DNA of 64,000 nt, from contig NZ_CP011388.1 of NCBI RefSeq assembly GCF_001644605.1, positions 2,756,501 to 2,820,500 of the forward strand. The letters run 5' to 3'. The stretch's first letter is position 1; the number at the start of each line of letters is the position of its first letter. The stretch is from Paenibacillus swuensis (GTDB lineage Bacteria; Bacillota; Bacilli; Paenibacillales; DY6). A program made the translations under genes and the position numbers. The notes below the pieces were generated by a model. That model did not search any database, was not told the DNA's origin, and was given only the letters and a program-made list of their open reading frames with translations. Shown here in pieces: positions 1 through 64,000 of this stretch.

Positions 1-7
1 GATTCGG

Positions 8-1738
8 GTGGAGGGTTCTCCTATTGAGGAGACGCCTCAACCAGGGGGAACCATCAATCCGGGTGATGTGACCGCTCCGGTCGAACCGGAAATTCACGAG
101 ATGAACCTTGCCTCCTTTGCAGTACAGCCTTGCGCGGAAGGCGCATTTCCTTATTTAAAGCACACGGGAAGGTTCGGGATGACCTCGGAGGATTCTCTGA
201 AGCTGCAGGAAGAAGTTCGCCAGGCCGCTTCAGCTTTGAGATCGTTGCGCAAGGGCTCTCGGTTACTCTGCATGGGTACGGGCGAGTTTATGTACATCCC
301 GATGCGGATTGCAGCGGAATTGGGCGGAGAAGTCTGGTATCAATCCACCACCAGAAGTCCGATTCACCCTTATGCGGCAGATCACTACGCGGTTCAGAGC
401 GCTTACGCTTATCCGTCTCCGGAGCACGACGGGGTTATGAACTATATGTATAACATTGAAGCGGGTCAATACGACGAGCTGATGCTCTTTATGGAACGGG
501 AAATGAGCGCCGAATCGATGGCGGGTTTGAGGAGAGTCTTGGCATCCCTGGGCATTTCGCGAATCTATATCATTAACTGCGGTGTTAAGCGGTTAGCCGC
601 GCCGGAGCCAATCGGGAGTTATCCTTCAGACGATGTAACTTTTCTGCTGAAAGATTTAAGTTCCATCGATTTGGAACGGCCGACTGAGAACCGCGAACGT
701 GCGATTCAGGCAGGTGTTCATTATTCCGAAATGCTGCCGATGGAATTTCAGCCTACCGCGGAGTATCTGCGAATTTTCCACGAGACGCTTCACGCGTCAG
801 GAATGAAGGTCGCGAAGGATGCGGGAACGGTTGCGGAGCTGATTGCCGCGCGTCGGGGAGAGAAGATCGTACTGGTATCCCTGGCCCGCGCGGGTACGCC
901 GATCGGGGTTCTGATCAAGAGATACCTGAAGCAAACCTACGGATGGGACATTCCCCATTACAGCATTTCGATTCTTCGGGGCAAAGGAATGGATGAGAAC
1001 GCACTGCTCTATATTCATCAGAATCATCCTGGAGCTCAAGTGCAATTCGTGGACGGCTGGACCGGGAAAGGCGCCATCACACGGGAATTAAAGAACGCTT
1101 GTGAGCGAATGAACCTTCGCTATGGTGTCGAGCTGAGTCCGGATTTGGCAGTTCTGGCGGATCCGGGGCACTGTTCTGCCACCTTCGGGACCAGGGAAGA
1201 TTATCTCATTCCCAGCGCCTGCCTGAATTCGACCGTGTCGGGCTTGGTCAGCAGAACGGTGTTGCGAGACGATTTGATCGGACCGTCTGATTTTCACGGG
1301 GCCAAATATTACAAGGAATGGCAGGATCACGATGTATCCAACCTCTTTGTGGATACGATTGCCGGTCATTTTCTCGGCGTGACGGAGGCCGCAAAGGCCG
1401 AAGCGGAGAAGCGGTTAAAGGCTGAAGCTGCGATGCCATGGAATGAAATGGTCGATGGTGATTCGGCTGTGACTTGGCAAGGGATGGAGGATATCATCCG
1501 AATTCAGCAGCAGTACGTCATGGATAACATCAACCGGATTAAACCCGGTGTGGGCGAGACAACTCGAGTCCTTTTGCGCCGGGTACCTTGGAAGATTCTT
1601 GTGGATCGACTGGACAACCCGGAGCTGAAATCCATTCTGCAGTTGGCTAAAGAGCGGCATGTGCCGGTCGAGGTTTACCCCGAAATGACCTATGCCTGTT
1701 GCGGACTGATTCAAGGGATGGGAGGCGGGGCGGAATGA
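8..1738 (+). CDS. StiP/PRTase-type protein with C-terminal PELOTA-like domain, Ter stress cassette
   Basis: This 576-residue protein resembles the phosphoribosyltransferase-type proteins (annotated StiP in databases) found in tellurium-resistance stress cassettes. A phosphoribosyltransferase-like core lies around residues 275-375: a strand reading VLVSLARAGTPIG, then the motif VQFVDGWTGKGA near residue 345, which fits a PRPP-binding loop. A conserved DPGHCSATFGTRED segment follows near residue 385. The last ~90 residues look like the PELOTA RNA-binding-type domain that ends these proteins. GTG at 8 is the first start in the window, but the frame is open to the left edge, so the true start could be upstream; ATG at 101 is another option. 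Its stop overlaps the next ATG (ATGA), so the genes are translationally coupled. The family is predicted to make a nucleoside-like metabolite; the chemistry is not established. Confidence 0.75.
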   Translation: MEGSPIEETPQPGGTINPGDVTAPVEPEIHEMNLASFAVQPCAEGAFPYLKHTGRFGMTSEDSLKLQEEVRQAASALRSLRKGSRLLCMGTGEFMYIPMRIAAELGGEVWYQSTTRSPIHPYAADHYAVQSAYAYPSPEHDGVMNYMYNIEAGQYDELMLFMEREMSAESMAGLRRVLASLGISRIYIINCGVKRLAAPEPIGSYPSDDVTFLLKDLSSIDLERPTENRERAIQAGVHYSEMLPMEFQPTAEYLRIFHETLHASGMKVAKDAGTVAELIAARRGEKIVLVSLARAGTPIGVLIKRYLKQTYGWDIPHYSISILRGKGMDENALLYIHQNHPGAQVQFVDGWTGKGAITRELKNACERMNLRYGVELSPDLAVLADPGHCSATFGTREDYLIPSACLNSTVSGLVSRTVLRDDLIGPSDFHGAKYYKEWQDHDVSNLFVDTIAGHFLGVTEAAKAEAEKRLKAEAAMPWNEMVDGDSAVTWQGMEDIIRIQQQYVMDNINRIKPGVGETTRVLLRRVPWKILVDRLDNPELKSILQLAKERHVPVEVYPEMTYACCGLIQGMGGGAE

Positions 1739-2544
1739 TTTTTGCCAGTGATTTGGATCAGACTCTGATTTATTCCGTTCGCTCCAAAGGAGACACGCCG
1801 CTGGAATCGATGGTTCCCGTTGAACTGTATGAGGGCAGGCACATTTCCTATATGACGCCGGGAGCAATTGAGAAGCTTCATCTGTTGAAGCAGTGGGCTC
1901 ATTTTGTCCCGGTTACGACGAGAACGCCTGAGCAATATCTGCGGATTTTCGGCATTCGGGAACGGTTCCAGCCCGCGTATGTGATTGTCAGCAACGGGGG
2001 AACGGTTCTTCATGAAGGAACGCCGGACAGAGTATGGAACGAGATGATTAGAAAGGCGGTAGGGAACGATTGCGCGCATGCTTCCGAGATTCAGGAGCTC
2101 TTTCAACAAATTGCGGAGCCCCATTGGGTGAAATCTTCAACGCTTTGTGACGAACTGTTCTATTCAATTGTGGTAGAACGGGATCAGGTACCGGCGTCGA
2201 TGGATGAATGGAAGAAGCAACTGACAACGCTCGGTTGGAGCTACTCTCTTCAAGGCCGCAAGATTTATCTGGTACCGGAGCGGGTGAGTAAAGGGGCGGC
2301 TCTAGCCTATGTGAAAGAAAAGCTGGGTTCAACCTATGTGATGGCGGCCGGAGACAGTCTGCTCGATGAAAGCTTGCTATTGGTGGCTGATCAGGCTATA
2401 GCGCCGGCGCATGGGGAGTTAAGAAGAGCGTATGCGGCTCACAGCCACATTCAATTTACGCAACAAGCGGGGGCCGCGGCTTCCGAAGAGCTGTTAGACC
2501 GGTTCATCCAAGAGGCCGAGCGCCGGGCAGTATACATTCGATAA
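1735..2544 (+). CDS. HAD-superfamily hydrolase of the Ter cassette
   Basis: A 269-residue haloacid-dehalogenase-type phosphatase. Motif I is at the N-terminus (DLDQT, residues 6-10, the first Asp being the expected nucleophile). Motif IV reads AAGDSLLDESLL near residue 205, as in Cof/sucrose-phosphatase-like HADs. The ATG at 1735 overlaps the previous stop and puts motif I right at the N-terminus; a longer frame from 1699 would add 12 residues inside the upstream gene and is unlikely. In Ter stress cassettes a HAD enzyme regularly accompanies the PRTase and ATP-grasp proteins and is thought to remove a phosphate from the pathway intermediate. The substrate cannot be told from the sequence. 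Confidence 0.8.
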   Translation: MIFASDLDQTLIYSVRSKGDTPLESMVPVELYEGRHISYMTPGAIEKLHLLKQWAHFVPVTTRTPEQYLRIFGIRERFQPAYVIVSNGGTVLHEGTPDRVWNEMIRKAVGNDCAHASEIQELFQQIAEPHWVKSSTLCDELFYSIVVERDQVPASMDEWKKQLTTLGWSYSLQGRKIYLVPERVSKGAALAYVKEKLGSTYVMAAGDSLLDESLLLVADQAIAPAHGELRRAYAAHSHIQFTQQAGAAASEELLDRFIQEAERRAVYIR

Positions 2545-2567
2545 TGCAAGAGAGGAATACCTAACCT

Positions 2568-3587
2568 ATGACCAGAATTTATATGAACCGTTGGTTTTCC
2601 ACAGCTTATCATTATATTAATATGATCCGGGACAACCCCGATGGTGAGTCCTTCGAGTTCTACGGAACGCATCCGAATCCGCAGCATATGTCTCTGATGG
2701 CGTCGGACCATGCGGAGACGGAGCCTGATTTGACAGGAAGGGCTTACGCGGAGTTTTGCGCGGAGTTCTGCAAGCGGCATGAGATCGACCTCTTTATTCC
2801 GAGACTGCATATGGAGGAGATTGCCCGTCACGCCTCATTGTTCGACGCGATCGGGACGAAGCTTCTGGTGTGCCGGGATTTGGACCTCCTGGACGCCATG
2901 GTCGAGAAAGACAAGTTCTATGAGATGCTGCAAGGCCGCGACCTGGTGACAATACCGGATTATGAGGTGGTCACGACCGCGGAAGCGTTTAAGTCGGCTT
3001 ATGAGAAGCTGACGGCCAGAGGGCATAAGGTATGCTTTAAACCTACGAAGTCCGAGGGCGGTATGGGCTTTCGAATCATTAACGATGAGATTGATCCCCT
3101 GGAGGAGTTGTACGGTTATGTGACGTTATCAACTACCTTTGAGCGAGCGCATGAGGCATTTTCCGCCGTGGAGCGCTTTGAGGACATCATGGTGATGGAG
3201 CTGCTTGAGGGCACGGAATACAGCATCGATTGCCTCGCAACCGCGGAGGGAGAGCTGATTACCGCTGTGCCGCGCCGGAAGTCGGAGGGGCGCATCTATC
3301 TTTTGGAAGAGAATCAGGAATTGCTGGAGCTTTCCCGACGTATTGCCAACACCTTGCGTATCCCTTATGCTTTCAATATACAAGTACGATATAATCATGG
3401 TGTTCCGAAGTTACTTGAAATTAACCCGCGGATGTCCGGGGGACTTTACATCACTTGTCTATCCAGTGTTAATTTGCCTTACCTGGCGGTTCGCGCCGCT
3501 CTGGGAATGCCTATTACGCCGCCTGAACCGAAGTTCGGCATCACGGCAAGTTATATTGAACAAGCTGTACAGATCAACCAGGATTGA
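2568..3587 (+). CDS. ATP-grasp ligase of the Ter cassette
   Basis: This 339-residue protein has the ATP-grasp order of motifs. A nucleotide-binding strand and glycine-rich loop appear as CFKPTKSEGGMGFRI (about residues 151-165). An MVMELLEGTEYSID segment follows near residue 208, and the metal-binding end LLEINPRMSGGLY lies near residue 284. ATP-grasp enzymes join a carboxylate to an amine or thiol through an acyl-phosphate. It starts 23 bp after the HAD gene in the same direction, and it is a standard member of the predicted Ter biosynthetic module. The substrate is unknown. The ATG at 2568 has a GAGAGGAAT ribosome-binding site just upstream. Confidence 0.8.
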   Translation: MTRIYMNRWFSTAYHYINMIRDNPDGESFEFYGTHPNPQHMSLMASDHAETEPDLTGRAYAEFCAEFCKRHEIDLFIPRLHMEEIARHASLFDAIGTKLLVCRDLDLLDAMVEKDKFYEMLQGRDLVTIPDYEVVTTAEAFKSAYEKLTARGHKVCFKPTKSEGGMGFRIINDEIDPLEELYGYVTLSTTFERAHEAFSAVERFEDIMVMELLEGTEYSIDCLATAEGELITAVPRRKSEGRIYLLEENQELLELSRRIANTLRIPYAFNIQVRYNHGVPKLLEINPRMSGGLYITCLSSVNLPYLAVRAALGMPITPPEPKFGITASYIEQAVQINQD

Positions 3588-3606
3588 ACAGAACGGAGGT
3601 GCGAAG

Positions 3607-4410
3607 ATGAAAGACTGGATGAGAAACGGCTGGATCGAAGCCGCCGGAGGGTACATCGTCGGGCTGGGCGTATATACGCTGACGTCCTCCGCTATGCTGG
3701 CTTTGGCCGTTCCTACAGCCGTGATGGCTGTCGTACTGACGAAGCAACGGCGTCAGGCTGCGCAGCAGTTGCGGGAAGGGAACATGCTGCCTGCCGCTGC
3801 GGGTCAGGCAACCGGCCGCGGGCAATTCGGCGGCGGTGCAGGCGGTGCAGGCTTAGCAGGGGCAGGCAGTGCAGGCTCAGCAGGGATTGGCGGCTATGGC
3901 GGAACAGTAACAGGCGCTGCAGGTGCGATAGGTACAGGCGGAGCAGGCGGTACCGCAGCAGGCACTAGCGCAGCCGCGGTTGGCGGGACTCAGGTGCAGC
4001 CAGTGATCGCGGACCCGGAGCTGGCAGCGGCCATCGAGTATATCGGGATTCTCGAGGATATGATTCATTTGGAGGGCGAGAAGGGGACGCTGGATGACGA
4101 GATTGTCCAGAAGACCATCGCGCTCTTGTCCCGACTTCACCGCTTAATTCCGGATCTGGTCACATTGAATGACACTAATATCAATTACAACATTGTTCGC
4201 CTCATTCGGAGAGATCTTAACTCAACGATCAATCCGTTCTTGCGGCTGAGCGGCGATGCGAAGCGGCAGAACCGCAGGGTTTTGCTCGACGGGATCAAGG
4301 ATATTAACTCGAAGCTGACATTTTACACCCAGACGATTGAACAAAAGGACCTGATGGAACTGCGCACCAAAGCGGATCTGATCCAACAAAGGTATCGCAT
4401 GAACGATTAG
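3607..4410 (+). CDS. XpaC-like membrane-anchored partner of TelA
   Basis: A 267-residue protein. It has a hydrophobic hairpin at about residues 11-45, a low-complexity Gly/Ala/Ser linker at about 63-127, and a helical C-terminal half (LAAAIEYIGILEDMIHLEG onward). A small XpaC-like membrane protein commonly precedes telA in Bacillales, and the C-terminal half is compatible with that family; this rests on position and overall character more than on a diagnostic motif. The ATG at 3607 has a GGAGG site 8 nt upstream. A longer frame from 3343 overlaps the ATP-grasp gene and is rejected. The linker is rich in GGxGG steps and may vary in length between strains. Confidence 0.55.
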   Translation: MKDWMRNGWIEAAGGYIVGLGVYTLTSSAMLALAVPTAVMAVVLTKQRRQAAQQLREGNMLPAAAGQATGRGQFGGGAGGAGLAGAGSAGSAGIGGYGGTVTGAAGAIGTGGAGGTAAGTSAAAVGGTQVQPVIADPELAAAIEYIGILEDMIHLEGEKGTLDDEIVQKTIALLSRLHRLIPDLVTLNDTNINYNIVRLIRRDLNSTINPFLRLSGDAKRQNRRVLLDGIKDINSKLTFYTQTIEQKDLMELRTKADLIQQRYRMND

Positions 4411-4428
4411 ATGAAGGAGGAATAGGAA

Positions 4429-5517
4429 ATGGCACAACCGATCACGCAAATCAAGAATGAAGATCTGCAGAAGCTGGAGCAGGAAGCGCAGCTGACGATT
4501 CAGAAAGTGGCCTCAACCGATGTCCTGCAACTGGACACGCTGATGGATGAGATCGCGAAGCGGGGGCAGAAGACGCTGGAACGTTCAGGGCAGACGCTGG
4601 CGATGCTGGAGCGGCCGTTGAATGACCTGATGTCGGGCAAAAGAGGCGAAGTCGCCACCAACATGCTGAAGCTGCGCACTGAAGTGGAAGAACTCAGCCG
4701 CAGTAAGCAGTTATCGTTCGCTCAGAAGTTGCTGCGCAAAACCCCCATTAAACAATACGTCTACAAGTATCAGTCCGCCAAAACAAATGTCGGTGTCATC
4801 ATCAACTCCCTGCGCCACGGCAAGGAGAACCTTGAAGAGAATGTCGTGCTCATGCGCAATCTGAAGCGCAGCAGTTTAGAGAATGTGTATGATCTGCAGC
4901 TCTTGATTGAGTACGGGAACCGTTTGAAAGCGTTGTTCGAGGAAGAGATCGCCAAGCCGGAGAACGAGTCGCGTAAAATTTACCTGGAACGCGGATTGCG
5001 CAAAGTGGTGACCAAGCTGCAAACTTACACCGAGATGATCATGCTCTACCAGCAGGCCATTGCCGGAACCGATATTATTAATGACACGAATGATAAATTA
5101 ATGGATGCCGTCGACAGCGCGATCGATAAGACGCAGCATCTCATGAGTGTATCTGTGTTGATCGCCCAAGCAATTGATGATCAGCTGAAGGTGATTGATG
5201 CCGTTAACTCTACCAATGAGATGATCGGCAAGCAGTTCGCGGAGAATGCCCGTCTGTTGAACGAATCCACGGACAAGGCGTCGCAGGCGCTGATGAAACC
5301 GGCGATGAGCATGGAGATGGTGGACCGGGCGATGTCCGATCTGTTCTCCGCGATGGATAAGTACGAGAATTCGAATCGTCAGATTATCCAGACGGTATCG
5401 GATCAGACGGTGAAAATGACGCAGATTAACCAGAAGATCGGCGATCGGCTGGGCATCAAGCCGGGCAGCGCGCCTACGGTTGAAGCGCCAACCTCCGCCA
5501 AAGGATTCCTGGAATAG
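4429..5517 (+). CDS. telA: TelA-family toxic anion resistance protein
   Basis: A 362-residue, strongly charged, almost entirely helical cytoplasmic protein of the TelA/YaaN/YceH family linked to tellurite and other toxic-anion resistance. Typical signs are the central stretch of long amphipathic helices, a YLERGLRKVVTKLQTYTEMI segment in the middle and the late SDQTVKMTQINQKIGDRLG region. It follows the XpaC-like gene by 18 bp with a GGAGG site. Its place after the StiP, HAD and ATP-grasp genes marks it as the last gene of the Ter cassette visible here. Biochemical function in this family is unresolved. The length is normal for TelA. Confidence 0.85.
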   Translation: MAQPITQIKNEDLQKLEQEAQLTIQKVASTDVLQLDTLMDEIAKRGQKTLERSGQTLAMLERPLNDLMSGKRGEVATNMLKLRTEVEELSRSKQLSFAQKLLRKTPIKQYVYKYQSAKTNVGVIINSLRHGKENLEENVVLMRNLKRSSLENVYDLQLLIEYGNRLKALFEEEIAKPENESRKIYLERGLRKVVTKLQTYTEMIMLYQQAIAGTDIINDTNDKLMDAVDSAIDKTQHLMSVSVLIAQAIDDQLKVIDAVNSTNEMIGKQFAENARLLNESTDKASQALMKPAMSMEMVDRAMSDLFSAMDKYENSNRQIIQTVSDQTVKMTQINQKIGDRLGIKPGSAPTVEAPTSAKGFLE

Positions 5518-5605
5518 CACGGACTGGGCGACTGAGAGGGATAAGGTCAGGTCGCCCGAAATTCCGGCTTTGGACAAGGCAAATAAATTTTTATAGGGAA
5601 AAGGT

Positions 5606-5634
5606 TTGCATTTAGATTAGGGATATGTTATGAT
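5606..5634 (+). promoter_or_regulatory. Sigma-A promoter of the cold-shock gene
   Basis: TTGCAT at 5606-5611 and TATGAT at 5629-5634 are separated by exactly 17 nt. Transcription would start near 5641, giving a 5' leader of about 120 nt, long for a small gene but usual for cold-shock genes. Confidence 0.75.
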
Positions 5635-5655
5635 CTGATTATTGAAATTTGACCT

Positions 5656-5720
5656 AAATTCACATATTGTAGTGGGTTAAATGGACTTAAAGGTATTAAC
5701 CCTTTACCATATGTGAATTT
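5656..5720 (+). promoter_or_regulatory. Large stem-loop in the csp 5' leader
   Basis: AAATTCACATAT (5656-5667) pairs perfectly with ATATGTGAATTT (5709-5720). After a symmetric 6 x 6 internal loop, GGGTTAA (5674-5680) pairs with TTAACCC (5696-5702) around a 15-nt loop. The structure sits between the predicted transcription start and the GGAGG site, where cold-shock genes carry temperature-sensitive leader structures. That role is inferred from position. Confidence 0.6.
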
Positions 5721-5763
5721 TTGTTTAAAAAATCATGTAAATTATTTTTGGAGGTAATTACCC

Positions 5764-5964
5764 ATGGAACAAGGAACAGTAAAATGGTTTAACGCAGAAA
5801 AAGGATTTGGCTTTATCGAAGTTGAAGGCGGCAACGATGTATTCGTACATTTCTCCGCAATCGTAGGCGACGGTTTCAAATCTTTGGACGAAGGCCAACG
5901 CGTTGAGTTCAACGTAGTACAAGGCAACCGCGGTCCTCAAGCTGAGAACGTAGTAAAACTTTAA
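5764..5964 (+). CDS. csp: Cold-shock protein, CspA/CspB family
   Basis: A 66-residue single cold-shock domain. The RNP1-type motif KGFGFIE (about residues 13-19) and the RNP2-type motif VFVHFSAI (about 26-33) carry the aromatic residues that bind single-stranded RNA and DNA. The length matches the CspB family exactly. It acts as an RNA chaperone in the cytoplasm. A GGAGG site lies 9 nt before the ATG. The gene has its own promoter, a long structured leader and a terminator, and YdjO lies just downstream. Confidence 0.95.
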
Positions 5965-5974
5965 TTAAACCAAT

Positions 5975-6003
5975 GCCCCGAACATAACGTTTGGGGCTTT
6001 TGT
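5975..6003 (+). terminator. Terminator after csp
   Basis: GCCCC (5975-5979) pairs with GGGGC (5993-5997), extended by a G-U pair next to the stem, and is followed by a T-rich run. Confidence 0.8.
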
Positions 6004-6045
6004 TATATAATAGGATTACACTTCACTAGAGAAAGAGGGACGGTT

Positions 6046-6261
6046 ATGTACAATTCGCGGAAAAAACCAATGGAAGAAATTCCAGAAGAAATGACAGCCG
6101 TATGGTCTTGCTCAAACGAAAATTGTAATTGTTGGATGAGAGACAATTTTGCTTTAGACACACAGCCAGATTGCCCTCAGTGTCAGTCCGCGATGGTTAA
6201 AGGCGAAAAAAAATTAGCCGTTGTCGCCAATACCAGTTTTAATCATAACAAAAGTGTTTAA
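6046..6261 (+). CDS. ydjO: YdjO-like cold-inducible zinc-ribbon protein
   Basis: A 71-residue protein with two cysteine pairs arranged as a zinc ribbon: CSNENCNC near residue 22 and CPQC near residue 46. The aromatic context (VWSC, NCWMRDNF) resembles the YdjO family described as cold-inducible in Bacillus. It lies 81 bp after csp in the same direction, in keeping with co-induction in the cold. GAAAGAGGGA precedes the ATG. Function is unknown; a nucleic-acid-binding role is only a guess from the zinc ribbon. Confidence 0.8.
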   Translation: MYNSRKKPMEEIPEEMTAVWSCSNENCNCWMRDNFALDTQPDCPQCQSAMVKGEKKLAVVANTSFNHNKSV

Positions 6262-6290
6262 AACATAATATCCCCCCTTATTAAATATAG

Positions 6291-6328
6291 AAATCAAGCT
6301 CGAACCTATGGTTCGAGCTTGATTTTAT
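6291..6328. terminator. Bidirectional terminator between ydjO and the GH130 operon
   Basis: A perfect 16-bp inverted repeat (6291-6306 with 6310-6325) around a TAT loop, with an AT-rich stem base on both sides. It can end transcription from both convergent units. Confidence 0.85.
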
Positions 6329-6339
6329 TTATAGGCTGC

Positions 6340-7407
6340 TTATACCGTCTCTAAGCTGTCGAGAATAGCTAGCAGGCTCAGCTCGCAAGCCGCCATGGAT
6401 GTATCGGCTACGCCATAATACATCTTCACAACATCGCCTTCGACCAGCGTTCCGCAGGCGAACACCACGTCGCCGAAGAAGCCTTGCTTCTCATACGCGG
6501 CTTCCGGCTCCAGGATCGGATTGCGGGAGCGCGCGAGCACCTTGGACGGGTCGTCCAAGTCGAGAAGTACCGCGCCCATGCAATAGCGATGCTCCGGCGT
6601 TGCGCCGTGGTACAGCTCCAGCCAGCCGCGCTCTGTCTTGATCGGCACGCAGCCGCCGCCCATCCGGCCGCAGTCCCACATCCCCGCCCGCAAGCCGATG
6701 AGGTGCTTATGGTTTCCCCAGTACAACAGATTGTCAGACTCCGCAATCCACATTTCGGGATTACCGGTGCTTTTCGTTGTAGGGCGATGAAGCGCGTAAT
6801 ATTTGCCGTTCACTTTCTCCGGAAAAATCAACACATCCTTATTATCCGGCCCAAAAATCATGCCATGACGCGTAACCTCCACGAAATCCGTCGTGGATAC
6901 CATCGATTCGCCAATGCCGACAGGGGACACCGCCGAGTAGTAAATATAATACGTATCGCCGATTTGCGTGATCCGCGGATCCTCAATGCCGAACGTTTCC
7001 AGGGATTCGGAAGGATACAAGAAAGGATCGGCATCCACCGTGAAGTTGTGACCGTCCCGCGAGCGGGCAATGCGTAAATAAGAGATGGAAGTTAAATATT
7101 GAAAAGAACCGGTTTGCGTTTTATTTCGTATGACACGGGGGTCGGAGAAATCATATCTTTCATCATCCAATCGTAACTCTATCAATGTTAAATCTCGCTG
7201 CTCCACATTATATACCGGTGCCAGTACACAGGCAGGGTCCGGGCTGATCGGCCGCTCCGCCACACGAAGCAGCATAATGACTTCGCCGTTGTAAGAGGCA
7301 ATGCCTGCGTTGAAAGCGCCAATAACCTCGAAACCTTCCTTGTGCGGCGTGACATCCATAGGGGTAATCAGCGGATTTTTTTCGTATCGGTAAACTTCAA
7401 TTGTCAT
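6340..7407 (-). CDS. GH130-family glycoside phosphorylase (beta-mannoside type)
   Basis: A 355-residue five-bladed beta-propeller enzyme of the GH130 family. Family-like signs are the start KNPLITPMDV, the GAFNAGIA segment carrying the predicted catalytic Asp-region fold, a TFGIEDPRIT motif near residue 137 and MGGGCVPIKTERGWLELYHG near residue 250. GH130 enzymes phosphorolyse or hydrolyse beta-mannosidic bonds, releasing mannose 1-phosphate in the phosphorylase members. It is the last gene of the operon, 63 bp after DUF1861, and ends at the bidirectional terminator. There is no signal peptide, so it would act in the cytoplasm on imported oligosaccharide. Exact linkage specificity is inferred from family and context. 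Confidence 0.85.
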   Translation of the reverse strand: MTIEVYRYEKNPLITPMDVTPHKEGFEVIGAFNAGIASYNGEVIMLLRVAERPISPDPACVLAPVYNVEQRDLTLIELRLDDERYDFSDPRVIRNKTQTGSFQYLTSISYLRIARSRDGHNFTVDADPFLYPSESLETFGIEDPRITQIGDTYYIYYSAVSPVGIGESMVSTTDFVEVTRHGMIFGPDNKDVLIFPEKVNGKYYALHRPTTKSTGNPEMWIAESDNLLYWGNHKHLIGLRAGMWDCGRMGGGCVPIKTERGWLELYHGATPEHRYCMGAVLLDLDDPSKVLARSRNPILEPEAAYEKQGFFGDVVFACGTLVEGDVVKMYYGVADTSMAACELSLLAILDSLETV

Positions 7408-7470
7408 TGTTGTATAACTCCCTTGCAGTATCGAATTAAGATAAATTTGGTATAGGTCCTGGTCAAGCGT

Positions 7471-8415
7471 TTATTCATATTGGTCAAAAGGATCCGCAAT
7501 CACGATCCGCTGCGCTTCTGCATCGCTGATGCCGGCGTAGAGCACGGCGGTGCCGTCGTTATTCCGGACGAGTCCTCCGCTGAAGACAACGTCCTCCAGG
7601 TCCGGGCGCTTGGAGGGCCCGGGTAAGAACGCCGCGCGCACAGCGATGAGCGCCATGTCCGAGAAACGTTCCGTTTCCGGATCAAAGGCGAACGCCATCG
7701 GATAGTAATGGCGGTCTCCCTGGGCGTCGAAGCAGGCGATATGCCCGAGTACGCCGACAAGGCCGTTCCCGAGCAGGTGCGCCTCGTTCGCGCCGCCCCA
7801 TTCGCCGTCGGCGAACTGGCCTTCGAGCAGCGGCGCGGCCTCGATGGCTTCGCACGTAAGCGCGTCAAGCGACGCGACGCGCAAATACCCGATCTTGCCG
7901 CGGCCTCCCTTGTCGCCTTGCGGCCGGGTAAACACGCCGATGGAGCCGTCGGCTAATTCGACCGGACGAATGTCTTTCATTCCGTCCGGTCCTTTAAAGA
8001 ACGGCTTCAGCGAAGCGACGGTGGCGCCGCGATAGAAGGAGGTGCGCCATTTCAGAGCACCCCGCTGCTCCGGATGCGGGTAAATCTCCACACCGCCCAG
8101 CACAAGTTCCCCGGCAACCCGGGTGTAGAATGGATCCTGCAGGTGAAGGATCGGTGCGCCTTCGCGTACTCCCCAGCGGCCGCCACGCTGGATGAAGAAC
8201 ATAATGTCCGAATGCTCGCTGTCCCGGGCCTCGACACGTCCGGCGATGACAAGCTCTCCTTCGTCGAGGAATGGCGCGGTAATGTTATAGACATCTTTGC
8301 CTTCGACTTCGGTGAATACGATTTTTTGAACATCGCTTGTAGATCCTTGCGTATTCGCATATTGAAGTAATAATTCTTGACAGGTTTTCACTTCGGTTTT
8401 GATGAGTGATGTCAT
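7471..8415 (-). CDS. DUF1861 (MTP-1-like) protein next to GH130
   Basis: A 314-residue protein matching the DUF1861 family: YNITAPFLDEGELVIAGRVE near residue 43, GGVEIYPHPE near residue 107 and a late VVFSGGLVRNNDGTAVLYAG segment. Such proteins are predicted beta-propellers and are often encoded beside GH130 enzymes and sugar ABC transporters. A sugar-processing role is inferred from this. It has no signal peptide. It sits between the permease and GH130 genes of the same operon with short gaps. GGAGAGGAGCG precedes the ATG. Confidence 0.75.
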   Translation of the reverse strand: MTSLIKTEVKTCQELLLQYANTQGSTSDVQKIVFTEVEGKDVYNITAPFLDEGELVIAGRVEARDSEHSDIMFFIQRGGRWGVREGAPILHLQDPFYTRVAGELVLGGVEIYPHPEQRGALKWRTSFYRGATVASLKPFFKGPDGMKDIRPVELADGSIGVFTRPQGDKGGRGKIGYLRVASLDALTCEAIEAAPLLEGQFADGEWGGANEAHLLGNGLVGVLGHIACFDAQGDRHYYPMAFAFDPETERFSDMALIAVRAAFLPGPSKRPDLEDVVFSGGLVRNNDGTAVLYAGISDAEAQRIVIADPFDQYE

Positions 8416-8445
8416 GATGGAAACGCTCCTCTCCGGTGTAAGGTG

Positions 8446-9285
8446 TTATTTGAGGTTAAACTGCATGCCTTCCTGAAACTTTTTGCCGAATATAAAGAAC
8501 ATCACGATAATCGGCAGCGTCAGCAACACGGAAGCGGCGTATAATGGCCCGGGATAAGTTTTGTAGGGCGCGAACATTTGGGACAAAAGCACATTTAACG
8601 TTAGTAATTCATCGCTGCGCACAACGATCATATCCCAGAGAAGCTCTGTCCAACGTTCCATCAGCAGGAACAGGAAAACCACAGTCGTGATCGACTTGGA
8701 CATCGGCAGCATGATGCGGTACATGATTTTGAAATCGCTGGCTCCGTCCAGTTTAGCTGCTTCAATGAAGACGGTTGGAATGGCTTTGAAGAAATTCGTA
8801 TACATGAAGATCGCCCATAAACTGACGGCTTTCGGGAGGATCATCCCCATATAGGAGTCGTACAATCCTGCATTCTGCACAATAAGGAACGTCGGAATGA
8901 GCAGAATAATCGCCGGGAAGAACATATGGAACAAGACAAAATTGTTAATGGTATCCCGGCCCCGAAAATTGAGTTTAGCCAGAGCGTACGCAACCATTAC
9001 ACCGGACACCATCATTAAGGCGGTGGAGGCTAAGGAAACGAACGCGCTGTTGAAAAAGGAATGAAGCCAAGGGCGCGGCGTGCCCGTCTCACCCCCGGCG
9101 AAAAGCCATTCGTAAGACTTGAGTGAGAAGGAGCTTGGCACCATCTTGCGGTCGACCTGACTCCAATCCGCGAAGGAATGGAGCACCATGTATAAATACG
9201 GATATACCATCACGAACAGCAGACCGTATGCGATTGTGTATCGTGCAGCGAGACGGCTTTTCTTGTTGCGTTTAGATCCAACCAT
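8446..9285 (-). CDS. Carbohydrate ABC transporter permease, MalG type
   Basis: Six predicted membrane segments and the cytoplasmic EAA loop (FIEAAKLDGASDFKIMYRIM, which contacts the ATPase) identify a MalG-type permease of about 279 residues. I chose ATG at 9285, which has GGGGGAAA just upstream and begins MVGSKRNKK. A frame from 9336 would add 17 residues inside the preceding gene. The start overlaps the end of the MalF-type gene by 14 bp, so the two are coupled. No ATPase gene is present, which is usual because a shared MsmX-like ATPase serves many importers in Bacillales. Confidence 0.9.
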   Translation of the reverse strand: MVGSKRNKKSRLAARYTIAYGLLFVMVYPYLYMVLHSFADWSQVDRKMVPSSFSLKSYEWLFAGGETGTPRPWLHSFFNSAFVSLASTALMMVSGVMVAYALAKLNFRGRDTINNFVLFHMFFPAIILLIPTFLIVQNAGLYDSYMGMILPKAVSLWAIFMYTNFFKAIPTVFIEAAKLDGASDFKIMYRIMLPMSKSITTVVFLFLLMERWTELLWDMIVVRSDELLTLNVLLSQMFAPYKTYPGPLYAASVLLTLPIIVMFFIFGKKFQEGMQFNLK

Positions 9286-10147
9286 TGCGTTTCCCCCACA
9301 TTTCCAGCAGTTTTCGAATCCCGAAGATGGAGACAAAGGTAGCTACGGATGCAAGCAGCGCGACGGCTGAAGCATATCCGGCTTTCAGATTTCTGAAGGC
9401 TTGATTGAAAATCTCCATTTGCCAGGTATTCGTTGCGAAATTCGGTCCACCGCCCGTTAATTGATACACCTCGGTGAAGATGCTGAATGTTACCCCGAAC
9501 GACAGAATCAAAGTTGTGTACAAAGCAGGATAGAGCAGCGGCAGCGTAATGCGCCAGAAGCGTTGCCGATCCGAGACGCCGTCAATCGCGGCTGCTTCAT
9601 AAATTTCATTGTCGATGCTGGACAAACCCGACGTAAGGATTAAGGCGTAATAGCCGGTGAATTTCCATGCCAAAATGAGTCCGACAACAAACAGGGCTGC
9701 GATCGGGGTTCCCAGCCAATCCACCTGAATGCCAAGCTTGCGGAGCGAGGTGTTGAGTGGGCTTGTATACGAAAGAATCCCCTTCACGATCAGAGATGAC
9801 ACTACGCCTGAAGACAGATAAGGCAAGAAAAATCCGATAAGAAACAAGCTTTTTAATCTGGGTAAACTATGCACGATGACGGCGACCGCCATAGCCATAG
9901 CAGTAACAAGAGGGACGAAAATCATCATGAATTTATACGTCACCCAGAACGCCGCATGTACAGCCTTGGAACTCAAAGCATCCGCGAAGTTGCTGAAACC
10001 CACAAAATTATAAGAAGGAGCAATAAGATCCCAGTCGGTAAAAGAAAGATAGAAGGACCAAAGGAGCGGTCCGAAAAAAAAGAGGACTGAGTAGATCAAG
10101 TAAGGGCTGGTGAATAGCCAGCCTAATCGGTTATTGTTCTTTTCCAT
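9272..10147 (-). CDS. Carbohydrate ABC transporter permease, MalF type
   Basis: A 291-residue integral membrane protein with about six membrane segments and the EAA loop IYEAAAIDGVSDRQRFWRIT near residue 182. The N-terminal PYLIYSVLFFFGPLLWSFYLSFTDW pattern is typical of MalF/UgpA-type sugar permeases (first half only quoted here as a type). It pairs with the downstream MalG-type gene to form the channel and takes substrate from the binding protein encoded 15 bp upstream. Substrate is inferred to be a mannose-containing oligosaccharide from the GH130 and DUF1861 genes of the operon. Confidence 0.9.
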   Translation of the reverse strand: MEKNNNRLGWLFTSPYLIYSVLFFFGPLLWSFYLSFTDWDLIAPSYNFVGFSNFADALSSKAVHAAFWVTYKFMMIFVPLVTAMAMAVAVIVHSLPRLKSLFLIGFFLPYLSSGVVSSLIVKGILSYTSPLNTSLRKLGIQVDWLGTPIAALFVVGLILAWKFTGYYALILTSGLSSIDNEIYEAAAIDGVSDRQRFWRITLPLLYPALYTTLILSFGVTFSIFTEVYQLTGGGPNFATNTWQMEIFNQAFRNLKAGYASAVALLASVATFVSIFGIRKLLEMWGKRNGWI

Positions 10148-10162
10148 TAGAATAAACTCCCT

Positions 10163-11482
10163 TTATTGAAGAACGCCTTCGATAGCTTCCTTCATATTGG
10201 CCCATCCTTCTTCCGGGGTGATTTTTCCCCGTACCACTTTGTTGAATGCTTCTTGGCCGATTAACGTCTGCAAATCGACAAATTGGCCGTTATCCATAGG
10301 TGGAATGGCGTTAACCACGTTTTCGGCATAAGGTTTAAGCTCTGGGTTCTGTTCCAGCAGCGGTTTAAACGCCGGATTGGTCGTCATATCATCACGGGCA
10401 GGAGGAAGCTTAGTGGTTTCAAACCATTCCACGTCATTCTCGTCATTGGCATACACCCATTGAATGAATTCGAATGCGGCTTTCTGTTCAGCTTTCGAAG
10501 CCTGAGCATAGATGACCAAGCCTTTCGTATCTGCGAACGTCTTGCTGGTTGCCGGGTCCATTCCGTCGGGAACAGGAGGCATCGAAAGCGCGAAGGTTTC
10601 ATTCAGTTTCAATTCGGGAAACTTTTCTTCCCACATCGAGAAAGTCCAGGGCCCAATATCCACAAAGGCGCCCACGCCTGTTTCGAAGGGCTCGACAACC
10701 GTTTGTGATAGAATCCCGTTCGCTTTTCTTAGGTCATCCATAAATGTGAGAGCTGTGATGCCTGCATGGTCATCCGCTACAAAGTCATCCCCTTCGATAA
10801 ACTTGTTACCTTCAGAGGCGGCGTTATAAAGCATGAAAAAATCGAACCAACGCATATAGAAGGTAGGGTCGGCCAAATCCGGCTTGGCCCACATGTATTT
10901 ATCCGGAAACTTCGCCTTCAGCTTCGTGGTTGCTTCGAGCATTTCACTGTAGGTTTGCGGGACCTTCGTTACGCCGGCTTCCTTCAAAATGTCAATACGC
11001 CAACCAAAGAGCATGGCATTCGAGTACACGGGCAGCACATATTGATTGCCGTCAGCAAATTTCCATGGGGCAACAGTGCCTGACATGTTTCGGTTTTTGA
11101 TGATTTCATCAAAACCTTCTAAAGTGTTTAGAGGAACCAGAGCTTTACTGTTCGCTAACTGGGCGGCAAAACCCCGGTTCATATTCTCCGACATCGTAGG
11201 CGCCGCTTTGCCGACCAGGGCGGACTGGATACTGGCTTCCGATGTAGGTGACTCTTTAATCGGGCTCACTTCGATCTTTACTTTAGGATTTACTTTACCG
11301 TAAGCCGCGGCTAATTCTTTCCAGTAAGCCTGCTGGGGCGGATTTGGTGCTGCCCAGAATTCAATAGTTGTCACACCGTCCGAACGTTCCCCTGCGCTGT
11401 TACTGTTCTTATCCGTGGAACATGCAACTAAGGCGGTACAAGTAATGGCTGTTACGAGGAGTGCGGAAAGCAGCTTGTTCAT
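10163..11482 (-). CDS. Extracellular sugar-binding lipoprotein of the mannoside-type importer
   Basis: A 439-residue family-1 solute-binding protein. The N-terminus is a lipoprotein signal: Lys at residue 3, a hydrophobic core, then a lipobox reading LVAC with the modified Cys near residue 21, followed by a Ser/Asn-rich linker. The body has the usual features of this family: TTIEFWAAPNPPQQ at the start and PVYSNAMLFGWRIDILKEAG in the middle. It delivers sugar to the two permeases encoded next. It is the first gene of the operon, directly behind the divergent regulator's operator region. Confidence 0.9.
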   Translation of the reverse strand: MNKLLSALLVTAITCTALVACSTDKNSNSAGERSDGVTTIEFWAAPNPPQQAYWKELAAAYGKVNPKVKIEVSPIKESPTSEASIQSALVGKAAPTMSENMNRGFAAQLANSKALVPLNTLEGFDEIIKNRNMSGTVAPWKFADGNQYVLPVYSNAMLFGWRIDILKEAGVTKVPQTYSEMLEATTKLKAKFPDKYMWAKPDLADPTFYMRWFDFFMLYNAASEGNKFIEGDDFVADDHAGITALTFMDDLRKANGILSQTVVEPFETGVGAFVDIGPWTFSMWEEKFPELKLNETFALSMPPVPDGMDPATSKTFADTKGLVIYAQASKAEQKAAFEFIQWVYANDENDVEWFETTKLPPARDDMTTNPAFKPLLEQNPELKPYAENVVNAIPPMDNGQFVDLQTLIGQEAFNKVVRGKITPEEGWANMKEAIEGVLQ

Positions 11483-11512
11483 GGAAGATCCTCCTTATGT
11501 CTGGTCATGCTA

Positions 11513-11524
11513 TGTAACGTTACA
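11513..11524. promoter_or_regulatory. LacI-type operator 1
   Basis: TGTAACGTTACA is a perfect palindrome of the kind bound by LacI-family repressors (central CG). It lies 30 bp before the binding-protein ATG, in the promoter region of the minus-strand operon. Confidence 0.7.
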
Positions 11525-11532
11525 AAATATAT

Positions 11533-11546
11533 TGTAAGCGCTTATG
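11533..11546. promoter_or_regulatory. cre-like site (CcpA)
   Basis: TGTAAGCGCTTATG matches the catabolite-responsive element consensus TGWAARCGYTWNCW at all but the last two positions. It is next to operator 1, so carbon catabolite repression of the operon is likely. Confidence 0.6.
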
Positions 11547-11655
11547 AACTTTATTATGAATATTTTGTAATGCAAATGTCAAGTGATTATTAAGGTGAGT
11601 TATTGGGTGTCCGCTCTGTTAGGTAAGTGTCATGATTCCATTTACTTTTCATAAA

Positions 11656-11667
11656 AGTAACGTTACA
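11656..11667. promoter_or_regulatory. LacI-type operator 2
   Basis: AGTAACGTTACA repeats the core GTAACGTTAC of operator 1 about 143 bp away, just before the lacI-type gene. Two spaced operators fit looping or autoregulation. Confidence 0.65.
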
Positions 11668-11723
11668 ATAATTTGAATATGACTTGATTAGCGTGAATTA
11701 GATAGGGAAAAGGAGGAATCGGC

Positions 11724-12746
11724 ATGAAATCCAAAATAACGATGCAACGTATCGCAGATGAACTCAAGTTATCCAAAAACTCTGTATCCCAGGCGTTGTC
11801 AGGGAAAGACGGTGTAAGTGAAGAGACGCGCCGGTTAATTCTGGAGACCGCGGAACGGCTAGGTTATGAGTATACGAAATCGAAGAAGTTGCAGCATTCG
11901 GAAACCGCAAAGACGGGAACGATTGCTTTGATCGCTTCTGATTTTGCGTTTAGTATGCAAGGGTTTTTCGGTGAAATTTACTTAAGCATAGAAAGAGAAG
12001 CACGAGAGGAAGGGTATGAGGTCATCATCCAGTCCGTGGATGCGGAGTCTGCTGAGCAGAAGATTCTTCCTCCGTTTCTCCTGAATAAATCCGTGGACGG
12101 CGTGATTATACTTTCCCACATTACGACGGATTATATTAATGATGTCATTGCAACAGGTATTCCTGCGGTGTTGATTGATCACCATCATCCGCGCATTCAA
12201 GCGGACAGCATCCTAACGAATAACAGGTACGGCGCATATGATGCGGTTCGATATCTGATTGAGCTTGGGCATAGACGCATCGGATTTCTCGGCAACGTCC
12301 GGTTCTCTCCGAGCTATGCCGAGAGGATGGACGGCTTCCGAATGGCCATGGATGAAAGGGATTTACCGGTTATGAAGGAATGGATGCTGACGGAGGCCGT
12401 GGAAGAAAGTGCTTATGTTACACAACAAGTACAAGCCTTATCGGAGCAACCCACGGCCTGGTTCTGCGTCAACGACGGGTTGGGCTTCTTCTTGAACGCG
12501 GCGCTGCGGCAACAAGGTCTGCACATACCGGAGGACGTGTCGGTAGTTAGTTTCGATAACGGCTACCTCTCCCGGGTTTCCGCTCCACCCACAACGACCG
12601 TGGACGTGAACCTGAAGCTCTTCGCGGTAAAAGCCGTGGAACGGCTTATGGAACGGTTGCGTGAACCAGATGAGCCGTACACGGAGCTGTTGCTGCCAAC
12701 CCGGTTATTGATACGTGAGTCTACGGGGCCTGTGAAAGGGGAATAA
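11724..12746 (+). CDS. LacI/GalR-family transcriptional regulator
   Basis: A 340-residue regulator with the N-terminal LacI helix-turn-helix (TMQRIADELKLSKNSVSQAL, residues about 6-25) and hinge region, then a periplasmic-binding-protein-like sensor domain. The sensor contains the usual ALIASDFAF-type first strand, GHRRIGFLGN near residue 185 and the late SVVSFDNGYLSR motif. It is divergent from the mannoside-type operon and shares with it a 240-bp region carrying two copies of the GTAACGTTAC palindrome. It probably represses that operon until the sugar binds. GGAGG precedes the ATG. Confidence 0.9.
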   Translation: MKSKITMQRIADELKLSKNSVSQALSGKDGVSEETRRLILETAERLGYEYTKSKKLQHSETAKTGTIALIASDFAFSMQGFFGEIYLSIEREAREEGYEVIIQSVDAESAEQKILPPFLLNKSVDGVIILSHITTDYINDVIATGIPAVLIDHHHPRIQADSILTNNRYGAYDAVRYLIELGHRRIGFLGNVRFSPSYAERMDGFRMAMDERDLPVMKEWMLTEAVEESAYVTQQVQALSEQPTAWFCVNDGLGFFLNAALRQQGLHIPEDVSVVSFDNGYLSRVSAPPTTTVDVNLKLFAVKAVERLMERLREPDEPYTELLLPTRLLIRESTGPVKGE

Positions 12747-12800
12747 AGTTGTAACTATATCGCCTCAGGAAGCGTATTTATTCTAAAGGAGGCGAGGATC

Positions 12801-13304
12801 ATGGATTTGTATTTTCGGGACAATTTCTTTAGCAGCGGGATGACGGAGATTCTCAACGAACAGGAACATGCTGTGGGTCAAGTGGATTTGAAGAGTGCCT
12901 TTGGCTCTGCAATTGATGTATATGGACCAGAGGGGCAGCTGCTATGTAAGGGAAGTTTTCCGTTCCTTTCGGGAAAATGGGAAATTACCGATGTGAACGA
13001 TGAACGAATCGGTGTGTTAAAAGGTCGGTTTTCGTTATTTACCAAGAAATTCACCTATGAAACCGGTACACGGGGCAGTTATGAGATTCTCTCTCCGGCA
13101 TTCTCTAAAGAATACGAGGTTATGGATGAATCAGGTGCGCGCATTACAAGGTTTGAACAAGTAAACGGTTGGTTCTCTTCAGGCGCATTTCTTCTGAGCA
13201 ATCAGGGTGAGGTGCTGGATTCTTATGAACTTGTCGCTGTGATTATGGGAATGTACGCCATTCAAAAAAGACAACAAGCGGCGGCAAGCAACTCAACTAT
13301 ATAA
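12801..13304 (+). CDS. LURP-one-related (YxjI-like) protein
   Basis: A 167-residue protein with beta-rich, tubby-like character: a repeated pattern of short strands such as AIDVYGPEGQLLCKGSFPFLSG and KFTYETGTRGSYEI. This resembles the LURP-one-related/YxjI family, whose role in bacteria is unknown; the tubby fold may bind phospholipid. No signal peptide is seen. It follows the lacI-type gene by 54 bp and has its own AAAGGAGGCGAGG site. The link to the regulator is positional only. Confidence 0.6.
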   Translation: MDLYFRDNFFSSGMTEILNEQEHAVGQVDLKSAFGSAIDVYGPEGQLLCKGSFPFLSGKWEITDVNDERIGVLKGRFSLFTKKFTYETGTRGSYEILSPAFSKEYEVMDESGARITRFEQVNGWFSSGAFLLSNQGEVLDSYELVAVIMGMYAIQKRQQAAASNSTI

Positions 13305-13405
13305 GAGAATGGGATTAATGTAGTCATATGGTTTCGGCTCTCTATAACGTGAGGATAGGCTTATTCGTGGTCTAGTCGGAAGCAGTTAAGTACCTATAAA
13401 TGAGG

Positions 13406-13546
13406 CAAAATAGCGATATCCCAATGGCTCAGTAGGAGTGGAAGGGTTCAAGAAGATTGGAAGGGGTAGTGGTGTCGGAGCAGTTATGCACTCAGTATCT
13501 CTAAAATATACAAAATAGCGATATCCCATTGGCTCAGGAGGAGCGG
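13406..13546 (+). repeat. Two direct copies of a 36-bp intergenic repeat
   Basis: Copies at 13406-13441 and 13511-13546 differ at only a few positions and share the core AGCGATATCCC. The flanks before each copy are also alike, so a unit of about 105 bp seems to be duplicated. A third, inverted copy lies at 14861-14894 beyond the transposase gene. The gap 13305-13803 holds only this and the low-complexity repeat; I see no gene in it. Confidence 0.8.
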
Positions 13547-13550
13547 AAGC

Positions 13551-13697
13551 AGTGCCAGTAGTGCAAGTGCAGTAGTGCCAGTGCAGTGCAGTGCAGTGCC
13601 AGTGCAGTGCCAGTACAGTGCCAGTGCAGTGCCAGTACAGTGCCAGTGTAATGGCAGTACCAGTGTAGTACCAGTGTAGTGCCAATACCAGTGCGAA
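13551..13697 (+). repeat. Low-complexity AGTGCC/AGTGCA tandem repeat
   Basis: About 145 bp built from short, drifting units such as CAGTGCCAGTG and CAGTACAGTGCC, roughly 11-23 bp apart. A minus-strand frame across it would encode only a Trp/His-rich low-complexity peptide and is not taken as a gene. Confidence 0.85.
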
Positions 13698-13765
13698 TCC
13701 GCATACGGATGTAAATAGAGTTCGTTACAGCTGAGTAAGTTGATTATTATAAAAAGCTCTCAAAA

Positions 13766-13779
13766 TTAGCTGAGTCAAT
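13766..13779 (+). repeat. 14-bp direct repeat flanking the transposase gene, left copy
   Basis: TTAGCTGAGTCAAT occurs here and again at 14863-14876, on either side of the transposase gene. The right copy is part of a full 36-bp-type repeat, the left one is not. This could be a footprint of insertion into such a repeat, but no matching terminal inverted repeats are visible just inside. Confidence 0.55.
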
Positions 13780-13803
13780 TTACTTCAATAAATACTTTAA
13801 ATT

Positions 13804-14715
13804 TTAAGCTGCAAATTGTACAGGTTCTGGCATCCGAGCAGGGGCAATTAATTGTTTATAGGTGATTGTGGCCGTGGTTGCGAGCATCTTGAATAGCCTG
13901 ACAACGCCTCTGTTTGGACGAACCGAATTAATCGTGCGGAAACAAAGTTCATCCAGATAAGCTTGAAGATGCTTCGGACTTACGCCGAAATACCTGTCGT
14001 TGATGCTGTCGGTGACCATTTGGCAGAATAGGCGTAACGTTTCGGAGGCTCTAAAATCATTCTCGTATTTATAAACGTTTGGGTTTCTAACTTGAGAAGA
14101 AACATGCTCCATAATAAACCGGTCATAGTCGACATCAAGAGGCTCCCTTGATGTAGGGCGGGACGGGAGATGAACTTGCTTTAACTTAAAATAAGTCACC
14201 TCGCCAAAAAAGTTCGTAGTCGCACCGGCTATAAACGGTACTTGGTTTAGCTGAGGTTGAGAGGATTCCTTCCAATAATTCGTGTGATTATAATTGGAGA
14301 AAGTAATGTCAACTAACCCCGTCAGAAGCTGCTTCGCATCGGCGCAAGAGATGGCGTGGCGGATTTTGTGGAAGATGAGCCAGGCTGTTTTGTAAGTGAC
14401 AGAGAGGATTTGGGTAAGTTGCACCGCGTTCGTGGAAGAGTCTGGATCCGCAAGCAGAAACAACGCTGGAAACCACTTATGCAGTGAAGTGCGGCTGCCT
14501 TCCATAACGGTTCCTTTAATGAGGGAGGTTTGGCGCCGACAGGCTTGGCATTGATACAAAGGAAGTCTCCGCGTCGTCATGACCGTAGCGCCGTTGTGCC
14601 CGCAATGAGAACAGTGAAACCCGTTACCCCACCGCAATGCAGCCAGTATATCCACACATGACTCTTCATCCCGATACTTCTTACAAAACTGCTCAACCGT
14701 AACGGCACCCGCCAT
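13804..14715 (-). CDS. IS1595-like transposase, apparently catalytically degenerate
   Basis: A 303-residue protein with the layout of IS1595-type transposases: an N-terminal zinc ribbon (CSHCGHNG near residue 35 and CQACRRQTS near residue 56), the middle SVTYKTAWLIFHKIRHAI helix region, and the C-terminal GVSPKHLQAYLDELCFR motif. The family's VDE-type acidic motif should follow the middle region, but here the text reads GLVDITFSNYNH. The TDGW-type second acidic motif is also not recognisable. The frame is nonetheless intact. It may be a dead element, or a transposase-derived protein kept for another use. GGAGGGTAGTC precedes the ATG. Confidence 0.7.
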   Translation of the reverse strand: MAGAVTVEQFCKKYRDEESCVDILAALRWGNGFHCSHCGHNGATVMTTRRLPLYQCQACRRQTSLIKGTVMEGSRTSLHKWFPALFLLADPDSSTNAVQLTQILSVTYKTAWLIFHKIRHAISCADAKQLLTGLVDITFSNYNHTNYWKESSQPQLNQVPFIAGATTNFFGEVTYFKLKQVHLPSRPTSREPLDVDYDRFIMEHVSSQVRNPNVYKYENDFRASETLRLFCQMVTDSINDRYFGVSPKHLQAYLDELCFRTINSVRPNRGVVRLFKMLATTATITYKQLIAPARMPEPVQFAA

Positions 14716-14860
14716 AGACTACCCTCCTTAAATTAACCAATACATATAAATTTATAAACTCATTATACCAAACAAATGTTCTTATTTCAATATGAAATGT
14801 ATATTTTTTCAAATTACTTCGCGTCTGGGACAAAGTGAGACCCGTAATCATCATCCAAAA

Positions 14861-14894
14861 ATTTAGCTGAGTCAATGGGATATCGCTATTTTTG
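14861..14894 (-). repeat. Third, inverted copy of the intergenic repeat
   Basis: Read on the minus strand this matches the copies at 13406 and 13511 (core AGCGATATCCC). It lies on the other side of the transposase gene in opposite orientation. The rest of 14716-15041 shows no gene. Confidence 0.75.
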
Positions 14895-15041
14895 TGGTTT
14901 AGGAGATAGTTCAATGCAATTCCTGACTCGACACCAACACGGGATCATCCATATTATACTTGCCCCTTGACCGTCTTCCCCGAAGGTTGTATCGTTATGC
15001 TATCATATTACAATTCATAACAACCTGAAAGGAATACGCAA

Positions 15042-15563
15042 ATGCAGACGCGTTTTGTCATAGAAGCTGTAATGCTCGCTATTTATGGGCATTTACTGTT
15101 GCCGGATAAGCCGGTGGAATATATCATCCCCTCCTCAACTGTAGGGGAGTTACATGAAATTGCAAACAGTGAAGATCCGGTGATGCCTGACCCGGAGGAT
15201 GACCGACATGCCAAGGAATCGATTCGTGAGCTAATAAAATTCTTTGAACAGCCATTCTACGCGAAGCGAATCCGAAACAGCCTGGTCGCGCCGTGGCGCA
15301 AAAGTCCCGCTTTGCCCATTCATGAGAATGTGTCGCTTACCGTCATTTATGCTACAGAAAGCGCGCAATACGGCGAGAAGTTCGATCCGGTGGAGACGGA
15401 GCTGATGCTGACAGCCATTCACGAAAAGGCGCCACTGTTGACGGATCAAGTGGATATGATTGAACGGATGCTTGAGGCGGGTGTGCCCGTGTTGATCGTG
15501 GACATTGACGATTTTGAGTACGCGCTGGATGAAGGAATTGAACGTTACTATAGCGATTTATAA
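15042..15563 (+). CDS. Conserved hypothetical protein
   Basis: A 173-residue acidic protein without signal peptide or membrane segment. The first 30 residues are hydrophobic and mixed (FVIEAVMLAIYGHLL, VEYIIPSSTV), the middle has an IRELIKFFEQPFYAKRI helix, and the end is acidic (VDIDDFEYALDEGIERYY). Proteins of this look occur in Paenibacillus-type genomes, but I do not know a function. It has its own terminator and no obvious operon partner. The start has an AAAGGA site 8 nt upstream. Confidence 0.65.
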   Translation: MQTRFVIEAVMLAIYGHLLLPDKPVEYIIPSSTVGELHEIANSEDPVMPDPEDDRHAKESIRELIKFFEQPFYAKRIRNSLVAPWRKSPALPIHENVSLTVIYATESAQYGEKFDPVETELMLTAIHEKAPLLTDQVDMIERMLEAGVPVLIVDIDDFEYALDEGIERYYSDL

Positions 15564-15594
15564 GGATTACATCGTTTATCTCATTAGCTAGCTC

Positions 15595-15613
15595 TGCCCT
15601 GCGGCAGGGCTTT
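15595..15613 (+). terminator. Terminator after the 173-aa gene
   Basis: GCCCT (15595-15599) pairs with AGGGC (15605-15609) around a 5-nt loop, followed by TTTTG. Confidence 0.7.
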
Positions 15614-15806
15614 TGTTTATTTTCTGATGAATTCCTATTTAATTAGGTTAAGAAGGAAATTCCATATCGCTGTGTGGCCGTAGTACGTTGGTTTTAAATC
15701 AGCGACAATCGGCCGACATTTGGAACCTCTTTGGATTGTGGTAGAATAAAGCCATAGGATCATCATTTTGGTAAATACTACAATACAGTCAAAAGAGGGG
15801 TTATGG

Positions 15807-17048
15807 ATGGGACAAGCTAAACATGCGGCAACCGTCTCGCTCGTCGCCATGGGCGCGGGATTTCTGGCAACGTTACCGTTTCAGGACAATCATGTAGGGG
15901 AGCTGCTGCAAAGCGGCTTTGAGGCCGGATTAGTCGGCGGTTTGGCGGACTGGTTCGCCGTAACGGCGCTCTTCCGTCATCCGCTGGGCATTCCGATTCC
16001 GCATACCGCTCTGTTGCCGAAGAATCGGGATCGAGTGGTGGATTCTCTGATTAGCGCGATCGAGAATGATTTGCTGACGGAAGAAAGTCTGAAGGCGAAA
16101 GTGGCGGAGCTGCGTATTCATGAACGATTACTCAGCCTTGCTGAAGAGCGGCTGGCTGAAGGCTCGGCGGCGGTCGTTTCCATGGCCGAGTATGGGTTAA
16201 GACAGTTACAACCTGCTCAGGTGGTGGAATGGATTTATCCCATGCTGCGGTCACAGGCGGAGAGCTTTGATTTACGCTCCGTGCTAAACCGGGTGCAGCA
16301 AGAGATTATTCATCGGGGATACGATGAACAAGCGGTAAGTTTTCTTTTGGATAAGGCAGAGAACTTGGTGGGGGATCCGCATTTCCGGCAACAGGTCGGC
16401 GCTATGGCCGCAGAGGCATTATCGAAGCTTCAGGTCAACGGACTGATGCAGCTGGCGCTGAATGCCTTTATTGGGTACATGACAGAAGAAAAGCTGGGCA
16501 CCATGATTCAGAATATGCTGTTGAACAATATCCAGGAGATGAAAGCAAACCAGGAGCATCCGCTTCGAATGCTGCTGTTGCTGGAAATCCGCCGGATGAT
16601 TGTCAGTGCGGACGAGAATCCCAAGTTGTTGGAGGCATTGGAAGGCTGGCGCGCTTCGGTGCTGAATCATCCGGAAACACCGGAGAAGCTGGCCAAAATA
16701 TTGGACGATTTAAGACATAAGGCGCTGCAGTTTATTTCGGGACCGGGGTTTGAGGAACAGTATGTTCAGCCGTTACTACGCAAAGTCGTGGATCATCTGA
16801 GGAACAGCCCCGATCTGATGGATAAGGTACAGATTTGGTTGCAGAGTCAGTTGTCCCGCCTAATTGAAGCCAACCATAGTAAAATCGGCCAACTTATACG
16901 GGAGAACGTGGATAAGTTCGACAACAAGATGCTGATTGAGATGATGGAGGACAAAATTGGTAAAGATCTGCAATGGATTCGCGTCAACGGGGCGGTTTGC
17001 GGGTTTTTGATCGGGATTATTCTTCAAGGCATTAAATTTATGGTATAG
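15807..17048 (+). CDS. DUF445-family membrane protein
   Basis: A 413-residue protein with the DUF445 pattern: an N-terminal hydrophobic segment, then GFEAGLVGGLADWFAVTALFRHPLGIPIPHTALLP (only its GGLADWFAVTALFR core is diagnostic), a long helical middle, and a C-terminal membrane helix preceded by DLQWIRVNGAVCGFLIG. The family has no established function; members are thought to be envelope proteins. ATG 15807 is chosen because AGAGGGG lies 6 nt upstream; the longer TTG-started frame from 15768 lacks such a site. It is monocistronic with a strong terminator. Confidence 0.85.
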   Translation: MGQAKHAATVSLVAMGAGFLATLPFQDNHVGELLQSGFEAGLVGGLADWFAVTALFRHPLGIPIPHTALLPKNRDRVVDSLISAIENDLLTEESLKAKVAELRIHERLLSLAEERLAEGSAAVVSMAEYGLRQLQPAQVVEWIYPMLRSQAESFDLRSVLNRVQQEIIHRGYDEQAVSFLLDKAENLVGDPHFRQQVGAMAAEALSKLQVNGLMQLALNAFIGYMTEEKLGTMIQNMLLNNIQEMKANQEHPLRMLLLLEIRRMIVSADENPKLLEALEGWRASVLNHPETPEKLAKILDDLRHKALQFISGPGFEEQYVQPLLRKVVDHLRNSPDLMDKVQIWLQSQLSRLIEANHSKIGQLIRENVDKFDNKMLIEMMEDKIGKDLQWIRVNGAVCGFLIGIILQGIKFMV

Positions 17049-17096
17049 GTTCCCAGGTAACTTTAGATGGAGAGCTTATAGGTAATACCGGTGGTA

Positions 17097-17125
17097 AACC
17101 AAGGAGGTGACTCCTTGGTTTTTTG
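17097..17125 (+). terminator. Terminator after the DUF445 gene
   Basis: AACCAAGGAG (17097-17106) pairs perfectly with CTCCTTGGTT (17111-17120) around GTGA, followed by TTTT. Confidence 0.9.
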
Positions 17126-17174
17126 ATTTTCAAGGGGGGATGCAGGGCAGTACGAAATGTTATGCTCCTTTGTG

Positions 17175-17387
17175 TTATCTGGATCGGCCGATATTACCCG
17201 CGTTGCTGAGGAACTTCAAGCAGTAAAGGGCGCAGATGCCCACAACAACATAAACAAATCTCGCGGCGAGAGTATCTTGGCCGCCGAAGATGGATGCCAC
17301 CAGATCGTATTGAAATAATCCGATCAGTAACCAGTTTAAACCCCCTACAATTAGTAAGAGTAAGGCAATAGTATTGAGATTTCCCAT
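17175..17387 (-). CDS. DUF378-family small membrane protein
   Basis: A 70-residue protein with two hydrophobic segments and the DUF378 pattern: LLLIVGGLNWLLIGLFQYDL at the N-terminus, then VYVVVGICALYCL near residue 45. This is a widespread small membrane family of unknown function. GGAGGGACACGG precedes the ATG. It stands alone between the DUF445 and odh units. Confidence 0.85.
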   Translation of the reverse strand: MGNLNTIALLLLIVGGLNWLLIGLFQYDLVASIFGGQDTLAARFVYVVVGICALYCLKFLSNAGNIGRSR

Positions 17388-17500
17388 ATCCGTGTCCCTC
17401 CAATTGTTGGTATGTCATCTAATTAGCAGTATGAACCATGCAGCAGTTTCCTATTCTATTTTTATAAATTGAAGTGAGGAGGTGTCGGGAACTGGGGCAA

Positions 17501-17543
17501 AATAAAAAACTGGAAGCTGTCAGGATACCTGACGACTTCCAGT
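17501..17543 (-). terminator. Terminator of the odhAB operon
   Basis: ACTGGAAG (17509-17516) pairs with CTTCCAGT (17536-17543), with an inner GTCAGG/CCTGAC stem (17519-17524 with 17528-17533). Read on the minus strand it is followed by TTTTTTATT. Confidence 0.9.
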
Positions 17544-17564
17544 CTTCTATTAGAAATAATATGA

Positions 17565-18827
17565 TTAACCTTCGAGTAAAAGAGCTTCTGGATCTTCCAG
17601 CAATTCTTTCACTTTCACCAAGAATTGTACCGCTTCCGCGCCGTCTACGATCCGGTGATCGTAGGAAAGGGCGATGTACATCATCGGACGATTCTCCATG
17701 CGTTCCGCATCAATCGCAATCGGACGAAGCTGAATTTTGTGCATACCCAGAATGCCGACTTGCGGGGCATTCAGAATTGGAGTAGACAGCAGGGAGCCGA
17801 ACACGCCGCCGTTGGTAATGGTGAAAGTACCGCCGGTCAGGTCGTTCAGACCCAGAGCGTTCTTGCGGGCTTTGCCAGCCAACTCGCCGATCGTGCGTTC
17901 AATCTCCGCGAAGCCCAGACGATCCGCATCGCGGACGACAGGAACGACCAAGCCTTCTTTGGCCGCTACGGCAATACCGATATCGTAGAAGTGCTTTTCA
18001 ATAATGTCTTCGCCGTCAATTTCGGCGTTCAGGAGCGGGAACTTCTTCAAGGCGCCGACTACGGCCTTCGTGAAGAAGGACATGAAGCCCAGGTTCACTT
18101 CGTTCTTCTCGAAGAACGCCTGCTTCCGGCGCTTGCGCACATCCAGAATCGCGGTCATGTCGACTTCGTTGAACGTCGTCAGCATCGCTGCGGTTTGCTG
18201 CGCTTCAACCAAGCGCTTCGCAATCGTCTGCCGGCGGCGAGACATCCGCTTGCGTTCAGCCGGCTTCGCCGGATTGAACTCCGCCGTGCCAGCCGCCGGC
18301 TTGTCTGCCGCAGGGCTCGCAGCAGGCGCTGCTTGTCCAGCCGCGGGGCGTGTGCCCGCGGACTGCACATCGCTAGGCGCTATGCGGCCCAGCGGATCCC
18401 GGGCATCGACCGAGTTCAGGTCGATGCCTTTCTCGCGCGCCAGCTTGCGCGCGGCCGGCGATGCCGCTGCGGATCCCGCTGCGGCAGCAGCCGGTTGGCT
18501 TGCGGCGGCCGGTGCCGCCGGCGCTACAGGCGCCACGGGCGCTGCAGGTGCCGGAGCTTCCGCCGCAGGCGTTGCCGGAGCTGCTGCGCTGTCCGCCGCT
18601 CCCAGGCGGCCCAGCACTTCACCGATGGAAACGGTGTCGCCTTCCTGACGGAGAATCTCCGTCACGACGCCGTCCGCTTCCGCGCTGATCTCAATGTTCA
18701 CTTTATCCGTTTCCATCTCAAGTAGAACGTCTCCGTAGCTTACTTTATCTCCTGCTTTAACGACCCAGCGGTAAATCGTACCTTCGGTAATGGATTCACC
18801 CATGGCCGGAACTGTAATTTCGTACAT
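17565..18827 (-). CDS. odhB: 2-oxoglutarate dehydrogenase E2 (dihydrolipoyl succinyltransferase)
   Basis: A 420-residue E2 subunit that transfers the succinyl group to CoA in the TCA cycle. In order it has a lipoyl domain with the lipoylated Lys42 in EMETDKVN, an Ala/Pro-rich linker (about residues 75-130), a peripheral-subunit-binding domain ([15 protein letters not shown]), a second Ala/Pro linker, and the catalytic domain ending in the active-site motif [11 protein letters not shown] near residue 388. The [16 protein letters not shown] start of the catalytic domain fits succinyltransferases. It begins 5 bp after odhA. The E3 gene is not in the window. Confidence 0.95.
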
Positions 18828-18832
18828 CGTTG

Positions 18833-21730
18833 CTACCTCCCCGTCTTAACTGCGAACTTCTGTTGTTGAGTAAAAGATTTCGTGATGATGTTCCCTTGTT
18901 CCATAACGTGGACGACTTGATAGCCTGTTGCCGGGCTTGCGCGGTCCGGGCGGCCAATGTAACTGACATCGACTTGATCCGGCGCGAGTTCGCGAATCCG
19001 CGGCTCCATGAAGCTCCAGGAACCCATGTTGCGAGGCTCTTCCTGTACCCAGACAATTTCCTTCAGTTTCGGGAAGCGGGCGATAATCGCCTTGATTTCC
19101 TGAACCGGAAGCGGATAAAGCTGTTCCACGCGAACGATGTGCAACCAATCGGTGGAAGAAGCTTCTTTCTCCAGCGCGTCTTCCAGATCAATGGCCATCT
19201 TGCCTGTGCAGAGCAGCAAGCGTTCAACGGCTTCAGGCTTCTGTCCGAGTCCCGGTTGTTCCACAACGAGGCGGAACGAGCCTTCGCTAAGATCAGTAAC
19301 GTCCGAAGTCGCGCGCGGGTTCCGAATCAGACTCTTCGGCGCCATAACAATTAACGGACGAGCTTCATCTGTCGCGGTTGTGGAAGCCTGACGGCGCAGC
19401 AAGTGGAAATATTGCGATGCGCTGGTCAGGTTGGCAACCGTCCAGTTCTCCTGTCCGCAAAGCTGCAGGAAGCGTTCCAAGCGACCGCTGGAATGCTCCG
19501 GACCTTGACCCTCAAAGCCGTGCGGCAGAAGCATGGTGATTCCGGATTTCTGCGACCACTTGGAGCGGCCAGCCGAGATGAACTGGTCAATCAGCACTTG
19601 CGCGCAGTTTACGAAATCGCCGTACTGGGCTTCCCAGATGACCATCGTCTCTGGAGAGAACACGTTATATCCGTATTCGAAACCAAGAACGCCGGCTTCG
19701 GACAAGGAGCTGTTGTGAATGGCGAAGGAAGCCTTGGCTTCCGGCAACACATGCAGCGGGCAGAACTTCTCGCCGGTAACGGAGTCGCTGAGCACCAGAT
19801 TCCGGTGAGCGAACGTCGCGCGTTCCGCATCCTGTCCGGTAATCCGGATAGGACGGCCGTCGGCAAGGATCGAGGCGAATGCCAGCGTTTCCGCATGCCC
19901 CCAATCCACCTTCTGACCTTCATCCAGCGAGGATGCGCGGCGCTCCAGAATCCGCTTCAGCTTCGGATACACGTTGAACTTCTCCGGCCAACGAAGCAAG
20001 CCTTCATTAATGCGGCGAAGCGTATCGAGTGGTACGGCCGTGCCCTTCGGAGCGGACTCTTCATCGTTATGTCCGATCTTCGCGGGTTGCGTAGGATCTT
20101 CCTTGTCCTGCGCCTTCATTTCGTCGTAAGCCGTCTTCAGGCGATCCTGAACAGCCGCTTTCATGCTGTCGGTTTCTTCCGCGGTGAAGCCATGCTCACG
20201 AATCAGTTTTTCAGCATAAACTTTGCTGACGGTCGGGTGATTCCTCACCTTCTGATAGACCAGCGGTTGGGTTGTTTCCGGATCATCGGTTTCGTTGTGT
20301 CCGTAGCGGCGGTATCCGATCAAATCAATCAGGAAGTCCTTCTTGAATTTGGTGCGGTACTCGGAAGCCATACGGGCCGCGGCAATAACCGCTTCCGGAT
20401 CATCCGCGTTCACATGGACGATTGGAATTTCGAAACCTTTGGCCAAGTCGCTGGCATAGTGGGTCGAACGGGAATCCCAGCTGTCGGTGGTGAAGCCGAC
20501 GTTGTTATTTACAATAATGTGAATCGTGCCGCCCACCGAGAAGCCTCTCAGGTTGTTGAAGTTGAGCGTCTCGGCTACGATGCCTTCGCCGGAGAATGCG
20601 GCGTCGCCGTGCATAATGATGGAGGCTGCGGAATCCATCTGTTGCACCGGGTAGCCCGGCTTGCTCCGGTCTTCCTGAGCCGCGCGTGTGAAACCGCCGA
20701 CAACGGGATTCACATACTCCAGATGGCTCGGGTTGTTCGCCAGTGTCAGGCGAGTCTCTGCCGTTTCACCGGTAGGGATGGAGCGGTTCGCACCCAAGTG
20801 ATACTTCACGTCGCCGGTCCAGCCGTAATTGATGCCGGTGGAACCTTCGGACGGGATTAGATTCTTGTTCGGGGAGTGATGGAACTCCGAGAAAATCTTG
20901 CTGTATGGTTTGCCAAGCACATGCGCGAGCACGTTCAGGCGTCCGCGATGGGCCATACCCATCAGAATGTTCTTCGCGCCGTCATTGGCGAGCTCATGAA
21001 CGATCTCATCCACGAGCGCCACGAGCACATCATTTCCTTCTATGGAGAAACGCTTCTGTCCGACGAATGTACGCTGCAGGAAATCCTCGAATTGTTCCGC
21101 TTCAAGCAAGCGGTTCAGCAATTTCACGCGCTCTTCGCGATCCAGAGCGGCATTCGGAATGACAGATTCCGCTTGCTGCGTAAGCCAACCGCGCTCCTGT
21201 TCGTTGTGCACATGGCTGAACTCATAGGCGATCGTGCCCGAATAGGCCGCGCGTAATTTATTGATGGCTTCCCATCCGTTCGCGAATGTTCCGGGAGCGT
21301 CTTCCCACACCCATTCGGCAGGCAAAGCGGCCAAATCTGCGGGGTTCAGCCCGTACGTCTCGGGTTCAATCAGGTTGGCGCTCGGTTTCTGAAGAATGCC
21401 AAGCGGATCGAGGTTCGCCGCAAGATGTCCGAAGGCGCGGATTTTTGTGGCCAGTTTACCGGCCGCAAACGCTTTCTTAATCAGGCTCGGATCCACACCG
21501 GAATTTGCGGATCCGGGTTGTGCTGAAGATGTATTTGCATTCGATGTGCCTTCATTAAAAGCGCCTTCCGTTTGCGGAGGTTCGCCGTAGCGGTCGAACA
21601 GCTCCCGATATTCCGGAATGACACTGTCTGCATCAGCTAAATAAAGATCATATTGTTCTTGGATGTAACCAAGATTGGGGCCAAGGTAAGCTTGCCATGG
21701 TCCATGCGGATGTGCACTATTGTTGGACAT
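18833..21730 (-). CDS. odhA: 2-oxoglutarate dehydrogenase E1
   Basis: A 965-residue thiamine-diphosphate-dependent E1 that decarboxylates 2-oxoglutarate. The N-terminus [20 protein letters not shown] is the short helical segment of the family. The core has [17 protein letters not shown] near residue 260, [17 protein letters not shown] with the ThDP-binding Asp near residue 375, and a transketolase-type second half ([20 protein letters not shown]). The length is normal for Bacillales OdhA. It is the first gene of a two-gene operon; the E2 start follows immediately and its ribosome-binding site lies within the end of this gene. Confidence 0.95.
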
Positions 21731-21824
21731 TAGTAGATCCCTCTGTCTTTCTGTGCTAGAGATTTGTTAACGCACTTAATTTTCATATAGAACCATTATA
21801 ATACGATTCAATCCATAAAAAAAA

Positions 21825-21848
21825 ATCATTATTTCAGATGATAATGAT
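21825..21848. promoter_or_regulatory. Inverted repeat upstream of odhA
   Basis: ATCATTAT (21825-21832) and ATAATGAT (21841-21848) form an inverted repeat with an 8-nt spacer, about 95-120 bp before the odhA start. It could be an operator. Its AT content recalls Fur-type sites but does not match the full 19-bp box. Confidence 0.3.
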
Positions 21849-21931
21849 CTCGGAATTAGATTGATTAAACCTTCTCTCATCTAATTATACCCAAATCGCC
21901 ACCGGATAAAGCTGCCTCACCGTATGGTACG

Positions 21932-21955
21932 CAAAAAAGCCCCGATGAAGGGGCT
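21932..21955 (-). terminator. Terminator of the heme-monooxygenase-like gene
   Basis: AGCCCC (21938-21943) and GGGGCT (21950-21955) form the stem. On the minus strand it is followed by TTTTTT, directly downstream of the gene at 21980. Confidence 0.85.
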
Positions 21956-21979
21956 GCAATCATGGTCAATCCGCTTTAA

Positions 21980-22354
21980 TTATTCTTCTCCGGCCTCGCG
22001 GGTCATCAATACTTCGTGCTTGGACAACTTCGCGCCGAGCATCACCGGTCCCTCTTCGGAAGCAGGGGGTTGCTTCGGCGCTTCGGCACCCGCATCGCCG
22101 GAAGGCTTTCCGCCGCCGCGGTTTCCGTGGGCTTGCTTAAAGGAATCGCTGTTAACCCAACCTTCAAATGCGTCATGCGACTCCCATAAGGTGCATACCT
22201 TCAACTCTTCGTATTCTTCGTTCTCTTTGGAAAGTAAAAGCTCCATCCGTTTAAAGCCGGGCATCAAATGAACCCCTTTGGAATTCTTGAAACGCTCCGC
22301 TACCGCTTCGCCATGTCCTTTACGAATCTGTATTGTATTGGTCACCATCAACAT
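21980..22354 (-). CDS. HmoA/IsdG-like antibiotic-biosynthesis-monooxygenase-domain protein
   Basis: A 124-residue protein with an ABM-type ferredoxin-like domain. The pattern fits heme-degrading monooxygenases: an Asn near the start (VTNTIQIRKGHG), a Trp in CTLWESHDAFEGWV around residue 58, and a His in FKQAHGNRGG about 17 residues later. These residues position heme in IsdG-type enzymes. The C-terminal third is a Gly/Pro/Glu-rich tail. ATG 22354 or the ATG two codons later may be used; AGGAGGAAT precedes both. An iron-recycling role is inferred. Confidence 0.7.
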   Translation of the reverse strand: MLMVTNTIQIRKGHGEAVAERFKNSKGVHLMPGFKRMELLLSKENEEYEELKVCTLWESHDAFEGWVNSDSFKQAHGNRGGGKPSGDAGAEAPKQPPASEEGPVMLGAKLSKHEVLMTREAGEE

Positions 22355-22508
22355 CAGTTATTCCTCCTCAAGGATCAAATGTACTTGTCCAGTGTAACAA
22401 TTCTGCATGCGCCAAACAAACTTGGTCCGGATGAAGTCATTTTCCCATAGTTGGGTATTTACATTTATAGCAATGTTTACTCTACCAATATGACATGGGG
22501 GAACGGCC

Positions 22509-22979
22509 ATGAGGCAATATACGTTTGTGACGGAATGGACTTTTGAAACGGAGATTGAACAGGTGTGGGAACTGCTATGCAATGCGGGGTTCAGCGAGGG
22601 TTGGGAAGGTCTCTCCATGCGGCAGTCCGCTAAAGGGATGAACAAGGACGGAAGCGGCGATGAATACGAGGCGGTGGTGAAAACCAAGCTGCCTTATACC
22701 CTCTCATTCACATCCACGGTAACCAGGAAGTTGAAGCCTCATGTTCTGGAAATTACCGTATCCGGGGAGCTGGAAGGCCGAGGGGTATGCAATCTCTCGC
22801 AAAATGGAAACTTCACGCACATTCGCTATCTATGGGAAGTCGACACGACCAAGCGATGGATGAGGTGGCTAGCTCCGGTGCTCAAGCCGGCTTTTGTATG
22901 GAATCACGATAAGGTTATGCATGACGGAGCACGTACCGTTTCCCGTTTGCTGGGAGCGCGAATGGTCCCGAATCTATAA
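22509..22979 (+). CDS. SRPBCC-superfamily protein
   Basis: A 156-residue START/polyketide-cyclase-like protein. The pattern is a first strand YTFVTEWTFETEIEQVWELL, a strand pair with SFTSTVTRKLKPHVLEITVSG, and a long C-terminal helix following TKRWMRWLAPVLKPAF. These are the marks of the helix-grip fold that holds a hydrophobic ligand. The ligand cannot be inferred. GGGG lies just before the ATG region. It is not in an evident operon. Confidence 0.7.
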   Translation: MRQYTFVTEWTFETEIEQVWELLCNAGFSEGWEGLSMRQSAKGMNKDGSGDEYEAVVKTKLPYTLSFTSTVTRKLKPHVLEITVSGELEGRGVCNLSQNGNFTHIRYLWEVDTTKRWMRWLAPVLKPAFVWNHDKVMHDGARTVSRLLGARMVPNL

Positions 22980-23187
22980 AACGGCAAGAAAATTCGACAA
23001 TTGCTCCAAAGTCCCATGAAAATAGTACGCGATACGCATCATTTACAGGCAGGGCATGGAAGCGGTTTCGATATCATAGCTATGTCTTTTGTTTGCGTCC
23101 ATATAAAAATTAACATTCACGTTCGATATAGATTCTCATAAATGATAAAATGAGAAGAAACAGCAATCAAGGAGTTTACAGATCTTT

Positions 23188-23811
23188 ATGGCAAAAAGTA
23201 AATTTTATGTCGTCTGGGCAGGCAGAGCCCCCGGCATCTATACCAGCTGGCCTGAATGCCAAAAGCAAATTCACGGCTATACCGGAGCGAAGTATAAATC
23301 CTACGAATCGGAAGCTGAAGCGAAGAAAGCCTATGCGGCCGGTGCGGGCGCATCGTTCAATAAAGGGAAAACGAAGGAAGCCGCCGGGCAATATTCTATG
23401 GATGATATTGATTACGACAGCTTGTCCGTGGATGTGGGCACCCGCGGGAACCCGGGACCTGTGGAGTATAAAGGGGTCGACACCCGAACCGGAGAAATTA
23501 TATTCGCCAAGGGACCGATTGCCAAAGGCACCAATAATTTGGGTGAATTTCTGGCTATCGTGCATGGACTCGCCTACCTCAAGCAGATGGGAAGCAACAA
23601 GACGATTTACAGCGATTCCATGAACGCGCTCAAATGGGTGAAACAGAAGGCCGTGTCCACCACGCTGCCCCGCGACGAATCCACCCGGGAAATCTGGGAT
23701 CTGGTCGACCGTGCGGAGCGTTGGCTGCAAACGAACACCTACACCAACAAAGTGTTGAAATGGCAAACGAAAAGCTGGGGCGAAATCAAGGCCGATTACG
23801 GTCGGAAATAA
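23188..23811 (+). CDS. rnhA: Ribonuclease H with N-terminal caulimovirus-VI-type (viroplasmin) domain
   Basis: A 207-residue two-domain RNase H. The N-terminal domain (residues 1-50, KFYVVWAGRAPGIYTSWPEC then AKYKSYESEAEAKKAY) is the viroplasmin fold that binds RNA-DNA hybrids. The catalytic domain has the acidic set expected of RNase H: Asp in SVDVGTRGNPG, Glu in NNLGEFLAIVHG, Asp in IYSDSMNALKW, and Asp in IKADYGRK at the very end. It cuts the RNA strand of RNA-DNA hybrids. Its last 26 bp overlap the end of the convergent alpha/beta-hydrolase gene. Confidence 0.9.
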   Translation: MAKSKFYVVWAGRAPGIYTSWPECQKQIHGYTGAKYKSYESEAEAKKAYAAGAGASFNKGKTKEAAGQYSMDDIDYDSLSVDVGTRGNPGPVEYKGVDTRTGEIIFAKGPIAKGTNNLGEFLAIVHGLAYLKQMGSNKTIYSDSMNALKWVKQKAVSTTLPRDESTREIWDLVDRAERWLQTNTYTNKVLKWQTKSWGEIKADYGRK

Positions 23812-24601
23812 ACTGCAGGAACGTCGCGTTGAAACGTTCCAATTCATCATAGAAGATGGCGTGACCGCTTTTCTCAAACGGGTAAAGCAGGGAGCCAGGG
23901 ATTCCTTTATGCAGTTCCAGTGCGAACTCATAGGGACAAATCTGATCCAGCTTTCCGTGAAAGATGCCCGTAGGTACCCGCACCGCCGCTAAATCCGCAC
24001 GCATATCCTCGTCACGCAAAGCCGCGGCTCCGCCTACAGTGCCGTGCAATGAAGCTTGTAGCCCGAGAGATTGAAACCATTGACGGAACGCGGGGGTGAC
24101 GTCGGAAGCGAAGAACTTCTTGCCGAACTCCGCCAGCATCTTAGGTCGATCACGGAACGTTTGCTCAATCAGCTTGTTCACTTCTTCCGGTTTCATCCCG
24201 TAAGGGTAGCCCGGCTTCTGTGTGAAGGATGGAGCGGCCGCGGCGAGCAACGCGAGCTTGGAAATCCTTGAGCCTGCGTGACGCCTCATATACCTGAGGG
24301 CGACCGCTCCGCCCATGGAGAAGCCGGCTAAAGTCACTTCGTTTAACTGAAGACGTTCGATTACGTTCCGCACATCATCGGACATACGGTCATAGTTGTA
24401 ACCTTGCCAAGGGTTGTCGGAATTACCGAAACCGCGGAAATCGATCGTGATACAACGAAATCCGTAATAGGGCAAGACACCGGTCTGGTACTCGAACTGG
24501 CGGCCGTTTAGCGGCCATCCGTGAAGAAATAAGACAGGCTTGCCCTCGCCTATATCTTCAAAATATAAGTTAACGCCGCTTTCTACGGTGATGTAGCCCA
24601 T
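23786..24601 (-). CDS. Alpha/beta-fold hydrolase (chloroperoxidase/esterase-like)
   Basis: A 271-residue alpha/beta hydrolase. The oxyanion region PVLFLHGWPLNGRQFE is near residue 18, the nucleophile elbow GFSMGGAVAL near residue 94 carries the catalytic Ser, and the late KSGHAIFYDE segment carries the catalytic His. It resembles non-heme chloroperoxidases and esterases of this fold. There is no signal peptide. GAGGAGG precedes the ATG. The substrate is unknown. The 3' end overlaps the RNase H gene tail to tail by 26 bp. Confidence 0.85.
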   Translation of the reverse strand: MGYITVESGVNLYFEDIGEGKPVLFLHGWPLNGRQFEYQTGVLPYYGFRCITIDFRGFGNSDNPWQGYNYDRMSDDVRNVIERLQLNEVTLAGFSMGGAVALRYMRRHAGSRISKLALLAAAAPSFTQKPGYPYGMKPEEVNKLIEQTFRDRPKMLAEFGKKFFASDVTPAFRQWFQSLGLQASLHGTVGGAAALRDEDMRADLAAVRVPTGIFHGKLDQICPYEFALELHKGIPGSLLYPFEKSGHAIFYDELERFNATFLQFISDRNRP

Positions 24602-24904
24602 GCCAGATGCCTCCTCGTTGGATCAGGTATTTGCACATTTTCAGTTAAACATATGTGTCGGAAGGGCTGAACATGTGCGTTGTTTGTGCAATACGTTGCG
24701 GCAGGCGTGATGGTGCATCTTCTGGTATCCCGGACGAGGTCGCGCGCATAAGCTTATAAGCAACTTTTTTTACCGCAAAATCAGGATATGTTCACAGAAT
24801 GATTCCCACTTTACTCCCATTTTCGTATATAATAGAGTCTATCGTTTGATTTTGTGTAAAGGTTTAATGAAGGCTCGTTTGGATTGGGGGAAGGACGGCA
24901 AATC
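24602..24904. other. Intergenic region between divergent hydrolase and LTA-synthase genes
   Basis: No gene is seen in these 303 bp. TATAAT at 24828-24833 could be a -10 box for the downstream gene, but no good -35 lies at the right distance. Confidence 0.4.
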
Positions 24905-26776
24905 ATGTCAACGTATAACGCACGCTTGTTCGGCGCGAAACCTATCATATTTTTCTCGATTATCTTGCTGTTGAAGAGTTGTTTGGCTTATTTCGTCATC
25001 TTCGGCAACGGCTTATCCTTAACACCGTTAATTACCGAAATTCCTTCGGTGCTAATCATCTTTTGTCTGATTGAATGGTTCGCGTCCAAGCGCAAATTGA
25101 TGCTCTATATGATTGTGAATTTGTTGCTGACGGCGATCTTTTTTGCGGCCATTATGTACTATAAATACTACGGCGTCATTGTGACCTACCATGCTCTGGA
25201 GCAAGTGAACCAAGTGACGGCTGTGTCGAATTCCGTGTTCTCCTTGCTGGATCCGTATTTCCTGTTTATCTTCACTGACATTATCGTGCTGGGGTACTAT
25301 TTCTTCCGTGGCAAGAATGCGGTGTTGTGGAAGAAGAGGGGGGCTAAGCCCGAGCGGCGCGGCGTCGTTGCGGTATTGTTCTTTCTGTCGATCATTATTT
25401 GCATGGCGAATGTGTGGCCTAACCGCGCAAGTATGAATGAGCTTAAGAAAGCGTCCGAGATGGGAATTTTGAATTATGAGGCTTATACCATATTGAAAAA
25501 AGATGAGCTTCCGCCCGTCGATAAATCGCAGATTACGCAAGAGAAAGTTAATGCCCTTAAAGGCATTGAAACCCCGTTAAACCCGGCATTCGCGGGAAGT
25601 GCGAAGGGGAAGAATGTGATTATCATCCAGCTGGAATCGTTCCAGAATTTCCTGATCAACCTGAAGATGGACGGGGTGGAAGTCACGCCGAATCTGAACC
25701 GCCTCGTGAAGGAACACTTCTATTTCCCTAACTTTTATCAAAATGTGGGCCAAGGGAACACCTCGGACGCGGAATTCGTCGTGAATACGTCGTTCTATGT
25801 GCCGCCGATCGGCGCGTCGACGATGATCTACGCGGATAAAGCGGTGCCGAGCTTGCCGAAGCTCTTGAAACAGGAAGGGTATACTTCCGCTACGTTCCAT
25901 ACGAATGTGGTCGAATTCTGGAATCGCAAAGAGTTGTATAAGGCGGTCGGGTTTGATCATTATTATGACCGGGCATTTTTTGGGGATGAGGATAAAGTGT
26001 TCTTCGGCTCCTCGGATGAAGTGCTGTACCGCAAGACGGCTGAGAAACTGGATGACATGCAGGATACGGGCAACCCGTTCTATGCGCATGTGATTGCGAT
26101 GACCTCGCATCATCCGTTCTCGACACCGCCGGAGAAGGATCAGATCGCGTTGCCGGAGCGGTTCAAGGATACGTTCGTCGGGGATTATATTCGCTCCCAG
26201 AGCTATACGGACTATGCGCTTGGTTTGTTTATCGAGGATTTGAAGGCGCGCGGCATTTGGCAGAATTCGCTGGTTGTGCTGTACGGAGATCATCTGGGGC
26301 TGCCGGTGTATTCGCTGGATAACAACGATAAAGAGCTGTTGAAGGAGATTTACGGTCACGAGTACAGCTACACCGAAATGATTAACATTCCGTTGATTGT
26401 GGCGGGCGACGGGATTACATCCGGTCGGGTATTTCCTCAGATGGGCGGACAAGTGGATTTATTGCCTACGATTGCGAATCTGACCGGCGCGTCTCTTGAA
26501 GGGCAGTTGCATTTCGGGCAGGATCTGCTCAACCAGACAGAGAACTTTATCCCGGAACGATATTATCTGCCTTCGGGCTCCGTGGTCAACAATAATTCTC
26601 TGCTAATCCCGGGGGACGGTTACGAAGACGGCACCTATTATCAGCTGAACGGCGGGGATGAGACTACCGATGTTAAGGGTAAGGTGACGAAGGAGCAGTA
26701 TGATCATATGCTGGAGCTGATGAACCTGTCGGACAGCTATCTGCGCCAACTGCCGGAGCATAGCCCGGAGAAATAG
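24905..26776 (+). CDS. ltaS: Lipoteichoic acid synthase family protein (LtaS-like sulfatase fold)
   Basis: A 623-residue membrane enzyme that polymerises glycerol phosphate from phosphatidylglycerol outside the membrane. About five N-terminal membrane helices fill residues 10-175. The extracellular sulfatase-like domain follows: the metal site IIIQLESFQNF near residue 240, the nucleophile Thr in GQGNTSDAEF near residue 288, a FHTNVVEFWNR segment, and the metal-binding VLYGDHLGLP near residue 465. ATG 24905 is preferred (GGGGGAAGGACGG upstream) over the TTG frame from 24884. The gene is monocistronic. It could equally be a specialised paralogue such as YfnI or YqgS. Confidence 0.9.
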   Translation: MSTYNARLFGAKPIIFFSIILLLKSCLAYFVIFGNGLSLTPLITEIPSVLIIFCLIEWFASKRKLMLYMIVNLLLTAIFFAAIMYYKYYGVIVTYHALEQVNQVTAVSNSVFSLLDPYFLFIFTDIIVLGYYFFRGKNAVLWKKRGAKPERRGVVAVLFFLSIIICMANVWPNRASMNELKKASEMGILNYEAYTILKKDELPPVDKSQITQEKVNALKGIETPLNPAFAGSAKGKNVIIIQLESFQNFLINLKMDGVEVTPNLNRLVKEHFYFPNFYQNVGQGNTSDAEFVVNTSFYVPPIGASTMIYADKAVPSLPKLLKQEGYTSATFHTNVVEFWNRKELYKAVGFDHYYDRAFFGDEDKVFFGSSDEVLYRKTAEKLDDMQDTGNPFYAHVIAMTSHHPFSTPPEKDQIALPERFKDTFVGDYIRSQSYTDYALGLFIEDLKARGIWQNSLVVLYGDHLGLPVYSLDNNDKELLKEIYGHEYSYTEMINIPLIVAGDGITSGRVFPQMGGQVDLLPTIANLTGASLEGQLHFGQDLLNQTENFIPERYYLPSGSVVNNNSLLIPGDGYEDGTYYQLNGGDETTDVKGKVTKEQYDHMLELMNLSDSYLRQLPEHSPEK

Positions 26777-26787
26777 ATGAAGAAATG

Positions 26788-26814
26788 ACCGGTGCCTTGG
26801 GGTGCCGGTTTTTT
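26788..26814 (+). terminator. Terminator after the LtaS-like gene
   Basis: A 9-bp stem (26788-26796 with 26801-26809, two G-U pairs) with loop TTGG, followed by TTTTT. Confidence 0.8.
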
Positions 26815-26870
26815 CGATATATAGAAATTATATCAAGTATGGGTGTTACTGATACTTATTTGAACTGGAA

Positions 26871-27056
26871 TGCTGGGTTATCCCGAATGCTCAGTGGTGT
26901 AATCGAAGAAGGCAATGAAGTGTTATTTGGAAAATTTGGGTTAATATGTTTATAGAAGGAAGCGTGAAAATGTAAACTTTCACCTGACTCTTGGGGATAA
27001 CCCAGCATCGGAAATAAAATAATGTTACCTGATTCTTCGGGATAACCCAGCATCGG
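26871..27056. repeat. Three copies of a GGGATAACCCAGC intergenic repeat
   Basis: The core GGGATAACCCAGC occurs at about 26994-27006 and 27039-27051 on the plus strand, and inverted at about 26872-26884. Flanks upstream (CTGAnTCTT) and downstream (ATCGG) are also shared by the two direct copies. The 510-bp gap before fumC holds nothing else that I recognise. Confidence 0.8.
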
Positions 27057-27289
27057 CGCTGAAATGCTTTTAATACTTGGCAGTCGATCAAGCGACATGA
27101 TCCAGCGGTCTCCCATCCTGAGAGGCCTTGATAGAGATTTTTTCGTGCGCCTTGGGGAAGGGGAAGGGGATGGTGATGGGGTGATGCGTGAAACGGGGCG
27201 TGTGCGTGATATGGAGCGGAAAAATCTCTTGCATGCGCCTTTGCGAAAAAGGGTATATAAGAGAAGACGGAAGAGGAGGATGAGGAACG

Positions 27290-28675
27290 ATGGACTACAG
27301 AATCGAGAAAGATACGATGGGTGAAATCCGGGTACCCGCGGATAAACTATGGGGCGCGCAGACGCAGCGAAGCCGGGAGAATTTCAAGATCGGCGAGGAG
27401 CGCATGCCGCTCGAGGCCGTGCATGCGTTGGCGCTGCTCAAGAAATGCGCCGCCCAAGCCAATGCCCAGCTTGGCCAGCTCGACGCCGTCAAAGCGGAGG
27501 CGATTACGAAGGCCGCGGATGAAATTCTTGCAGACCGATGGAACGATGAGTTTCCGTTGGTCGTGTGGCAGACAGGCAGCGGGACGCAGACGAACATGAA
27601 CGTCAACGAAGTTATCGCGCGCCTCGCGAACCATCGGCTGGAGCAGGAAGGCCGCGCGGAACGCGTGCATCCGAACGACGACGTGAACCGTTCGCAAAGC
27701 TCGAACGACACGTTCCCCACCGCGATGCACATCGCCGCTCTGCGCGCGATCCACGACCGCGCGCTTCCCGCGCTCGCGCGGCTGCGGGCGACCCTGCAGG
27801 AGAAGGCGAACGAATTTGATGATATCATCAAAATCGGCCGCACCCACCTGCAGGACGCCACCCCGCTCACCCTCGGCCAGGAGGTGAGCGGCTGGGTTCG
27901 CATGCTGGAGAAGAGCGACGCGATGCTCCGGCAAAGCTCGGCGATGCTGCAAGAGCTCGCGGTCGGCGGCACCGCCGTCGGCACCGGGCTCAACGCGCAT
28001 CCCGCGTTCGGCGAAGCGGCGGCGCGCGCTATCGCCCAAGAGACAGGCCTGCCGTTCATCACGGCGGCCAACAAGTTCCACGCACTCACCAGCCATGATG
28101 AGCTGGTGTATGTGCACGGCGCGCTCAAGGCGCTCGCGGCCGATCTCACGAAAATCGCCAACGACGTGCGCTTGTTGGCGAGCGGACCCCGCAGCGGAAT
28201 CGGAGAAATCACGATTCCGGAGAACGAACCCGGCAGCTCGATCATGCCGGGTAAGGTGAACCCGACGCAAAGCGAGGCGATGACGATGGTCGCTGCCCAG
28301 GTGATGGGCAACGACGCCACGATCGGCTTTGCGGCGAGTCAAGGGCACTTTCAGCTCAACGTGTTCAAACCGGTGATCATCTATAACTTCCTGCAGTCCG
28401 TTCGGCTGCTTTCGGACGCGATGAATTCGTTCAATGACCATTGTGCCGTCGGCATTGAACCGAACAGGGACATCATTGCGCTTAACGTGGAACGGTCGCT
28501 GATGCTGGTGACCGCGTTAAATCCGCACATCGGCTACGAGAACGCGGCCAAGATTGCAAAGCTGGCGCATAAGCAAGGGATCACCTTGAAGGATGCCGCT
28601 TTACAAACCGGACTGCTCACTTCCGACCAATTCGATCAATGGGTCCGGCCTTCCGATATGATAGCGCCGTCCTAA
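27290..28675 (+). CDS. fumC: Fumarate hydratase class II
   Basis: A 461-residue class II (iron-free) fumarase converting fumarate to malate in the TCA cycle. Typical text includes the start [20 protein letters not shown], the [12 protein letters not shown] and [14 protein letters not shown] active-site regions (about residues 99 and 125), the [16 protein letters not shown] segment near 183, and the fumarase/aspartase signature [10 protein letters not shown] near residue 317. AGAGGAGGATGAGG precedes the ATG. Codon use is visibly more GC-rich than that of the neighbours. The gene has its own terminator. Confidence 0.95.
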
Positions 28676-28678
28676 TCA

Positions 28679-28700
28679 AGCGCCGACAGGCGCTTTTTTT
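28679..28700 (+). terminator. Terminator after fumC
   Basis: AGCGCC (28679-28684) pairs with GGCGCT (28689-28694) around GACA, followed by a T7 run. Confidence 0.9.
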
Positions 28701-28816
28701 CATGCGGCACATTTTAGACAATATTCGACTTTTCCGCATGTATCTAAGGTATAATAAGGGTTATTAACTCTGGATCTCCACAAGGAAGAAGGTACAAAAC
28801 AATCAACGAATACGGA

Positions 28817-30748
28817 ATGTACATCAAGACTTTTTTGGCCAATGTGAGCATTATGTTAACGATCTTATACTTGGCTTCGCTGGTATATAAATATATGGTA
28901 TTCAGATTAACGCCGAAACAAAAGGAAGTGCTGTTTATCGCGCTTGCCATCGGTATAGGCTGGGTCACCATGCAATATGGATTTCGATTCTCGGAAACCG
29001 TGATCTTCGATTTAAGATATCTCGCCATTATTGTCGCGCCGATGTTCGTTCGCAGTCCTTGGTCCATCCCCGTTATAGGTTTGGGTATCGGGTTGGCTCG
29101 TCTGTCTTTTGGAATCAACCTTGCGGCGTTTGTGGGCTTTGCGAATGTCATTGTAATGAGTCTGCTTTGTGCCGCTTTAACCCTGTGGGCGAGGCGTAGG
29201 AAATGGTCTTTCTATCAAACGATGCTGTCGGTTATCTTCTGGATCAACACGCTCAATGTTCTGTTTATTGCTACGTTCGGTATTATCCCGGCGAATCGGT
29301 ATCTATTGCAAATTGCTCCGATTACATACCTGCTGAGCTTGTCGTTGAGCTTGGTGTTTATGCTGGTCCTGAAAGACTTCATCAAAGAAGCTAAACGCCA
29401 GGAGCAGCTGCAACTCACGAATGAAACGCTTCAGGTGCTTTACCGGGATTCAGAAGAAAAGACGGAAAAGCTGCAAATCGCTACCAAGGAGCTGGAGGAG
29501 AGCAACCGACAGATTGTACGGGCTTCCCGTTATAAATCCGAATTTCTGGCCAATATGTCGCATGAGCTGCGCACGCCGCTGAACTCGATGCTGGTGCTTT
29601 CGCAAATGCTGGAGGAGAATGCGGACGAGCGGCTTTCGGAGGAAGAGGTTCGTTATGCGGGTTTAATCTACACGTCGGGCAAAGATTTATTGAGGCTCAT
29701 AGATGACATTCTGGATTTGTCCAAAATTGAAGCAGGTCACATGACACTCCAACTGGAAAATTGCAATATCAGCGAGCTGTGTTTGCATATGGAACAATTT
29801 TATCGGCCGGTAGCGGAACTTAAAAAAATCGCATTGCGTGTGCAGGTTGAAAGTGATGTTCCCAAAATGATTAACACCGACCCTCAACGGTTGCAACAAA
29901 TTCTAATGAACCTGTTGTCCAATGCCATTAAATTTACCGGGGACGGAATAGTGTTATTAACGGTATACAAGCTTTCTGACGGGACGGGAAACTCGGGTCG
30001 GAACCCGCAGTCAGGCCATTGGCTTGTCTTCTCCGTGCAAGATACCGGGATCGGCATCCCTGAGGAGGAGCAAGAGCTTGTGTTTCATTCGTTCTATCAG
30101 GCCGACGGAACAACCAGCCGTAAATATGGGGGAACAGGGCTGGGCTTGTCCATATCCAAACAATTTGCCGTATTGATGGGCGGGTTTATGGATGTCGAAA
30201 GCCGCGAGGGACTGGGTAGTCGATTTTCACTGTATCTGCCATGGGATTCCATCCTCACGGAAGATTCCGAAGTTGGCCGAGTGTCCTCGGAACTTAGCCC
30301 TGAATTCCCGGCAACCCGCATCATCTCCAAGATCGGAACGGGTGCGGCTCCTGCAGTCGCTTCTTCACAAGTAAGCTTAACGGAAGCGATACGTGTGTTG
30401 TTGGTTGACGATGACCCGAATAACAATTATGCCTTAGGGGCTGCTTTGGGACAAAAAGGGATTCAAGTGCTCTCCGCTCCCTCCGGAAAAGACGCTATCC
30501 GGCTTCTGGAAGAAGTGACGGGGATCGACGCGGTCCTGATGGATATCATGATGCCGGGTATGGACGGTTTAGAAACGATACGCAGAATCAGAAGCAACCC
30601 CCGCTTTGAACATCTGCCTATCATCGCGGTTACCGCCAAGGCGTTGGATCAGGACCGGGAAGACGGCCTGGCCGCGGGTGCCACCGATTATATGAAGAAG
30701 CCGATTGATGTTAAGGAGCTTCTGAAAAAGCTGCAACAATTGAAATAA
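28817..30748 (+). CDS. Hybrid sensor histidine kinase with LytS-type membrane region and receiver domain
   Basis: A 643-residue hybrid kinase. The N-terminal 190 residues hold about six membrane helices resembling the 5TM LytS/YhcK sensor region. A short coiled coil (about 195-240) leads to the HisKA domain with the phosphorylated His249 in MSHELRTPLN. The ATP-binding domain has N-box LMNLLSNAIKF and G-boxes DTGIGIPEEE and GGTGLGLSIS. The C-terminal receiver domain has the acceptor Asp about residue 576 in LMDIMMPGMDG and the conserved Lys in MKKPID. No separate response regulator is adjacent. The ligand is unknown. The ATG lacks a strong ribosome-binding site. Confidence 0.9.
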   Translation: MYIKTFLANVSIMLTILYLASLVYKYMVFRLTPKQKEVLFIALAIGIGWVTMQYGFRFSETVIFDLRYLAIIVAPMFVRSPWSIPVIGLGIGLARLSFGINLAAFVGFANVIVMSLLCAALTLWARRRKWSFYQTMLSVIFWINTLNVLFIATFGIIPANRYLLQIAPITYLLSLSLSLVFMLVLKDFIKEAKRQEQLQLTNETLQVLYRDSEEKTEKLQIATKELEESNRQIVRASRYKSEFLANMSHELRTPLNSMLVLSQMLEENADERLSEEEVRYAGLIYTSGKDLLRLIDDILDLSKIEAGHMTLQLENCNISELCLHMEQFYRPVAELKKIALRVQVESDVPKMINTDPQRLQQILMNLLSNAIKFTGDGIVLLTVYKLSDGTGNSGRNPQSGHWLVFSVQDTGIGIPEEEQELVFHSFYQADGTTSRKYGGTGLGLSISKQFAVLMGGFMDVESREGLGSRFSLYLPWDSILTEDSEVGRVSSELSPEFPATRIISKIGTGAAPAVASSQVSLTEAIRVLLVDDDPNNNYALGAALGQKGIQVLSAPSGKDAIRLLEEVTGIDAVLMDIMMPGMDGLETIRRIRSNPRFEHLPIIAVTAKALDQDREDGLAAGATDYMKKPIDVKELLKKLQQLK

Positions 30749-30750
30749 CT

Positions 30751-31851
30751 CTAACCGTGAGGATAAGGGCACCGCGCATGCCGATAATTAGGTTTCATGT
30801 CCGTCTCGGCGTAGGGTTTGTGCCACACTTGGGTGGTAGCCGGCGACATCGGCGGGATGAGCCAGGACCACCGCCCGTTCACTTCGCGCCCGCACGCGGC
30901 TTCTTTGCGTTCGAAGATCGCGAATTGCTCCGCGGCTGAATGGTGATCCACGATGCTGACGCCTTTGGACTTGTAAGAGTGGAGAACGGCGCGGTTGAGC
31001 TCAACTAACGCCTGATCCTTCCATAGTGACGTGTTCGTGGATGTATCGAGTCCGAAAATTTCCGCAACGGCCGGCAATTGATTGTAGCGGTCCTTGTCCG
31101 CAAGGTTTCGCGCCCCGATCTCTGTTCCCATATACCAACCGTTGAACGGCGCAGCCGTGTACTGCAGCCCGCCGAGATCCAGAGTCATATCGGAGATGAA
31201 GGGAACGGCATACCACCGGAGTCCCAGTTCAGCAAATTCCTCGTTTTCCGGATGGCTTAAAGGCACCTCAAGGACAAGCTCGTCCGGAATGGCAAACCAC
31301 CGCGGCGTTCGGTCATTGATCTGGATTAACAATGGCAAAATATCGTAAGCCGTTCCGGCGCCGCGCCAGCCCAAATGCATACACAACTGGGTAAACGCAA
31401 CGGACCCCGGATCACCTGTTACCCCTTCGGGCGCGGCGTAACCGGCATAACGTACTAACTGATGATTGAGAATTCGGATGACCCGGCCCTCTGCGGCAGG
31501 AGCAAAAACCGTAATCGCCGCACGTACTCTGCCCTCATTCGTTGCATAAGCCATATGAGCTAAAAGCGCTTCGGCTACGGCTTCCTCGGTGTCCGCTCCG
31601 CGGGCGTCGAACAGGTCCAGCCCTTCCCAGAATAACCTGCCGATGCATCTGCTGTTATTTCTCCATGCCATCCGCGACCCGTAGGTCAGTTCCTCCAAGG
31701 TATGGGTGTACGTACCTTCCCGATCCCATTCGCGCTCCACTTCTTCCAATCTTTGTTCCGTTTGTTCAGGGGATTTCCCTAACTCTTTATAACAAATACG
31801 GATAAAGGCCAATGCTTCTTCCTTGCTCCGCTCTTCATGCTCTGTAGTCAT
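30751..31851 (-). CDS. nos: Bacterial nitric oxide synthase, oxygenase domain
   Basis: A 366-residue oxygenase-only NOS, the usual length in Bacillales. The heme-ligand Cys69 lies in WRNNSRCIGR. The arginine-binding Glu lies in GWYMGTEIGARNLAD near residue 242, and the tetrahydrobiopterin-side RWSWLIPPMSPATTQVWH segment is intact near residue 327. It makes nitric oxide from arginine using borrowed reductases. Bacterial NO protects against oxidative stress and antibiotics. It is convergent with the sensor-kinase gene, with 2 bp between the stops. A GGAGG site lies upstream of the ATG, at a somewhat long spacing. Confidence 0.95.
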   Translation of the reverse strand: MTTEHEERSKEEALAFIRICYKELGKSPEQTEQRLEEVEREWDREGTYTHTLEELTYGSRMAWRNNSRCIGRLFWEGLDLFDARGADTEEAVAEALLAHMAYATNEGRVRAAITVFAPAAEGRVIRILNHQLVRYAGYAAPEGVTGDPGSVAFTQLCMHLGWRGAGTAYDILPLLIQINDRTPRWFAIPDELVLEVPLSHPENEEFAELGLRWYAVPFISDMTLDLGGLQYTAAPFNGWYMGTEIGARNLADKDRYNQLPAVAEIFGLDTSTNTSLWKDQALVELNRAVLHSYKSKGVSIVDHHSAAEQFAIFERKEAACGREVNGRWSWLIPPMSPATTQVWHKPYAETDMKPNYRHARCPYPHG

Positions 31852-32038
31852 AATTACCTAGTTCCTCCATGCTGAAAATCCTACATACTCCATTATATAG
31901 AAGAGTACACTTAAATCCAAAATATCCATCTAATGTTACATATATTGACATACAACTCGAATCCCCTTATCATGATTCTTATATAGCGTTATGGTGTTAT
32001 ATTATTTAACATTATCCGAACATGGGAGGGGAGCGCCT

Positions 32039-33499
32039 ATGCGCAAAATGGAACGAATCCAAAGCGCGCCCTATCCGCTGGAAGGCTTTTACGATGAGAT
32101 GTTCTGTGAAGGCCCCGGAGTGCGTACCCATTATGACCAAGTCTATCAACGGTTTGCCGCAATTCATAAGGAAGAACTCTCCGCTAAGCAAAGGGCAACC
32201 GAGCGAAGAATGATGGAAGAAGGCATCACGTTCACGCTCTATAATCCGGATCAGATGCAGCCGTTGGAACGAACGATCCCTTTTGACCTCATCCCGAGAA
32301 TCATCCCCAAGAATGAATGGCTTCGTCTGGAAGCCGGATTAATTCAACGGGTGAAGGCCTTGAACCGTTTTGTACACGATGTGTATCATGAACAACGGAT
32401 CATTAAGGCGGGGATTGTGCCTCGCAAGATGATTGTGGCGAACTGCTACTTCCGTCCTGAAATGAAGGGGGTAGAGGTGCCCGGCGGCAATTATATTACA
32501 ACATCCGGTATCGATTTAATTCGCGATCATCAGGGTGAATATTACGTGCTTGAAGATAATTTACGCTCCCCTTCCGGTTTCTCCTATCTGTTCAAAAGCC
32601 GCACCATGATGAACCGCTTGTTTCCGGAGCTTGCTTTCTCTTGTTCCATACGGGATGTGGAGCACAGCTTGAATCATTTCCTTACCGTACTCCGCAGTCT
32701 TTCTCCCAATCGCAACCGAGAGCCCGTCATCGCCTTGTTGACCCCCGGGCAATATAATTCCGCTTATTATGAACATACATTTCTGGCTCAGCAGATGGGA
32801 ATCCATCTTGTGGAGGGCCGCGATTTAACCATTATGGATCACAAAGTGTATATGCGAGGTCTCAAAGGTTTGCGCCAAGTCGACGTCATCTACCGAAGGA
32901 TCGACGATGAGTATCTGGATCCGCTCAGCTTTAGCCCGGATTCCATGCTGGGTCTGGCAGGCATTATGAACGCTTACCGCGCGGGGAATTTAGCCATCGC
33001 CAATGCGCCGGGTACGGGGGTCGCGGATGACAAAGCCATCTATATTTACGTGCCGGATATGATTCGCTTTTATTTGCAGGAAGAGCCGATTCTGAACAAT
33101 GTGCCTACCTATTTGATGAGCGATGACGCCGATAGGGCTTTTGTATTGGAAAACCTGCAGGAGATGGTCGTGAAGGAAACTTCCTTATCCGGAGGATACG
33201 GCATGCTGATTGGGCCGGCGGCATCGGCGCAAGAGCTGAAGGATTTTGCCATGAATATTCGAAACTACCCCGGCCGCTATATCGCGCAGCCTACCGTCCA
33301 ACTTTCCCGCGCCCCGGTTATGCAACAAGGCAGTATGGTGCCGAGACATGTGGATTTAAGAGCTTTTGTGCTGGCTGGTGCGAATGAGAGTTTTCATGTG
33401 GTTCCCGGGGGGCTCACCCGCGTGGCGATGACCGAAGGTTCGCTCGTTGTTAATTCTTCGCAAGGCGGAGGTTGCAAGGATACATGGGTGTTGAGTTAA
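32039..33499 (+). CDS. Circularly permuted type-2 ATP-grasp protein
   Basis: A 486-residue protein of the circularly permuted ATP-grasp family (CP_ATPgrasp). Signature stretches are FDLIPRIIPKNEWLRLEAGL near residue 81, GIDLIRDHQGEYYVLEDNLRSPSG near 158 (only VLEDNLRSPSG is key), VDVIYRRIDDEYLDP near 281 and KETSLSGGYGM near 379. ATG 32039 is preferred because GGGAGGGGAG lies just upstream; a frame from 31991 would add 16 residues. It is first in a three-gene operon with an alpha-E protein and a transglutaminase. The family is predicted to form amide bonds; no substrate is known. Confidence 0.9.
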   Translation: MRKMERIQSAPYPLEGFYDEMFCEGPGVRTHYDQVYQRFAAIHKEELSAKQRATERRMMEEGITFTLYNPDQMQPLERTIPFDLIPRIIPKNEWLRLEAGLIQRVKALNRFVHDVYHEQRIIKAGIVPRKMIVANCYFRPEMKGVEVPGGNYITTSGIDLIRDHQGEYYVLEDNLRSPSGFSYLFKSRTMMNRLFPELAFSCSIRDVEHSLNHFLTVLRSLSPNRNREPVIALLTPGQYNSAYYEHTFLAQQMGIHLVEGRDLTIMDHKVYMRGLKGLRQVDVIYRRIDDEYLDPLSFSPDSMLGLAGIMNAYRAGNLAIANAPGTGVADDKAIYIYVPDMIRFYLQEEPILNNVPTYLMSDDADRAFVLENLQEMVVKETSLSGGYGMLIGPAASAQELKDFAMNIRNYPGRYIAQPTVQLSRAPVMQQGSMVPRHVDLRAFVLAGANESFHVVPGGLTRVAMTEGSLVVNSSQGGGCKDTWVLS

Positions 33500-33541
33500 A
33501 GCGCGAGTCCATTGCGGATGTGAAAAAAGGAGAGATGCGGC

Positions 33542-34495
33542 ATGCTGAATCGGAATGCGGAAGCTCTGTTCTGGGTGGGAAGGTATATTGAACGGGCGGA
33601 AAACCATGCAAGATTAATCAATGTCCACTATCATATCCAGCATGAAGGGGATTTCGACAGCGAAGAGCATAAGTGGGCCCGGCTGATTGACGCGCTCGGT
33701 TTGCGTAAAGGGTATATGGAGCAGTTCACCTCGTTTACGGAACGCGACGTGCTTTCATTCATTACGCTGGATCGGGGCAACTCGAATTCTTTGTTTTCTT
33801 GTGTAAGTCAGGCCAGGAATAACCTGAGAACGCTGCGGGAGAAGTTGCCCAGTGAGCTGTGGGACATGATGAATTCCTTCTATTTATGGCTCGGGGAGAA
33901 GCAAGTGAACGATATTTTCAGAGAATCGCCGGATCCTTTCTACACGCAAATTAAAGAGAGAGCCGCCATGTTCTATGGAGCGGAACAATCGGTGATGCCC
34001 CGGGAGAATGAATGGCACTTCATGGAGAGCGGACGATTTCTGGAACGGGCGGAGAACACGGTTCGCATTGTCCATTCGGTCGCGGGTGCGATTAAGGAAG
34101 ATCAGGCGCCTCCTTATCCGTATTTACTGGCGATATTGAAATCGGTGAGCGGCTATCAGGCCTTCCGCAAATATTACGCGGACGCGGTATCGATTGAGCC
34201 CATACTAGAATTTTTGCTGGTCAACACGAAATTCCCCCGATCCGTACACTATGCGTTCGCGATGATGGAGCAGCACCTGGAGGGCATCGAGTTGGAATCG
34301 CCGGAAACCTTGGTTCCGAGGCAACGGGCCATTCGGCAAGCAGGTAAAATTAAAGCGGACCTCGCCTATCTCGAAAGAGAAGATTTGAGATTGCCTTATG
34401 TATTGCCGATTCTGGACCATATGGCTCAAGCTTGTCAGAAACTGGGGGGTTCGATGGCGTCCGCCTTTTTTCAGATGGAGGGAGCTTCCGCATGA
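33542..34495 (+). CDS. Alpha-E domain protein
   Basis: A 317-residue all-helical protein of the alpha-E family. The start MLNRNAEALFWVGRYIERAE is diagnostic, and the ERAENTVRIVH repeat of the same pattern comes near residue 165. The family nearly always occurs beside a circularly permuted ATP-grasp protein, as here. Its biochemical role is unknown. It may provide a substrate or scaffold for the ligase. Its stop overlaps the ATG of the transglutaminase gene (ATGA), showing tight coupling. GGAGAG precedes the ATG. Confidence 0.9.
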   Translation: MLNRNAEALFWVGRYIERAENHARLINVHYHIQHEGDFDSEEHKWARLIDALGLRKGYMEQFTSFTERDVLSFITLDRGNSNSLFSCVSQARNNLRTLREKLPSELWDMMNSFYLWLGEKQVNDIFRESPDPFYTQIKERAAMFYGAEQSVMPRENEWHFMESGRFLERAENTVRIVHSVAGAIKEDQAPPYPYLLAILKSVSGYQAFRKYYADAVSIEPILEFLLVNTKFPRSVHYAFAMMEQHLEGIELESPETLVPRQRAIRQAGKIKADLAYLEREDLRLPYVLPILDHMAQACQKLGGSMASAFFQMEGASA

Positions 34496-35358
34496 AGTTG
34501 CAAATTTACCACACCACACGTTACCTCTACGAGGAAGCCGTTACGGACAGCGTCAACGAGCTTCGGCTTACGCCGCGGACCAATGAAAGACAATCTTGTT
34601 ATCATCATGAAGTCCTTGTGGAACCTGCGGCGTCTATGCTGACTTATGAAGATTATTTCGGCAACCGGGTGCATGCGTTCACAGTTAATCAGCCGCATAA
34701 AGAGCTGGTCATCCGTACCCGTGCAACGGTAGTTACGATGGACGGGTTGATTAAGGAATCCGCAAAGATGTCGCCGGTGGAAGAATGGGGACGATTGCGC
34801 GGCGAAGAGCTGCAAAACCGCTACATTGAATATCTGTTGCCGACGGCCTATACGGATCAGACTCAGGAAGTTCGTAATTATGCCAACCGCTATCCTTTTG
34901 ATGGTAGCGGTGGTTTGGCCCTATGGACGCGGCGGCTTTCCTCCGGGATCCACGCGGATTTCACGTATGATCCGGAGGTATCCGACGTGCATACCACCGT
35001 TAGCCAGACGCTGCAGCTTCGCCGCGGCGTCTGCCAGGACTACGCACACCTGATGATATCGGTGTGCAAGGTGATGGGGATACCCGCGAGATACGTGAGC
35101 GGGTATCATTATGTGGGCGACCTGCAGGGCGGGAGCGCGGACTTCGAGCAGGCGTCTCACGCCTGGGTCGAAGTGTACGTGCCCGGCCCGGGCTGGGTCG
35201 GCCACGATCCGACCAACGACGCGGAGGTCGATTGGCGTTATGTGAAGTTGGGGCACGGCCGGGACTACAAGGACATCGTGCCCGTCAAGGGCGTCTACCG
35301 CGGCTCGGGCGCACAGCGCCTCGAGGTGAAGGTGGACGTGAGCCGGGTGGAGGGCTGA
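34492..35358 (+). CDS. Transglutaminase-like cysteine peptidase
   Basis: A 288-residue protein with an N-terminal bacterial transglutaminase-associated domain (LQIYHTTRYLYEEAVTDSVN) and a core transglutaminase domain. The catalytic Cys lies in LRRGVCQDYAHLMI near residue 183, the His in ASHAWVEVYVPG near residue 222, and the Asp in GHDPTNDAEVD. This triad usually acts as a peptidase or in amide transfer. ATG 34492 overlaps the previous stop. As the last gene of the ATP-grasp/alpha-E operon, it may cut or remodel the product of the ligase; this is inferred from context. Confidence 0.9.
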   Translation: MKLQIYHTTRYLYEEAVTDSVNELRLTPRTNERQSCYHHEVLVEPAASMLTYEDYFGNRVHAFTVNQPHKELVIRTRATVVTMDGLIKESAKMSPVEEWGRLRGEELQNRYIEYLLPTAYTDQTQEVRNYANRYPFDGSGGLALWTRRLSSGIHADFTYDPEVSDVHTTVSQTLQLRRGVCQDYAHLMISVCKVMGIPARYVSGYHYVGDLQGGSADFEQASHAWVEVYVPGPGWVGHDPTNDAEVDWRYVKLGHGRDYKDIVPVKGVYRGSGAQRLEVKVDVSRVEG

Positions 35359-35394
35359 CGCCTGGCTGGGGCGGGGGCTGCGCGAGGCTGCGCC

Positions 35395-35808
35395 CGCTAG
35401 CGGCGCGAAAGGCCGTTGGAGCGAGGGCTTGGCCGGCTAACGGCGCCAAAGGCCGTAAGAGCGCGAGGCTTCGCTCGCTAGCGGCGCAAAAGTCCGTTAG
35501 AGCGCGAGCCAAGTCCGCTAACGGCGCAAAAGGCCGTTAGAGCGCGAGCCCGGTCCGCTAACGGCGCCAAAGGCCGTAAGAGTGCGAACCAGGCCCGCTA
35601 ACGGCGCAAAAGGCCATTGGAGCGCGAGCCCGGTCCGCTAACGGCGCCAAAGGCCGTAAGAGCGCGAGCCAAGCCCGCTAACGGCGCCAAAGGCCGTTAG
35701 AGCGCGAGCCCGGCCCGCTAACGGCGCCAAAGGCCGTTAGAGCGCGAGCTCGGTCCGCTAACGGCGCCAAAGGCCGTTAGAGCGCGAATCTGCACTAGCT
35801 AACGGCCC
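35395..35808 (+). repeat. 40-bp tandem repeat array, about ten copies
   Basis: Units begin with CGCTAACGGC at 35516, 35556, 35596, 35636, 35676, 35716 and 35756, exactly 40 bp apart; slightly diverged units begin at 35395, 35434 and 35476, and a partial one ends near 35808. Each unit contains CTAACGGC and, about 7 nt later, GCCGTTAG or GCCGTAAG, so most can fold into a small hairpin. There are no spacers. The array starts 37 bp after the transglutaminase stop. A terminator role or a structural role is possible. Confidence 0.9.
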
Positions 35809-35814
35809 TCCCGC

Positions 35815-36488
35815 CTACAACACCGCGAAGTAGGCTCTCGATTTCTCCACCAGGGTAGCCGTATCCAGCTGAAAGCCGGTCCCGTAGAGCGATTCGCATG
35901 TAGTGCAGAGCGGTTGCGGCTCAGGGTATGCATCCTCTGTCAGCCAAGCTCCTTCCAAGCTCAGGGAGACCACTTGCATTGCCGTGCATCCCGGGCCAAT
36001 TAGATAGTCTTTATGGAAGCTTAACGCGTATCCTTGTCTCCGCAGACGACTGGCTTGCTCTACCGTATCCAACAAAGAATGCTGAGCATTCTTTGTTGGA
36101 TATGAAGAACGGGGACGCCATGCTCCGCATCGAATGGAACAGCGCCTGTCATGTGACCGAGGGTTGCCTGATTCGCGGAATACAGCCCTTCCATACCTCC
36201 GCCGACCGCAATTGGTATCATCTCTGTCCACTTCATATTCTGACGGCGCGCGACCACATCGAGTAAAGCCATCTTCACCAGCTCCGTGCGGACCGTTCCC
36301 CACATCCCCGCGTGTTCAATTACTCTGTTCAATGCTTCGGTTATTGTTAAATTCCTTAATTTCTGCAAGAAAGCGGCCCATTTCACTATGTCAAAAGAGG
36401 GCGCGTTAACGGCCATAATACATTCGCCCCATCCGGTCTGGCCTCCGCAACTGATCTTTAATACTCCGTATCGGCAATTTTCCAGCGT
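35815..36488 (-). pseudogene. Decayed enolase-superfamily (mandelate racemase/muconate lactonizing-like) gene
   Basis: Minus-strand fragments in two frames. From 36488 down, the frame reads YGVLKISCGGQTGWGEC, then AVNAPSFDIVKWAAFL, and MALLDVVARRQNM. That pattern fits the N-terminal domain of enolase-superfamily enzymes. It ends in a stop near 36060. The frame then shifts, and VEQASRLRRQGYALSF to LDTATLVEKSRAYFAVL resembles later parts of such an enzyme, with the middle missing. The 5' end has a stop codon (near 36489) and no clear start. A 37-bp perfect palindrome sits at the frame change. The family call is from pattern reading, so moderate. Confidence 0.5.
36066..36102. repeat. Perfect 37-bp palindrome inside the pseudogene
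   Basis: Two 18-bp arms (36066-36083 and 36085-36102) around a single central G are exact reverse complements. The repeat lies at the point where the pseudogene changes frame. Confidence 0.9.
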
Positions 36489-36512
36489 TTAGTGCGAGGA
36501 GGATACGGCATC

Positions 36513-36551
36513 AAAAAAGCCGCACAAAGAGAAGGTCTCTTCGCGCGGCTT
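36513..36551 (-). terminator. Terminator of the minus-strand c-di-AMP riboswitch
   Basis: AAGCCGC (36517-36523) pairs with GCGGCTT (36545-36551), with an inner AGAGA/TCTCT stem (36528-36532 with 36536-36540). On the minus strand a T6 run follows. It lies between the riboswitch and the pseudogene, as the expression platform. Confidence 0.85.
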
Positions 36552-36608
36552 CAAATCATGCGGCGATGCGCCGCAAACTTTAGTCCGAATGTAGGCCTCT
36601 CTCGAATA

Positions 36609-36743
36609 CGCTTGCGAGGTTAGCTGCCGGATTCGGGCGTGAGAGTCGCCCTACGCGTCTTGACCTTAAACGGCCGTCCGCGATTCACCCCATCGGCGTG
36701 GGCCGAAGTGGGTTCCCCCGCTTCCCCTTAGGGAATTCAGCGA
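36609..36743 (-). promoter_or_regulatory. c-di-AMP riboswitch (ydaO/yuaA class), minus strand
   Basis: Read on the minus strand this carries the class core almost exactly: GTAGGGCGACTCTCACGCC, then CCGAATCC and CAGCTAACCTCG. The closing helix forms between the 5' TCGCTGA (36738-36744) and the 3' AGCG (about 36609-36612). It lacks some of the variable-arm length of the two plus-strand copies. Its terminator follows at 36513-36551. The only thing downstream is the decayed enolase-type gene. Confidence 0.85.
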
Positions 36744-37169
36744 TGATTAGTTTAAACAAAAACGATCATACACCCGTACTCATTCCCTTGTCTAACGGAA
36801 TTAAACGCATTTCTGATTTGAATCCGGCAAAAATCGCTGATAAGGGCGATTTTTAAGGCCTAAATACAGGTTTATCTCATCGGGAAACGGTTCAGTCTCC
36901 TTCCGTCTCGTTATATTAAAATCCAGGAAGAAGATGGTTATTCATTCCTCCTAAACAGGCTTACACCATTCTTGAAACCCTTGATCGTATTTTAGTAAAA
37001 CGAAGATATAATGAGATATTTGTATTTATGAAGAGTTCACAAGCTTTGTAAGCGCACCAACAATCTCTTTTGACCGAATTAGCCTCTACAAGCTACCCAG
37101 ACTTCCTTTACAAACAAATTAGCGAGGCGTAAGATTTGATTCAGAATTTGAAATGAGTTTCCATTCGTA
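36744..37169. other. Spacer between opposed riboswitches
   Basis: No gene is visible in these 426 bp. It must hold the promoters for the two divergent riboswitch transcripts. TATAAT at 37007-37012 could be a -10 box for the plus-strand unit, but the nearest TTGATC (36981-36986) is 20 nt away, longer than ideal. Confidence 0.5.
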
Positions 37170-37340
37170 ACGCTGAATTTTCTGGAATGGAAAACGGGGG
37201 AACCAATTGATTGCACTGTACCGATGTGAGAGTCGGTGCAGCCGCGATCCGGGGTGAATCCTGAAAGAAGCCGCCATGGATGCTTCTTTCGGGTAGGGCG
37301 ACTCTCACCGCCCGAATCCGTCAGCTAACCTCGTAAGCGT
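37170..37340 (+). promoter_or_regulatory. c-di-AMP riboswitch 1 of the tandem pair before kdp
   Basis: The conserved core is present: GGGTAGGGCGACTCTCACCG, CCGAATCCGTCAGCTAACCT and the end CGTAAGCGT. The terminal helix pairs ACGCT (37170-37174) with AGCGT (37336-37340). The AACGGGGGAACCA element lies at 37193-37205. In this class, c-di-AMP binding favours the downstream terminator and turns genes off. Confidence 0.9.
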
Positions 37341-37434
37341 CGTGAACCGCAGGTCAGCCCAACCCTGTTTTTTGGGAAGGTATGATCTGCTGTTAAATGG
37401 AGTGAAAGGATGATGGAGCTTGTGACCGGACCGG

Positions 37435-37465
37435 CCGCAGGTGAGTTTGAGACTGCGGTTTTTTT
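37435..37465 (+). terminator. Terminator 1 of the kdp leader
   Basis: CCGCAG (37435-37440) pairs with CTGCGG (37453-37458), followed by a T7 run. The same CCGCAGGT string occurs at 37347-37354 directly after riboswitch 1 and could compete for CTGCGG. Confidence 0.8.
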
Positions 37466-37535
37466 GTGCCTTCAATAGGCTGAACAGGACTGATCCTACA
37501 TTGAATTTAAGGTTTAACAGCTAATATTTCATGAT

Positions 37536-37702
37536 CGCTGAGTTCCTGCAACCCGCAGGAAACGGGGGAACCATCGAGTGCGTCTTCGCAAGAAGCGCGC
37601 TCAGGGGTGAATCCGGAAGCAGGCCGCGGAAACACGCAGCTTCACAAGCTTCTGGTAGGGCGACTCTCACGCCCGAATCCGACAGCTAACCTCGTAAGCG
37701 TC
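37536..37702 (+). promoter_or_regulatory. c-di-AMP riboswitch 2 of the tandem pair before kdp
   Basis: A second full copy of the class: AACGGGGGAACCA at 37561-37574, GGTAGGGCGACTCTCACGCC, CCGAATCCGACAGCTAACCT and CGTAAGCG. CGCT (37536-37539) pairs with AGCG (37697-37700). It begins about 70 bp after terminator 1. The copies differ in the variable arms, so this is not a recent exact duplication. Confidence 0.9.
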
Positions 37703-37752
37703 CCGAGAGAGGCAACGACCATCGTGTTCGACACAGTCTGTTTAGCTGTGCC

Positions 37753-37794
37753 AGAAGCCGCGAGAAGAGTTCCTCTTCCCAAGGCTTCTTTTTT
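37753..37794 (+). terminator. Terminator 2 of the kdp leader
   Basis: AGAAGCC (37753-37759) pairs with GGCTTCT (37783-37789), with an inner GAAGAG/CTCTTC stem, followed by a T run. It lies 50 bp after riboswitch 2 and about 125 bp before the first kdp reading frame. Confidence 0.85.
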
Positions 37795-37919
37795 GTTGCC
37801 TTTTTTCTCGGGAAAGTACCGGGGTGTGGAGAATATCGTAGTTGTGAATACTGAGGAAGGGATCATCGTTTCTTAGCTGCCAAATTAATATGAGTAGAAA
37901 ACCATAGGAGGATAATTTC

Positions 37920-38030
37920 ATGTTAGACGTGTATATGATATGCCTTTTGGCAGGAACATTTCTGTTCATTTACGGCTTTATGTCCTTCTGCGACAAAGTT
38001 ATTAACGATACCGGAGGCGACAAGTTATGA
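37920..38030 (+). CDS. 36-residue membrane peptide leading the kdp operon
   Basis: A short reading frame with a good AGGAGG site 8 nt before the ATG. It has one hydrophobic helix (about residues 4-22, MICLLAGTFLFIYGFMS) followed by CDKVINDTGGDKL. It overlaps kdpF by 4 bp (ATGA), so the two are translationally coupled. Small peptides with a membrane helix and a C-D-(K/R) pattern after it occur before kdpF in some other kdp operons, as far as I recall. I know of no proven function. A regulatory or assembly subunit of the Kdp complex is a possible role. Confidence 0.65.
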   Translation: MLDVYMICLLAGTFLFIYGFMSFCDKVINDTGGDKL

Positions 38031-38104
38031 CCATTATTCTCATATTCACCGTGTTGATCTTCGTTTACCTGCTATATGCTCTGGTTAATCCGGAGAAATT
38101 CTAA
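38027..38104 (+). CDS. kdpF: Potassium-transporting ATPase subunit F
   Basis: A 25-residue single-helix peptide ending YLLYALVNPEKF, which matches the KdpF pattern (one membrane helix, then N/RPE-KF). KdpF stabilises the KdpFABC complex in the membrane. It is too short for usual gene finding. It overlaps the preceding peptide gene by 4 bp and precedes kdpA by 33 bp. Confidence 0.9.
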   Translation: MTIILIFTVLIFVYLLYALVNPEKF

Positions 38105-38137
38105 GTCTTACAGGAATGTTAAGGAGGATAAGAAGCA

Positions 38138-39817
38138 ATGGGAATTCTGCAAATCGCAATCGTCATCGGCATCATTATGCTGTTGGTGAAGCCTGTCGGC
38201 ACCTATCTGTATCATGTGTTCTCCAATGAACCGAATCGTACGGATCAAGTGTTCGGGTGGGCGGAGCGAATCATCTATGCATTAATCGGATTGAGAAATA
38301 GAGCGGGTATGACCTGGAAGAAGTACGCGCTAAGCTTCCTGATCACGAATATCGTGCTGACTGCTGTCTCCTATCTGATTCTTCGGTTTCAAAACGGTTT
38401 GCCGTGGAACCCGAACGAGATCGGCAATATGGAACAGACTCTCACGTTGAATACGGTCATTTCGTTTATGACCAATACGAACTTGCAGCATTACAGCGGT
38501 GAATCCGCGTTGACTTACTTCTCGCAGATGGTCGTCATCACGATGATGATGTTCACCTCCGCGGCGACCGGGTTCTCGGTTGCGATCGCGTTCATTCGCG
38601 GTCTTACGAAGAAAGGCACGACCATCGGAAATTTCTTCGAAGATTTTGTGAAGGCGCACACGCGTATTTTCATCCCTTTGGCATTTATCGTCACGTTGGT
38701 GCTTGTCGCGCTGAAAGTACCGCAAACGCTGGATCCTACACTGGCTATTACAACATTGGAAGGCGCCGCGCAAAGTATCGCGATCGGACCTGTGGCCGCG
38801 CTCGAATCCATTAAACATCTGGGTACCAACGGCGGCGGTTTCTTCGGCGTCAACTCGGCGCATCCGTTCGAGAATCCATCACCTTTGACCAATGTAATTG
38901 AAATCTTGTCCATGTGGATGCTACCGGCGGCGCTTCCTTACACCTACGGCTTATTCGCCAAGAACCGCAAACAAGGTTGGGTTGTATTCAGCGCGATGAT
39001 GGCGCTCTTCCTGGTGTTTGTATCCATTGCTTATACAGCGGAACTGCGCGGGAACCCGGCGATCAACGCTATAGGCATCGATGCTTCTCAAGGCAGTATG
39101 GAAGGCAAAGAAGTGCGATTCGGTATTCCGCAGTCGGCTTTGTTTACGACAGTAACCGCGGCGGCGACAACCGGTACCGTCAATAATATGCATGATACGC
39201 TGACCCCGCTGGGCGGACTTGTGCCGATGGCTGAAATGATGTTAAACAGCGTCTTCGGAGGTAAAGGCGTCGGGTTAATCAATATGCTGATGTATGCCAT
39301 CCTGGGTGTGTTTATTGCAGGTTTAATGGTGGGACGGACACCGGAGTTTCTCGGCCGCAAAATAGAGCCAAGGGAAATGAAACTCGTTGCGATCGCCATT
39401 CTCTCGCATGCTTTCATAATCCTGGTGCCGACGGCAGCTGCATTCATGTCTGAGCTTGGGAAAGCGGCGATCACGAACCCCGGCTTCCACGGCATTTCGC
39501 AGGTGTTGTATGAGTACACTTCATCGGCTGCCAATAACGGCTCCGGTTTTGAAGGCCTTGGCGATAACACGCCGTTCTGGAACATTACAACAGGGATTGT
39601 CATGTTGCTGGGCCGTTACATTTCGATGATTGCTATGCTGGCTGTGGCCGGATCCCTTGTGCGCAAGCAGTGGGTGCCGGAAACGGTCGGAACATTTAGA
39701 ACAGACAACGTGCTGTTCTGGGGCATTTTGATAGGATCCGTCGTCATTATCGGCGCCCTGACCTTCTTGCCTGCTGTCGTACTGGGACCGATTGCCGAGC
39801 ACTTGACGCTCCGCTAA
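38138..39817 (+). CDS. kdpA: Potassium-transporting ATPase, potassium-binding subunit
   Basis: A 559-residue, polytopic (about ten helices) channel-like subunit that binds and conducts potassium in the KdpFABC uptake pump. The potassium-filter regions of the four repeats are recognisable, e.g. TNTNLQHYSGES near residue 110, GTNGGGFFGVNSAHPFENP near residue 228, and NGSGFEGLGDNTPFWN near residue 467. The length is that of full KdpA. It precedes kdpB by 18 bp. AAGGAGG is upstream of the ATG. Confidence 0.97.
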   Translation: MGILQIAIVIGIIMLLVKPVGTYLYHVFSNEPNRTDQVFGWAERIIYALIGLRNRAGMTWKKYALSFLITNIVLTAVSYLILRFQNGLPWNPNEIGNMEQTLTLNTVISFMTNTNLQHYSGESALTYFSQMVVITMMMFTSAATGFSVAIAFIRGLTKKGTTIGNFFEDFVKAHTRIFIPLAFIVTLVLVALKVPQTLDPTLAITTLEGAAQSIAIGPVAALESIKHLGTNGGGFFGVNSAHPFENPSPLTNVIEILSMWMLPAALPYTYGLFAKNRKQGWVVFSAMMALFLVFVSIAYTAELRGNPAINAIGIDASQGSMEGKEVRFGIPQSALFTTVTAAATTGTVNNMHDTLTPLGGLVPMAEMMLNSVFGGKGVGLINMLMYAILGVFIAGLMVGRTPEFLGRKIEPREMKLVAIAILSHAFIILVPTAAAFMSELGKAAITNPGFHGISQVLYEYTSSAANNGSGFEGLGDNTPFWNITTGIVMLLGRYISMIAMLAVAGSLVRKQWVPETVGTFRTDNVLFWGILIGSVVIIGALTFLPAVVLGPIAEHLTLR

Positions 39818-39835
39818 AGAAGAGGTGATGAGAAG

Positions 39836-41881
39836 ATGAATACGAACGAGAATCGAAGCCGCCAAAGTTTACTGTCGTCGGCCATCATAGGAAACGCAGT
39901 GAAAGACAGTTTTATTAAATTAAATCCGGTGACTATGATGAAAAATCCGGTGATGTTTGTCGTAGAAGTCGGAACGCTTGTTGTGTTGTTGATGATTATG
40001 GCGCCGGGATATTTCGGTGTGGATGAAGGGAATATAGGCTTTAACATTACCGTGTTTCTGATCTTGCTCTTCACGCTGCTGTTCGCGAACTTCGCGGAAG
40101 CCTTGGCCGAGGGCCGGGGTAAAGCACAGGCGGATTCCCTGAAGAAAACAAAACAGGAAGTGATGGCCAACAAGCTTGCAGGCGGCGCGGTCCGAAGAGT
40201 GCCGTCCACAGAGCTCCGTAAAGGAGACATCGTCGTCATCTCGCAAGGCGAACTGGTTCCCGGGGACGGGGAGGTTATTGAAGGCCTGGCCTCTATCGAC
40301 GAATCGGCCATTACGGGAGAATCCGCTCCCGTCATTAAAGAGGCGGGCGGCGATTTCAGCTCTGTAACAGGCGGCACACGGGTCGTCTCCGATGAAATCA
40401 AGGTTCGCATTACCAGCGATCCCGGTGAATCCTTCATCGACCGCATGATTTCACTGGTTGAAGGCGCGCAGCGTCAAAAAACGCCGAATGAAATCGCGTT
40501 GAACACCCTGTTAACGTCATTAACCATTATCTTTTTGATCGTTGTTGTTACGTTGGCGCCGATCGCCAAATATCTGAACATCGAATTGGATGTGCCGGTG
40601 CTGATTGCTTTGCTGGTATGTCTAATTCCGACGACCATCGGCGGATTGCTATCCGCGATCGGGATTGCCGGTATGGACCGGGTTACCCAGTTTAATGTGC
40701 TGGCGATGTCCGGTAAAGCGGTTGAAGCGGCCGGAGACATCAATACGATGATTCTGGACAAAACCGGTACGATTACGTACGGAAACCGGATGGCGAGCAG
40801 CTTTATTCCTGTAGGCGGCGCGACTGTTGCGGACTTGGCCGATTGGGCGGCAATCTCCTCCATGAAAGACGAGACGCCGGAAGGCCGTTCGGTGCTGGAG
40901 TTGATGAAGAAACAAGGCCTTACTTATAATGAAGGATTGGGTAACGGCGGCGAGTTTATCGGATTTACCGCGGAAACCCGTATGAGCGGCGTGGATTTAC
41001 CGGACGGACGTAAAGTGCGTAAAGGCGCTGTGGATGCGGTGAAACGTTGGGTGTCCGGTCAAGGCGGAAGCATCCCTGGTGAACTGGATATTCAAGGCAA
41101 TAAAGTGGCAACGGAAGGCGGAACCCCGCTGGCAGTCGCGGTCGATAACCAAATTTTCGGCGTCATTTACCTGAAGGATACGGTGAAACCGGGGATGCGG
41201 GAGCGGTTCGACCAGATGCGCGCGATGGGAATCAAGACCATTATGTGTACAGGCGATAATCCGTTGACCGCGGCTACGATTGCGCGCGAAGCGGGTGTGG
41301 ATGACTTTATCGCGGAAAGCACGCCTGAAGACAAGATCGCTGTCATCCGCAGGGAACAAGCGGAAGGCAAGCTTGTGGCGATGACCGGTGACGGCACGAA
41401 TGACGCGCCCGCCTTGGCCCAAGCGGATGTAGGGCTTGCGATGAACACCGGGACAGTGGCGGCTAAGGAAGCGGCCAACATGGTGGATCTGGACTCGGAT
41501 CCATCGAAGATCATCGAAGTCGTTGCCATCGGCAAACAGCTTCTGATCACACGCGGAGCTTTAACAACATTCAGTATCGCGAATGATATCGCAAAGTATT
41601 TTGCCATTATCCCGGCGATGTTCATGGTTGCGATTCCCGAGATGGATGTGTTGAATGTGATGCAGCTGGGATCGCCGTTGTCAGCGATCTTATCGGCATT
41701 AATCTTTAATGCGGTTATCATTCCGCTGCTGATTCCCCTCGCTATGAAGGGTGTGGCGTACAAGCCGATGAGCGCGGTGCAATTGTTAAGCAGGAACATC
41801 TTCATCTATGGACTGGGCGGTGTGGTTGCTCCGTTTATCGGTATTAAGCTCATTGATTTAGTTGTGCATTTGTGGATTTAA
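39836..41881 (+). CDS. kdpB: Potassium-transporting ATPase, catalytic P-type ATPase subunit
   Basis: A 681-residue P-type ATPase (class IA) that powers KdpA. Phosphorylated Asp lies in [11 protein letters not shown] near residue 308, the actuator motif in [12 protein letters not shown] near residue 157, and the hinge [19 protein letters not shown] near residue 516. There are about seven membrane helices. The serine phosphorylated in E. coli KdpB when potassium is abundant (TGES) has its counterpart here in ITGESAP. The gene is followed by kdpC after 26 bp. Confidence 0.97.
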
Positions 41882-41907
41882 ATGGAATGAGAAGGGATGT
41901 TAACGAT

Positions 41908-42510
41908 ATGGATTCTAACGAACAGCATCAAGAATTTAAAGGCTCCTCGTTTGTGGTTGCGCTCCGCACCAGTCTGGTATTTATCGTATTATGCGGTATC
42001 CTGTATCCGTTGGTTTGTACCGGTATCGCGCAATGGGTCATGCCGGCTCAGGCGAATGGCAGTCTGATTAAAGATGCGTCAGGTAAAGTCGTGGGTTCCG
42101 AGTTAATCGGGCAAAATTTCACTGATCCCAAAACCTTTCAAGGACGTGTTTCTTCTATAGAGAATAACGGCGCGGGTTCCGGATCCAATAACTATGCTCC
42201 ATCCAATCCGGATTTGTTGAAGCGAACGCAGGAGTCGATCAATGCCTGGAAGATTGCGAATCCGGGTGTGCCTGTGAGTCAACTGCCGATCGCGTTGATT
42301 ACGAATTCCGGTTCAGGTCTGGATCCGCACATTACGCCGCAGTCGGCGGAAGTGCAAATTCCGAGGATCAGCAAGCTGACCGGTGTTCCGCAAGAGGAAT
42401 TGCTGGAACTGGTGAAGAAGCATACCGAAAGTCGGGACTTGGGCGTGTTTGGCGAACCGCGGGTTAACGTACTGAAAGTAAACATTGATTTAAAAACGAT
42501 GTTGAAATAA
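41908..42510 (+). CDS. kdpC: Potassium-transporting ATPase subunit C
   Basis: A 200-residue subunit with one N-terminal membrane helix (about residues 18-40, FIVLCGILYPLVCTGIAQWV) and a soluble domain with LIGQNFTDPKTFQGR near residue 70, GSGLDPHITPQSAEVQIPRI near residue 140 and the ending VNVLKVNIDLKTML. KdpC is the helper subunit of the Kdp pump. ATG 41908 is chosen because GAAGGGATG is about 10 nt upstream; the frame opens earlier, at 41872 and 41887, within the end of kdpB. Confidence 0.93.
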   Translation: MDSNEQHQEFKGSSFVVALRTSLVFIVLCGILYPLVCTGIAQWVMPAQANGSLIKDASGKVVGSELIGQNFTDPKTFQGRVSSIENNGAGSGSNNYAPSNPDLLKRTQESINAWKIANPGVPVSQLPIALITNSGSGLDPHITPQSAEVQIPRISKLTGVPQEELLELVKKHTESRDLGVFGEPRVNVLKVNIDLKTMLK

Positions 42511-42544
42511 AGAGCTTTTGTCTTAGGTAGGGGGAGGGGATCGC

Positions 42545-44908
42545 ATGGGTACGGAAGGGTTCAGGCGCCGAACGCCGGAGGAATTGCTGTTGTCGATCTC
42601 CAAGCTCCACCGGGGACGATTGAAAATTTATATCGGCGCCGTGAGCGGCTCCGGCAAGACGTATCATATGCTGCGGGAAGGCTGTGCCTTGCGCGAACGG
42701 GGCATTGATGTGGTGATCTGTGCCGTGTCGACCAGGCAGCGCGAACAAACCAAGCTGCAGCTGGGCTCTCTGGAACGGGTACCCAGCATTCATTGGTTTA
42801 ATGAACAAGGTGAAGAGAAGAAGGATCTGAATGTGGATGCGTTAATTCAGCGTAATCCCGAAGTGGTTCTTGTGGACGGTCTCGCTCATCGGAATCGCGC
42901 GGAGGCTGCTTATCCTACACGGCTGGATGATATTAAGGTACTGCTGGAGCACGGAATCAGTGTGTTCACGACCGTGAATGTGTACGAGCTGGAAGGCGCG
43001 ACGGAGCTCGCGATGAAGCTTACGGGCATTCAAGCGGAAGCAACCGTCCCGTCGGACACGATGGATCTGGCGGATGAAGTCCGCCTGATTGACGTCTCCC
43101 CGGAGACGATCCTGCAGCGCTTGTCGGACGGCAGCCTCGGCAGCCGCGCCGACAAGGAACAGCCCATGTTCCGCCGAGGCAACTTGGGCAAGCTGCGCGA
43201 GCTCTCGCTGCGGCTCGTTGCCGAAGGCGTGAACGAGTCGCTGGAGAAGTACCGGGAAGAGCAGGGACTGCTCGGACCCTCCGGTGCCGCGGAGCGCATT
43301 CTTGTATCGACCCAGTACCACTGGAACGGGTCGATTTATATCCGGCGCGGGCAACAAATTGCCAAGCGGCTGAACGGCGACCTGCGCGTGGTCACCTTCG
43401 TGAACCCGAAGCGGGAGCTGTCTAAAGAAGCGGCCGCGTTCAAGCGGTCGATGATGAAGTTGTCCGAGAAAGTCGGCGCGCCGTTCGAGGAGTTGCCCCT
43501 GCACGCGGTGCGCGGGTTGCCGCGCAAGCTGGTTTCTTATGCGGTCGAGCACAATGTGAGCAGGTTATTGCTGGGTCATTCGAAGCTGACCCCTTGGCAG
43601 GAGTTTTGGAGAGGTTCTGTCGTGAGCCGTATTCTGCAGTATACGCAGAACGTCGACATCTTCATCATTGCGGATCGCGCGGAACAGGACGGTGAACGAA
43701 TCCTGCCGACCAAGAGTGATCCGGGCGGTATTGCGGATATGGAGCCTTATCGCCGGCTGAATTCAGAAGAGGTCAGGGAGAAGATCGGCCGGATGCGGCG
43801 CGGTAAGTTCAAGGTTTATATCGGTGCGGCCCCGGGTGTCGGCAAAACCTACACGATGCTGCGGGAAGGCAACGATCTGCTGGCGAAGGGCATTGATGCA
43901 GTCATCGGATTGCTGGAAACGCACAATCGGCAGGAAACCGCGGACCAAGAGGGCGCACTCCCTGTGATACCCCGTTCCCGAAACGAGTACAAAGGCACGG
44001 TGCTGGAGGAAATGGACACCGATGCCATCCTGAAGCGAAACCCGGAGGTCGTGCTGGTCGATGAACTTGCCCATAACAATGTGCCGGGCAGCAGGTATCG
44101 CAAGCGGTATGAAGATATTATGCGCATCCTGGAAGCGGGCATATCGGTCATTTCCACCGTGAACGTGCAGCATCTGGAGAGCTTAAACGACGCGGTGGAG
44201 CAAATCACCGGAGTTCGCGTTCGTGAAACGGTACCGGACAGCATCCTCCAGTCAGCGGATGAGATTCAACTCATTGACGTGGCGCCGGACTCCTTGCAGC
44301 AACGAATGCGGGAAGGCAAGATTTATGCCATGAACAAGGTCGAGCAGGCATTGGGCAACTTTTTCAAGAGAGGGAATCTGATTGCTCTGCGGGAACTGGC
44401 CTTAAGGGAGATCGCGGATGATGTGGATGAACGTTTAGAGTCTTATGAGCGGGAGAACTCCCTGCGGGGGCCATGGCGGCGGCGCGAAGTGATTGTCGTC
44501 AGTGTGACCACCAGCTTGAATGCCGAACGTCTCATCCGGCGCGGGTTTCGGATTGCCCATCGGTTGAAGGCGGACTGGTATGTCACCTATATTCATGACC
44601 TGCCGGAATTGAGCGAGGAGTTAAGCTTGCGGATTCGCAAGATGGAGGATATGACGGCGAAACTAGGCGGTAAATTCAAGCTTTGTCATACGCCCCACCG
44701 CCGTAAGCGCGCCATGAGACTCATCGCTTTGGCTGACGAAAATGCAGCGACCCAGATCATTGTCGGCCAATCGAAGCGGACGTTGTGGGAACGATGGACC
44801 CGCGGTTCGGTCGTCCAGGGCCTATTGCGGCATGCGAGGCATATGGACTTGTTGGTGGTAGCGGATTATGAACCTATACTTCAAGTGGAAAAAGGTGCGA
44901 GACCCTAA
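42545..44908 (+). CDS. Tandem KdpD sensor-domain protein without a kinase
   Basis: A 787-residue soluble protein made of two KdpD-N plus USP units in tandem. Unit 1 (about 1-385) has a Walker A IYIGAVSGSGKTY and a weakened Walker B (VVLVDGLAH in place of DELAH). Unit 2 (about 400-785) has both motifs intact: GAAPGVGKTYTMLREGN and VVLVDELAHNNVPGS. Each is followed by a USP-like domain ending in an RLLLGHSK- or TQIIVGQSK-type strand. There are no membrane helices, no HisKA and no ATPase kinase domain, and no kdpE follows. In Staphylococcus KdpD the USP domain binds c-di-AMP, so this may be a second c-di-AMP sensor. It lies 34 bp after kdpC with GGGGGAGGGG. Confidence 0.85.
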   Translation: MGTEGFRRRTPEELLLSISKLHRGRLKIYIGAVSGSGKTYHMLREGCALRERGIDVVICAVSTRQREQTKLQLGSLERVPSIHWFNEQGEEKKDLNVDALIQRNPEVVLVDGLAHRNRAEAAYPTRLDDIKVLLEHGISVFTTVNVYELEGATELAMKLTGIQAEATVPSDTMDLADEVRLIDVSPETILQRLSDGSLGSRADKEQPMFRRGNLGKLRELSLRLVAEGVNESLEKYREEQGLLGPSGAAERILVSTQYHWNGSIYIRRGQQIAKRLNGDLRVVTFVNPKRELSKEAAAFKRSMMKLSEKVGAPFEELPLHAVRGLPRKLVSYAVEHNVSRLLLGHSKLTPWQEFWRGSVVSRILQYTQNVDIFIIADRAEQDGERILPTKSDPGGIADMEPYRRLNSEEVREKIGRMRRGKFKVYIGAAPGVGKTYTMLREGNDLLAKGIDAVIGLLETHNRQETADQEGALPVIPRSRNEYKGTVLEEMDTDAILKRNPEVVLVDELAHNNVPGSRYRKRYEDIMRILEAGISVISTVNVQHLESLNDAVEQITGVRVRETVPDSILQSADEIQLIDVAPDSLQQRMREGKIYAMNKVEQALGNFFKRGNLIALRELALREIADDVDERLESYERENSLRGPWRRREVIVVSVTTSLNAERLIRRGFRIAHRLKADWYVTYIHDLPELSEELSLRIRKMEDMTAKLGGKFKLCHTPHRRKRAMRLIALADENAATQIIVGQSKRTLWERWTRGSVVQGLLRHARHMDLLVVADYEPILQVEKGARP

Positions 44909-44990
44909 CGTCATGATTGGCTGCTTCATGGTGCGGGTAATATCTCTTCATAAGAAGGTGTGGTTTTACATCTGAGAGGAGATCTATAAT

Positions 44991-45500
44991 ATGAAGAATC
45001 ATATTGTCGGCGTATTTGAGAGTGAAGCTCAAGCAGTGGAAGGCATCGAAAGTTTAAAGCGTAACGGTATCCATACCGATCATATCTCGGTCATTGCCAA
45101 AGATGGCGACGTTTCAGCATCTGTTGAGGGTCAGACGGGAGCCGAGCACGTGGAACATCCGAAATCGGGCGCCGTACTGGGCGGTGTGATTGGCGGTGGT
45201 GCGGGGCTGTTCGCGAGCGTAAGCACCTTGGCGATTCCCGGCATCGGGCCGTTGCTGGTGGGAGGCGCGCTTGCCGCCACGGTAGCCGGCGCGTTCATTG
45301 GTTCCGCGGCGGGCGGTTCCGCAGGCAACCTGACGGAGCTTGGCATTCGGGAGGATGAGGCCAAGCATTATGACGCGGATTTACGGGCTGGCCGCATTCT
45401 CGTCATCGCCGAGGCGGCGGACAATCAGGAGGCGCGCGCGGTCAAAGCGCTGACGGATGCGAAGGCGGTCAACGCCGAGGCGTTGCAGGCGGCGCTGTAG
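44991..45500 (+). CDS. General stress protein (YflT/GSP17M-like domain)
   Basis: A 169-residue protein. The N-terminal HIVGVFESEAQAVEGIESLKRNG with VIAKDG fits the GSP17M-type fold found in YflT-like stress proteins. A long Gly/Ala-rich hydrophobic middle (about residues 57-107, GGVIGGGAGLFASVSTLAIP) may insert into or touch the membrane. The C-terminal half has DLRAGRILVIAEAADNQEAR. The function is unknown; such proteins are often sigma-B-type stress genes. GAGGAG precedes the ATG. It follows the KdpD-like gene in the same direction with an 82-bp gap and has a strong terminator. Confidence 0.75.
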   Translation: MKNHIVGVFESEAQAVEGIESLKRNGIHTDHISVIAKDGDVSASVEGQTGAEHVEHPKSGAVLGGVIGGGAGLFASVSTLAIPGIGPLLVGGALAATVAGAFIGSAAGGSAGNLTELGIREDEAKHYDADLRAGRILVIAEAADNQEARAVKALTDAKAVNAEALQAAL

Positions 45501-45505
45501 TCTTC

Positions 45506-45541
45506 AAGAACCATTGTCTTTGGGCGATGGTTCTTTTTTTT
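45506..45541 (+). terminator. Terminator after the stress-protein gene
   Basis: AAGAACCAT (45506-45514) pairs with ATGGTTCTT (45527-45535), followed by a long T run. Confidence 0.9.
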
Positions 45542-45595
45542 TGCGTGCGGAGTAGCAGTCAATGTCATCAGAGGCAGGTCTCTAACACTTGAATC

Positions 45596-45784
45596 TTCTA
45601 AGGAACTCCAGTAACGCTAATGGCGGAAAATCAACACATTCTAGATTCTAAGGAACTCCAGTAGCGCTAAAGTGTTTGAAGGGATGTTGAATGGGTGAAT
45701 TCGGTGGAATAGCGTGTCTGGGGTTCGTTAGCATGAAAAAATGGGCTAAATTGGAACAATAAGACCGCTGGAGTTCGTTAGAAA
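45596..45784. repeat. Four copies of a CTAA-GAACTCCAG intergenic repeat
   Basis: TTCTAAGGAACTCCAGTA occurs at 45596-45613 and, 60 bp later, at 45656-45673. Inverted relatives (CTGGAGTTCGTTAG, CTGGGGTTCGTTAG) lie near 45768-45781 and 45719-45732. No gene is visible in 45541-46013; a minus-strand frame there has no coding character I can support. Confidence 0.75.
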
Positions 45785-46013
45785 ATTAGGGTAATTATAA
45801 TCAGCAACCGGCAACAGGCATCCACATTTTGTCACAGAGAAGTATTCGTGTATGTTAATATCCTTATGTGGAGGCTTGTCTGCCCCGCAATCTAAAGTAG
45901 ACGATTTTATCCCTCTTTTATCGAAATATGGACCTGCCGAACTATACAGCCAACTTCTATAATGAAGATGTAGCAAACAAATACTATGGTTAACCTGGGA
46001 GGGTACAGAAAGA

Positions 46014-47414
46014 ATGAAAAAGAACCTACTTATGCTTCTAGTTCTGTTTCTGGCATGTTCCGTCGTGCTGGCGGGCTGCGGTAACGGCAACAACGGCGAG
46101 AACGCCAAGAACACGAATACCGCGAACGAGCCGAAAGCCGAAGAGCCGAAAACGGAAGAACCGAAAGCGGAAGAGCCTGCGGCCGTGGAGCCGTTCACCG
46201 TTTCCCTTCGCCACATCCAGATCGGGGATGCACAGAAGAATCGTAAAGCCATCCTGGACGATGTTGTAAAGAAAACCGAAGAAGAAGTGCCAGGTCTGAA
46301 ATTCGAGCTTGACGGTGTGGAAGACAGCGTTAACCGCTTCACAAAGCTTCCTGCCGAGATGGCTGCCGGAAACCCTCCTAAGATTTTCGACTTGTTCGGC
46401 GGCGCGGGAGACGCTCTGAAATTCGCGAAAGCGGGACGCCTTCTGGATCTGACACCAATTATTGAAGAACTGGGCATTAAAGATAAATTCCTGAACCTGA
46501 ACCAATTCACCTTGGACGGCAAAGTATACGGTCTTCCAATCGGCGGTTCCTCTGAAGGTTTCTACTACAATCAAGCGATGTTCGAAAAGTACGGCTTGAA
46601 GGTTCCAACAACTTGGGCTGAGCTTGAAACCGCAGCAGAAACACTGAAGAAGAACAACATTACTCCATTCGCGAGCGGTTCCAAAGCGGCGTGGGTACCG
46701 AATATGCTTGTAAACACACTGATTGGCCGCTATGCGGGACCTGAATCCATCGACGGTTTCGCGCAAGGCACAGCGAAGTGGAATTCCCCTGAAGTCGTAG
46801 CCGCTTATGCGAAATACGAAGAGTGGGTGAAGAAAGGCTATTTCACTAAAGGTGAGCTTGGCAAAGAGTACGCGGATCAAATGAACGAATTCGTTCAAGG
46901 TAAAGCGGGTATGCTGTTCGACGGATCCTGGAGATCCTCCGTATTTAAAGACGAGGCGCAAGCATTTGCTCTGACTAATAAAACAGGCTACTTCGCAATG
47001 CCGGCTGTTGACGGCGGCAAAGGCGACCAAACCTTTATCAACGGTAACTACTCCAACGGTTACGGCTTCTCCGCAGATCTGAAAGAGAACGAACTTACAG
47101 CGGTTAAAGCGTTCATCAAAAACTTGTTCAACGAAGAAATGCAATTACGCGGTTTGCTGGAAGACGGATTGCTTCCTTCCATCCAATTGTCTGATGCTGC
47201 TATGGGTCAAGCAACAGATCCAATCGTGAAGCAAGTGCTGGATACTTACAAAAATGCCAAGGGCGCATTCTCTCACTTTGACTCGACGATCCAATCCGAT
47301 GTATACAAAGAGACTGAAGCTGAGCTTCAAAAGTTGATCGCAGGCAAAACAACGGCGCAAAAAGTCGGCGACGCAATCCAAAAAGCGCAAGACGCGGCAA
47401 ACGCGAAGAAATAA
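46014..47414 (+). CDS. Extracellular sugar-binding lipoprotein of the second importer
   Basis: A 466-residue family-1 solute-binding protein. The signal peptide ends in a lipobox VLAGC (Cys near residue 22). A linker follows in which (E/K)PKAEEPKTEEPKAEEP-type repeats run over about residues 37-58. The binding body contains FDLFGGAGDALKFAKAGRLL and PIGGSSEGFYYNQAMFEKYG. It feeds the two permeases downstream. A GGGAGGG site lies 12 nt upstream. The gap to the permease holds a strong hairpin, which may favour high expression of the binding protein over the permeases. Confidence 0.9.
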   Translation: MKKNLLMLLVLFLACSVVLAGCGNGNNGENAKNTNTANEPKAEEPKTEEPKAEEPAAVEPFTVSLRHIQIGDAQKNRKAILDDVVKKTEEEVPGLKFELDGVEDSVNRFTKLPAEMAAGNPPKIFDLFGGAGDALKFAKAGRLLDLTPIIEELGIKDKFLNLNQFTLDGKVYGLPIGGSSEGFYYNQAMFEKYGLKVPTTWAELETAAETLKKNNITPFASGSKAAWVPNMLVNTLIGRYAGPESIDGFAQGTAKWNSPEVVAAYAKYEEWVKKGYFTKGELGKEYADQMNEFVQGKAGMLFDGSWRSSVFKDEAQAFALTNKTGYFAMPAVDGGKGDQTFINGNYSNGYGFSADLKENELTAVKAFIKNLFNEEMQLRGLLEDGLLPSIQLSDAAMGQATDPIVKQVLDTYKNAKGAFSHFDSTIQSDVYKETEAELQKLIAGKTTAQKVGDAIQKAQDAANAKK

Positions 47415-47446
47415 TCTCGGCAAAGCAAGCAGCAAACTTGATAAAG

Positions 47447-47480
47447 AAGCGCCGCCCTCCCGAGCGGGGGTGGCGCTTTC
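47447..47480 (+). terminator. Hairpin between binding-protein and permease genes
   Basis: AAGCGCC (47447-47453) pairs with GGCGCTT (47472-47478), with a C-rich/G-rich inner stem. It lacks a long T run, so partial termination or mRNA 3'-end protection is likelier than full termination. Confidence 0.7.
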
Positions 47481-47504
47481 TCTATCCTGAAGGGAGTATA
47501 CAAT

Positions 47505-48386
47505 ATGAAAAATACACTAAGAAATCCCTATGTTTATCTCATGTTCATCGTGCCGACATTGGTTCTGTACTTTCTGTTCTTTATCTACCCGATGCTGCAA
47601 TCCGTATACTACGGCTTCACCGATTGGAATGGGTTGGACGAGAAAAACTTTGTAGGATTTGAAAACTTTGTTACCGCTTTTTCGGATGAAGTGTTCCGGC
47701 AATCCATCTGGAACAACGTCATCTTCATTCTGTTCTCCGTATTCATTCAAGTGCCGCTCATCATTTTCTTTGCGATCTTAATCAGTAACGTCACCAAGCT
47801 GCAAGGCTTGTACAAAACAACCGTGTTCATGCCCTCCATCTTGTCCACCTCGGTCATCGGGATCCTGTGGGGATTCTTGTACGAGCCGGAAGAAGGCATC
47901 ATTAACGGCTTCCTGGGCCTGTTCGGCGTTCCGGATATTTATTGGTTGGCTGAGGAAAAATGGGCTATGCTCGCGATTCTGATTACAAATGCTTGGCAGT
48001 GGATGGGTTTCTTTATCGTGTTGATTTTGGCGGCCATTCTGGCGGTGCCCAGGGAAATTAACGAAGCGGCCGGCATCGACGGAGCAACCGCGTTCCAACG
48101 CGCCTGGTATTTAACCGTTCCGCTCATTAAACCGATTATCTCGGTCGTTGTGATGCTTTCTATTGCAGGGGCCATGAAAGTCGTGGATATCGTTCTGGTT
48201 ATGACGGACGGCGGTCCGATCAACTCCACAGAGGTGATGGCCTCCTACATGGTGCATGAATCCATTTCAAATGGTAAATACGGCTATGGAACGGCTCTGT
48301 CCATTATCATCTTCGCGTTTGCTTTAGTTCTGACAGCCCTGTACCAGCTAACCATCGGAAGAAATCAGGAAAGGATTGAATACTAA
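47505..48386 (+). CDS. Carbohydrate ABC transporter permease, MalF type (second importer)
   Basis: A 293-residue permease with about six membrane segments and the EAA loop INEAAGIDGATAFQRAWYLT near residue 186. The MLQSVYYGFTDWNGL pattern near residue 30 is typical of MalF/UgpA-type sugar permeases. GAAGGGAG precedes the ATG. Its stop codon overlaps the next start by 1 nt, so the two permeases are coupled. Confidence 0.92.
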   Translation: MKNTLRNPYVYLMFIVPTLVLYFLFFIYPMLQSVYYGFTDWNGLDEKNFVGFENFVTAFSDEVFRQSIWNNVIFILFSVFIQVPLIIFFAILISNVTKLQGLYKTTVFMPSILSTSVIGILWGFLYEPEEGIINGFLGLFGVPDIYWLAEEKWAMLAILITNAWQWMGFFIVLILAAILAVPREINEAAGIDGATAFQRAWYLTVPLIKPIISVVVMLSIAGAMKVVDIVLVMTDGGPINSTEVMASYMVHESISNGKYGYGTALSIIIFAFALVLTALYQLTIGRNQERIEY

Positions 48387-49216
48387 TGCCGACTGCGTTG
48401 AAAAAAACACTGCCTCACGTCGTACTGCTAACGTATGTGGCGCTCATTCTTATTCCTTTCTTATTTGTTCTGATTTCATCGTTTAAAGAAAGTAACTTGG
48501 AAATTGTTACGAATCCTTTTGGCCTGACGGGAAAATTATCTGTCGACAACTATGTGGAAGCCTGGACGAAGGCGAAGATTAATGTTTATTTCTTCAACAG
48601 CTTATATCTGTCAGTTTCCTCCTCCATCGTCGGGGTGTTATTGGCGGCAGGTACGGCATTCGCTTTAACCCGTATGAAATTCATTACCGCAAGCAAGTGG
48701 ATTTACCAGTTCGTGCTGATCGGCATGCTGATTCCCGGCAATGTGTTATTTATTGCGCAATATATGCTGGTGCGGGATTTGAACATCCTCAACACCCACT
48801 GGTCTTTGTTCCTGCCTTACACGGCCGGAGCTTTACCGCTCAGCGTATTGCTGGTAGCCGCTTTTATGCGCGCGATTCCCAATGAACTTGAGGAAGCATC
48901 CATCATGGACGGATTGAGCGCGGTGGGTCTTTTTGTTAAGATTATTTTACCTTTAACGGTGCCTGCGTTGGTCACGGTGTTTATCATCAACTTCCTCGGC
49001 AACTGGAATGAATATCTGCTCGCGAACTTCTTCATCAGCAAAGACAGCCTGAAGACGCTTCCTACCGGGATGGTCGGCTTCCGCGACTCGTATCAGACGA
49101 ACTACAAGCTCATCTGCACAGGCATTGTGTACAGTGTGACGCCGGTTCTGATCGTGTACGCTTTCCTGCAAGAGAAGATTATCGAGGGCATTACGGCCGG
49201 CAGCGTCAAAGGATAA
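48386..49216 (+). CDS. Carbohydrate ABC transporter permease, MalG type (second importer)
   Basis: A 276-residue permease with six predicted membrane segments and the EAA loop LEEASIMDGLSAVGLFVKII near residue 170. It forms the channel with the MalF-type partner. The C-terminal VYAFLQEKIIEGITAGSVKG is the usual ending for this family. No ATPase is encoded nearby. The following gene, a YesM-like kinase, starts 29 bp later and probably belongs to the same operon. Confidence 0.92.
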   Translation: MPTALKKTLPHVVLLTYVALILIPFLFVLISSFKESNLEIVTNPFGLTGKLSVDNYVEAWTKAKINVYFFNSLYLSVSSSIVGVLLAAGTAFALTRMKFITASKWIYQFVLIGMLIPGNVLFIAQYMLVRDLNILNTHWSLFLPYTAGALPLSVLLVAAFMRAIPNELEEASIMDGLSAVGLFVKIILPLTVPALVTVFIINFLGNWNEYLLANFFISKDSLKTLPTGMVGFRDSYQTNYKLICTGIVYSVTPVLIVYAFLQEKIIEGITAGSVKG

Positions 49217-49245
49217 CGGACTTAAAGGAGCAGTGAACTTAACCT

Positions 49246-51066
49246 ATGAGGCTTCGCACGAAATTGTTTACTGCTTTCTTCGGGCTCATTATTCTGCCTA
49301 TCTTCCTGTTAGGCGTAACGGCTTACTTTTTCCTGTCGGATTTGATTGAGCAGAAGTATTCCCGTCAAGCCGAACTGACGCTTCGGGCGCTCAGCCAGAG
49401 TGTCGAGTTTATTTTTCATGAGATGAACAAGGTGACGGACAGTACCATCGCGAGCACCGCCGTTCAGCAAGTGCTGGACAGCCGCGGCTACCCGTCCGAA
49501 ACGGATCTCACCGAAATTGACTACCTGGCGCTCAATGATATTCAGCGGAATTTCCGCGAGCTGCTGGTGAATCATCCTTCCGTGAGCTACGCGTTCATGT
49601 ATTCTCTGGACGGCATGCGAATTAACAAAATTTATTCCAAAGACCGCTTTAACGCGATGCCGTTTGATGTATTTAAGGAGCAGCCTTTGTACAGGGAAGT
49701 GCTTGAGCGCAACGGTCTGCCCAAGTGGGTAGGACCCTTCGAATCGCCGCAGTTGACGGGGCTTGAACCGGTATTTACGCAAATTCGGGTCGTTAAAGAC
49801 ATTAATACTTTAGATAACAAAGGAATTTTGCTCACACAGATTAAGAATTCAGGTTTGCAAAGCTTGTTCCGCTATTTCAGCTTCAAACAGCATGTGTATC
49901 AGACCCGTTTCTTTATTGTTAATGAACGAGGACTGATCCTGTTCGACAGTTCGGATAAAGCGCATGGACGCCAAATGAACGAATTCACCGAGGATTCTAT
50001 GGATATGGGCGAGGGTTATCAGAGCGGACGGGTTACTTTTGCCGGGAATGACAGTATTCTGTCTTCGATAAACTTCGGGGATGAGCGCTGGCATCTCGTG
50101 TCCGTGGCGTCCTGGAGCTCGCTGGCCTCTGAAATCAATCAATATTCCAAGTGGGTCGCCGTCATCATCTCGTTCTGTTTATTATCAGCCTTCGTGTTTA
50201 TCCTGTTCTTCGTTAACCGAATCGCCAAACATATTATCCGGATCGTTCGCTTCATGGGGCGCGTGGAGAGCGGCGAGATGAACATTCGTGTACCGCAGAG
50301 CGGCAAGGATGAGCTCGGTTTGCTTTCCAAAGGCTTGAACAGCCTGATCGAGCGGGTACAGGAACTGCTTGGACGAGTGAAGAAGGAGCAGGAGCAGAAG
50401 AACAAGGCGGAGATGAGGGTGCTGCAGGCGCAGATTAAACCGCATTTTCTGTTCAATACGCTGGAGTCGATTAATGCGCTGGCTGTGCAAAATGACGGCA
50501 AGAAAGTCAGCCAAATGGTGTTGCGTCTGGCTAATATTTTGCGGATCAGCATCTTGGGCAATGAGGAGATTACGCTGAAACAGGAAGTGGATCATCTTAA
50601 GAGCTACCTGGAAATTCAGCAGTACCGGTTTGCGGAAGTATTCGATTATATCATCGACATACCCGAGGAATTGATGAGCTGCACGATTCAGAAGCTGACT
50701 TTACAACCGCTTGTGGAGAATTGTATTCAACACGGATTTGACGGGTTGACGCGTAGAGGCAGCATCATGATTCGCGCGGCGTCTTCGGAGGGGAAGTTGA
50801 TACTGACGGTGGAAGATAACGGGATCGGTATCTCGGGCGAGATGCTGTCCCGGTTCCAATACATGCAGGCCGATGAGGAAGCGGCCGAATCAAGCCTCAC
50901 CGTGAATCACATGGAACGCCGCGGCCTCGGTGTACGAAGCGTGGCGGACCGCATCCGCATTCAGTATGGCGACGCGTATGGTTTGCTCATCTGCTCTTCG
51001 GCGGGCGAGGGTACGATCATTCAATGCAAGATTCCGATGTATGAGTACGGGGAGTTTCGTGGGTAG
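49246..51066 (+). CDS. YesM-like sensor histidine kinase
   Basis: A 606-residue kinase. Membrane helices at about residues 8-28 and 300-325 enclose an extracytoplasmic dCache-type sensor. A HAMP linker (about 325-378) and short coiled coil follow. The His-kinase domain has the phosphorylated His near residue 400 in IKPHFLFNTLESINALA, and the ATP-binding domain has PLVENCIQHGFDG and VEDNGIGISGEML. This architecture matches YesM-type kinases, which usually work with an AraC-type YesN regulator to switch on a neighbouring sugar importer. No such regulator is in the window here. It probably controls the importer encoded just upstream. Confidence 0.92.
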   Translation: MRLRTKLFTAFFGLIILPIFLLGVTAYFFLSDLIEQKYSRQAELTLRALSQSVEFIFHEMNKVTDSTIASTAVQQVLDSRGYPSETDLTEIDYLALNDIQRNFRELLVNHPSVSYAFMYSLDGMRINKIYSKDRFNAMPFDVFKEQPLYREVLERNGLPKWVGPFESPQLTGLEPVFTQIRVVKDINTLDNKGILLTQIKNSGLQSLFRYFSFKQHVYQTRFFIVNERGLILFDSSDKAHGRQMNEFTEDSMDMGEGYQSGRVTFAGNDSILSSINFGDERWHLVSVASWSSLASEINQYSKWVAVIISFCLLSAFVFILFFVNRIAKHIIRIVRFMGRVESGEMNIRVPQSGKDELGLLSKGLNSLIERVQELLGRVKKEQEQKNKAEMRVLQAQIKPHFLFNTLESINALAVQNDGKKVSQMVLRLANILRISILGNEEITLKQEVDHLKSYLEIQQYRFAEVFDYIIDIPEELMSCTIQKLTLQPLVENCIQHGFDGLTRRGSIMIRAASSEGKLILTVEDNGIGISGEMLSRFQYMQADEEAAESSLTVNHMERRGLGVRSVADRIRIQYGDAYGLLICSSAGEGTIIQCKIPMYEYGEFRG

Positions 51067-51077
51067 GGAGTGCAATA

Positions 51078-51179
51078 GTGGCGTAAGTAACAAGAGTAGA
51101 TTAGTGGCAGTGTGGCGTAAGTAGCAAGAGTAGATTAGTTGCAGTGTGGTGTAAGTAGCAAGAGTAGATTAGTGGCAGT
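51078..51179 (+). repeat. Three tandem copies of a 34-bp unit
   Basis: Units at 51078-51111, 51112-51145 and 51146-51179 are near-identical, each beginning GTGGYGTAAGTARCAAGAG. They start 11 bp after the kinase stop. Confidence 0.9.
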
Positions 51180-51235
51180 AGTGGTAAAAGCAATATTGGC
51201 ATTAATGGTGTTCAGCTAATATGATGCACGCGTCC

Positions 51236-51420
51236 GCTAACGAATGCTGATATCCTTAGCGGTGCTGGTCTGTTGCTTAGGTAACTTTAACGAATCGTGA
51301 TAACGCTAATCGTGCTTATGAAGCTTTGGAAAGCGTTTACTTAATGGAATAGTAATATGAGGATTCGTTACATTTTGGAAATGGGATGAATGATATGTTT
51401 AAGGTTATGAGGATTCGTTA
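51236..51420. repeat. CTAACGAAT-type intergenic repeats
   Basis: TATGAGGATTCGTTA occurs at 51356-51370 and 51406-51420. Opposite-strand relatives (CTAACGAATGCTGAT, TTAACGAATCGTGAT) lie near 51237 and 51288. The 399-bp gap to nagZ holds only this and the 34-bp repeats; no gene is visible. Confidence 0.7.
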
Positions 51421-51465
51421 GAACCAGAGAATGGGTTCTATCGCATACTGAAAGGGGCGAACGGG

Positions 51466-53094
51466 ATGAAGGTAAGCGCATTAACGCTCGAGGAGAAGGT
51501 TGGTCAGCTGTTTATGGTTGGTTTTCAAGGGACGAAGGTGACGGATGAAGTCCGCACGATGCTCGAGAAGTACCATGTCGGCGGCATCATCTATTTCCGC
51601 CGCAACGTGGGGGAGCTCGAAGAGATCGCGGCTTTGTCCTCCGACTTGCAACGCATCGGAGGGAAGGAGCTGCCTCTTCTAATCGCGATCGATCAGGAAG
51701 GCGGCATGGTGTCGCGGATCGACCGCGAGGTGACGCTTATTCCAGGGGCGATGGCGCTGGGTGCCGCCCGGGATGCGGATGCGGTCTACGAGACGGCGCG
51801 AATCAGCGGACGCGAGTTGCGCGAGCTCGGCATTAATATGAATTTTGCGCCGAGTGTGGATGTGAACAATAATCCGCTCAACCCGGTCATCGGCATCCGC
51901 TCCTACGGCGAGGAGCCGGAGCTGGTCGGCGAGCTGGGCGCGGCGGCGTCCGCGGGGTATCAGGAAGCGGGTGTGGCCGCGACCCTGAAGCACTTCCCGG
52001 GTCACGGCGACACGGACGTGGATTCGCACTTGGGTCTCGGGCTCGTTCCGCATGACGCGGATCGGCTGGAAGCGGTGGAGCTGCTGCCGTTCGTGCGCTG
52101 CATGGAAGCCGGCGTGGACGCGGTCATGACCGCGCACGTCGTGTTCCCCGCGTATGAACCGAACGGCGTGCCGGCGACATTGTCCCACAGCGTGATTACG
52201 GAGCTGCTGCGGAACAAGCTCGGCTATGACGGCGTCATCGTGACCGACTGCTTGGAGATGCATGCCATCTCCAAGGAGTACGGGATTCCGCAAGGCGCCG
52301 TCATGGCCGTAGAAGCGGGCGCCGACCTGGTGCTCGTGAGCCACACCTTCGCCGAGCAAGCGGCGGCGGTTGAGGCGGTCACGGCAGCGGTCCGCGCCGG
52401 GCGTATCTCCGAAGCGCGCATTGACGCTTCGGTAGGGCGCGTGCTCGCGCTGAAGGCGAAGCGCGGCATGGCTTCCGGCGCAGCCGCGGGCTCCGCCGCG
52501 CGGGGCGCGATTGGCGCGCCGGCGGACTGGGACGTGGTGCGCCGCGTCAGCGAACGCAGCATCACGCTCGTCAAGGACGAGGGTCAGCTCCCGCTGTCGG
52601 CGGGGGAGCGGACGCTCGTGGTGTGGGCGGAACCTCGGGAGTCGACCGAGGTGATCGAGATCATTGAGCAGGACGTGACGCTGGGCACAGCGTTGTCCGC
52701 TTATGTTGCCGATGTGCGCGAGATGCGCATCGGCCTGGATCCGGCATCATCCGAGATTGATGCCGTGTTGGCTGCCGCGGAGGGGTGCGCGCAGGTGGTC
52801 GTAGCCACGCACAACCCGGTTGCGCGGCTGGGGGCCGGCCAGGTCCGCCTCGTGGAGGCGCTGGCCGCAAGGGAAGGCGTGAAGCTGGTTGTCGCTTCCA
52901 CGCGTAACCCGTATGACCTGATGGAGTTCCCTCAGGTCAAAACGTACTTATGCGCCTACGAGAACCGCCCGATGGCGATGCAGTCGCTCGCCAAGGTGCT
53001 GGTTGGGCGCATTCCGGCACAGGGGCGGCTGCCCGTTACGTTGTCGGAAGCTTACCCGTTCGGATGGCCGACGGCTCAAGCGGCAACGACGTAA
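51466..53094 (+). CDS. nagZ: Beta-N-acetylhexosaminidase NagZ (GH3)
   Basis: A 542-residue GH3 enzyme that removes N-acetylglucosamine from muropeptides or chitin-type fragments. Key text is EEKVGQLFMVGFQG at the start, the substrate loop KHFPGHGDTDVDSH near residue 174 (with the NagZ-type His/Asp pair), and the nucleophile Asp in DGVIVTDCLEMHAI near residue 261. A C-terminal GH3 domain (about residues 360-540) follows, as in Bacillus NagZ. There is no signal peptide, so it seems cytoplasmic. It stands after the importer and YesM-like kinase and may process what they take up. GAAAGGGGCG precedes the ATG. Confidence 0.93.
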   Translation: MKVSALTLEEKVGQLFMVGFQGTKVTDEVRTMLEKYHVGGIIYFRRNVGELEEIAALSSDLQRIGGKELPLLIAIDQEGGMVSRIDREVTLIPGAMALGAARDADAVYETARISGRELRELGINMNFAPSVDVNNNPLNPVIGIRSYGEEPELVGELGAAASAGYQEAGVAATLKHFPGHGDTDVDSHLGLGLVPHDADRLEAVELLPFVRCMEAGVDAVMTAHVVFPAYEPNGVPATLSHSVITELLRNKLGYDGVIVTDCLEMHAISKEYGIPQGAVMAVEAGADLVLVSHTFAEQAAAVEAVTAAVRAGRISEARIDASVGRVLALKAKRGMASGAAAGSAARGAIGAPADWDVVRRVSERSITLVKDEGQLPLSAGERTLVVWAEPRESTEVIEIIEQDVTLGTALSAYVADVREMRIGLDPASSEIDAVLAAAEGCAQVVVATHNPVARLGAGQVRLVEALAAREGVKLVVASTRNPYDLMEFPQVKTYLCAYENRPMAMQSLAKVLVGRIPAQGRLPVTLSEAYPFGWPTAQAATT

Positions 53095-53098
53095 CTTC

Positions 53099-53240
53099 AA
53101 CCGGCAACCCGTAATGGCTGTAACTCGCAATGGTTGCAACTCGTAATCCGCAATGGCTGTAACCCGCAATGGTGCAATTCACAACCCGCAACGCTCTAAT
53201 TCGCAATGGTTGCAGCTCGCAACCTGCAGTGCCGTAACCT
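53099..53240 (+). repeat. Degenerate CGCAATGG tandem repeats
   Basis: Short units containing CGCAATGGYTGYAAC or CGTAATGG recur roughly every 20-30 bp just after nagZ. Confidence 0.65.
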
Positions 53241-53360
53241 GTATGGGCAACCGGAATCGTTTTTACCCGTAACCCGTCATGAAGGAAACGAGTTACTCTC
53301 CTCGGTACCCGAAGTACGTTAATCATAAGTTAGTTTAGACACATCATATATATTAACGAT

Positions 53361-53408
53361 ACGGATTTCCTTCGTGTGCGCTCCCGGACGCATACGAGGG
53401 AAATCCGT
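53361..53408. repeat. Imperfect 20-bp inverted repeat (hairpin)
   Basis: Positions 53361-53380 pair with 53389-53408 with mismatches at two positions, around an 8-nt loop. No T run follows on the plus strand. The remainder of 53095-53559 shows no gene; frames there have no coding character. Confidence 0.75.
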
Positions 53409-53559
53409 TTCCTTATTCCAAGATTCCGCGGTGAACCTTACAAAAACAAAGAAAATCCGCGATCGCTCAGCGAAAAGAGTTACCTTAATATAATAAATCA
53501 CGTCATCTCTCTACTTTTACAGACTAGACCGAACAGCCTGCGAGAACCGACTCACCTTA

Positions 53560-53589
53560 TTGACAAGGGAGAAACCTCTCAGCTATAAT
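53560..53589 (+). promoter_or_regulatory. Promoter of the sulfatase gene
   Basis: TTGACA (53560-53565) and TATAAT (53584-53589) are perfect consensus boxes with an 18-nt spacer. Transcription would start near 53596. AACAGGTAGG follows at about 53609-53618 and resembles AACCAGTAGG behind the second promoter of this island. Confidence 0.85.
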
Positions 53590-53642
53590 TACTTTATATA
53601 ACCAAGTAAACAGGTAGGTTATTAAGGGTATTAAATAGATCC

Positions 53643-53686
53643 ACCGGACTGCCGGAGATCCGACAATTGTGTTGGGTCTCTTTTTT
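53643..53686 (+). terminator. Leader motif and attenuator-like terminator before the sulfatase
   Basis: ACCGGACTGCCGGAG (53643-53657) runs into an 11-bp hairpin (53655-53665 with 53670-53680) followed by a T6 run. This lies between the promoter and the gene, so it would stop transcription before the gene unless overcome. The same arrangement precedes the ABC-transporter operon. Confidence 0.75.
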
Positions 53687-53784
53687 GTGTTGTCTGGCGG
53701 CTTATCTGCCGGCTTGACTGCACATTTACTATCCTAGACGCCCGTCATATCCTTTTTTCTAATTCCCCTATAGGAGGTCATATC

Positions 53785-56100
53785 ATGTCCAAGCAACAAC
53801 CACGCAGAGGCAAGTCCAACCCGGCGAACACGCAACAATTTCAAGGTGTTATCGGCCGTACCGTGGAGGATTCCGTTGCGGATTGGTCCGGCATCAGCCG
53901 AGCTGAAAAGGATTCGCCCAACGTTGTATTTATCGTATTGGATGACACGGGTTTCGCGCATCTGGGCTGCTATGGCTCGACGATTACGACCTCCAATCTC
54001 GATGATCTGGCCGCTAAGGGACTGCGTTACACCAACTTTCACACGAACTCGATGTGCTCTCCGACACGCGCGTCCCTCTTGACCGGGCGCAATTCCCACA
54101 CGGCCGGTGTGTCCATGATTACGGAATTCCAGAACGGTTTCCCCAACGCCCGGGGCAAAATCAGCAAGCAAACCGGCACGCTGGCCGAGATTCTGAAGGA
54201 ACAAGGGTATAACACCATCGCGGTGGGCAAGTGGCATCTGGTGCCGGGCGAGGAGCAGACGTTCGCGGGTCCTTTTGACGGATGGCCGACAGGGAAAGGC
54301 TTTGAGCATTATTACGGCTTCCTGAAAGGGGAGACGGACCAATACAACCCCGAATTGGTTTCCTATCATACGACCGTCAAACCGGGCAAATCCGCCGCGG
54401 AAGGGTACCATCTGACTGAGGATTTAACCGACAGGGCCATTGACTTTGTACGCAATCAAAAAGCGGCCGCGCCGCACAACCCCTTCTTCTTATATCTCGC
54501 TTACGGAGCGACTCATGCACCCCATCAGGCGCCTAAAGCATACATAGATAAATACAAAGGTAAATTCAATCAGGGCTGGGACGCGATTCGTGAAGAATGG
54601 TTTTCCCGGCAAAAGTCGCAGGGCGTCATCCCGCAGAATACGGAGCTGCCCGCCCGCAATCCTCTCGTTAAACCTTGGAGCGAGTTAGGCGAAGAGGAAA
54701 AGACGCTTTTTGCCCGCGCGCAGGAGGTGTTTGCGGGGTATCTGGAGCATACCGACGACCAGATCGGGCGGCTCACCGCGTATCTTAAAGAGATTGACCA
54801 ATTCGATAATACGATTATCGTGTTGATCTCAGATAACGGAGCAAGCCCTGAAGGCGGACAGAACGGCACTTTGAACGAATATAAGCACTTTAACGGACTG
54901 CCTTCCGATCCCCGGGAGGACATCAAACGCATCGATGAGCTCGGGACAGAAACGGTCTATAACCATTATCCGTTGGGTTGGGCCCATGCGGGGAACACCC
55001 CGCTCAAATGGTACAAAACCTGGGTGCACGCGGGCGGCGTCAAGGATCCGCTTATAATTTCTTACCCTAACGGCATTCGTGACGGCGGCGGGGTGCGAAA
55101 TCAGTATCATCATGTGACGGATATCGTTCCTACCGTATTGGAATTGCTCAATCTGGAAGCGCCCGCCAGTCTGGGCGGCGTTACCCAGAAACCGATTCAA
55201 GGCGTGAGTCTGGCCTACTCGTTCGACAATCCGACGGCCAAGTCCCGTAAGCAGACGCAGTATTACGAAATGCTGGGTCATCGCGCCATCTGGCATGACG
55301 GCTGGAAAGCGGTGACGAACCATGTGCCGGGCAGCTCGTTCGAGTCAGATCGCTGGGAGTTATACCACGAAGCCGAGGATTATTCCGAGAGCAGGGACCT
55401 ATCCGCCTTGTATCCCGATAAGCTTCGGGAGTTGATCGAGCGTTGGTGGGCTGAAGCGGGCAAGTATGAAGTGCTGCCGATTGACGGGCGCACCATGATG
55501 GAGCGGGCATTCGACTCCAACCTGAACCGGCCGCTAAGTCCTCAGGCGCAAGAAGATGGGAAAGGGAACATTACGTTCCGTTTCAAGCCGTCGAATCTTC
55601 AGCTTCATGCGATGCAGGCGCCGTTCGTCAGCAATCGGGCGCATCGCATTACAGCCGAAGTGGAGCGGGCAGATCCCGACGAGCGGGGGGTATTGGTTGC
55701 GGACGGAAACCGGTTCGGCGGCTATGCGCTCTTCGTTCAGGATAACCGGTTGGTGTACCATTACAATTGGCTGGGTGAAGCGCATTACACGATTACTTCG
55801 GAAGCCATATTGCCGCTCGGATCGGTTACGGTAGAAGCCGAATTCACGCCGACCGGCGCACATGAAGGGACAATCACGCTTTACGTTCAAGGCGCAGCGG
55901 CGGGGCAAGGTGAAATTCGCACGGCGCAGCTGAAAGGGCCCGGTGTGTTTGCGGTTGGTACCAATGTGTTGTCACCCGTCAGTCCTGCTTATTCAGGCGA
56001 ATTCCCTTATAGCGGCGTATTGAAAGAAGTTAGAATTCAGTATCGGGTACAGCATACCGATGCTGCCGAGCTGTTGGAGCTGGAGTTAGCCTCAGAGTGA
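53785..56100 (+). CDS. Cysteine-type sulfatase (arylsulfatase family)
   Basis: A 771-residue sulfatase. The metal-binding VVFIVLDDTGFAHLGCYGS opens the domain near residue 48. The sulfatase signature CSPTRASLLTG starts at residue 91; its Cys must be oxidised to formylglycine, so an FGE is needed (one is encoded at 61124-62086). VGKWHL near residue 149 and VLISDNGASPEGG near residue 350 complete the metal site. The last 180 residues look like a beta-sandwich. There is no signal peptide, so it would hydrolyse sulfate esters in the cytoplasm after import. ATAGGAGG precedes the ATG. Confidence 0.92.
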   Translation: MSKQQPRRGKSNPANTQQFQGVIGRTVEDSVADWSGISRAEKDSPNVVFIVLDDTGFAHLGCYGSTITTSNLDDLAAKGLRYTNFHTNSMCSPTRASLLTGRNSHTAGVSMITEFQNGFPNARGKISKQTGTLAEILKEQGYNTIAVGKWHLVPGEEQTFAGPFDGWPTGKGFEHYYGFLKGETDQYNPELVSYHTTVKPGKSAAEGYHLTEDLTDRAIDFVRNQKAAAPHNPFFLYLAYGATHAPHQAPKAYIDKYKGKFNQGWDAIREEWFSRQKSQGVIPQNTELPARNPLVKPWSELGEEEKTLFARAQEVFAGYLEHTDDQIGRLTAYLKEIDQFDNTIIVLISDNGASPEGGQNGTLNEYKHFNGLPSDPREDIKRIDELGTETVYNHYPLGWAHAGNTPLKWYKTWVHAGGVKDPLIISYPNGIRDGGGVRNQYHHVTDIVPTVLELLNLEAPASLGGVTQKPIQGVSLAYSFDNPTAKSRKQTQYYEMLGHRAIWHDGWKAVTNHVPGSSFESDRWELYHEAEDYSESRDLSALYPDKLRELIERWWAEAGKYEVLPIDGRTMMERAFDSNLNRPLSPQAQEDGKGNITFRFKPSNLQLHAMQAPFVSNRAHRITAEVERADPDERGVLVADGNRFGGYALFVQDNRLVYHYNWLGEAHYTITSEAILPLGSVTVEAEFTPTGAHEGTITLYVQGAAAGQGEIRTAQLKGPGVFAVGTNVLSPVSPAYSGEFPYSGVLKEVRIQYRVQHTDAAELLELELASE

Positions 56101-56119
56101 AATTTTAGTGAAAAAAGGG

Positions 56120-56148
56120 TTGACGACTACATCCAACCGAGCTATAGT
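56120..56148 (+). promoter_or_regulatory. Promoter of the sulfonate/sulfate-ester transporter operon
   Basis: TTGACG (56120-56125) and TATAGT (56143-56148) are separated by 17 nt. AACCAGTAGG (56164-56173) follows at nearly the same distance as in the sulfatase promoter. Confidence 0.85.
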
Positions 56149-56197
56149 AATTAAAACACACTAAACCAGTAGGAATAGTTTAATATTAGCGGAAGCC

Positions 56198-56247
56198 GAC
56201 CGAACAACCGGAGGCGCCTTACAGTTAAGTCTGTAACGGCGCCTTTT
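56198..56247 (+). terminator. Leader motif and attenuator-like terminator before the ABC operon
   Basis: ACCGAACAACCGGAG (56199-56213) runs into a 12-bp hairpin with one bulge (56213-56224 with 56231-56243), then TTTT. The 15-base motif matches the one before the sulfatase at 12 positions. Confidence 0.75.
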
Positions 56248-56292
56248 GCCGTTTCCGGAGCCAAATCCCATAACTTGTTGGAGGTGTACAAT

Positions 56293-57060
56293 ATGTCGCC
56301 ATTATTGGAGATTCGTCATTTGCACAAAACGTTTCACGGTCAAGGCAGCAGCACACCCGCATTACGGAACATTGATCTCTCCGTGAAGGAGAAGGAGTTC
56401 GTAAGCATCATTGGTCCGAGCGGCTGCGGCAAAAGTACGTTACTGAAAATCGCGGCGGGCTTAGATACGGAATTTGAAGGCACGCTGCTGCTGGATGGGG
56501 CCAAGGTGGAGAAGCCTAGCAAGAATCAAGGATTTATATTTCAAGAGCACCGGTTGTTTCCGTGGTTAACCGTGGAGAAGAACATTGCGGCGGATTTATC
56601 ACTCAGCGATCCGAATATTAAGGACAAAGTGCAGGATGCGATCCGGTTGGTGAAACTGGAAGGCTTCGAGAAGGCTTTCCCGAAACAACTTTCGGGCGGC
56701 ATGTCGCAACGCGTCGCCATCGCTAGAGCGTTGATTCGCAAGCCGAAGGTGCTGCTCCTGGATGAACCGTTCGGCGCCTTGGACGCGTTCACCCGGCAGC
56801 ATATGCAGGAAGTGCTGCTGGACATCTGGGAGACGAACCGAACGACGATGCTGTTTGTGACGCATGATATCGATGAAGCGGTATTTCTCTCGAACCGTGT
56901 GGTGGTCATGGGAGCCAGGCCCGGCACGATTAAGCGAATTCTTCCGGTGGATTTACCATATCCGCGGAAACGGACAGGGACGTCGTTTCAACAACTGCGG
57001 CAAGAGGTATTGGAGACGTTCGAGCATAACGATGAGCTGAAAGATGAGTTTGTAATATAG
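56293..57060 (+). CDS. ssuB: Sulfonate/sulfate-ester ABC transporter, ATP-binding protein (SsuB/TauB-like)
   Basis: A 255-residue ATPase with Walker [10 protein letters not shown] near residue 42, Q-loop in [15 protein letters not shown], signature [15 protein letters not shown] near residue 135 and Walker [13 protein letters not shown]. The QEHRLFPW and PFGALD forms are typical of the nitrate/sulfonate/taurine import family. ATG 56293 has GGAGG 8 nt upstream; the TTG-started frame from 56275 is less likely. It is first in an operon ordered ATPase, binding protein, permease, dioxygenase. Confidence 0.92.
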
Positions 57061-57072
57061 GGGGAACGTGAA

Positions 57073-58134
57073 ATGAGCCACGCAACGAACGTAAAGAAAC
57101 GGTTGGTCCAAGGAAAGCTGACAGCGATCCTGATCTTATTATTCGCTTCCATCGCGACGGGCTGCGGAAACGGAGAGGAGAAGGCTGCCGCTACGGCGTC
57201 AACGGATTCCAATGCGGCATCAGGCGCCAAAGAGAAATTCACCGTTAACATCGGTATTAATTCCGGTATCGGGGTGTTGGCGTTGGCCAAGGAGAAGGGA
57301 TTCTTCAAGGAGGCTTATGCCGAAATTAACGCGGATGTCACGTTTGCGGATTTCCCGACAGGTCCGCCGCTCGTGGAAGCCGTTGCCGCGGAGCGTATTG
57401 ACTTAGGGTACTTGGGGGACGCGGCGGCCATTGGCGCTTTGACCGGTAATATTCCGATTACGCTGCTTTCGCAAGTGTCCGACGGCAAGCAAGGTTTGAA
57501 CCATCTGCTGGTTCACAAGGACAGCCCGATTCAGAAGGTTGAGGATCTGAAGGGCAAGAAGATCGCCCTGACGAAAGGCACAGTGTTCCACGTCTTTCTG
57601 GTGAAAGCGCTGAATCAGGTTGGACTGAAGGAAACGGATGTGGAGATCATTCATTTGCAGCCGGATGAGGGCCAACCCGCCTTTGAGTCCAAAGCGGTGG
57701 ACGCGTGGATCATCTCCAATCCCTATGTCGGTCTGCAAGTGCAGAAGAACGGGGCTCAAATCATTGCCGACGGAGAAAGTCTGGATCTGCCCGCGCCTAT
57801 CTTTAGTTTTGTCCGTAACGAATTTGCCGAGAAGCATCCCGAAGCCGTTGAAATTTTCCTGAAGGTGTTTAATGAAACGCTGGAATATGAGCGTAACCAC
57901 AAGGATGAGGCGCTTGAACTGTATGCCAAGTTGAAGAAGGTTGACAAGCAAGTCATTGCCTCGGTGCTGAAGACTTCTCCATCCGTAAACACACCAATTT
58001 CGCCGGAAGTGGTTCAGTTCGAACAGAATACCGCGGATTTACTTTATGACCTTAAGTTTCTGAAAAAGAAAATTGAAATTGCGAAATTCATCAATAACGA
58101 CTATGTGCAAAAAGTGAATGGAGGTAATCCCTAA
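57073..58134 (+). CDS. ssuA: Sulfonate/sulfate-ester ABC transporter, substrate-binding lipoprotein (SsuA-like)
   Basis: A 353-residue binding protein. A lipoprotein signal peptide ends in IATGC (Cys near residue 32). The body follows the SsuA/TauA type: GINSGIGVLALAKEKGFFKE near residue 60, FADFPTGPPLVEAVAAERID near residue 95, GDAAAIGALTGNIPI, and ALTKGTVFHVFLVKALNQVG near residue 170. It captures alkanesulfonates or sulfate esters outside the cell. It overlaps the permease start by 1 nt. Confidence 0.9.
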   Translation: MSHATNVKKRLVQGKLTAILILLFASIATGCGNGEEKAAATASTDSNAASGAKEKFTVNIGINSGIGVLALAKEKGFFKEAYAEINADVTFADFPTGPPLVEAVAAERIDLGYLGDAAAIGALTGNIPITLLSQVSDGKQGLNHLLVHKDSPIQKVEDLKGKKIALTKGTVFHVFLVKALNQVGLKETDVEIIHLQPDEGQPAFESKAVDAWIISNPYVGLQVQKNGAQIIADGESLDLPAPIFSFVRNEFAEKHPEAVEIFLKVFNETLEYERNHKDEALELYAKLKKVDKQVIASVLKTSPSVNTPISPEVVQFEQNTADLLYDLKFLKKKIEIAKFINNDYVQKVNGGNP

Positions 58135-59009
58135 TGGCGATACCCAGCGATAAGTTGACCCCGCCGGTCATCAGCCCGGCAGCCAAGCCGGTTCCCGCGC
58201 GCCAACCGTCCGGCCGTACGAACCAGGGAAGCTCCCATCGTTCCAATCGCAAGTGGGCCGTAGCGCTGAAAGGTCTGCTGCTGCCGCTCACGTTGCTGCT
58301 TCTGTGGCAGACGGCGTCCTCCAGGGGTTGGCTATCGCCAACCATGCTGCCTTCCCCTATTTTGATCGCCAAGGAGTTCTGGCAATTGATCATCACCGGG
58401 GAGTTGTGGCTTCACCTGAGAGTCAGCGTGGTCCGCGCGGCATTGGGCTTTCTTCTGGGCGGATCGCTGGGCCTGGCTTTCGGCCTGGCTGTGGGTTTGT
58501 TCCGCAGAGCGGAGCATGTGTTTGATCCCTCAATCCAGATGTTGCGTACCATACCGCATTTGGCCATCACGCCCTTATTTATTCTTTGGTTCGGATTCGG
58601 CGAGTTATCGAAGGTGCTTCTCATTTCGCTTGGGGCCTTTTTCCCCTTATATGTAAATACGTTTCTAGGCGTTCGCAGTGTGGATTCCAAACTGTTTGAC
58701 GTCGCGAAGGTACTGGAATTCAACCGGTGGAAGCAGTTAACGAAGCTTGTGCTGCCGGCCGCCTTGCCCAATGTGTTATTGGGTTTGAGGCTGTCCATCG
58801 GGATTGCCTGGCTGGGCTTGGTCGTAGCGGAACTGATGGGTTCGAGCGAAGGCATCGGGTACATGATTACGGATGCCCGTCAATTCAGCCGCACGGCGGT
58901 CGTGTTCGTCGGGATTATGCTCTTCGCGGTTGTAGGTAAACTGGCCGATTCCTTCGTGCGTTTGCTGGAGAATCGGTTGCTGCGTTGGCGGGATAGTTAC
59001 AAAGGTTAA
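58134..59009 (+). CDS. ssuC: Sulfonate/sulfate-ester ABC transporter, permease (SsuC-like)
   Basis: A 291-residue permease. After a Pro/Arg/Ser-rich cytoplasmic N-terminus (about 40 residues) come about six membrane segments. The family text RTIPHLAITPLFILWFGFGE near residue 138 and the loop FDVAKVLEFNRWKQLTKLVLP near residue 187 are typical of the SsuC/TauC group. The start ATG overlaps the previous TAA by one base. The TauD-like dioxygenase gene follows after 37 bp. Confidence 0.92.
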   Translation: MAIPSDKLTPPVISPAAKPVPARQPSGRTNQGSSHRSNRKWAVALKGLLLPLTLLLLWQTASSRGWLSPTMLPSPILIAKEFWQLIITGELWLHLRVSVVRAALGFLLGGSLGLAFGLAVGLFRRAEHVFDPSIQMLRTIPHLAITPLFILWFGFGELSKVLLISLGAFFPLYVNTFLGVRSVDSKLFDVAKVLEFNRWKQLTKLVLPAALPNVLLGLRLSIGIAWLGLVVAELMGSSEGIGYMITDARQFSRTAVVFVGIMLFAVVGKLADSFVRLLENRLLRWRDSYKG

Positions 59010-59046
59010 GCGTTCCATACCGCGTAATTAAGAGAGGAGAATGAAC

Positions 59047-60018
59047 ATGTCGGAAGCATTAGCATCTTCATCCAACAGTAAGGCTAGAACGAAGGAAGCC
59101 CCTAACGTTCCCGTGGTGGAGAACATTGAATTGCCTCGGTGGGGGTTGCACCAAGGACCCATTCCATTGAGAAGATTGTCGGAAGGCGCATCGGAAGCTC
59201 CGTACACGCTCTTTAAATTGAAACCGCTGGGTCCTATTATCGGAGCGGAAATTGAAGGCGTCCTTCTGGATGGCGAGATTACCCCTTCGTTGCAGGCTGA
59301 ACTCCACCGCGCGCTCCTCGAATGGAAAGTTCTCTTCTTCCGGAATCAGGTGATTACCTCTCAGGAGCACGCGGCCTTCGCGAAGCTGTGGGGACCGCTG
59401 GAAAGCCATCCGTTCCTGCCGCGGGGCGATTCCGAGGAGGTAACCCGGTTTGCGAAAGACGCGAATACGGCCGGATACGAGAATAACTGGCATACGGATG
59501 TTACCTGGCGACTGGAACCCGCGCTTGGCAGTGTGCTTCGCTTGACGGAAGTGCCTGAATACGGCGGGGATACGTTGTGGGCGGACATGGCCGCGGCCTA
59601 CGACAATTTGCCCGATGTCATCAAGGAGAAGATCGATGGTCTGACCGCCATCCATGATTTCACCCATGTATTCGGGCGGAATCTGCCGCCGGACCTGCTG
59701 GCCGCCAAACAGGAGGAATTTCCGCCGGCGGAGCACCCGGTTGTGCGGACGCATCCGGAAACCGGACGGAAAACGCTGTTCGTGAATGCAGCGTTTACCA
59801 CCCGCATCGTAGGTCTGGAACCGGACGAGAGCCGCAGCTTGCTCCTGTACCTGTTTCGGCAGGCGAGTCTCCCGGAATATCAGGTGCGATTCCGTTGGGA
59901 AGCGAACAGTGTCGCTTTCTGGGATAACCGGGCTACCCAGCATTACGCCGTGTCGGATTACTTTCCGCAGCGCCGCGTAGCGGAGCGCATTTCCATCGCG
60001 GGCGACCGTCCTTATTAG
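59047..60018 (+). CDS. TauD/AtsK-like 2-oxoglutarate-dependent dioxygenase
   Basis: A 323-residue Fe(II)/2-oxoglutarate dioxygenase of the TauD/TfdA family. The iron-binding HxD lies in NNWHTDVTW near residue 140. The second His lies in NRATQHYAVSDYF near residue 299, and the 2-oxoglutarate Arg in RRVAERISIAG just after. FRNQVITSQEHAAFAKLWGP is a family block. Such enzymes cleave taurine, alkylsulfonates or alkyl sulfates to release sulfite or sulfate. ATG 59047 gives a better spacing to AGAGGAG than ATG 59041. It ends the ssuBAC-type operon and probably handles the imported substrate. Confidence 0.88.
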   Translation: MSEALASSSNSKARTKEAPNVPVVENIELPRWGLHQGPIPLRRLSEGASEAPYTLFKLKPLGPIIGAEIEGVLLDGEITPSLQAELHRALLEWKVLFFRNQVITSQEHAAFAKLWGPLESHPFLPRGDSEEVTRFAKDANTAGYENNWHTDVTWRLEPALGSVLRLTEVPEYGGDTLWADMAAAYDNLPDVIKEKIDGLTAIHDFTHVFGRNLPPDLLAAKQEEFPPAEHPVVRTHPETGRKTLFVNAAFTTRIVGLEPDESRSLLLYLFRQASLPEYQVRFRWEANSVAFWDNRATQHYAVSDYFPQRRVAERISIAGDRPY

Positions 60019-60031
60019 CACATTACGCAGT

Positions 60032-60082
60032 AAATAAGCTTCTTCCATTCAGGCGGTTCCTGAGGGAGAAGCTTATTTTTTT
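60032..60082 (+). terminator. Terminator after the dioxygenase gene
   Basis: AAATAAGCTTCT (60032-60043) pairs with AGAAGCTTATTT (60067-60078), followed by more T. It may also act for the convergent uvsE gene. Confidence 0.85.
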
Positions 60083-60093
60083 GCGGACACGGA

Positions 60094-61041
60094 CTACCAT
60101 TCCAGGACGGCGCCGTCCAACCGCTTAACCCCGCGGATTTTGCCCAGATCTTCGGCGAGCTTGAAGACGGCGAAATCCTTCATTTTGGCCTCGACCACAA
60201 CATCGATCTGCTCTAGTCCGGCCTCTTTGCAGGCTTTAAGGAACTGGGACAGGGGCTCTGGATCCACATAGTCGGCATGCGCGCGAAACTCCTTCTCACT
60301 CTTGGGCGAGGAAACGTGAATTTTCATGGGAATATCACCCCAGGTCGACTGAATACGGTTAATGATGCTAATCGCTGTAATTTCCGATGGATTGCACCAA
60401 TCATGATGGAGATCAAGCACCAAGGGACGGCGGATTCGCTCGCAAACCGCGAGGGTTTCCTCAAGTGTGTAGGTTTTGTCGTCATTCTCAAACGTCAGCC
60501 TGCGCTTCACATGCTCGGGCACGAGCTCCCAATTGGCGTATAACCGCTCCACCGCAGATGATTTATCCCCGTACACACCGCCGATGTGAATGTTGATAAC
60601 ACCGGATTCATCCATACCCATGCCGTCCAGAATGGCCGCATGATATTCCAGATCATGAATCGCCGCAGCCACAACCGCGTCACTACCGTTCAGCAACGTA
60701 AACTGATTCGGGTGCATCGTCAGACGAATTCCCTCTTTGCGCGCGTAGGCTCCCAATTGTTTCAGTTCTTTCTTATAAATGCGGCCGACATCCAGCATGA
60801 CATCGGGGTGCGTCGCCAGCGGCACGAGCTGGGAAGAGAGGCGGAACGTCTTCACGCCGTGGGCCGCGTTGAAATACAGAATGCGTTGCGTCGCCCGCAA
60901 ATTGTTATGTCCTACTTCGATGGCCCGCTTCAGTGCGTCCTCTCGCGAGCGTTGGGAGAACAATTTGTACGTGAACGTGGAGCTTGCGGTATTGTTGAAG
61001 ATCCCCAACGCGATGGAGACGAAACCGAGTCTTACGATCAT
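60094..61041 (-). CDS. uvsE: UV damage endonuclease UvdE
   Basis: A 315-residue UV endonuclease with a TIM-barrel fold. Family text includes VRLGFVSIALGI at the start, FRLSSQLVPLATHP near residue 64, LTMHPNQFTLLN near residue 105 (a metal-binding His), VINIHIGGVYGDKSSA near residue 145, and the late VLDLHHDWCNPS near residue 207 with more metal-ligand His residues. It nicks DNA 5' to UV photoproducts. It lies within the sulfur island on the opposite strand, between the dioxygenase and FGE genes, with no functional link apparent. A GGAGG site is upstream. Confidence 0.93.
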   Translation of the reverse strand: MIVRLGFVSIALGIFNNTASSTFTYKLFSQRSREDALKRAIEVGHNNLRATQRILYFNAAHGVKTFRLSSQLVPLATHPDVMLDVGRIYKKELKQLGAYARKEGIRLTMHPNQFTLLNGSDAVVAAAIHDLEYHAAILDGMGMDESGVINIHIGGVYGDKSSAVERLYANWELVPEHVKRRLTFENDDKTYTLEETLAVCERIRRPLVLDLHHDWCNPSEITAISIINRIQSTWGDIPMKIHVSSPKSEKEFRAHADYVDPEPLSQFLKACKEAGLEQIDVVVEAKMKDFAVFKLAEDLGKIRGVKRLDGAVLEW

Positions 61042-61123
61042 GGGATCCTCCTATATCTGGTCCGGTTCTAAGATGTGATTAATATAACCGAAATACAGGA
61101 AAATAAATCCTTCAATCCTCCAT

Positions 61124-62086
61124 TCAGGAACGGACGCATCGAAAGCCGATATTTCCGCTTGAGCTATCGGGCGTATTGGACGAACGCGCCGCAACGCGGT
61201 ATCGGTTGCAATAGGAGTGGTGGCATAGATAGGAGCCGCCGCGCATCGCTTTGCGATTGTGCTCCAGGGAGAAGAAATCGGAGCACATTTCCCATACGTT
61301 GCCTACCATATTGTAAAGCCCGTATCCGTTCGGAGCATACGTGTCCACGGGGGCCGTGCCGATATATCCGTCGCTTCCTTCATTGTTCACGGGAAACTGC
61401 CCCTGCCAAATGTTGCAGCGATGCGCTCCTTCAGGATGCAGCTCATCGCCCCAAGGATATCGCTTCTGGCTTAATCCGCCGCGTGCCGCATATTCCCATT
61501 CGGCCTCGGTGGGAAGCCGCTTACCCGCCCATGCGCTATAAGCCTCCGCATCATGCCAGGTCACATGAACGACCGGATGATTCCAACGGTCGGCAATTCC
61601 GGAATCCGGTCCTTCCGGATGCTGCCACGAGGCTCCTTCCACCACCCACCACCACGGCGCTTCTTGCACGCAATTATTAACTTTGCGCGATTGCTCGGGC
61701 GAGACGAGGGCGTGAAACACAAAGGACCACCCATACCGTTCGGCTTCGGTTACATAACCTGTAGCCCGAATAAATTCACTAAAGGCCGCATTGGTCACCG
61801 CATAGGGGTCGATCTCGAAAGCGGCCACCGTTACTTCGCGTATCGGTCCTTCGCCGTCTGCGGGAAACCCTTCCGCATCATTCGTGCCCATGAGGAACGT
61901 TCCGCCTGGCAGCCGAATCATCTGCTCAGCGTATGTCGGTTGGACCGTTTGGGCAAGGGGATCAAGAAGTGTATTTACTTGTAGCGGAGTCCGACCCCGT
62001 ACATCGGGGTTCGCACTGGTACGGGTATGTATAACGCCGGTTCTGGAACCTGAGCAACAAGATGATTTTTTTTCAAATTCGGACAT
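61124..62086 (-). CDS. Formylglycine-generating enzyme (sulfatase maturation, SUMF1-like)
   Basis: A 320-residue FGE-sulfatase-domain protein. MIRLPGGTFLMGTND opens the domain near residue 61. NHPVVHVTWHDAEAYSAWAG near residue 160 and RLPTEAEWEYAARGG follow. The C-terminal GGSYLCHHSYCNRYRV holds the copper-binding catalytic Cys pair (about Cys288 and Cys293), so it looks like an active FGE rather than an EgtB or PvdO relative. It would convert the CSPTR Cys of the sulfatase to formylglycine. ATG 62086 is chosen for its AAAGGAG site. The early CCSGS segment is an extra cysteine-rich stretch of unknown role. Confidence 0.92.
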   Translation of the reverse strand: MSEFEKKSSCCSGSRTGVIHTRTSANPDVRGRTPLQVNTLLDPLAQTVQPTYAEQMIRLPGGTFLMGTNDAEGFPADGEGPIREVTVAAFEIDPYAVTNAAFSEFIRATGYVTEAERYGWSFVFHALVSPEQSRKVNNCVQEAPWWWVVEGASWQHPEGPDSGIADRWNHPVVHVTWHDAEAYSAWAGKRLPTEAEWEYAARGGLSQKRYPWGDELHPEGAHRCNIWQGQFPVNNEGSDGYIGTAPVDTYAPNGYGLYNMVGNVWEMCSDFFSLEHNRKAMRGGSYLCHHSYCNRYRVAARSSNTPDSSSGNIGFRCVRS

Positions 62087-62416
62087 AATTGATGCTCCTT
62101 TCAATGAATTAAATAATCCTATAAACTTACTTGGTATTATACGCCAAAAAAACAAGAAAATCGATATTCCTTAAGGAAATAGCCCGATTTCTCGCGGGGG
62201 TTAAACTATTTTGCAACCGACAATCCAGAATCCCGTGTTACTGAAGTGATCTTAATCGCCATCACAGCCGCAAAAAAACAAACAAAGCCTGCCGCCACGA
62301 ACGGAACCGTGTAGTACGTATTTTGCAATTCGAATAGGATGAGGGCGGATGTTGGGCTGTCACAGGTAGGCAAAGTTTCATATCCTGTGATAAAAAAGGA
62401 AATGAGGCTATATGGC
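62087..62416. other. Intergenic region between FGE and surface-protein genes
   Basis: No gene is supported in these 330 bp. A minus-strand frame over 62206-62589 is a shadow of the surface-protein gene. The region must hold the promoters for both divergent genes, but I see no pair of boxes good enough to mark. Confidence 0.5.
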
Positions 62417-64000
62417 ATGCCGTTCATAACCAGGTATAACACCACGACGAATGGAGCAATTACGTTCACGGGCAACTCCCTCGGACTAAGTAAGCTCAAC
62501 AACGCCAACGCGCCAGGCACGGCACATTCCATCGGCACCTTTATTACGGTGGACACGTCGCTCAGGGATAACACGTATCCGCTGGGCACGACCGCCAGCT
62601 ACCTGCTGAACTCTTCAGCCGCTCAATTGCGATTACCTGTTCAGAGTGTGGTTTTGTATGCGGAGCTGATCTGGGGAGGGAGTTATTCCTTCGGCGGCGA
62701 GAATGTGGCCGCGGCTTTAAACAATGCCGTGAAGCTGACCAACAATGCAGGTACGTTTAACATCACACCTGAAGCCGCGACGGCCACAACGTTCACGTCC
62801 CGGGCTTATTATATACGGTCGGCCAACGTAACCTCCTTCGTCCAGCAGGGAGGCGGCGGCACCTACATTGTTGGAGGGGTGCCGGGAACGCAAGGCAATG
62901 CCGAGAATGCCGGAAATGCATGCGGATGGACGTTGGCGGTTGTGTACCAGAATGCTTCACTGCCTTCCAGAAATATGACTGTTTTTGTTGGCAGTGAGCT
63001 TGTAGATAATCCTACGAGCACGGCGGCGGCTTCAGTTTCGGGATTTTCCACACCGACGAGCGGGCCGCTGAGCGGACGTCTCTTAGTCAGCGCGGTGGAG
63101 GGAGATTCGGCGATCACCGGGGATCAGATGCAATTCGGTCCTACCGTGGCTTCGTTAAGCGCGGTCTTCGGTCCGAATAATGTGATAGATAACTTTTTCA
63201 GTTCGCAAATTAACGGGGATACAGGACTTTTGGATACATCAGGTACGTTCGGCACTTTAAATCATCCTTTAGGCGGCGCGGCATCCGGGGCAAGACAAGG
63301 ATGGGATATTACGAACATCGACGTTTCTTCCAAACTAGTGAATTCGCAGACCAGCGCTTTTCTTAGAGGAACCACTACGGGGGATGTATATATTATCAAC
63401 GGTCTGGCCCTTCAGGTGAACATCAACGCGCCTGTGCTGGCGGTAACCAAGAGTGTCAATCGAACTACGGCTTTCTTGAACGAGATTATCACGTTTACCG
63501 TGCAGATAACGAACACGGGCAACGCAACGGCAACCAATCTCAACCTGAAAGATAATGACACTCCCGGTACGACGTTTATTGCCAATAGTGTCACGGTGAA
63601 CGGGACAACGCAACCCGGTGTCGATCCGTACATTGGAATGTCGCTAGGGTCGATTGCCAACGGTCAGAGAATTACTGTAACTTACCAGAGCCAGGTGACC
63701 AACCAAGCTTTTAACCCGCCTCGTTACGACAATCAAGTGATCATTACGTATCAGTTTCAGAGCGTGACGGGAGGGACCCTATTTAACGGAACGGTTAGCT
63801 CCAACACAGCGAGTGTGGCTGCGGGGAATAATCCGCCGGTTACTTCTGATGTAACCGGTACGATAGCCGAGGATACGCTGTTCAGCTCCCAGATTACGGC
63901 AACGGACCCTGAGGGTGCTCCCTTGATTTATACGTTGGGTGCCCCGCCTTCAAACGGCACCGTCACTCTGAACGGGAACGGAAGCTTCATATACACGCCT
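62417..64000 (+). CDS. DUF11-type surface protein, N-terminal part (runs off the window)
   Basis: The frame stays open from ATG 62417 to the right edge (528 codons). The start MPFITRYNTTTNGAITFTGN is like that of large DUF11-repeat surface proteins of Bacillus and relatives. There is no signal peptide. Residues about 1-330 form a beta-rich head with SVVLYAELIWGGSY and VNSQTSAFLRGTTTGDVYI. Residues about 340-475 form a DUF11 unit (LAVTKSVNRTTAFLNEIITF, then GNATATNLNLKDNDTPGTTF). The last part begins a cadherin-like unit (NPPVTSDVTGTIAEDTLFSS). ATG 62402 is in frame but its ribosome-binding site is too close. The rest of the protein lies outside. Confidence 0.85.
   Translation, partial: MPFITRYNTTTNGAITFTGNSLGLSKLNNANAPGTAHSIGTFITVDTSLRDNTYPLGTTASYLLNSSAAQLRLPVQSVVLYAELIWGGSYSFGGENVAAALNNAVKLTNNAGTFNITPEAATATTFTSRAYYIRSANVTSFVQQGGGGTYIVGGVPGTQGNAENAGNACGWTLAVVYQNASLPSRNMTVFVGSELVDNPTSTAAASVSGFSTPTSGPLSGRLLVSAVEGDSAITGDQMQFGPTVASLSAVFGPNNVIDNFFSSQINGDTGLLDTSGTFGTLNHPLGGAASGARQGWDITNIDVSSKLVNSQTSAFLRGTTTGDVYIINGLALQVNINAPVLAVTKSVNRTTAFLNEIITFTVQITNTGNATATNLNLKDNDTPGTTFIANSVTVNGTTQPGVDPYIGMSLGSIANGQRITVTYQSQVTNQAFNPPRYDNQVIITYQFQSVTGGTLFNGTVSSNTASVAAGNNPPVTSDVTGTIAEDTLFSSQITATDPEGAPLIYTLGAPPSNGTVTLNGNGSFIYTP

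Follow-up and report, generated by a model that had tools for sequence, protein, structure and literature searches.

Our analysis of a 64,000-nucleotide stretch of DNA from Paenibacillus swuensis (hereafter the window) indicates that the kdpFABC operon is quite probably preceded by two c-di-AMP OFF riboswitches in series, the first of which would be folded with the help of a kissing loop between a peripheral arm and its own P6 loop. In many Gram-positive bacteria potassium is signalled mainly by c-di-AMP. An aptamer of this class already binds two ligand molecules, and the doublet bears on the question of why it should be present twice. Doublets of c-di-AMP aptamers have been catalogued and control of kdp by a single c-di-AMP riboswitch has been proven, so that the architecture is not new in kind.

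Results

Two aptamers before the kdp operon

Both units are strong matches to the Rfam model of the ydaO/yuaA (c-di-AMP) riboswitch, RF00379, whose gathering cut-off is 38 bits. When the whole window was scored with cmscan, unit 1 matched at 37161-37354 (+) with 86.6 bits (E 8.4e-19) and unit 2 at 37526-37716 (+) with 86.5 bits (E 8.8e-19), each over model positions 1-134; the core blocks CGGGGGAACC, GGGGTGAATC, GGTAGGG and GCCCGAATCCGNCAGCTAACCTCGTAAGCG are intact in both and agree with the family consensus. The original prediction of two full ydaO-class aptamers is borne out, the bodies from P1 to P1' lying where it had placed them, and the Infernal search that it proposed picks up both copies rather than one alone. 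What it missed was a third, divergent copy (36594-36752) and a 50-base hairpin behind unit 1 (37345-37394). The genome holds 8 RF00379 matches, among which units 1 and 2 form the only tandem pair. The aptamers of this region are:

about 36512-36551, minus strand: terminator of the divergent aptamer (fold)
36594-36752, minus strand: third c-di-AMP aptamer, divergent (RF00379, 95.3 bits)
37171-37339, plus strand: unit 1 c-di-AMP aptamer, P1 to P1' (RF00379, 86.6 bits)
37536-37700, plus strand: unit 2 c-di-AMP aptamer, P1 to P1', without the kissing arm (RF00379, 86.5 bits)

Downstream of unit 2 come the kdp genes, as had been proposed, with a KdpD-like gene at their end:

37920-38030, plus strand: small 36-aa ORF before kdpF (no family match)
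38027-38104, plus strand: kdpF (TIGR02115, above its cut-off)
38138-39817, plus strand: kdpA (PF03814, 784 bits)
39836-41881, plus strand: kdpB, P-type ATPase (PF00122, PF00702; operon position)
41872-42510, plus strand: kdpC (PF02669)
42545-44908, plus strand: fused double KdpD-like non-kinase sensor with a USP domain at its end (NF038185 in two stretches, PF02702 twice, PF00582)

The product of the last gene is 787 aa long and contains two sensor domains of KdpD and a USP domain, but no kinase (NCBIfam 'KdpD-like non-kinase potassium sensor'). Since this fusion accounts for all KdpD domains of the genome, kdp would not be under the classic KdpD kinase here, and a riboswitch before kdpFABC in a genome without the KdpD kinase is the situation of the B. 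thuringiensis type. Some relatives carry a gene of ~130 aa between unit 2 and kdpF that is absent from the window (L011 3291-3710; L015 3383-3781; L101 about 900-1020 (-)); the product of the L015 copy is a TrkA_N-domain protein (Pfam, 27.4 bits).

One promoter for both units

A conserved box lies ahead of unit 1:

37107-37135, plus strand: promoter feeding both units, -35 TTTACA at 37107-37112, 17 nt, -10 TAAGAT at 37130-37135

Nearly all tandem loci have the same TTTACA-N17-TAWKAT box, at a position of about -44 relative to the first aptamer's P1, and the sequence ahead of unit 1 has a promoter score of 10.3 vs 8.9 for shuffles. The 75 bases preceding unit 2 reach at best a promoter-like score of 8.3 vs 8.6 in shuffles, and no conserved box stands there in the tandem loci, so that we reject a separate promoter for unit 2. 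Because the conserved promoter is present only before unit 1, we infer that both units lie on one transcript and that polymerase must usually pass both, in keeping with the series arrangement originally put forward. There is no ORF between the units, just a 22-codon AUG frame that overlaps the first terminator, and two complete units of the same class, each an aptamer with its platform, stand in series before one gene.

Tails, antiterminator and terminators

Each unit has its own hairpin-plus-T terminator, again as expected from the original prediction, and the elements between aptamer and terminator differ between the two:

37345-37394, plus strand: hairpin inserted between unit 1 P1' and the regulatory tail (AACCGCAGGTCA / TGATCTGCTGTT), 50 bases, 11/12 pairs by inspection (sequence)
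37399-37409, plus strand: degenerate unit 1 regulatory tail GGAGTGAAAGG, in orthologues GGAGAGAGG (alignment of 36 platforms)
37419-37441, plus strand: candidate unit 1 antiterminator hairpin (CTTGTGACCGG / CCGGCCGCAGG; 9/9 tested pairs form in the window)
37434-37466, plus strand: unit 1 intrinsic terminator (CCGCAG / CTGCGG and T-run; fold -12.7 kcal/mol, covariation)
37705-37716, plus strand: unit 2 canonical tail GAGAGAGGCAAC, whose GAGAG pairs with the P6 loop CUCUC (near-invariant, 32 platforms)
37753-37795, plus strand: unit 2 intrinsic terminator (AGAAGCC...GGCTTCT and T-run; fold -17.9 kcal/mol, conserved in 32 platforms)

In unit 1 the terminator is paired in 97.5% of cells, with both-side changes in 4/9 pairs (35 distinct orthologues), and the antiterminator, which involves (C)UUGUGAYC, in 92.1% of cells, with both-side changes in 3/9 pairs. 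The strand CC(A/G)CAG is common to the terminator and the upstream antiterminator, so that the two would be mutually exclusive, and the window has compensated versions of both. Its tail is displaced and partly degenerate, the computed duplex of P6 loop and tail being weakened to -5.4 from -8.0 kcal/mol, while the complementarity between arm-2 loop and P6 loop is intact; inserts at the position of the 50-base hairpin occur in many unit-1 orthologues that are otherwise intact. Because the tail is degenerate and the terminator does not have the CCUCU of most orthologues, unit 1 may be weakly coupled to ligand in the window. A strict terminator scan of the window lists neither terminator, the first having a 12-base loop and the second internal loops, and the case for the first rests on its conservation in 36 orthologues.

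Unit 2 follows the canonical scheme, the CUCUC of its P6 loop being complementary to GAGAG at 37705-37709. Its platform, consisting of GAGAGAGGCAACGAYNRUCGUG, a hairpin, a strong terminator and GUUGCC, is kept even in Fictibacillus (32 platforms). We also observed that GGCAAC at 37711-37716, within the tail, is complementary to GUUGCC at 37796-37801, just past the T-run of the terminator, and that each of them is conserved; when folded as a whole, the platform is closed by a long helix, which could lock the read-through RNA.

Conservation of the doublet

We compared 80 kdpA loci, one genome per species, nearly all from Paenibacillus, Cohnella and other Paenibacillaceae and two from Fictibacillus; searching the genome set by genus and by family gave the window's own genome only, and the relatives otherwise come from order and class genome samples. 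A motif scan found at least two plus-strand aptamers before kdpA in 45/80 loci, one in 20/80 and none in 15/80, and re-scoring of 45 loci with cmscan gave the same aptamer count in every one. Across two further genome samples every tandem pair that was seen lies immediately before kdpA, and this holds for G074 and G317 as well, which belong to other orders. The distance from one aptamer core to the next is variable, in most cases 82 to 294 bases; by inspection some relatives (L022, L029, L037, L086, L087) are without a clear terminator between the units, and the divergent aptamer is present in 29 loci including the window. At one locus (L077 2492-3712) kdpA is preceded by a triplet of plus-strand c-di-AMP aptamers, of which the first and second are of the kissing-arm type. 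A search of distant plasmids gave short core matches only.

Among the loci with a single unit, 8/20 have the unit-1 type and 12/20 a unit without the arm, as expected if one or the other had been lost after an old duplication. Since the doublet occurs in 45/80 loci and the singles keep either unit 1 or unit 2, comparison of these loci supports the view that the duplication is old and that both units have been maintained, which was the original proposal. A tree built with arm 2 removed, although weakly resolved, places unit 1 of the window nearest to other unit 1s and unit 2 nearest to other unit 2s; a recent duplication or gene conversion is disfavoured by this grouping by kind, to the extent that so weak a tree allows.

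A specialised arm in unit 1

The two elements of the proposed kissing contact are:

37205-37250, plus strand: unit 1 arm 2, a hairpin with loop U-GUGAGAG (GTGAGAG at 37226-37232), proposed kissing partner (loop invariant, stem covaries, window stem folds)
37302-37308, plus strand: unit 1 P6 loop CTCTCAC, exact complement of the arm-2 loop (complementary 7/7; CTCTCAC in 41/41 sequences)

It had been remarked that the variable arms of the two units differ, which is true; what was overlooked is that the arm of unit 1 is a conserved, specialised element. In 41 sequences its loop is invariant, one base aside, within an otherwise variable arm, and its stem shows changes on both sides in 6/6 pairs. 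The loop (GUGAGA or longer) is present in 43/45 upstream units, 8/20 singles and 0/32 divergent copies, and the only downstream unit to have it is the second (middle) copy of the L077 triplet. The P6 loop also differs, having 10 bases in unit 1 (GACUCUCACC) and mostly 9 in unit 2, a difference that recurs across lineages. By these sequence features unit 1 is a distinct structural subtype.

A helix between the arm-2 loop and the P6 loop is possible in 99.7% of cells (41 sequences), and since it is invariant on both sides, covariation speaks neither for nor against it. The computed duplex is -10.5 kcal/mol for the arm-P6 kissing contact vs -8.0 kcal/mol for the P6-tail pairing. In a survey of 92 aptamers from 76 loci, which extended to many Bacilli from other orders, the 3' tail matches P6 loops of widely varying sequence, as in the known pseudoknot, and arm 2 is usually short; outside the unit-1 type, the arms of these 92 aptamers have at most 5 bases complementary to the P6 loop. 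A candidate arm-P6 kissing loop most likely folds unit 1. A pattern search found the arm in 12/399 genomes of the class, mostly of this order, with G317 and G067 outside it; away from kdp, it stands in G067 before a transporter that by inspection resembles KimA, and in G010 before a hydrolase-like gene.

Discussion

How would a leader of this kind control kdp? We propose that the promoter at 37107-37135 drives a leader of ~0.9 kb, with two complete c-di-AMP OFF riboswitches, and then kdpFABC. When K+ is ample and c-di-AMP is high, each aptamer would bind c-di-AMP and let its own terminator form, so that polymerase has two decision points to escape; when K+ and c-di-AMP fall, the antiterminators would win at both units and kdp would be made. 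Two independent units would multiply, giving a deeper and steeper shut-off of K+ uptake. For identical simple units our own arithmetic narrows the 90-10% range from 81-fold to 40-fold and squares the leak. A sharper switch would presumably be useful, because limiting K+ in B. thuringiensis altered c-di-AMP by just 2.4-fold (Wang et al. 2019, PMC6488665). In unit 2 the P6 loop would pair in the canonical manner with the 3' GAGAG tail. In unit 1 the peripheral hairpin loop UGUGAGAG would kiss the P6 loop in cis, a contact that could be made before the tail is transcribed. P6 is probably caught by the arm at an early stage of transcription, which may raise affinity, speed up folding or free the tail. 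The aptamer would then probably be pre-organised and could do without the tail pseudoknot, in line with the hairpin insertions and the tail decay observed among copies of unit 1.

The closest known system is the single c-di-AMP riboswitch that has been proven to turn off kdpFABC in B. thuringiensis (PMC6488665). There, as here, an RF00379 aptamer with an intrinsic terminator stands before kdpF, without KdpDE control. The B. thuringiensis riboswitch is OFF with c-di-AMP, and from it we infer the same direction for the present units; it consists of one unit, however, whereas here there are two, together with a fused double non-kinase KdpD-like protein at the end of the operon. Doublets themselves are well represented: Sherlock et al. 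(2022, PMC9481103) catalogued 77 c-di-AMP doublets, most with a terminator in between, and called them pseudo-cooperative, a term that denotes a sharpening of the kind calculated above. The present pair resembles these in having two aptamers of the same class in series, usually separated by a terminator, with a steeper response predicted. Thus, while the original prediction was right to liken the position upstream of kdp to that in B. thuringiensis, it overstated the newness of the arrangement. The main text presents the catalogued doublets without gene context (neither kdp nor potassium appears in it) and, in the passages on which we draw, without a structural difference between first and second unit, whereas here the doublet is a conserved feature of kdp with a specialised first unit. 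Both units share the core and the P1/P6 arrangement of the canonical ydaO aptamer; the crystallised RNA has a pseudoknot pairing between the P6 loop and the 3' tail (PMC5393176), which unit 2 keeps, but it has almost no arm 2, whereas in unit 1 this arm has 46 bases and a loop complementary to that of P6. Neither a kdp-specific, family-wide doublet nor the arm-P6 variant was found in the literature searched; the original ydaO structure and consensus papers lie outside it, and the arm's novelty is provisional.

We have assumed so far that both units respond to ligand. It is possible, if unlikely, that in this genome unit 2 alone is the working switch, unit 1 either attenuating constitutively or surviving as a decaying remnant in which the terminator has escaped control by the aptamer. 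Such a reading would account for the degenerate tail in the window, for the 50-base hairpin that separates it from the aptamer and for the drop in the P6-tail duplex from -8.0 to -5.4 kcal/mol, and it agrees with the retention of the unit-2 type in 12/20 single loci. However, the aptamer core of unit 1 is intact at 86.6 bits, its antiterminator and terminator pairings have been kept through compensatory changes in the window itself, and inserted hairpins are common in unit-1 orthologues that are otherwise intact.

The arm could also reach across the doublet, its loop pairing with the unit 2 P6 loop, thereby docking the two aptamers and making their ligand binding cooperative. An interaction between tandem c-di-AMP aptamers was raised as a possibility by Sherlock et al. 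(PMC9481103), and the unit 2 P6 loop does contain CUCUCAC in 25/45 doublets, including that of the window. Yet 8 kdp loci with a single unit retain the arm, as do copies away from kdp that have no partner, and while the P6 loop of unit 1 reads CUCUCAC in 41/41 sequences, that of unit 2 has diverged in 20/45 with the arm unchanged in nearly all, which makes docking quite improbable. Equally hard to credit are two promoters with independent units, or a conserved GGAGAGAGGAUGAUG after unit 1 that serves as the ribosome site of a leader peptide controlling the first terminator. The window does have a weak promoter-like match before unit 2, but no conserved promoter stands there; and although the tail plus AUGAUG reads M-M-K-L-V-I-D-stop in several relatives, the frame after the AUG shifts in L010, L011, L052 and L071 with the RNA pairing largely kept, and in the window the compensatory substitutions change both the peptide and its stop. 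We therefore reject leader-peptide control of the first terminator as the main reading.

Returning to two ligand-responsive units in series, we can ask how far unit 1 departs from the known fold. We give about even chances to the more specific proposal that it represents an undescribed subclass of c-di-AMP riboswitch, in which the arm takes hold of the P6 loop through a 7-bp kissing helix while the 3' tail is still to be transcribed, a helix that would supplant the tail pseudoknot or compete with it, and that the upstream and downstream units of kdp doublets differ in thresholds or kinetics and so form a two-stage potassium switch kept across Paenibacillales. The arm would then add a possible new tertiary contact to an aptamer that has been studied closely, and the kdp doublet, together with the single-unit loci of either type, offers natural double and single leaders on which a sharper response could be tested.

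Some further features of the window were observed in passing. Behind the divergent aptamer lies a gene at 35815-36594 (-) that looks like the C-terminal portion of a ~150-aa protein family, conserved and of unknown function, members of which sit behind the divergent aptamer in many relatives. The copy in the window appears to be broken, being without its start region and having a frame change near a 17-base palindrome at ~36062-36100. Downstream of this broken gene, at 35400-35810, there is an array of ~60-base repeats (CTAACGGCCTTTGGCGCCGTTAGCGG). Elsewhere, at 5689-6003, the window has an Rfam match to the cspA thermoregulator whose score equals the cut-off of 78 bits; it apparently overlies a cold-shock gene.
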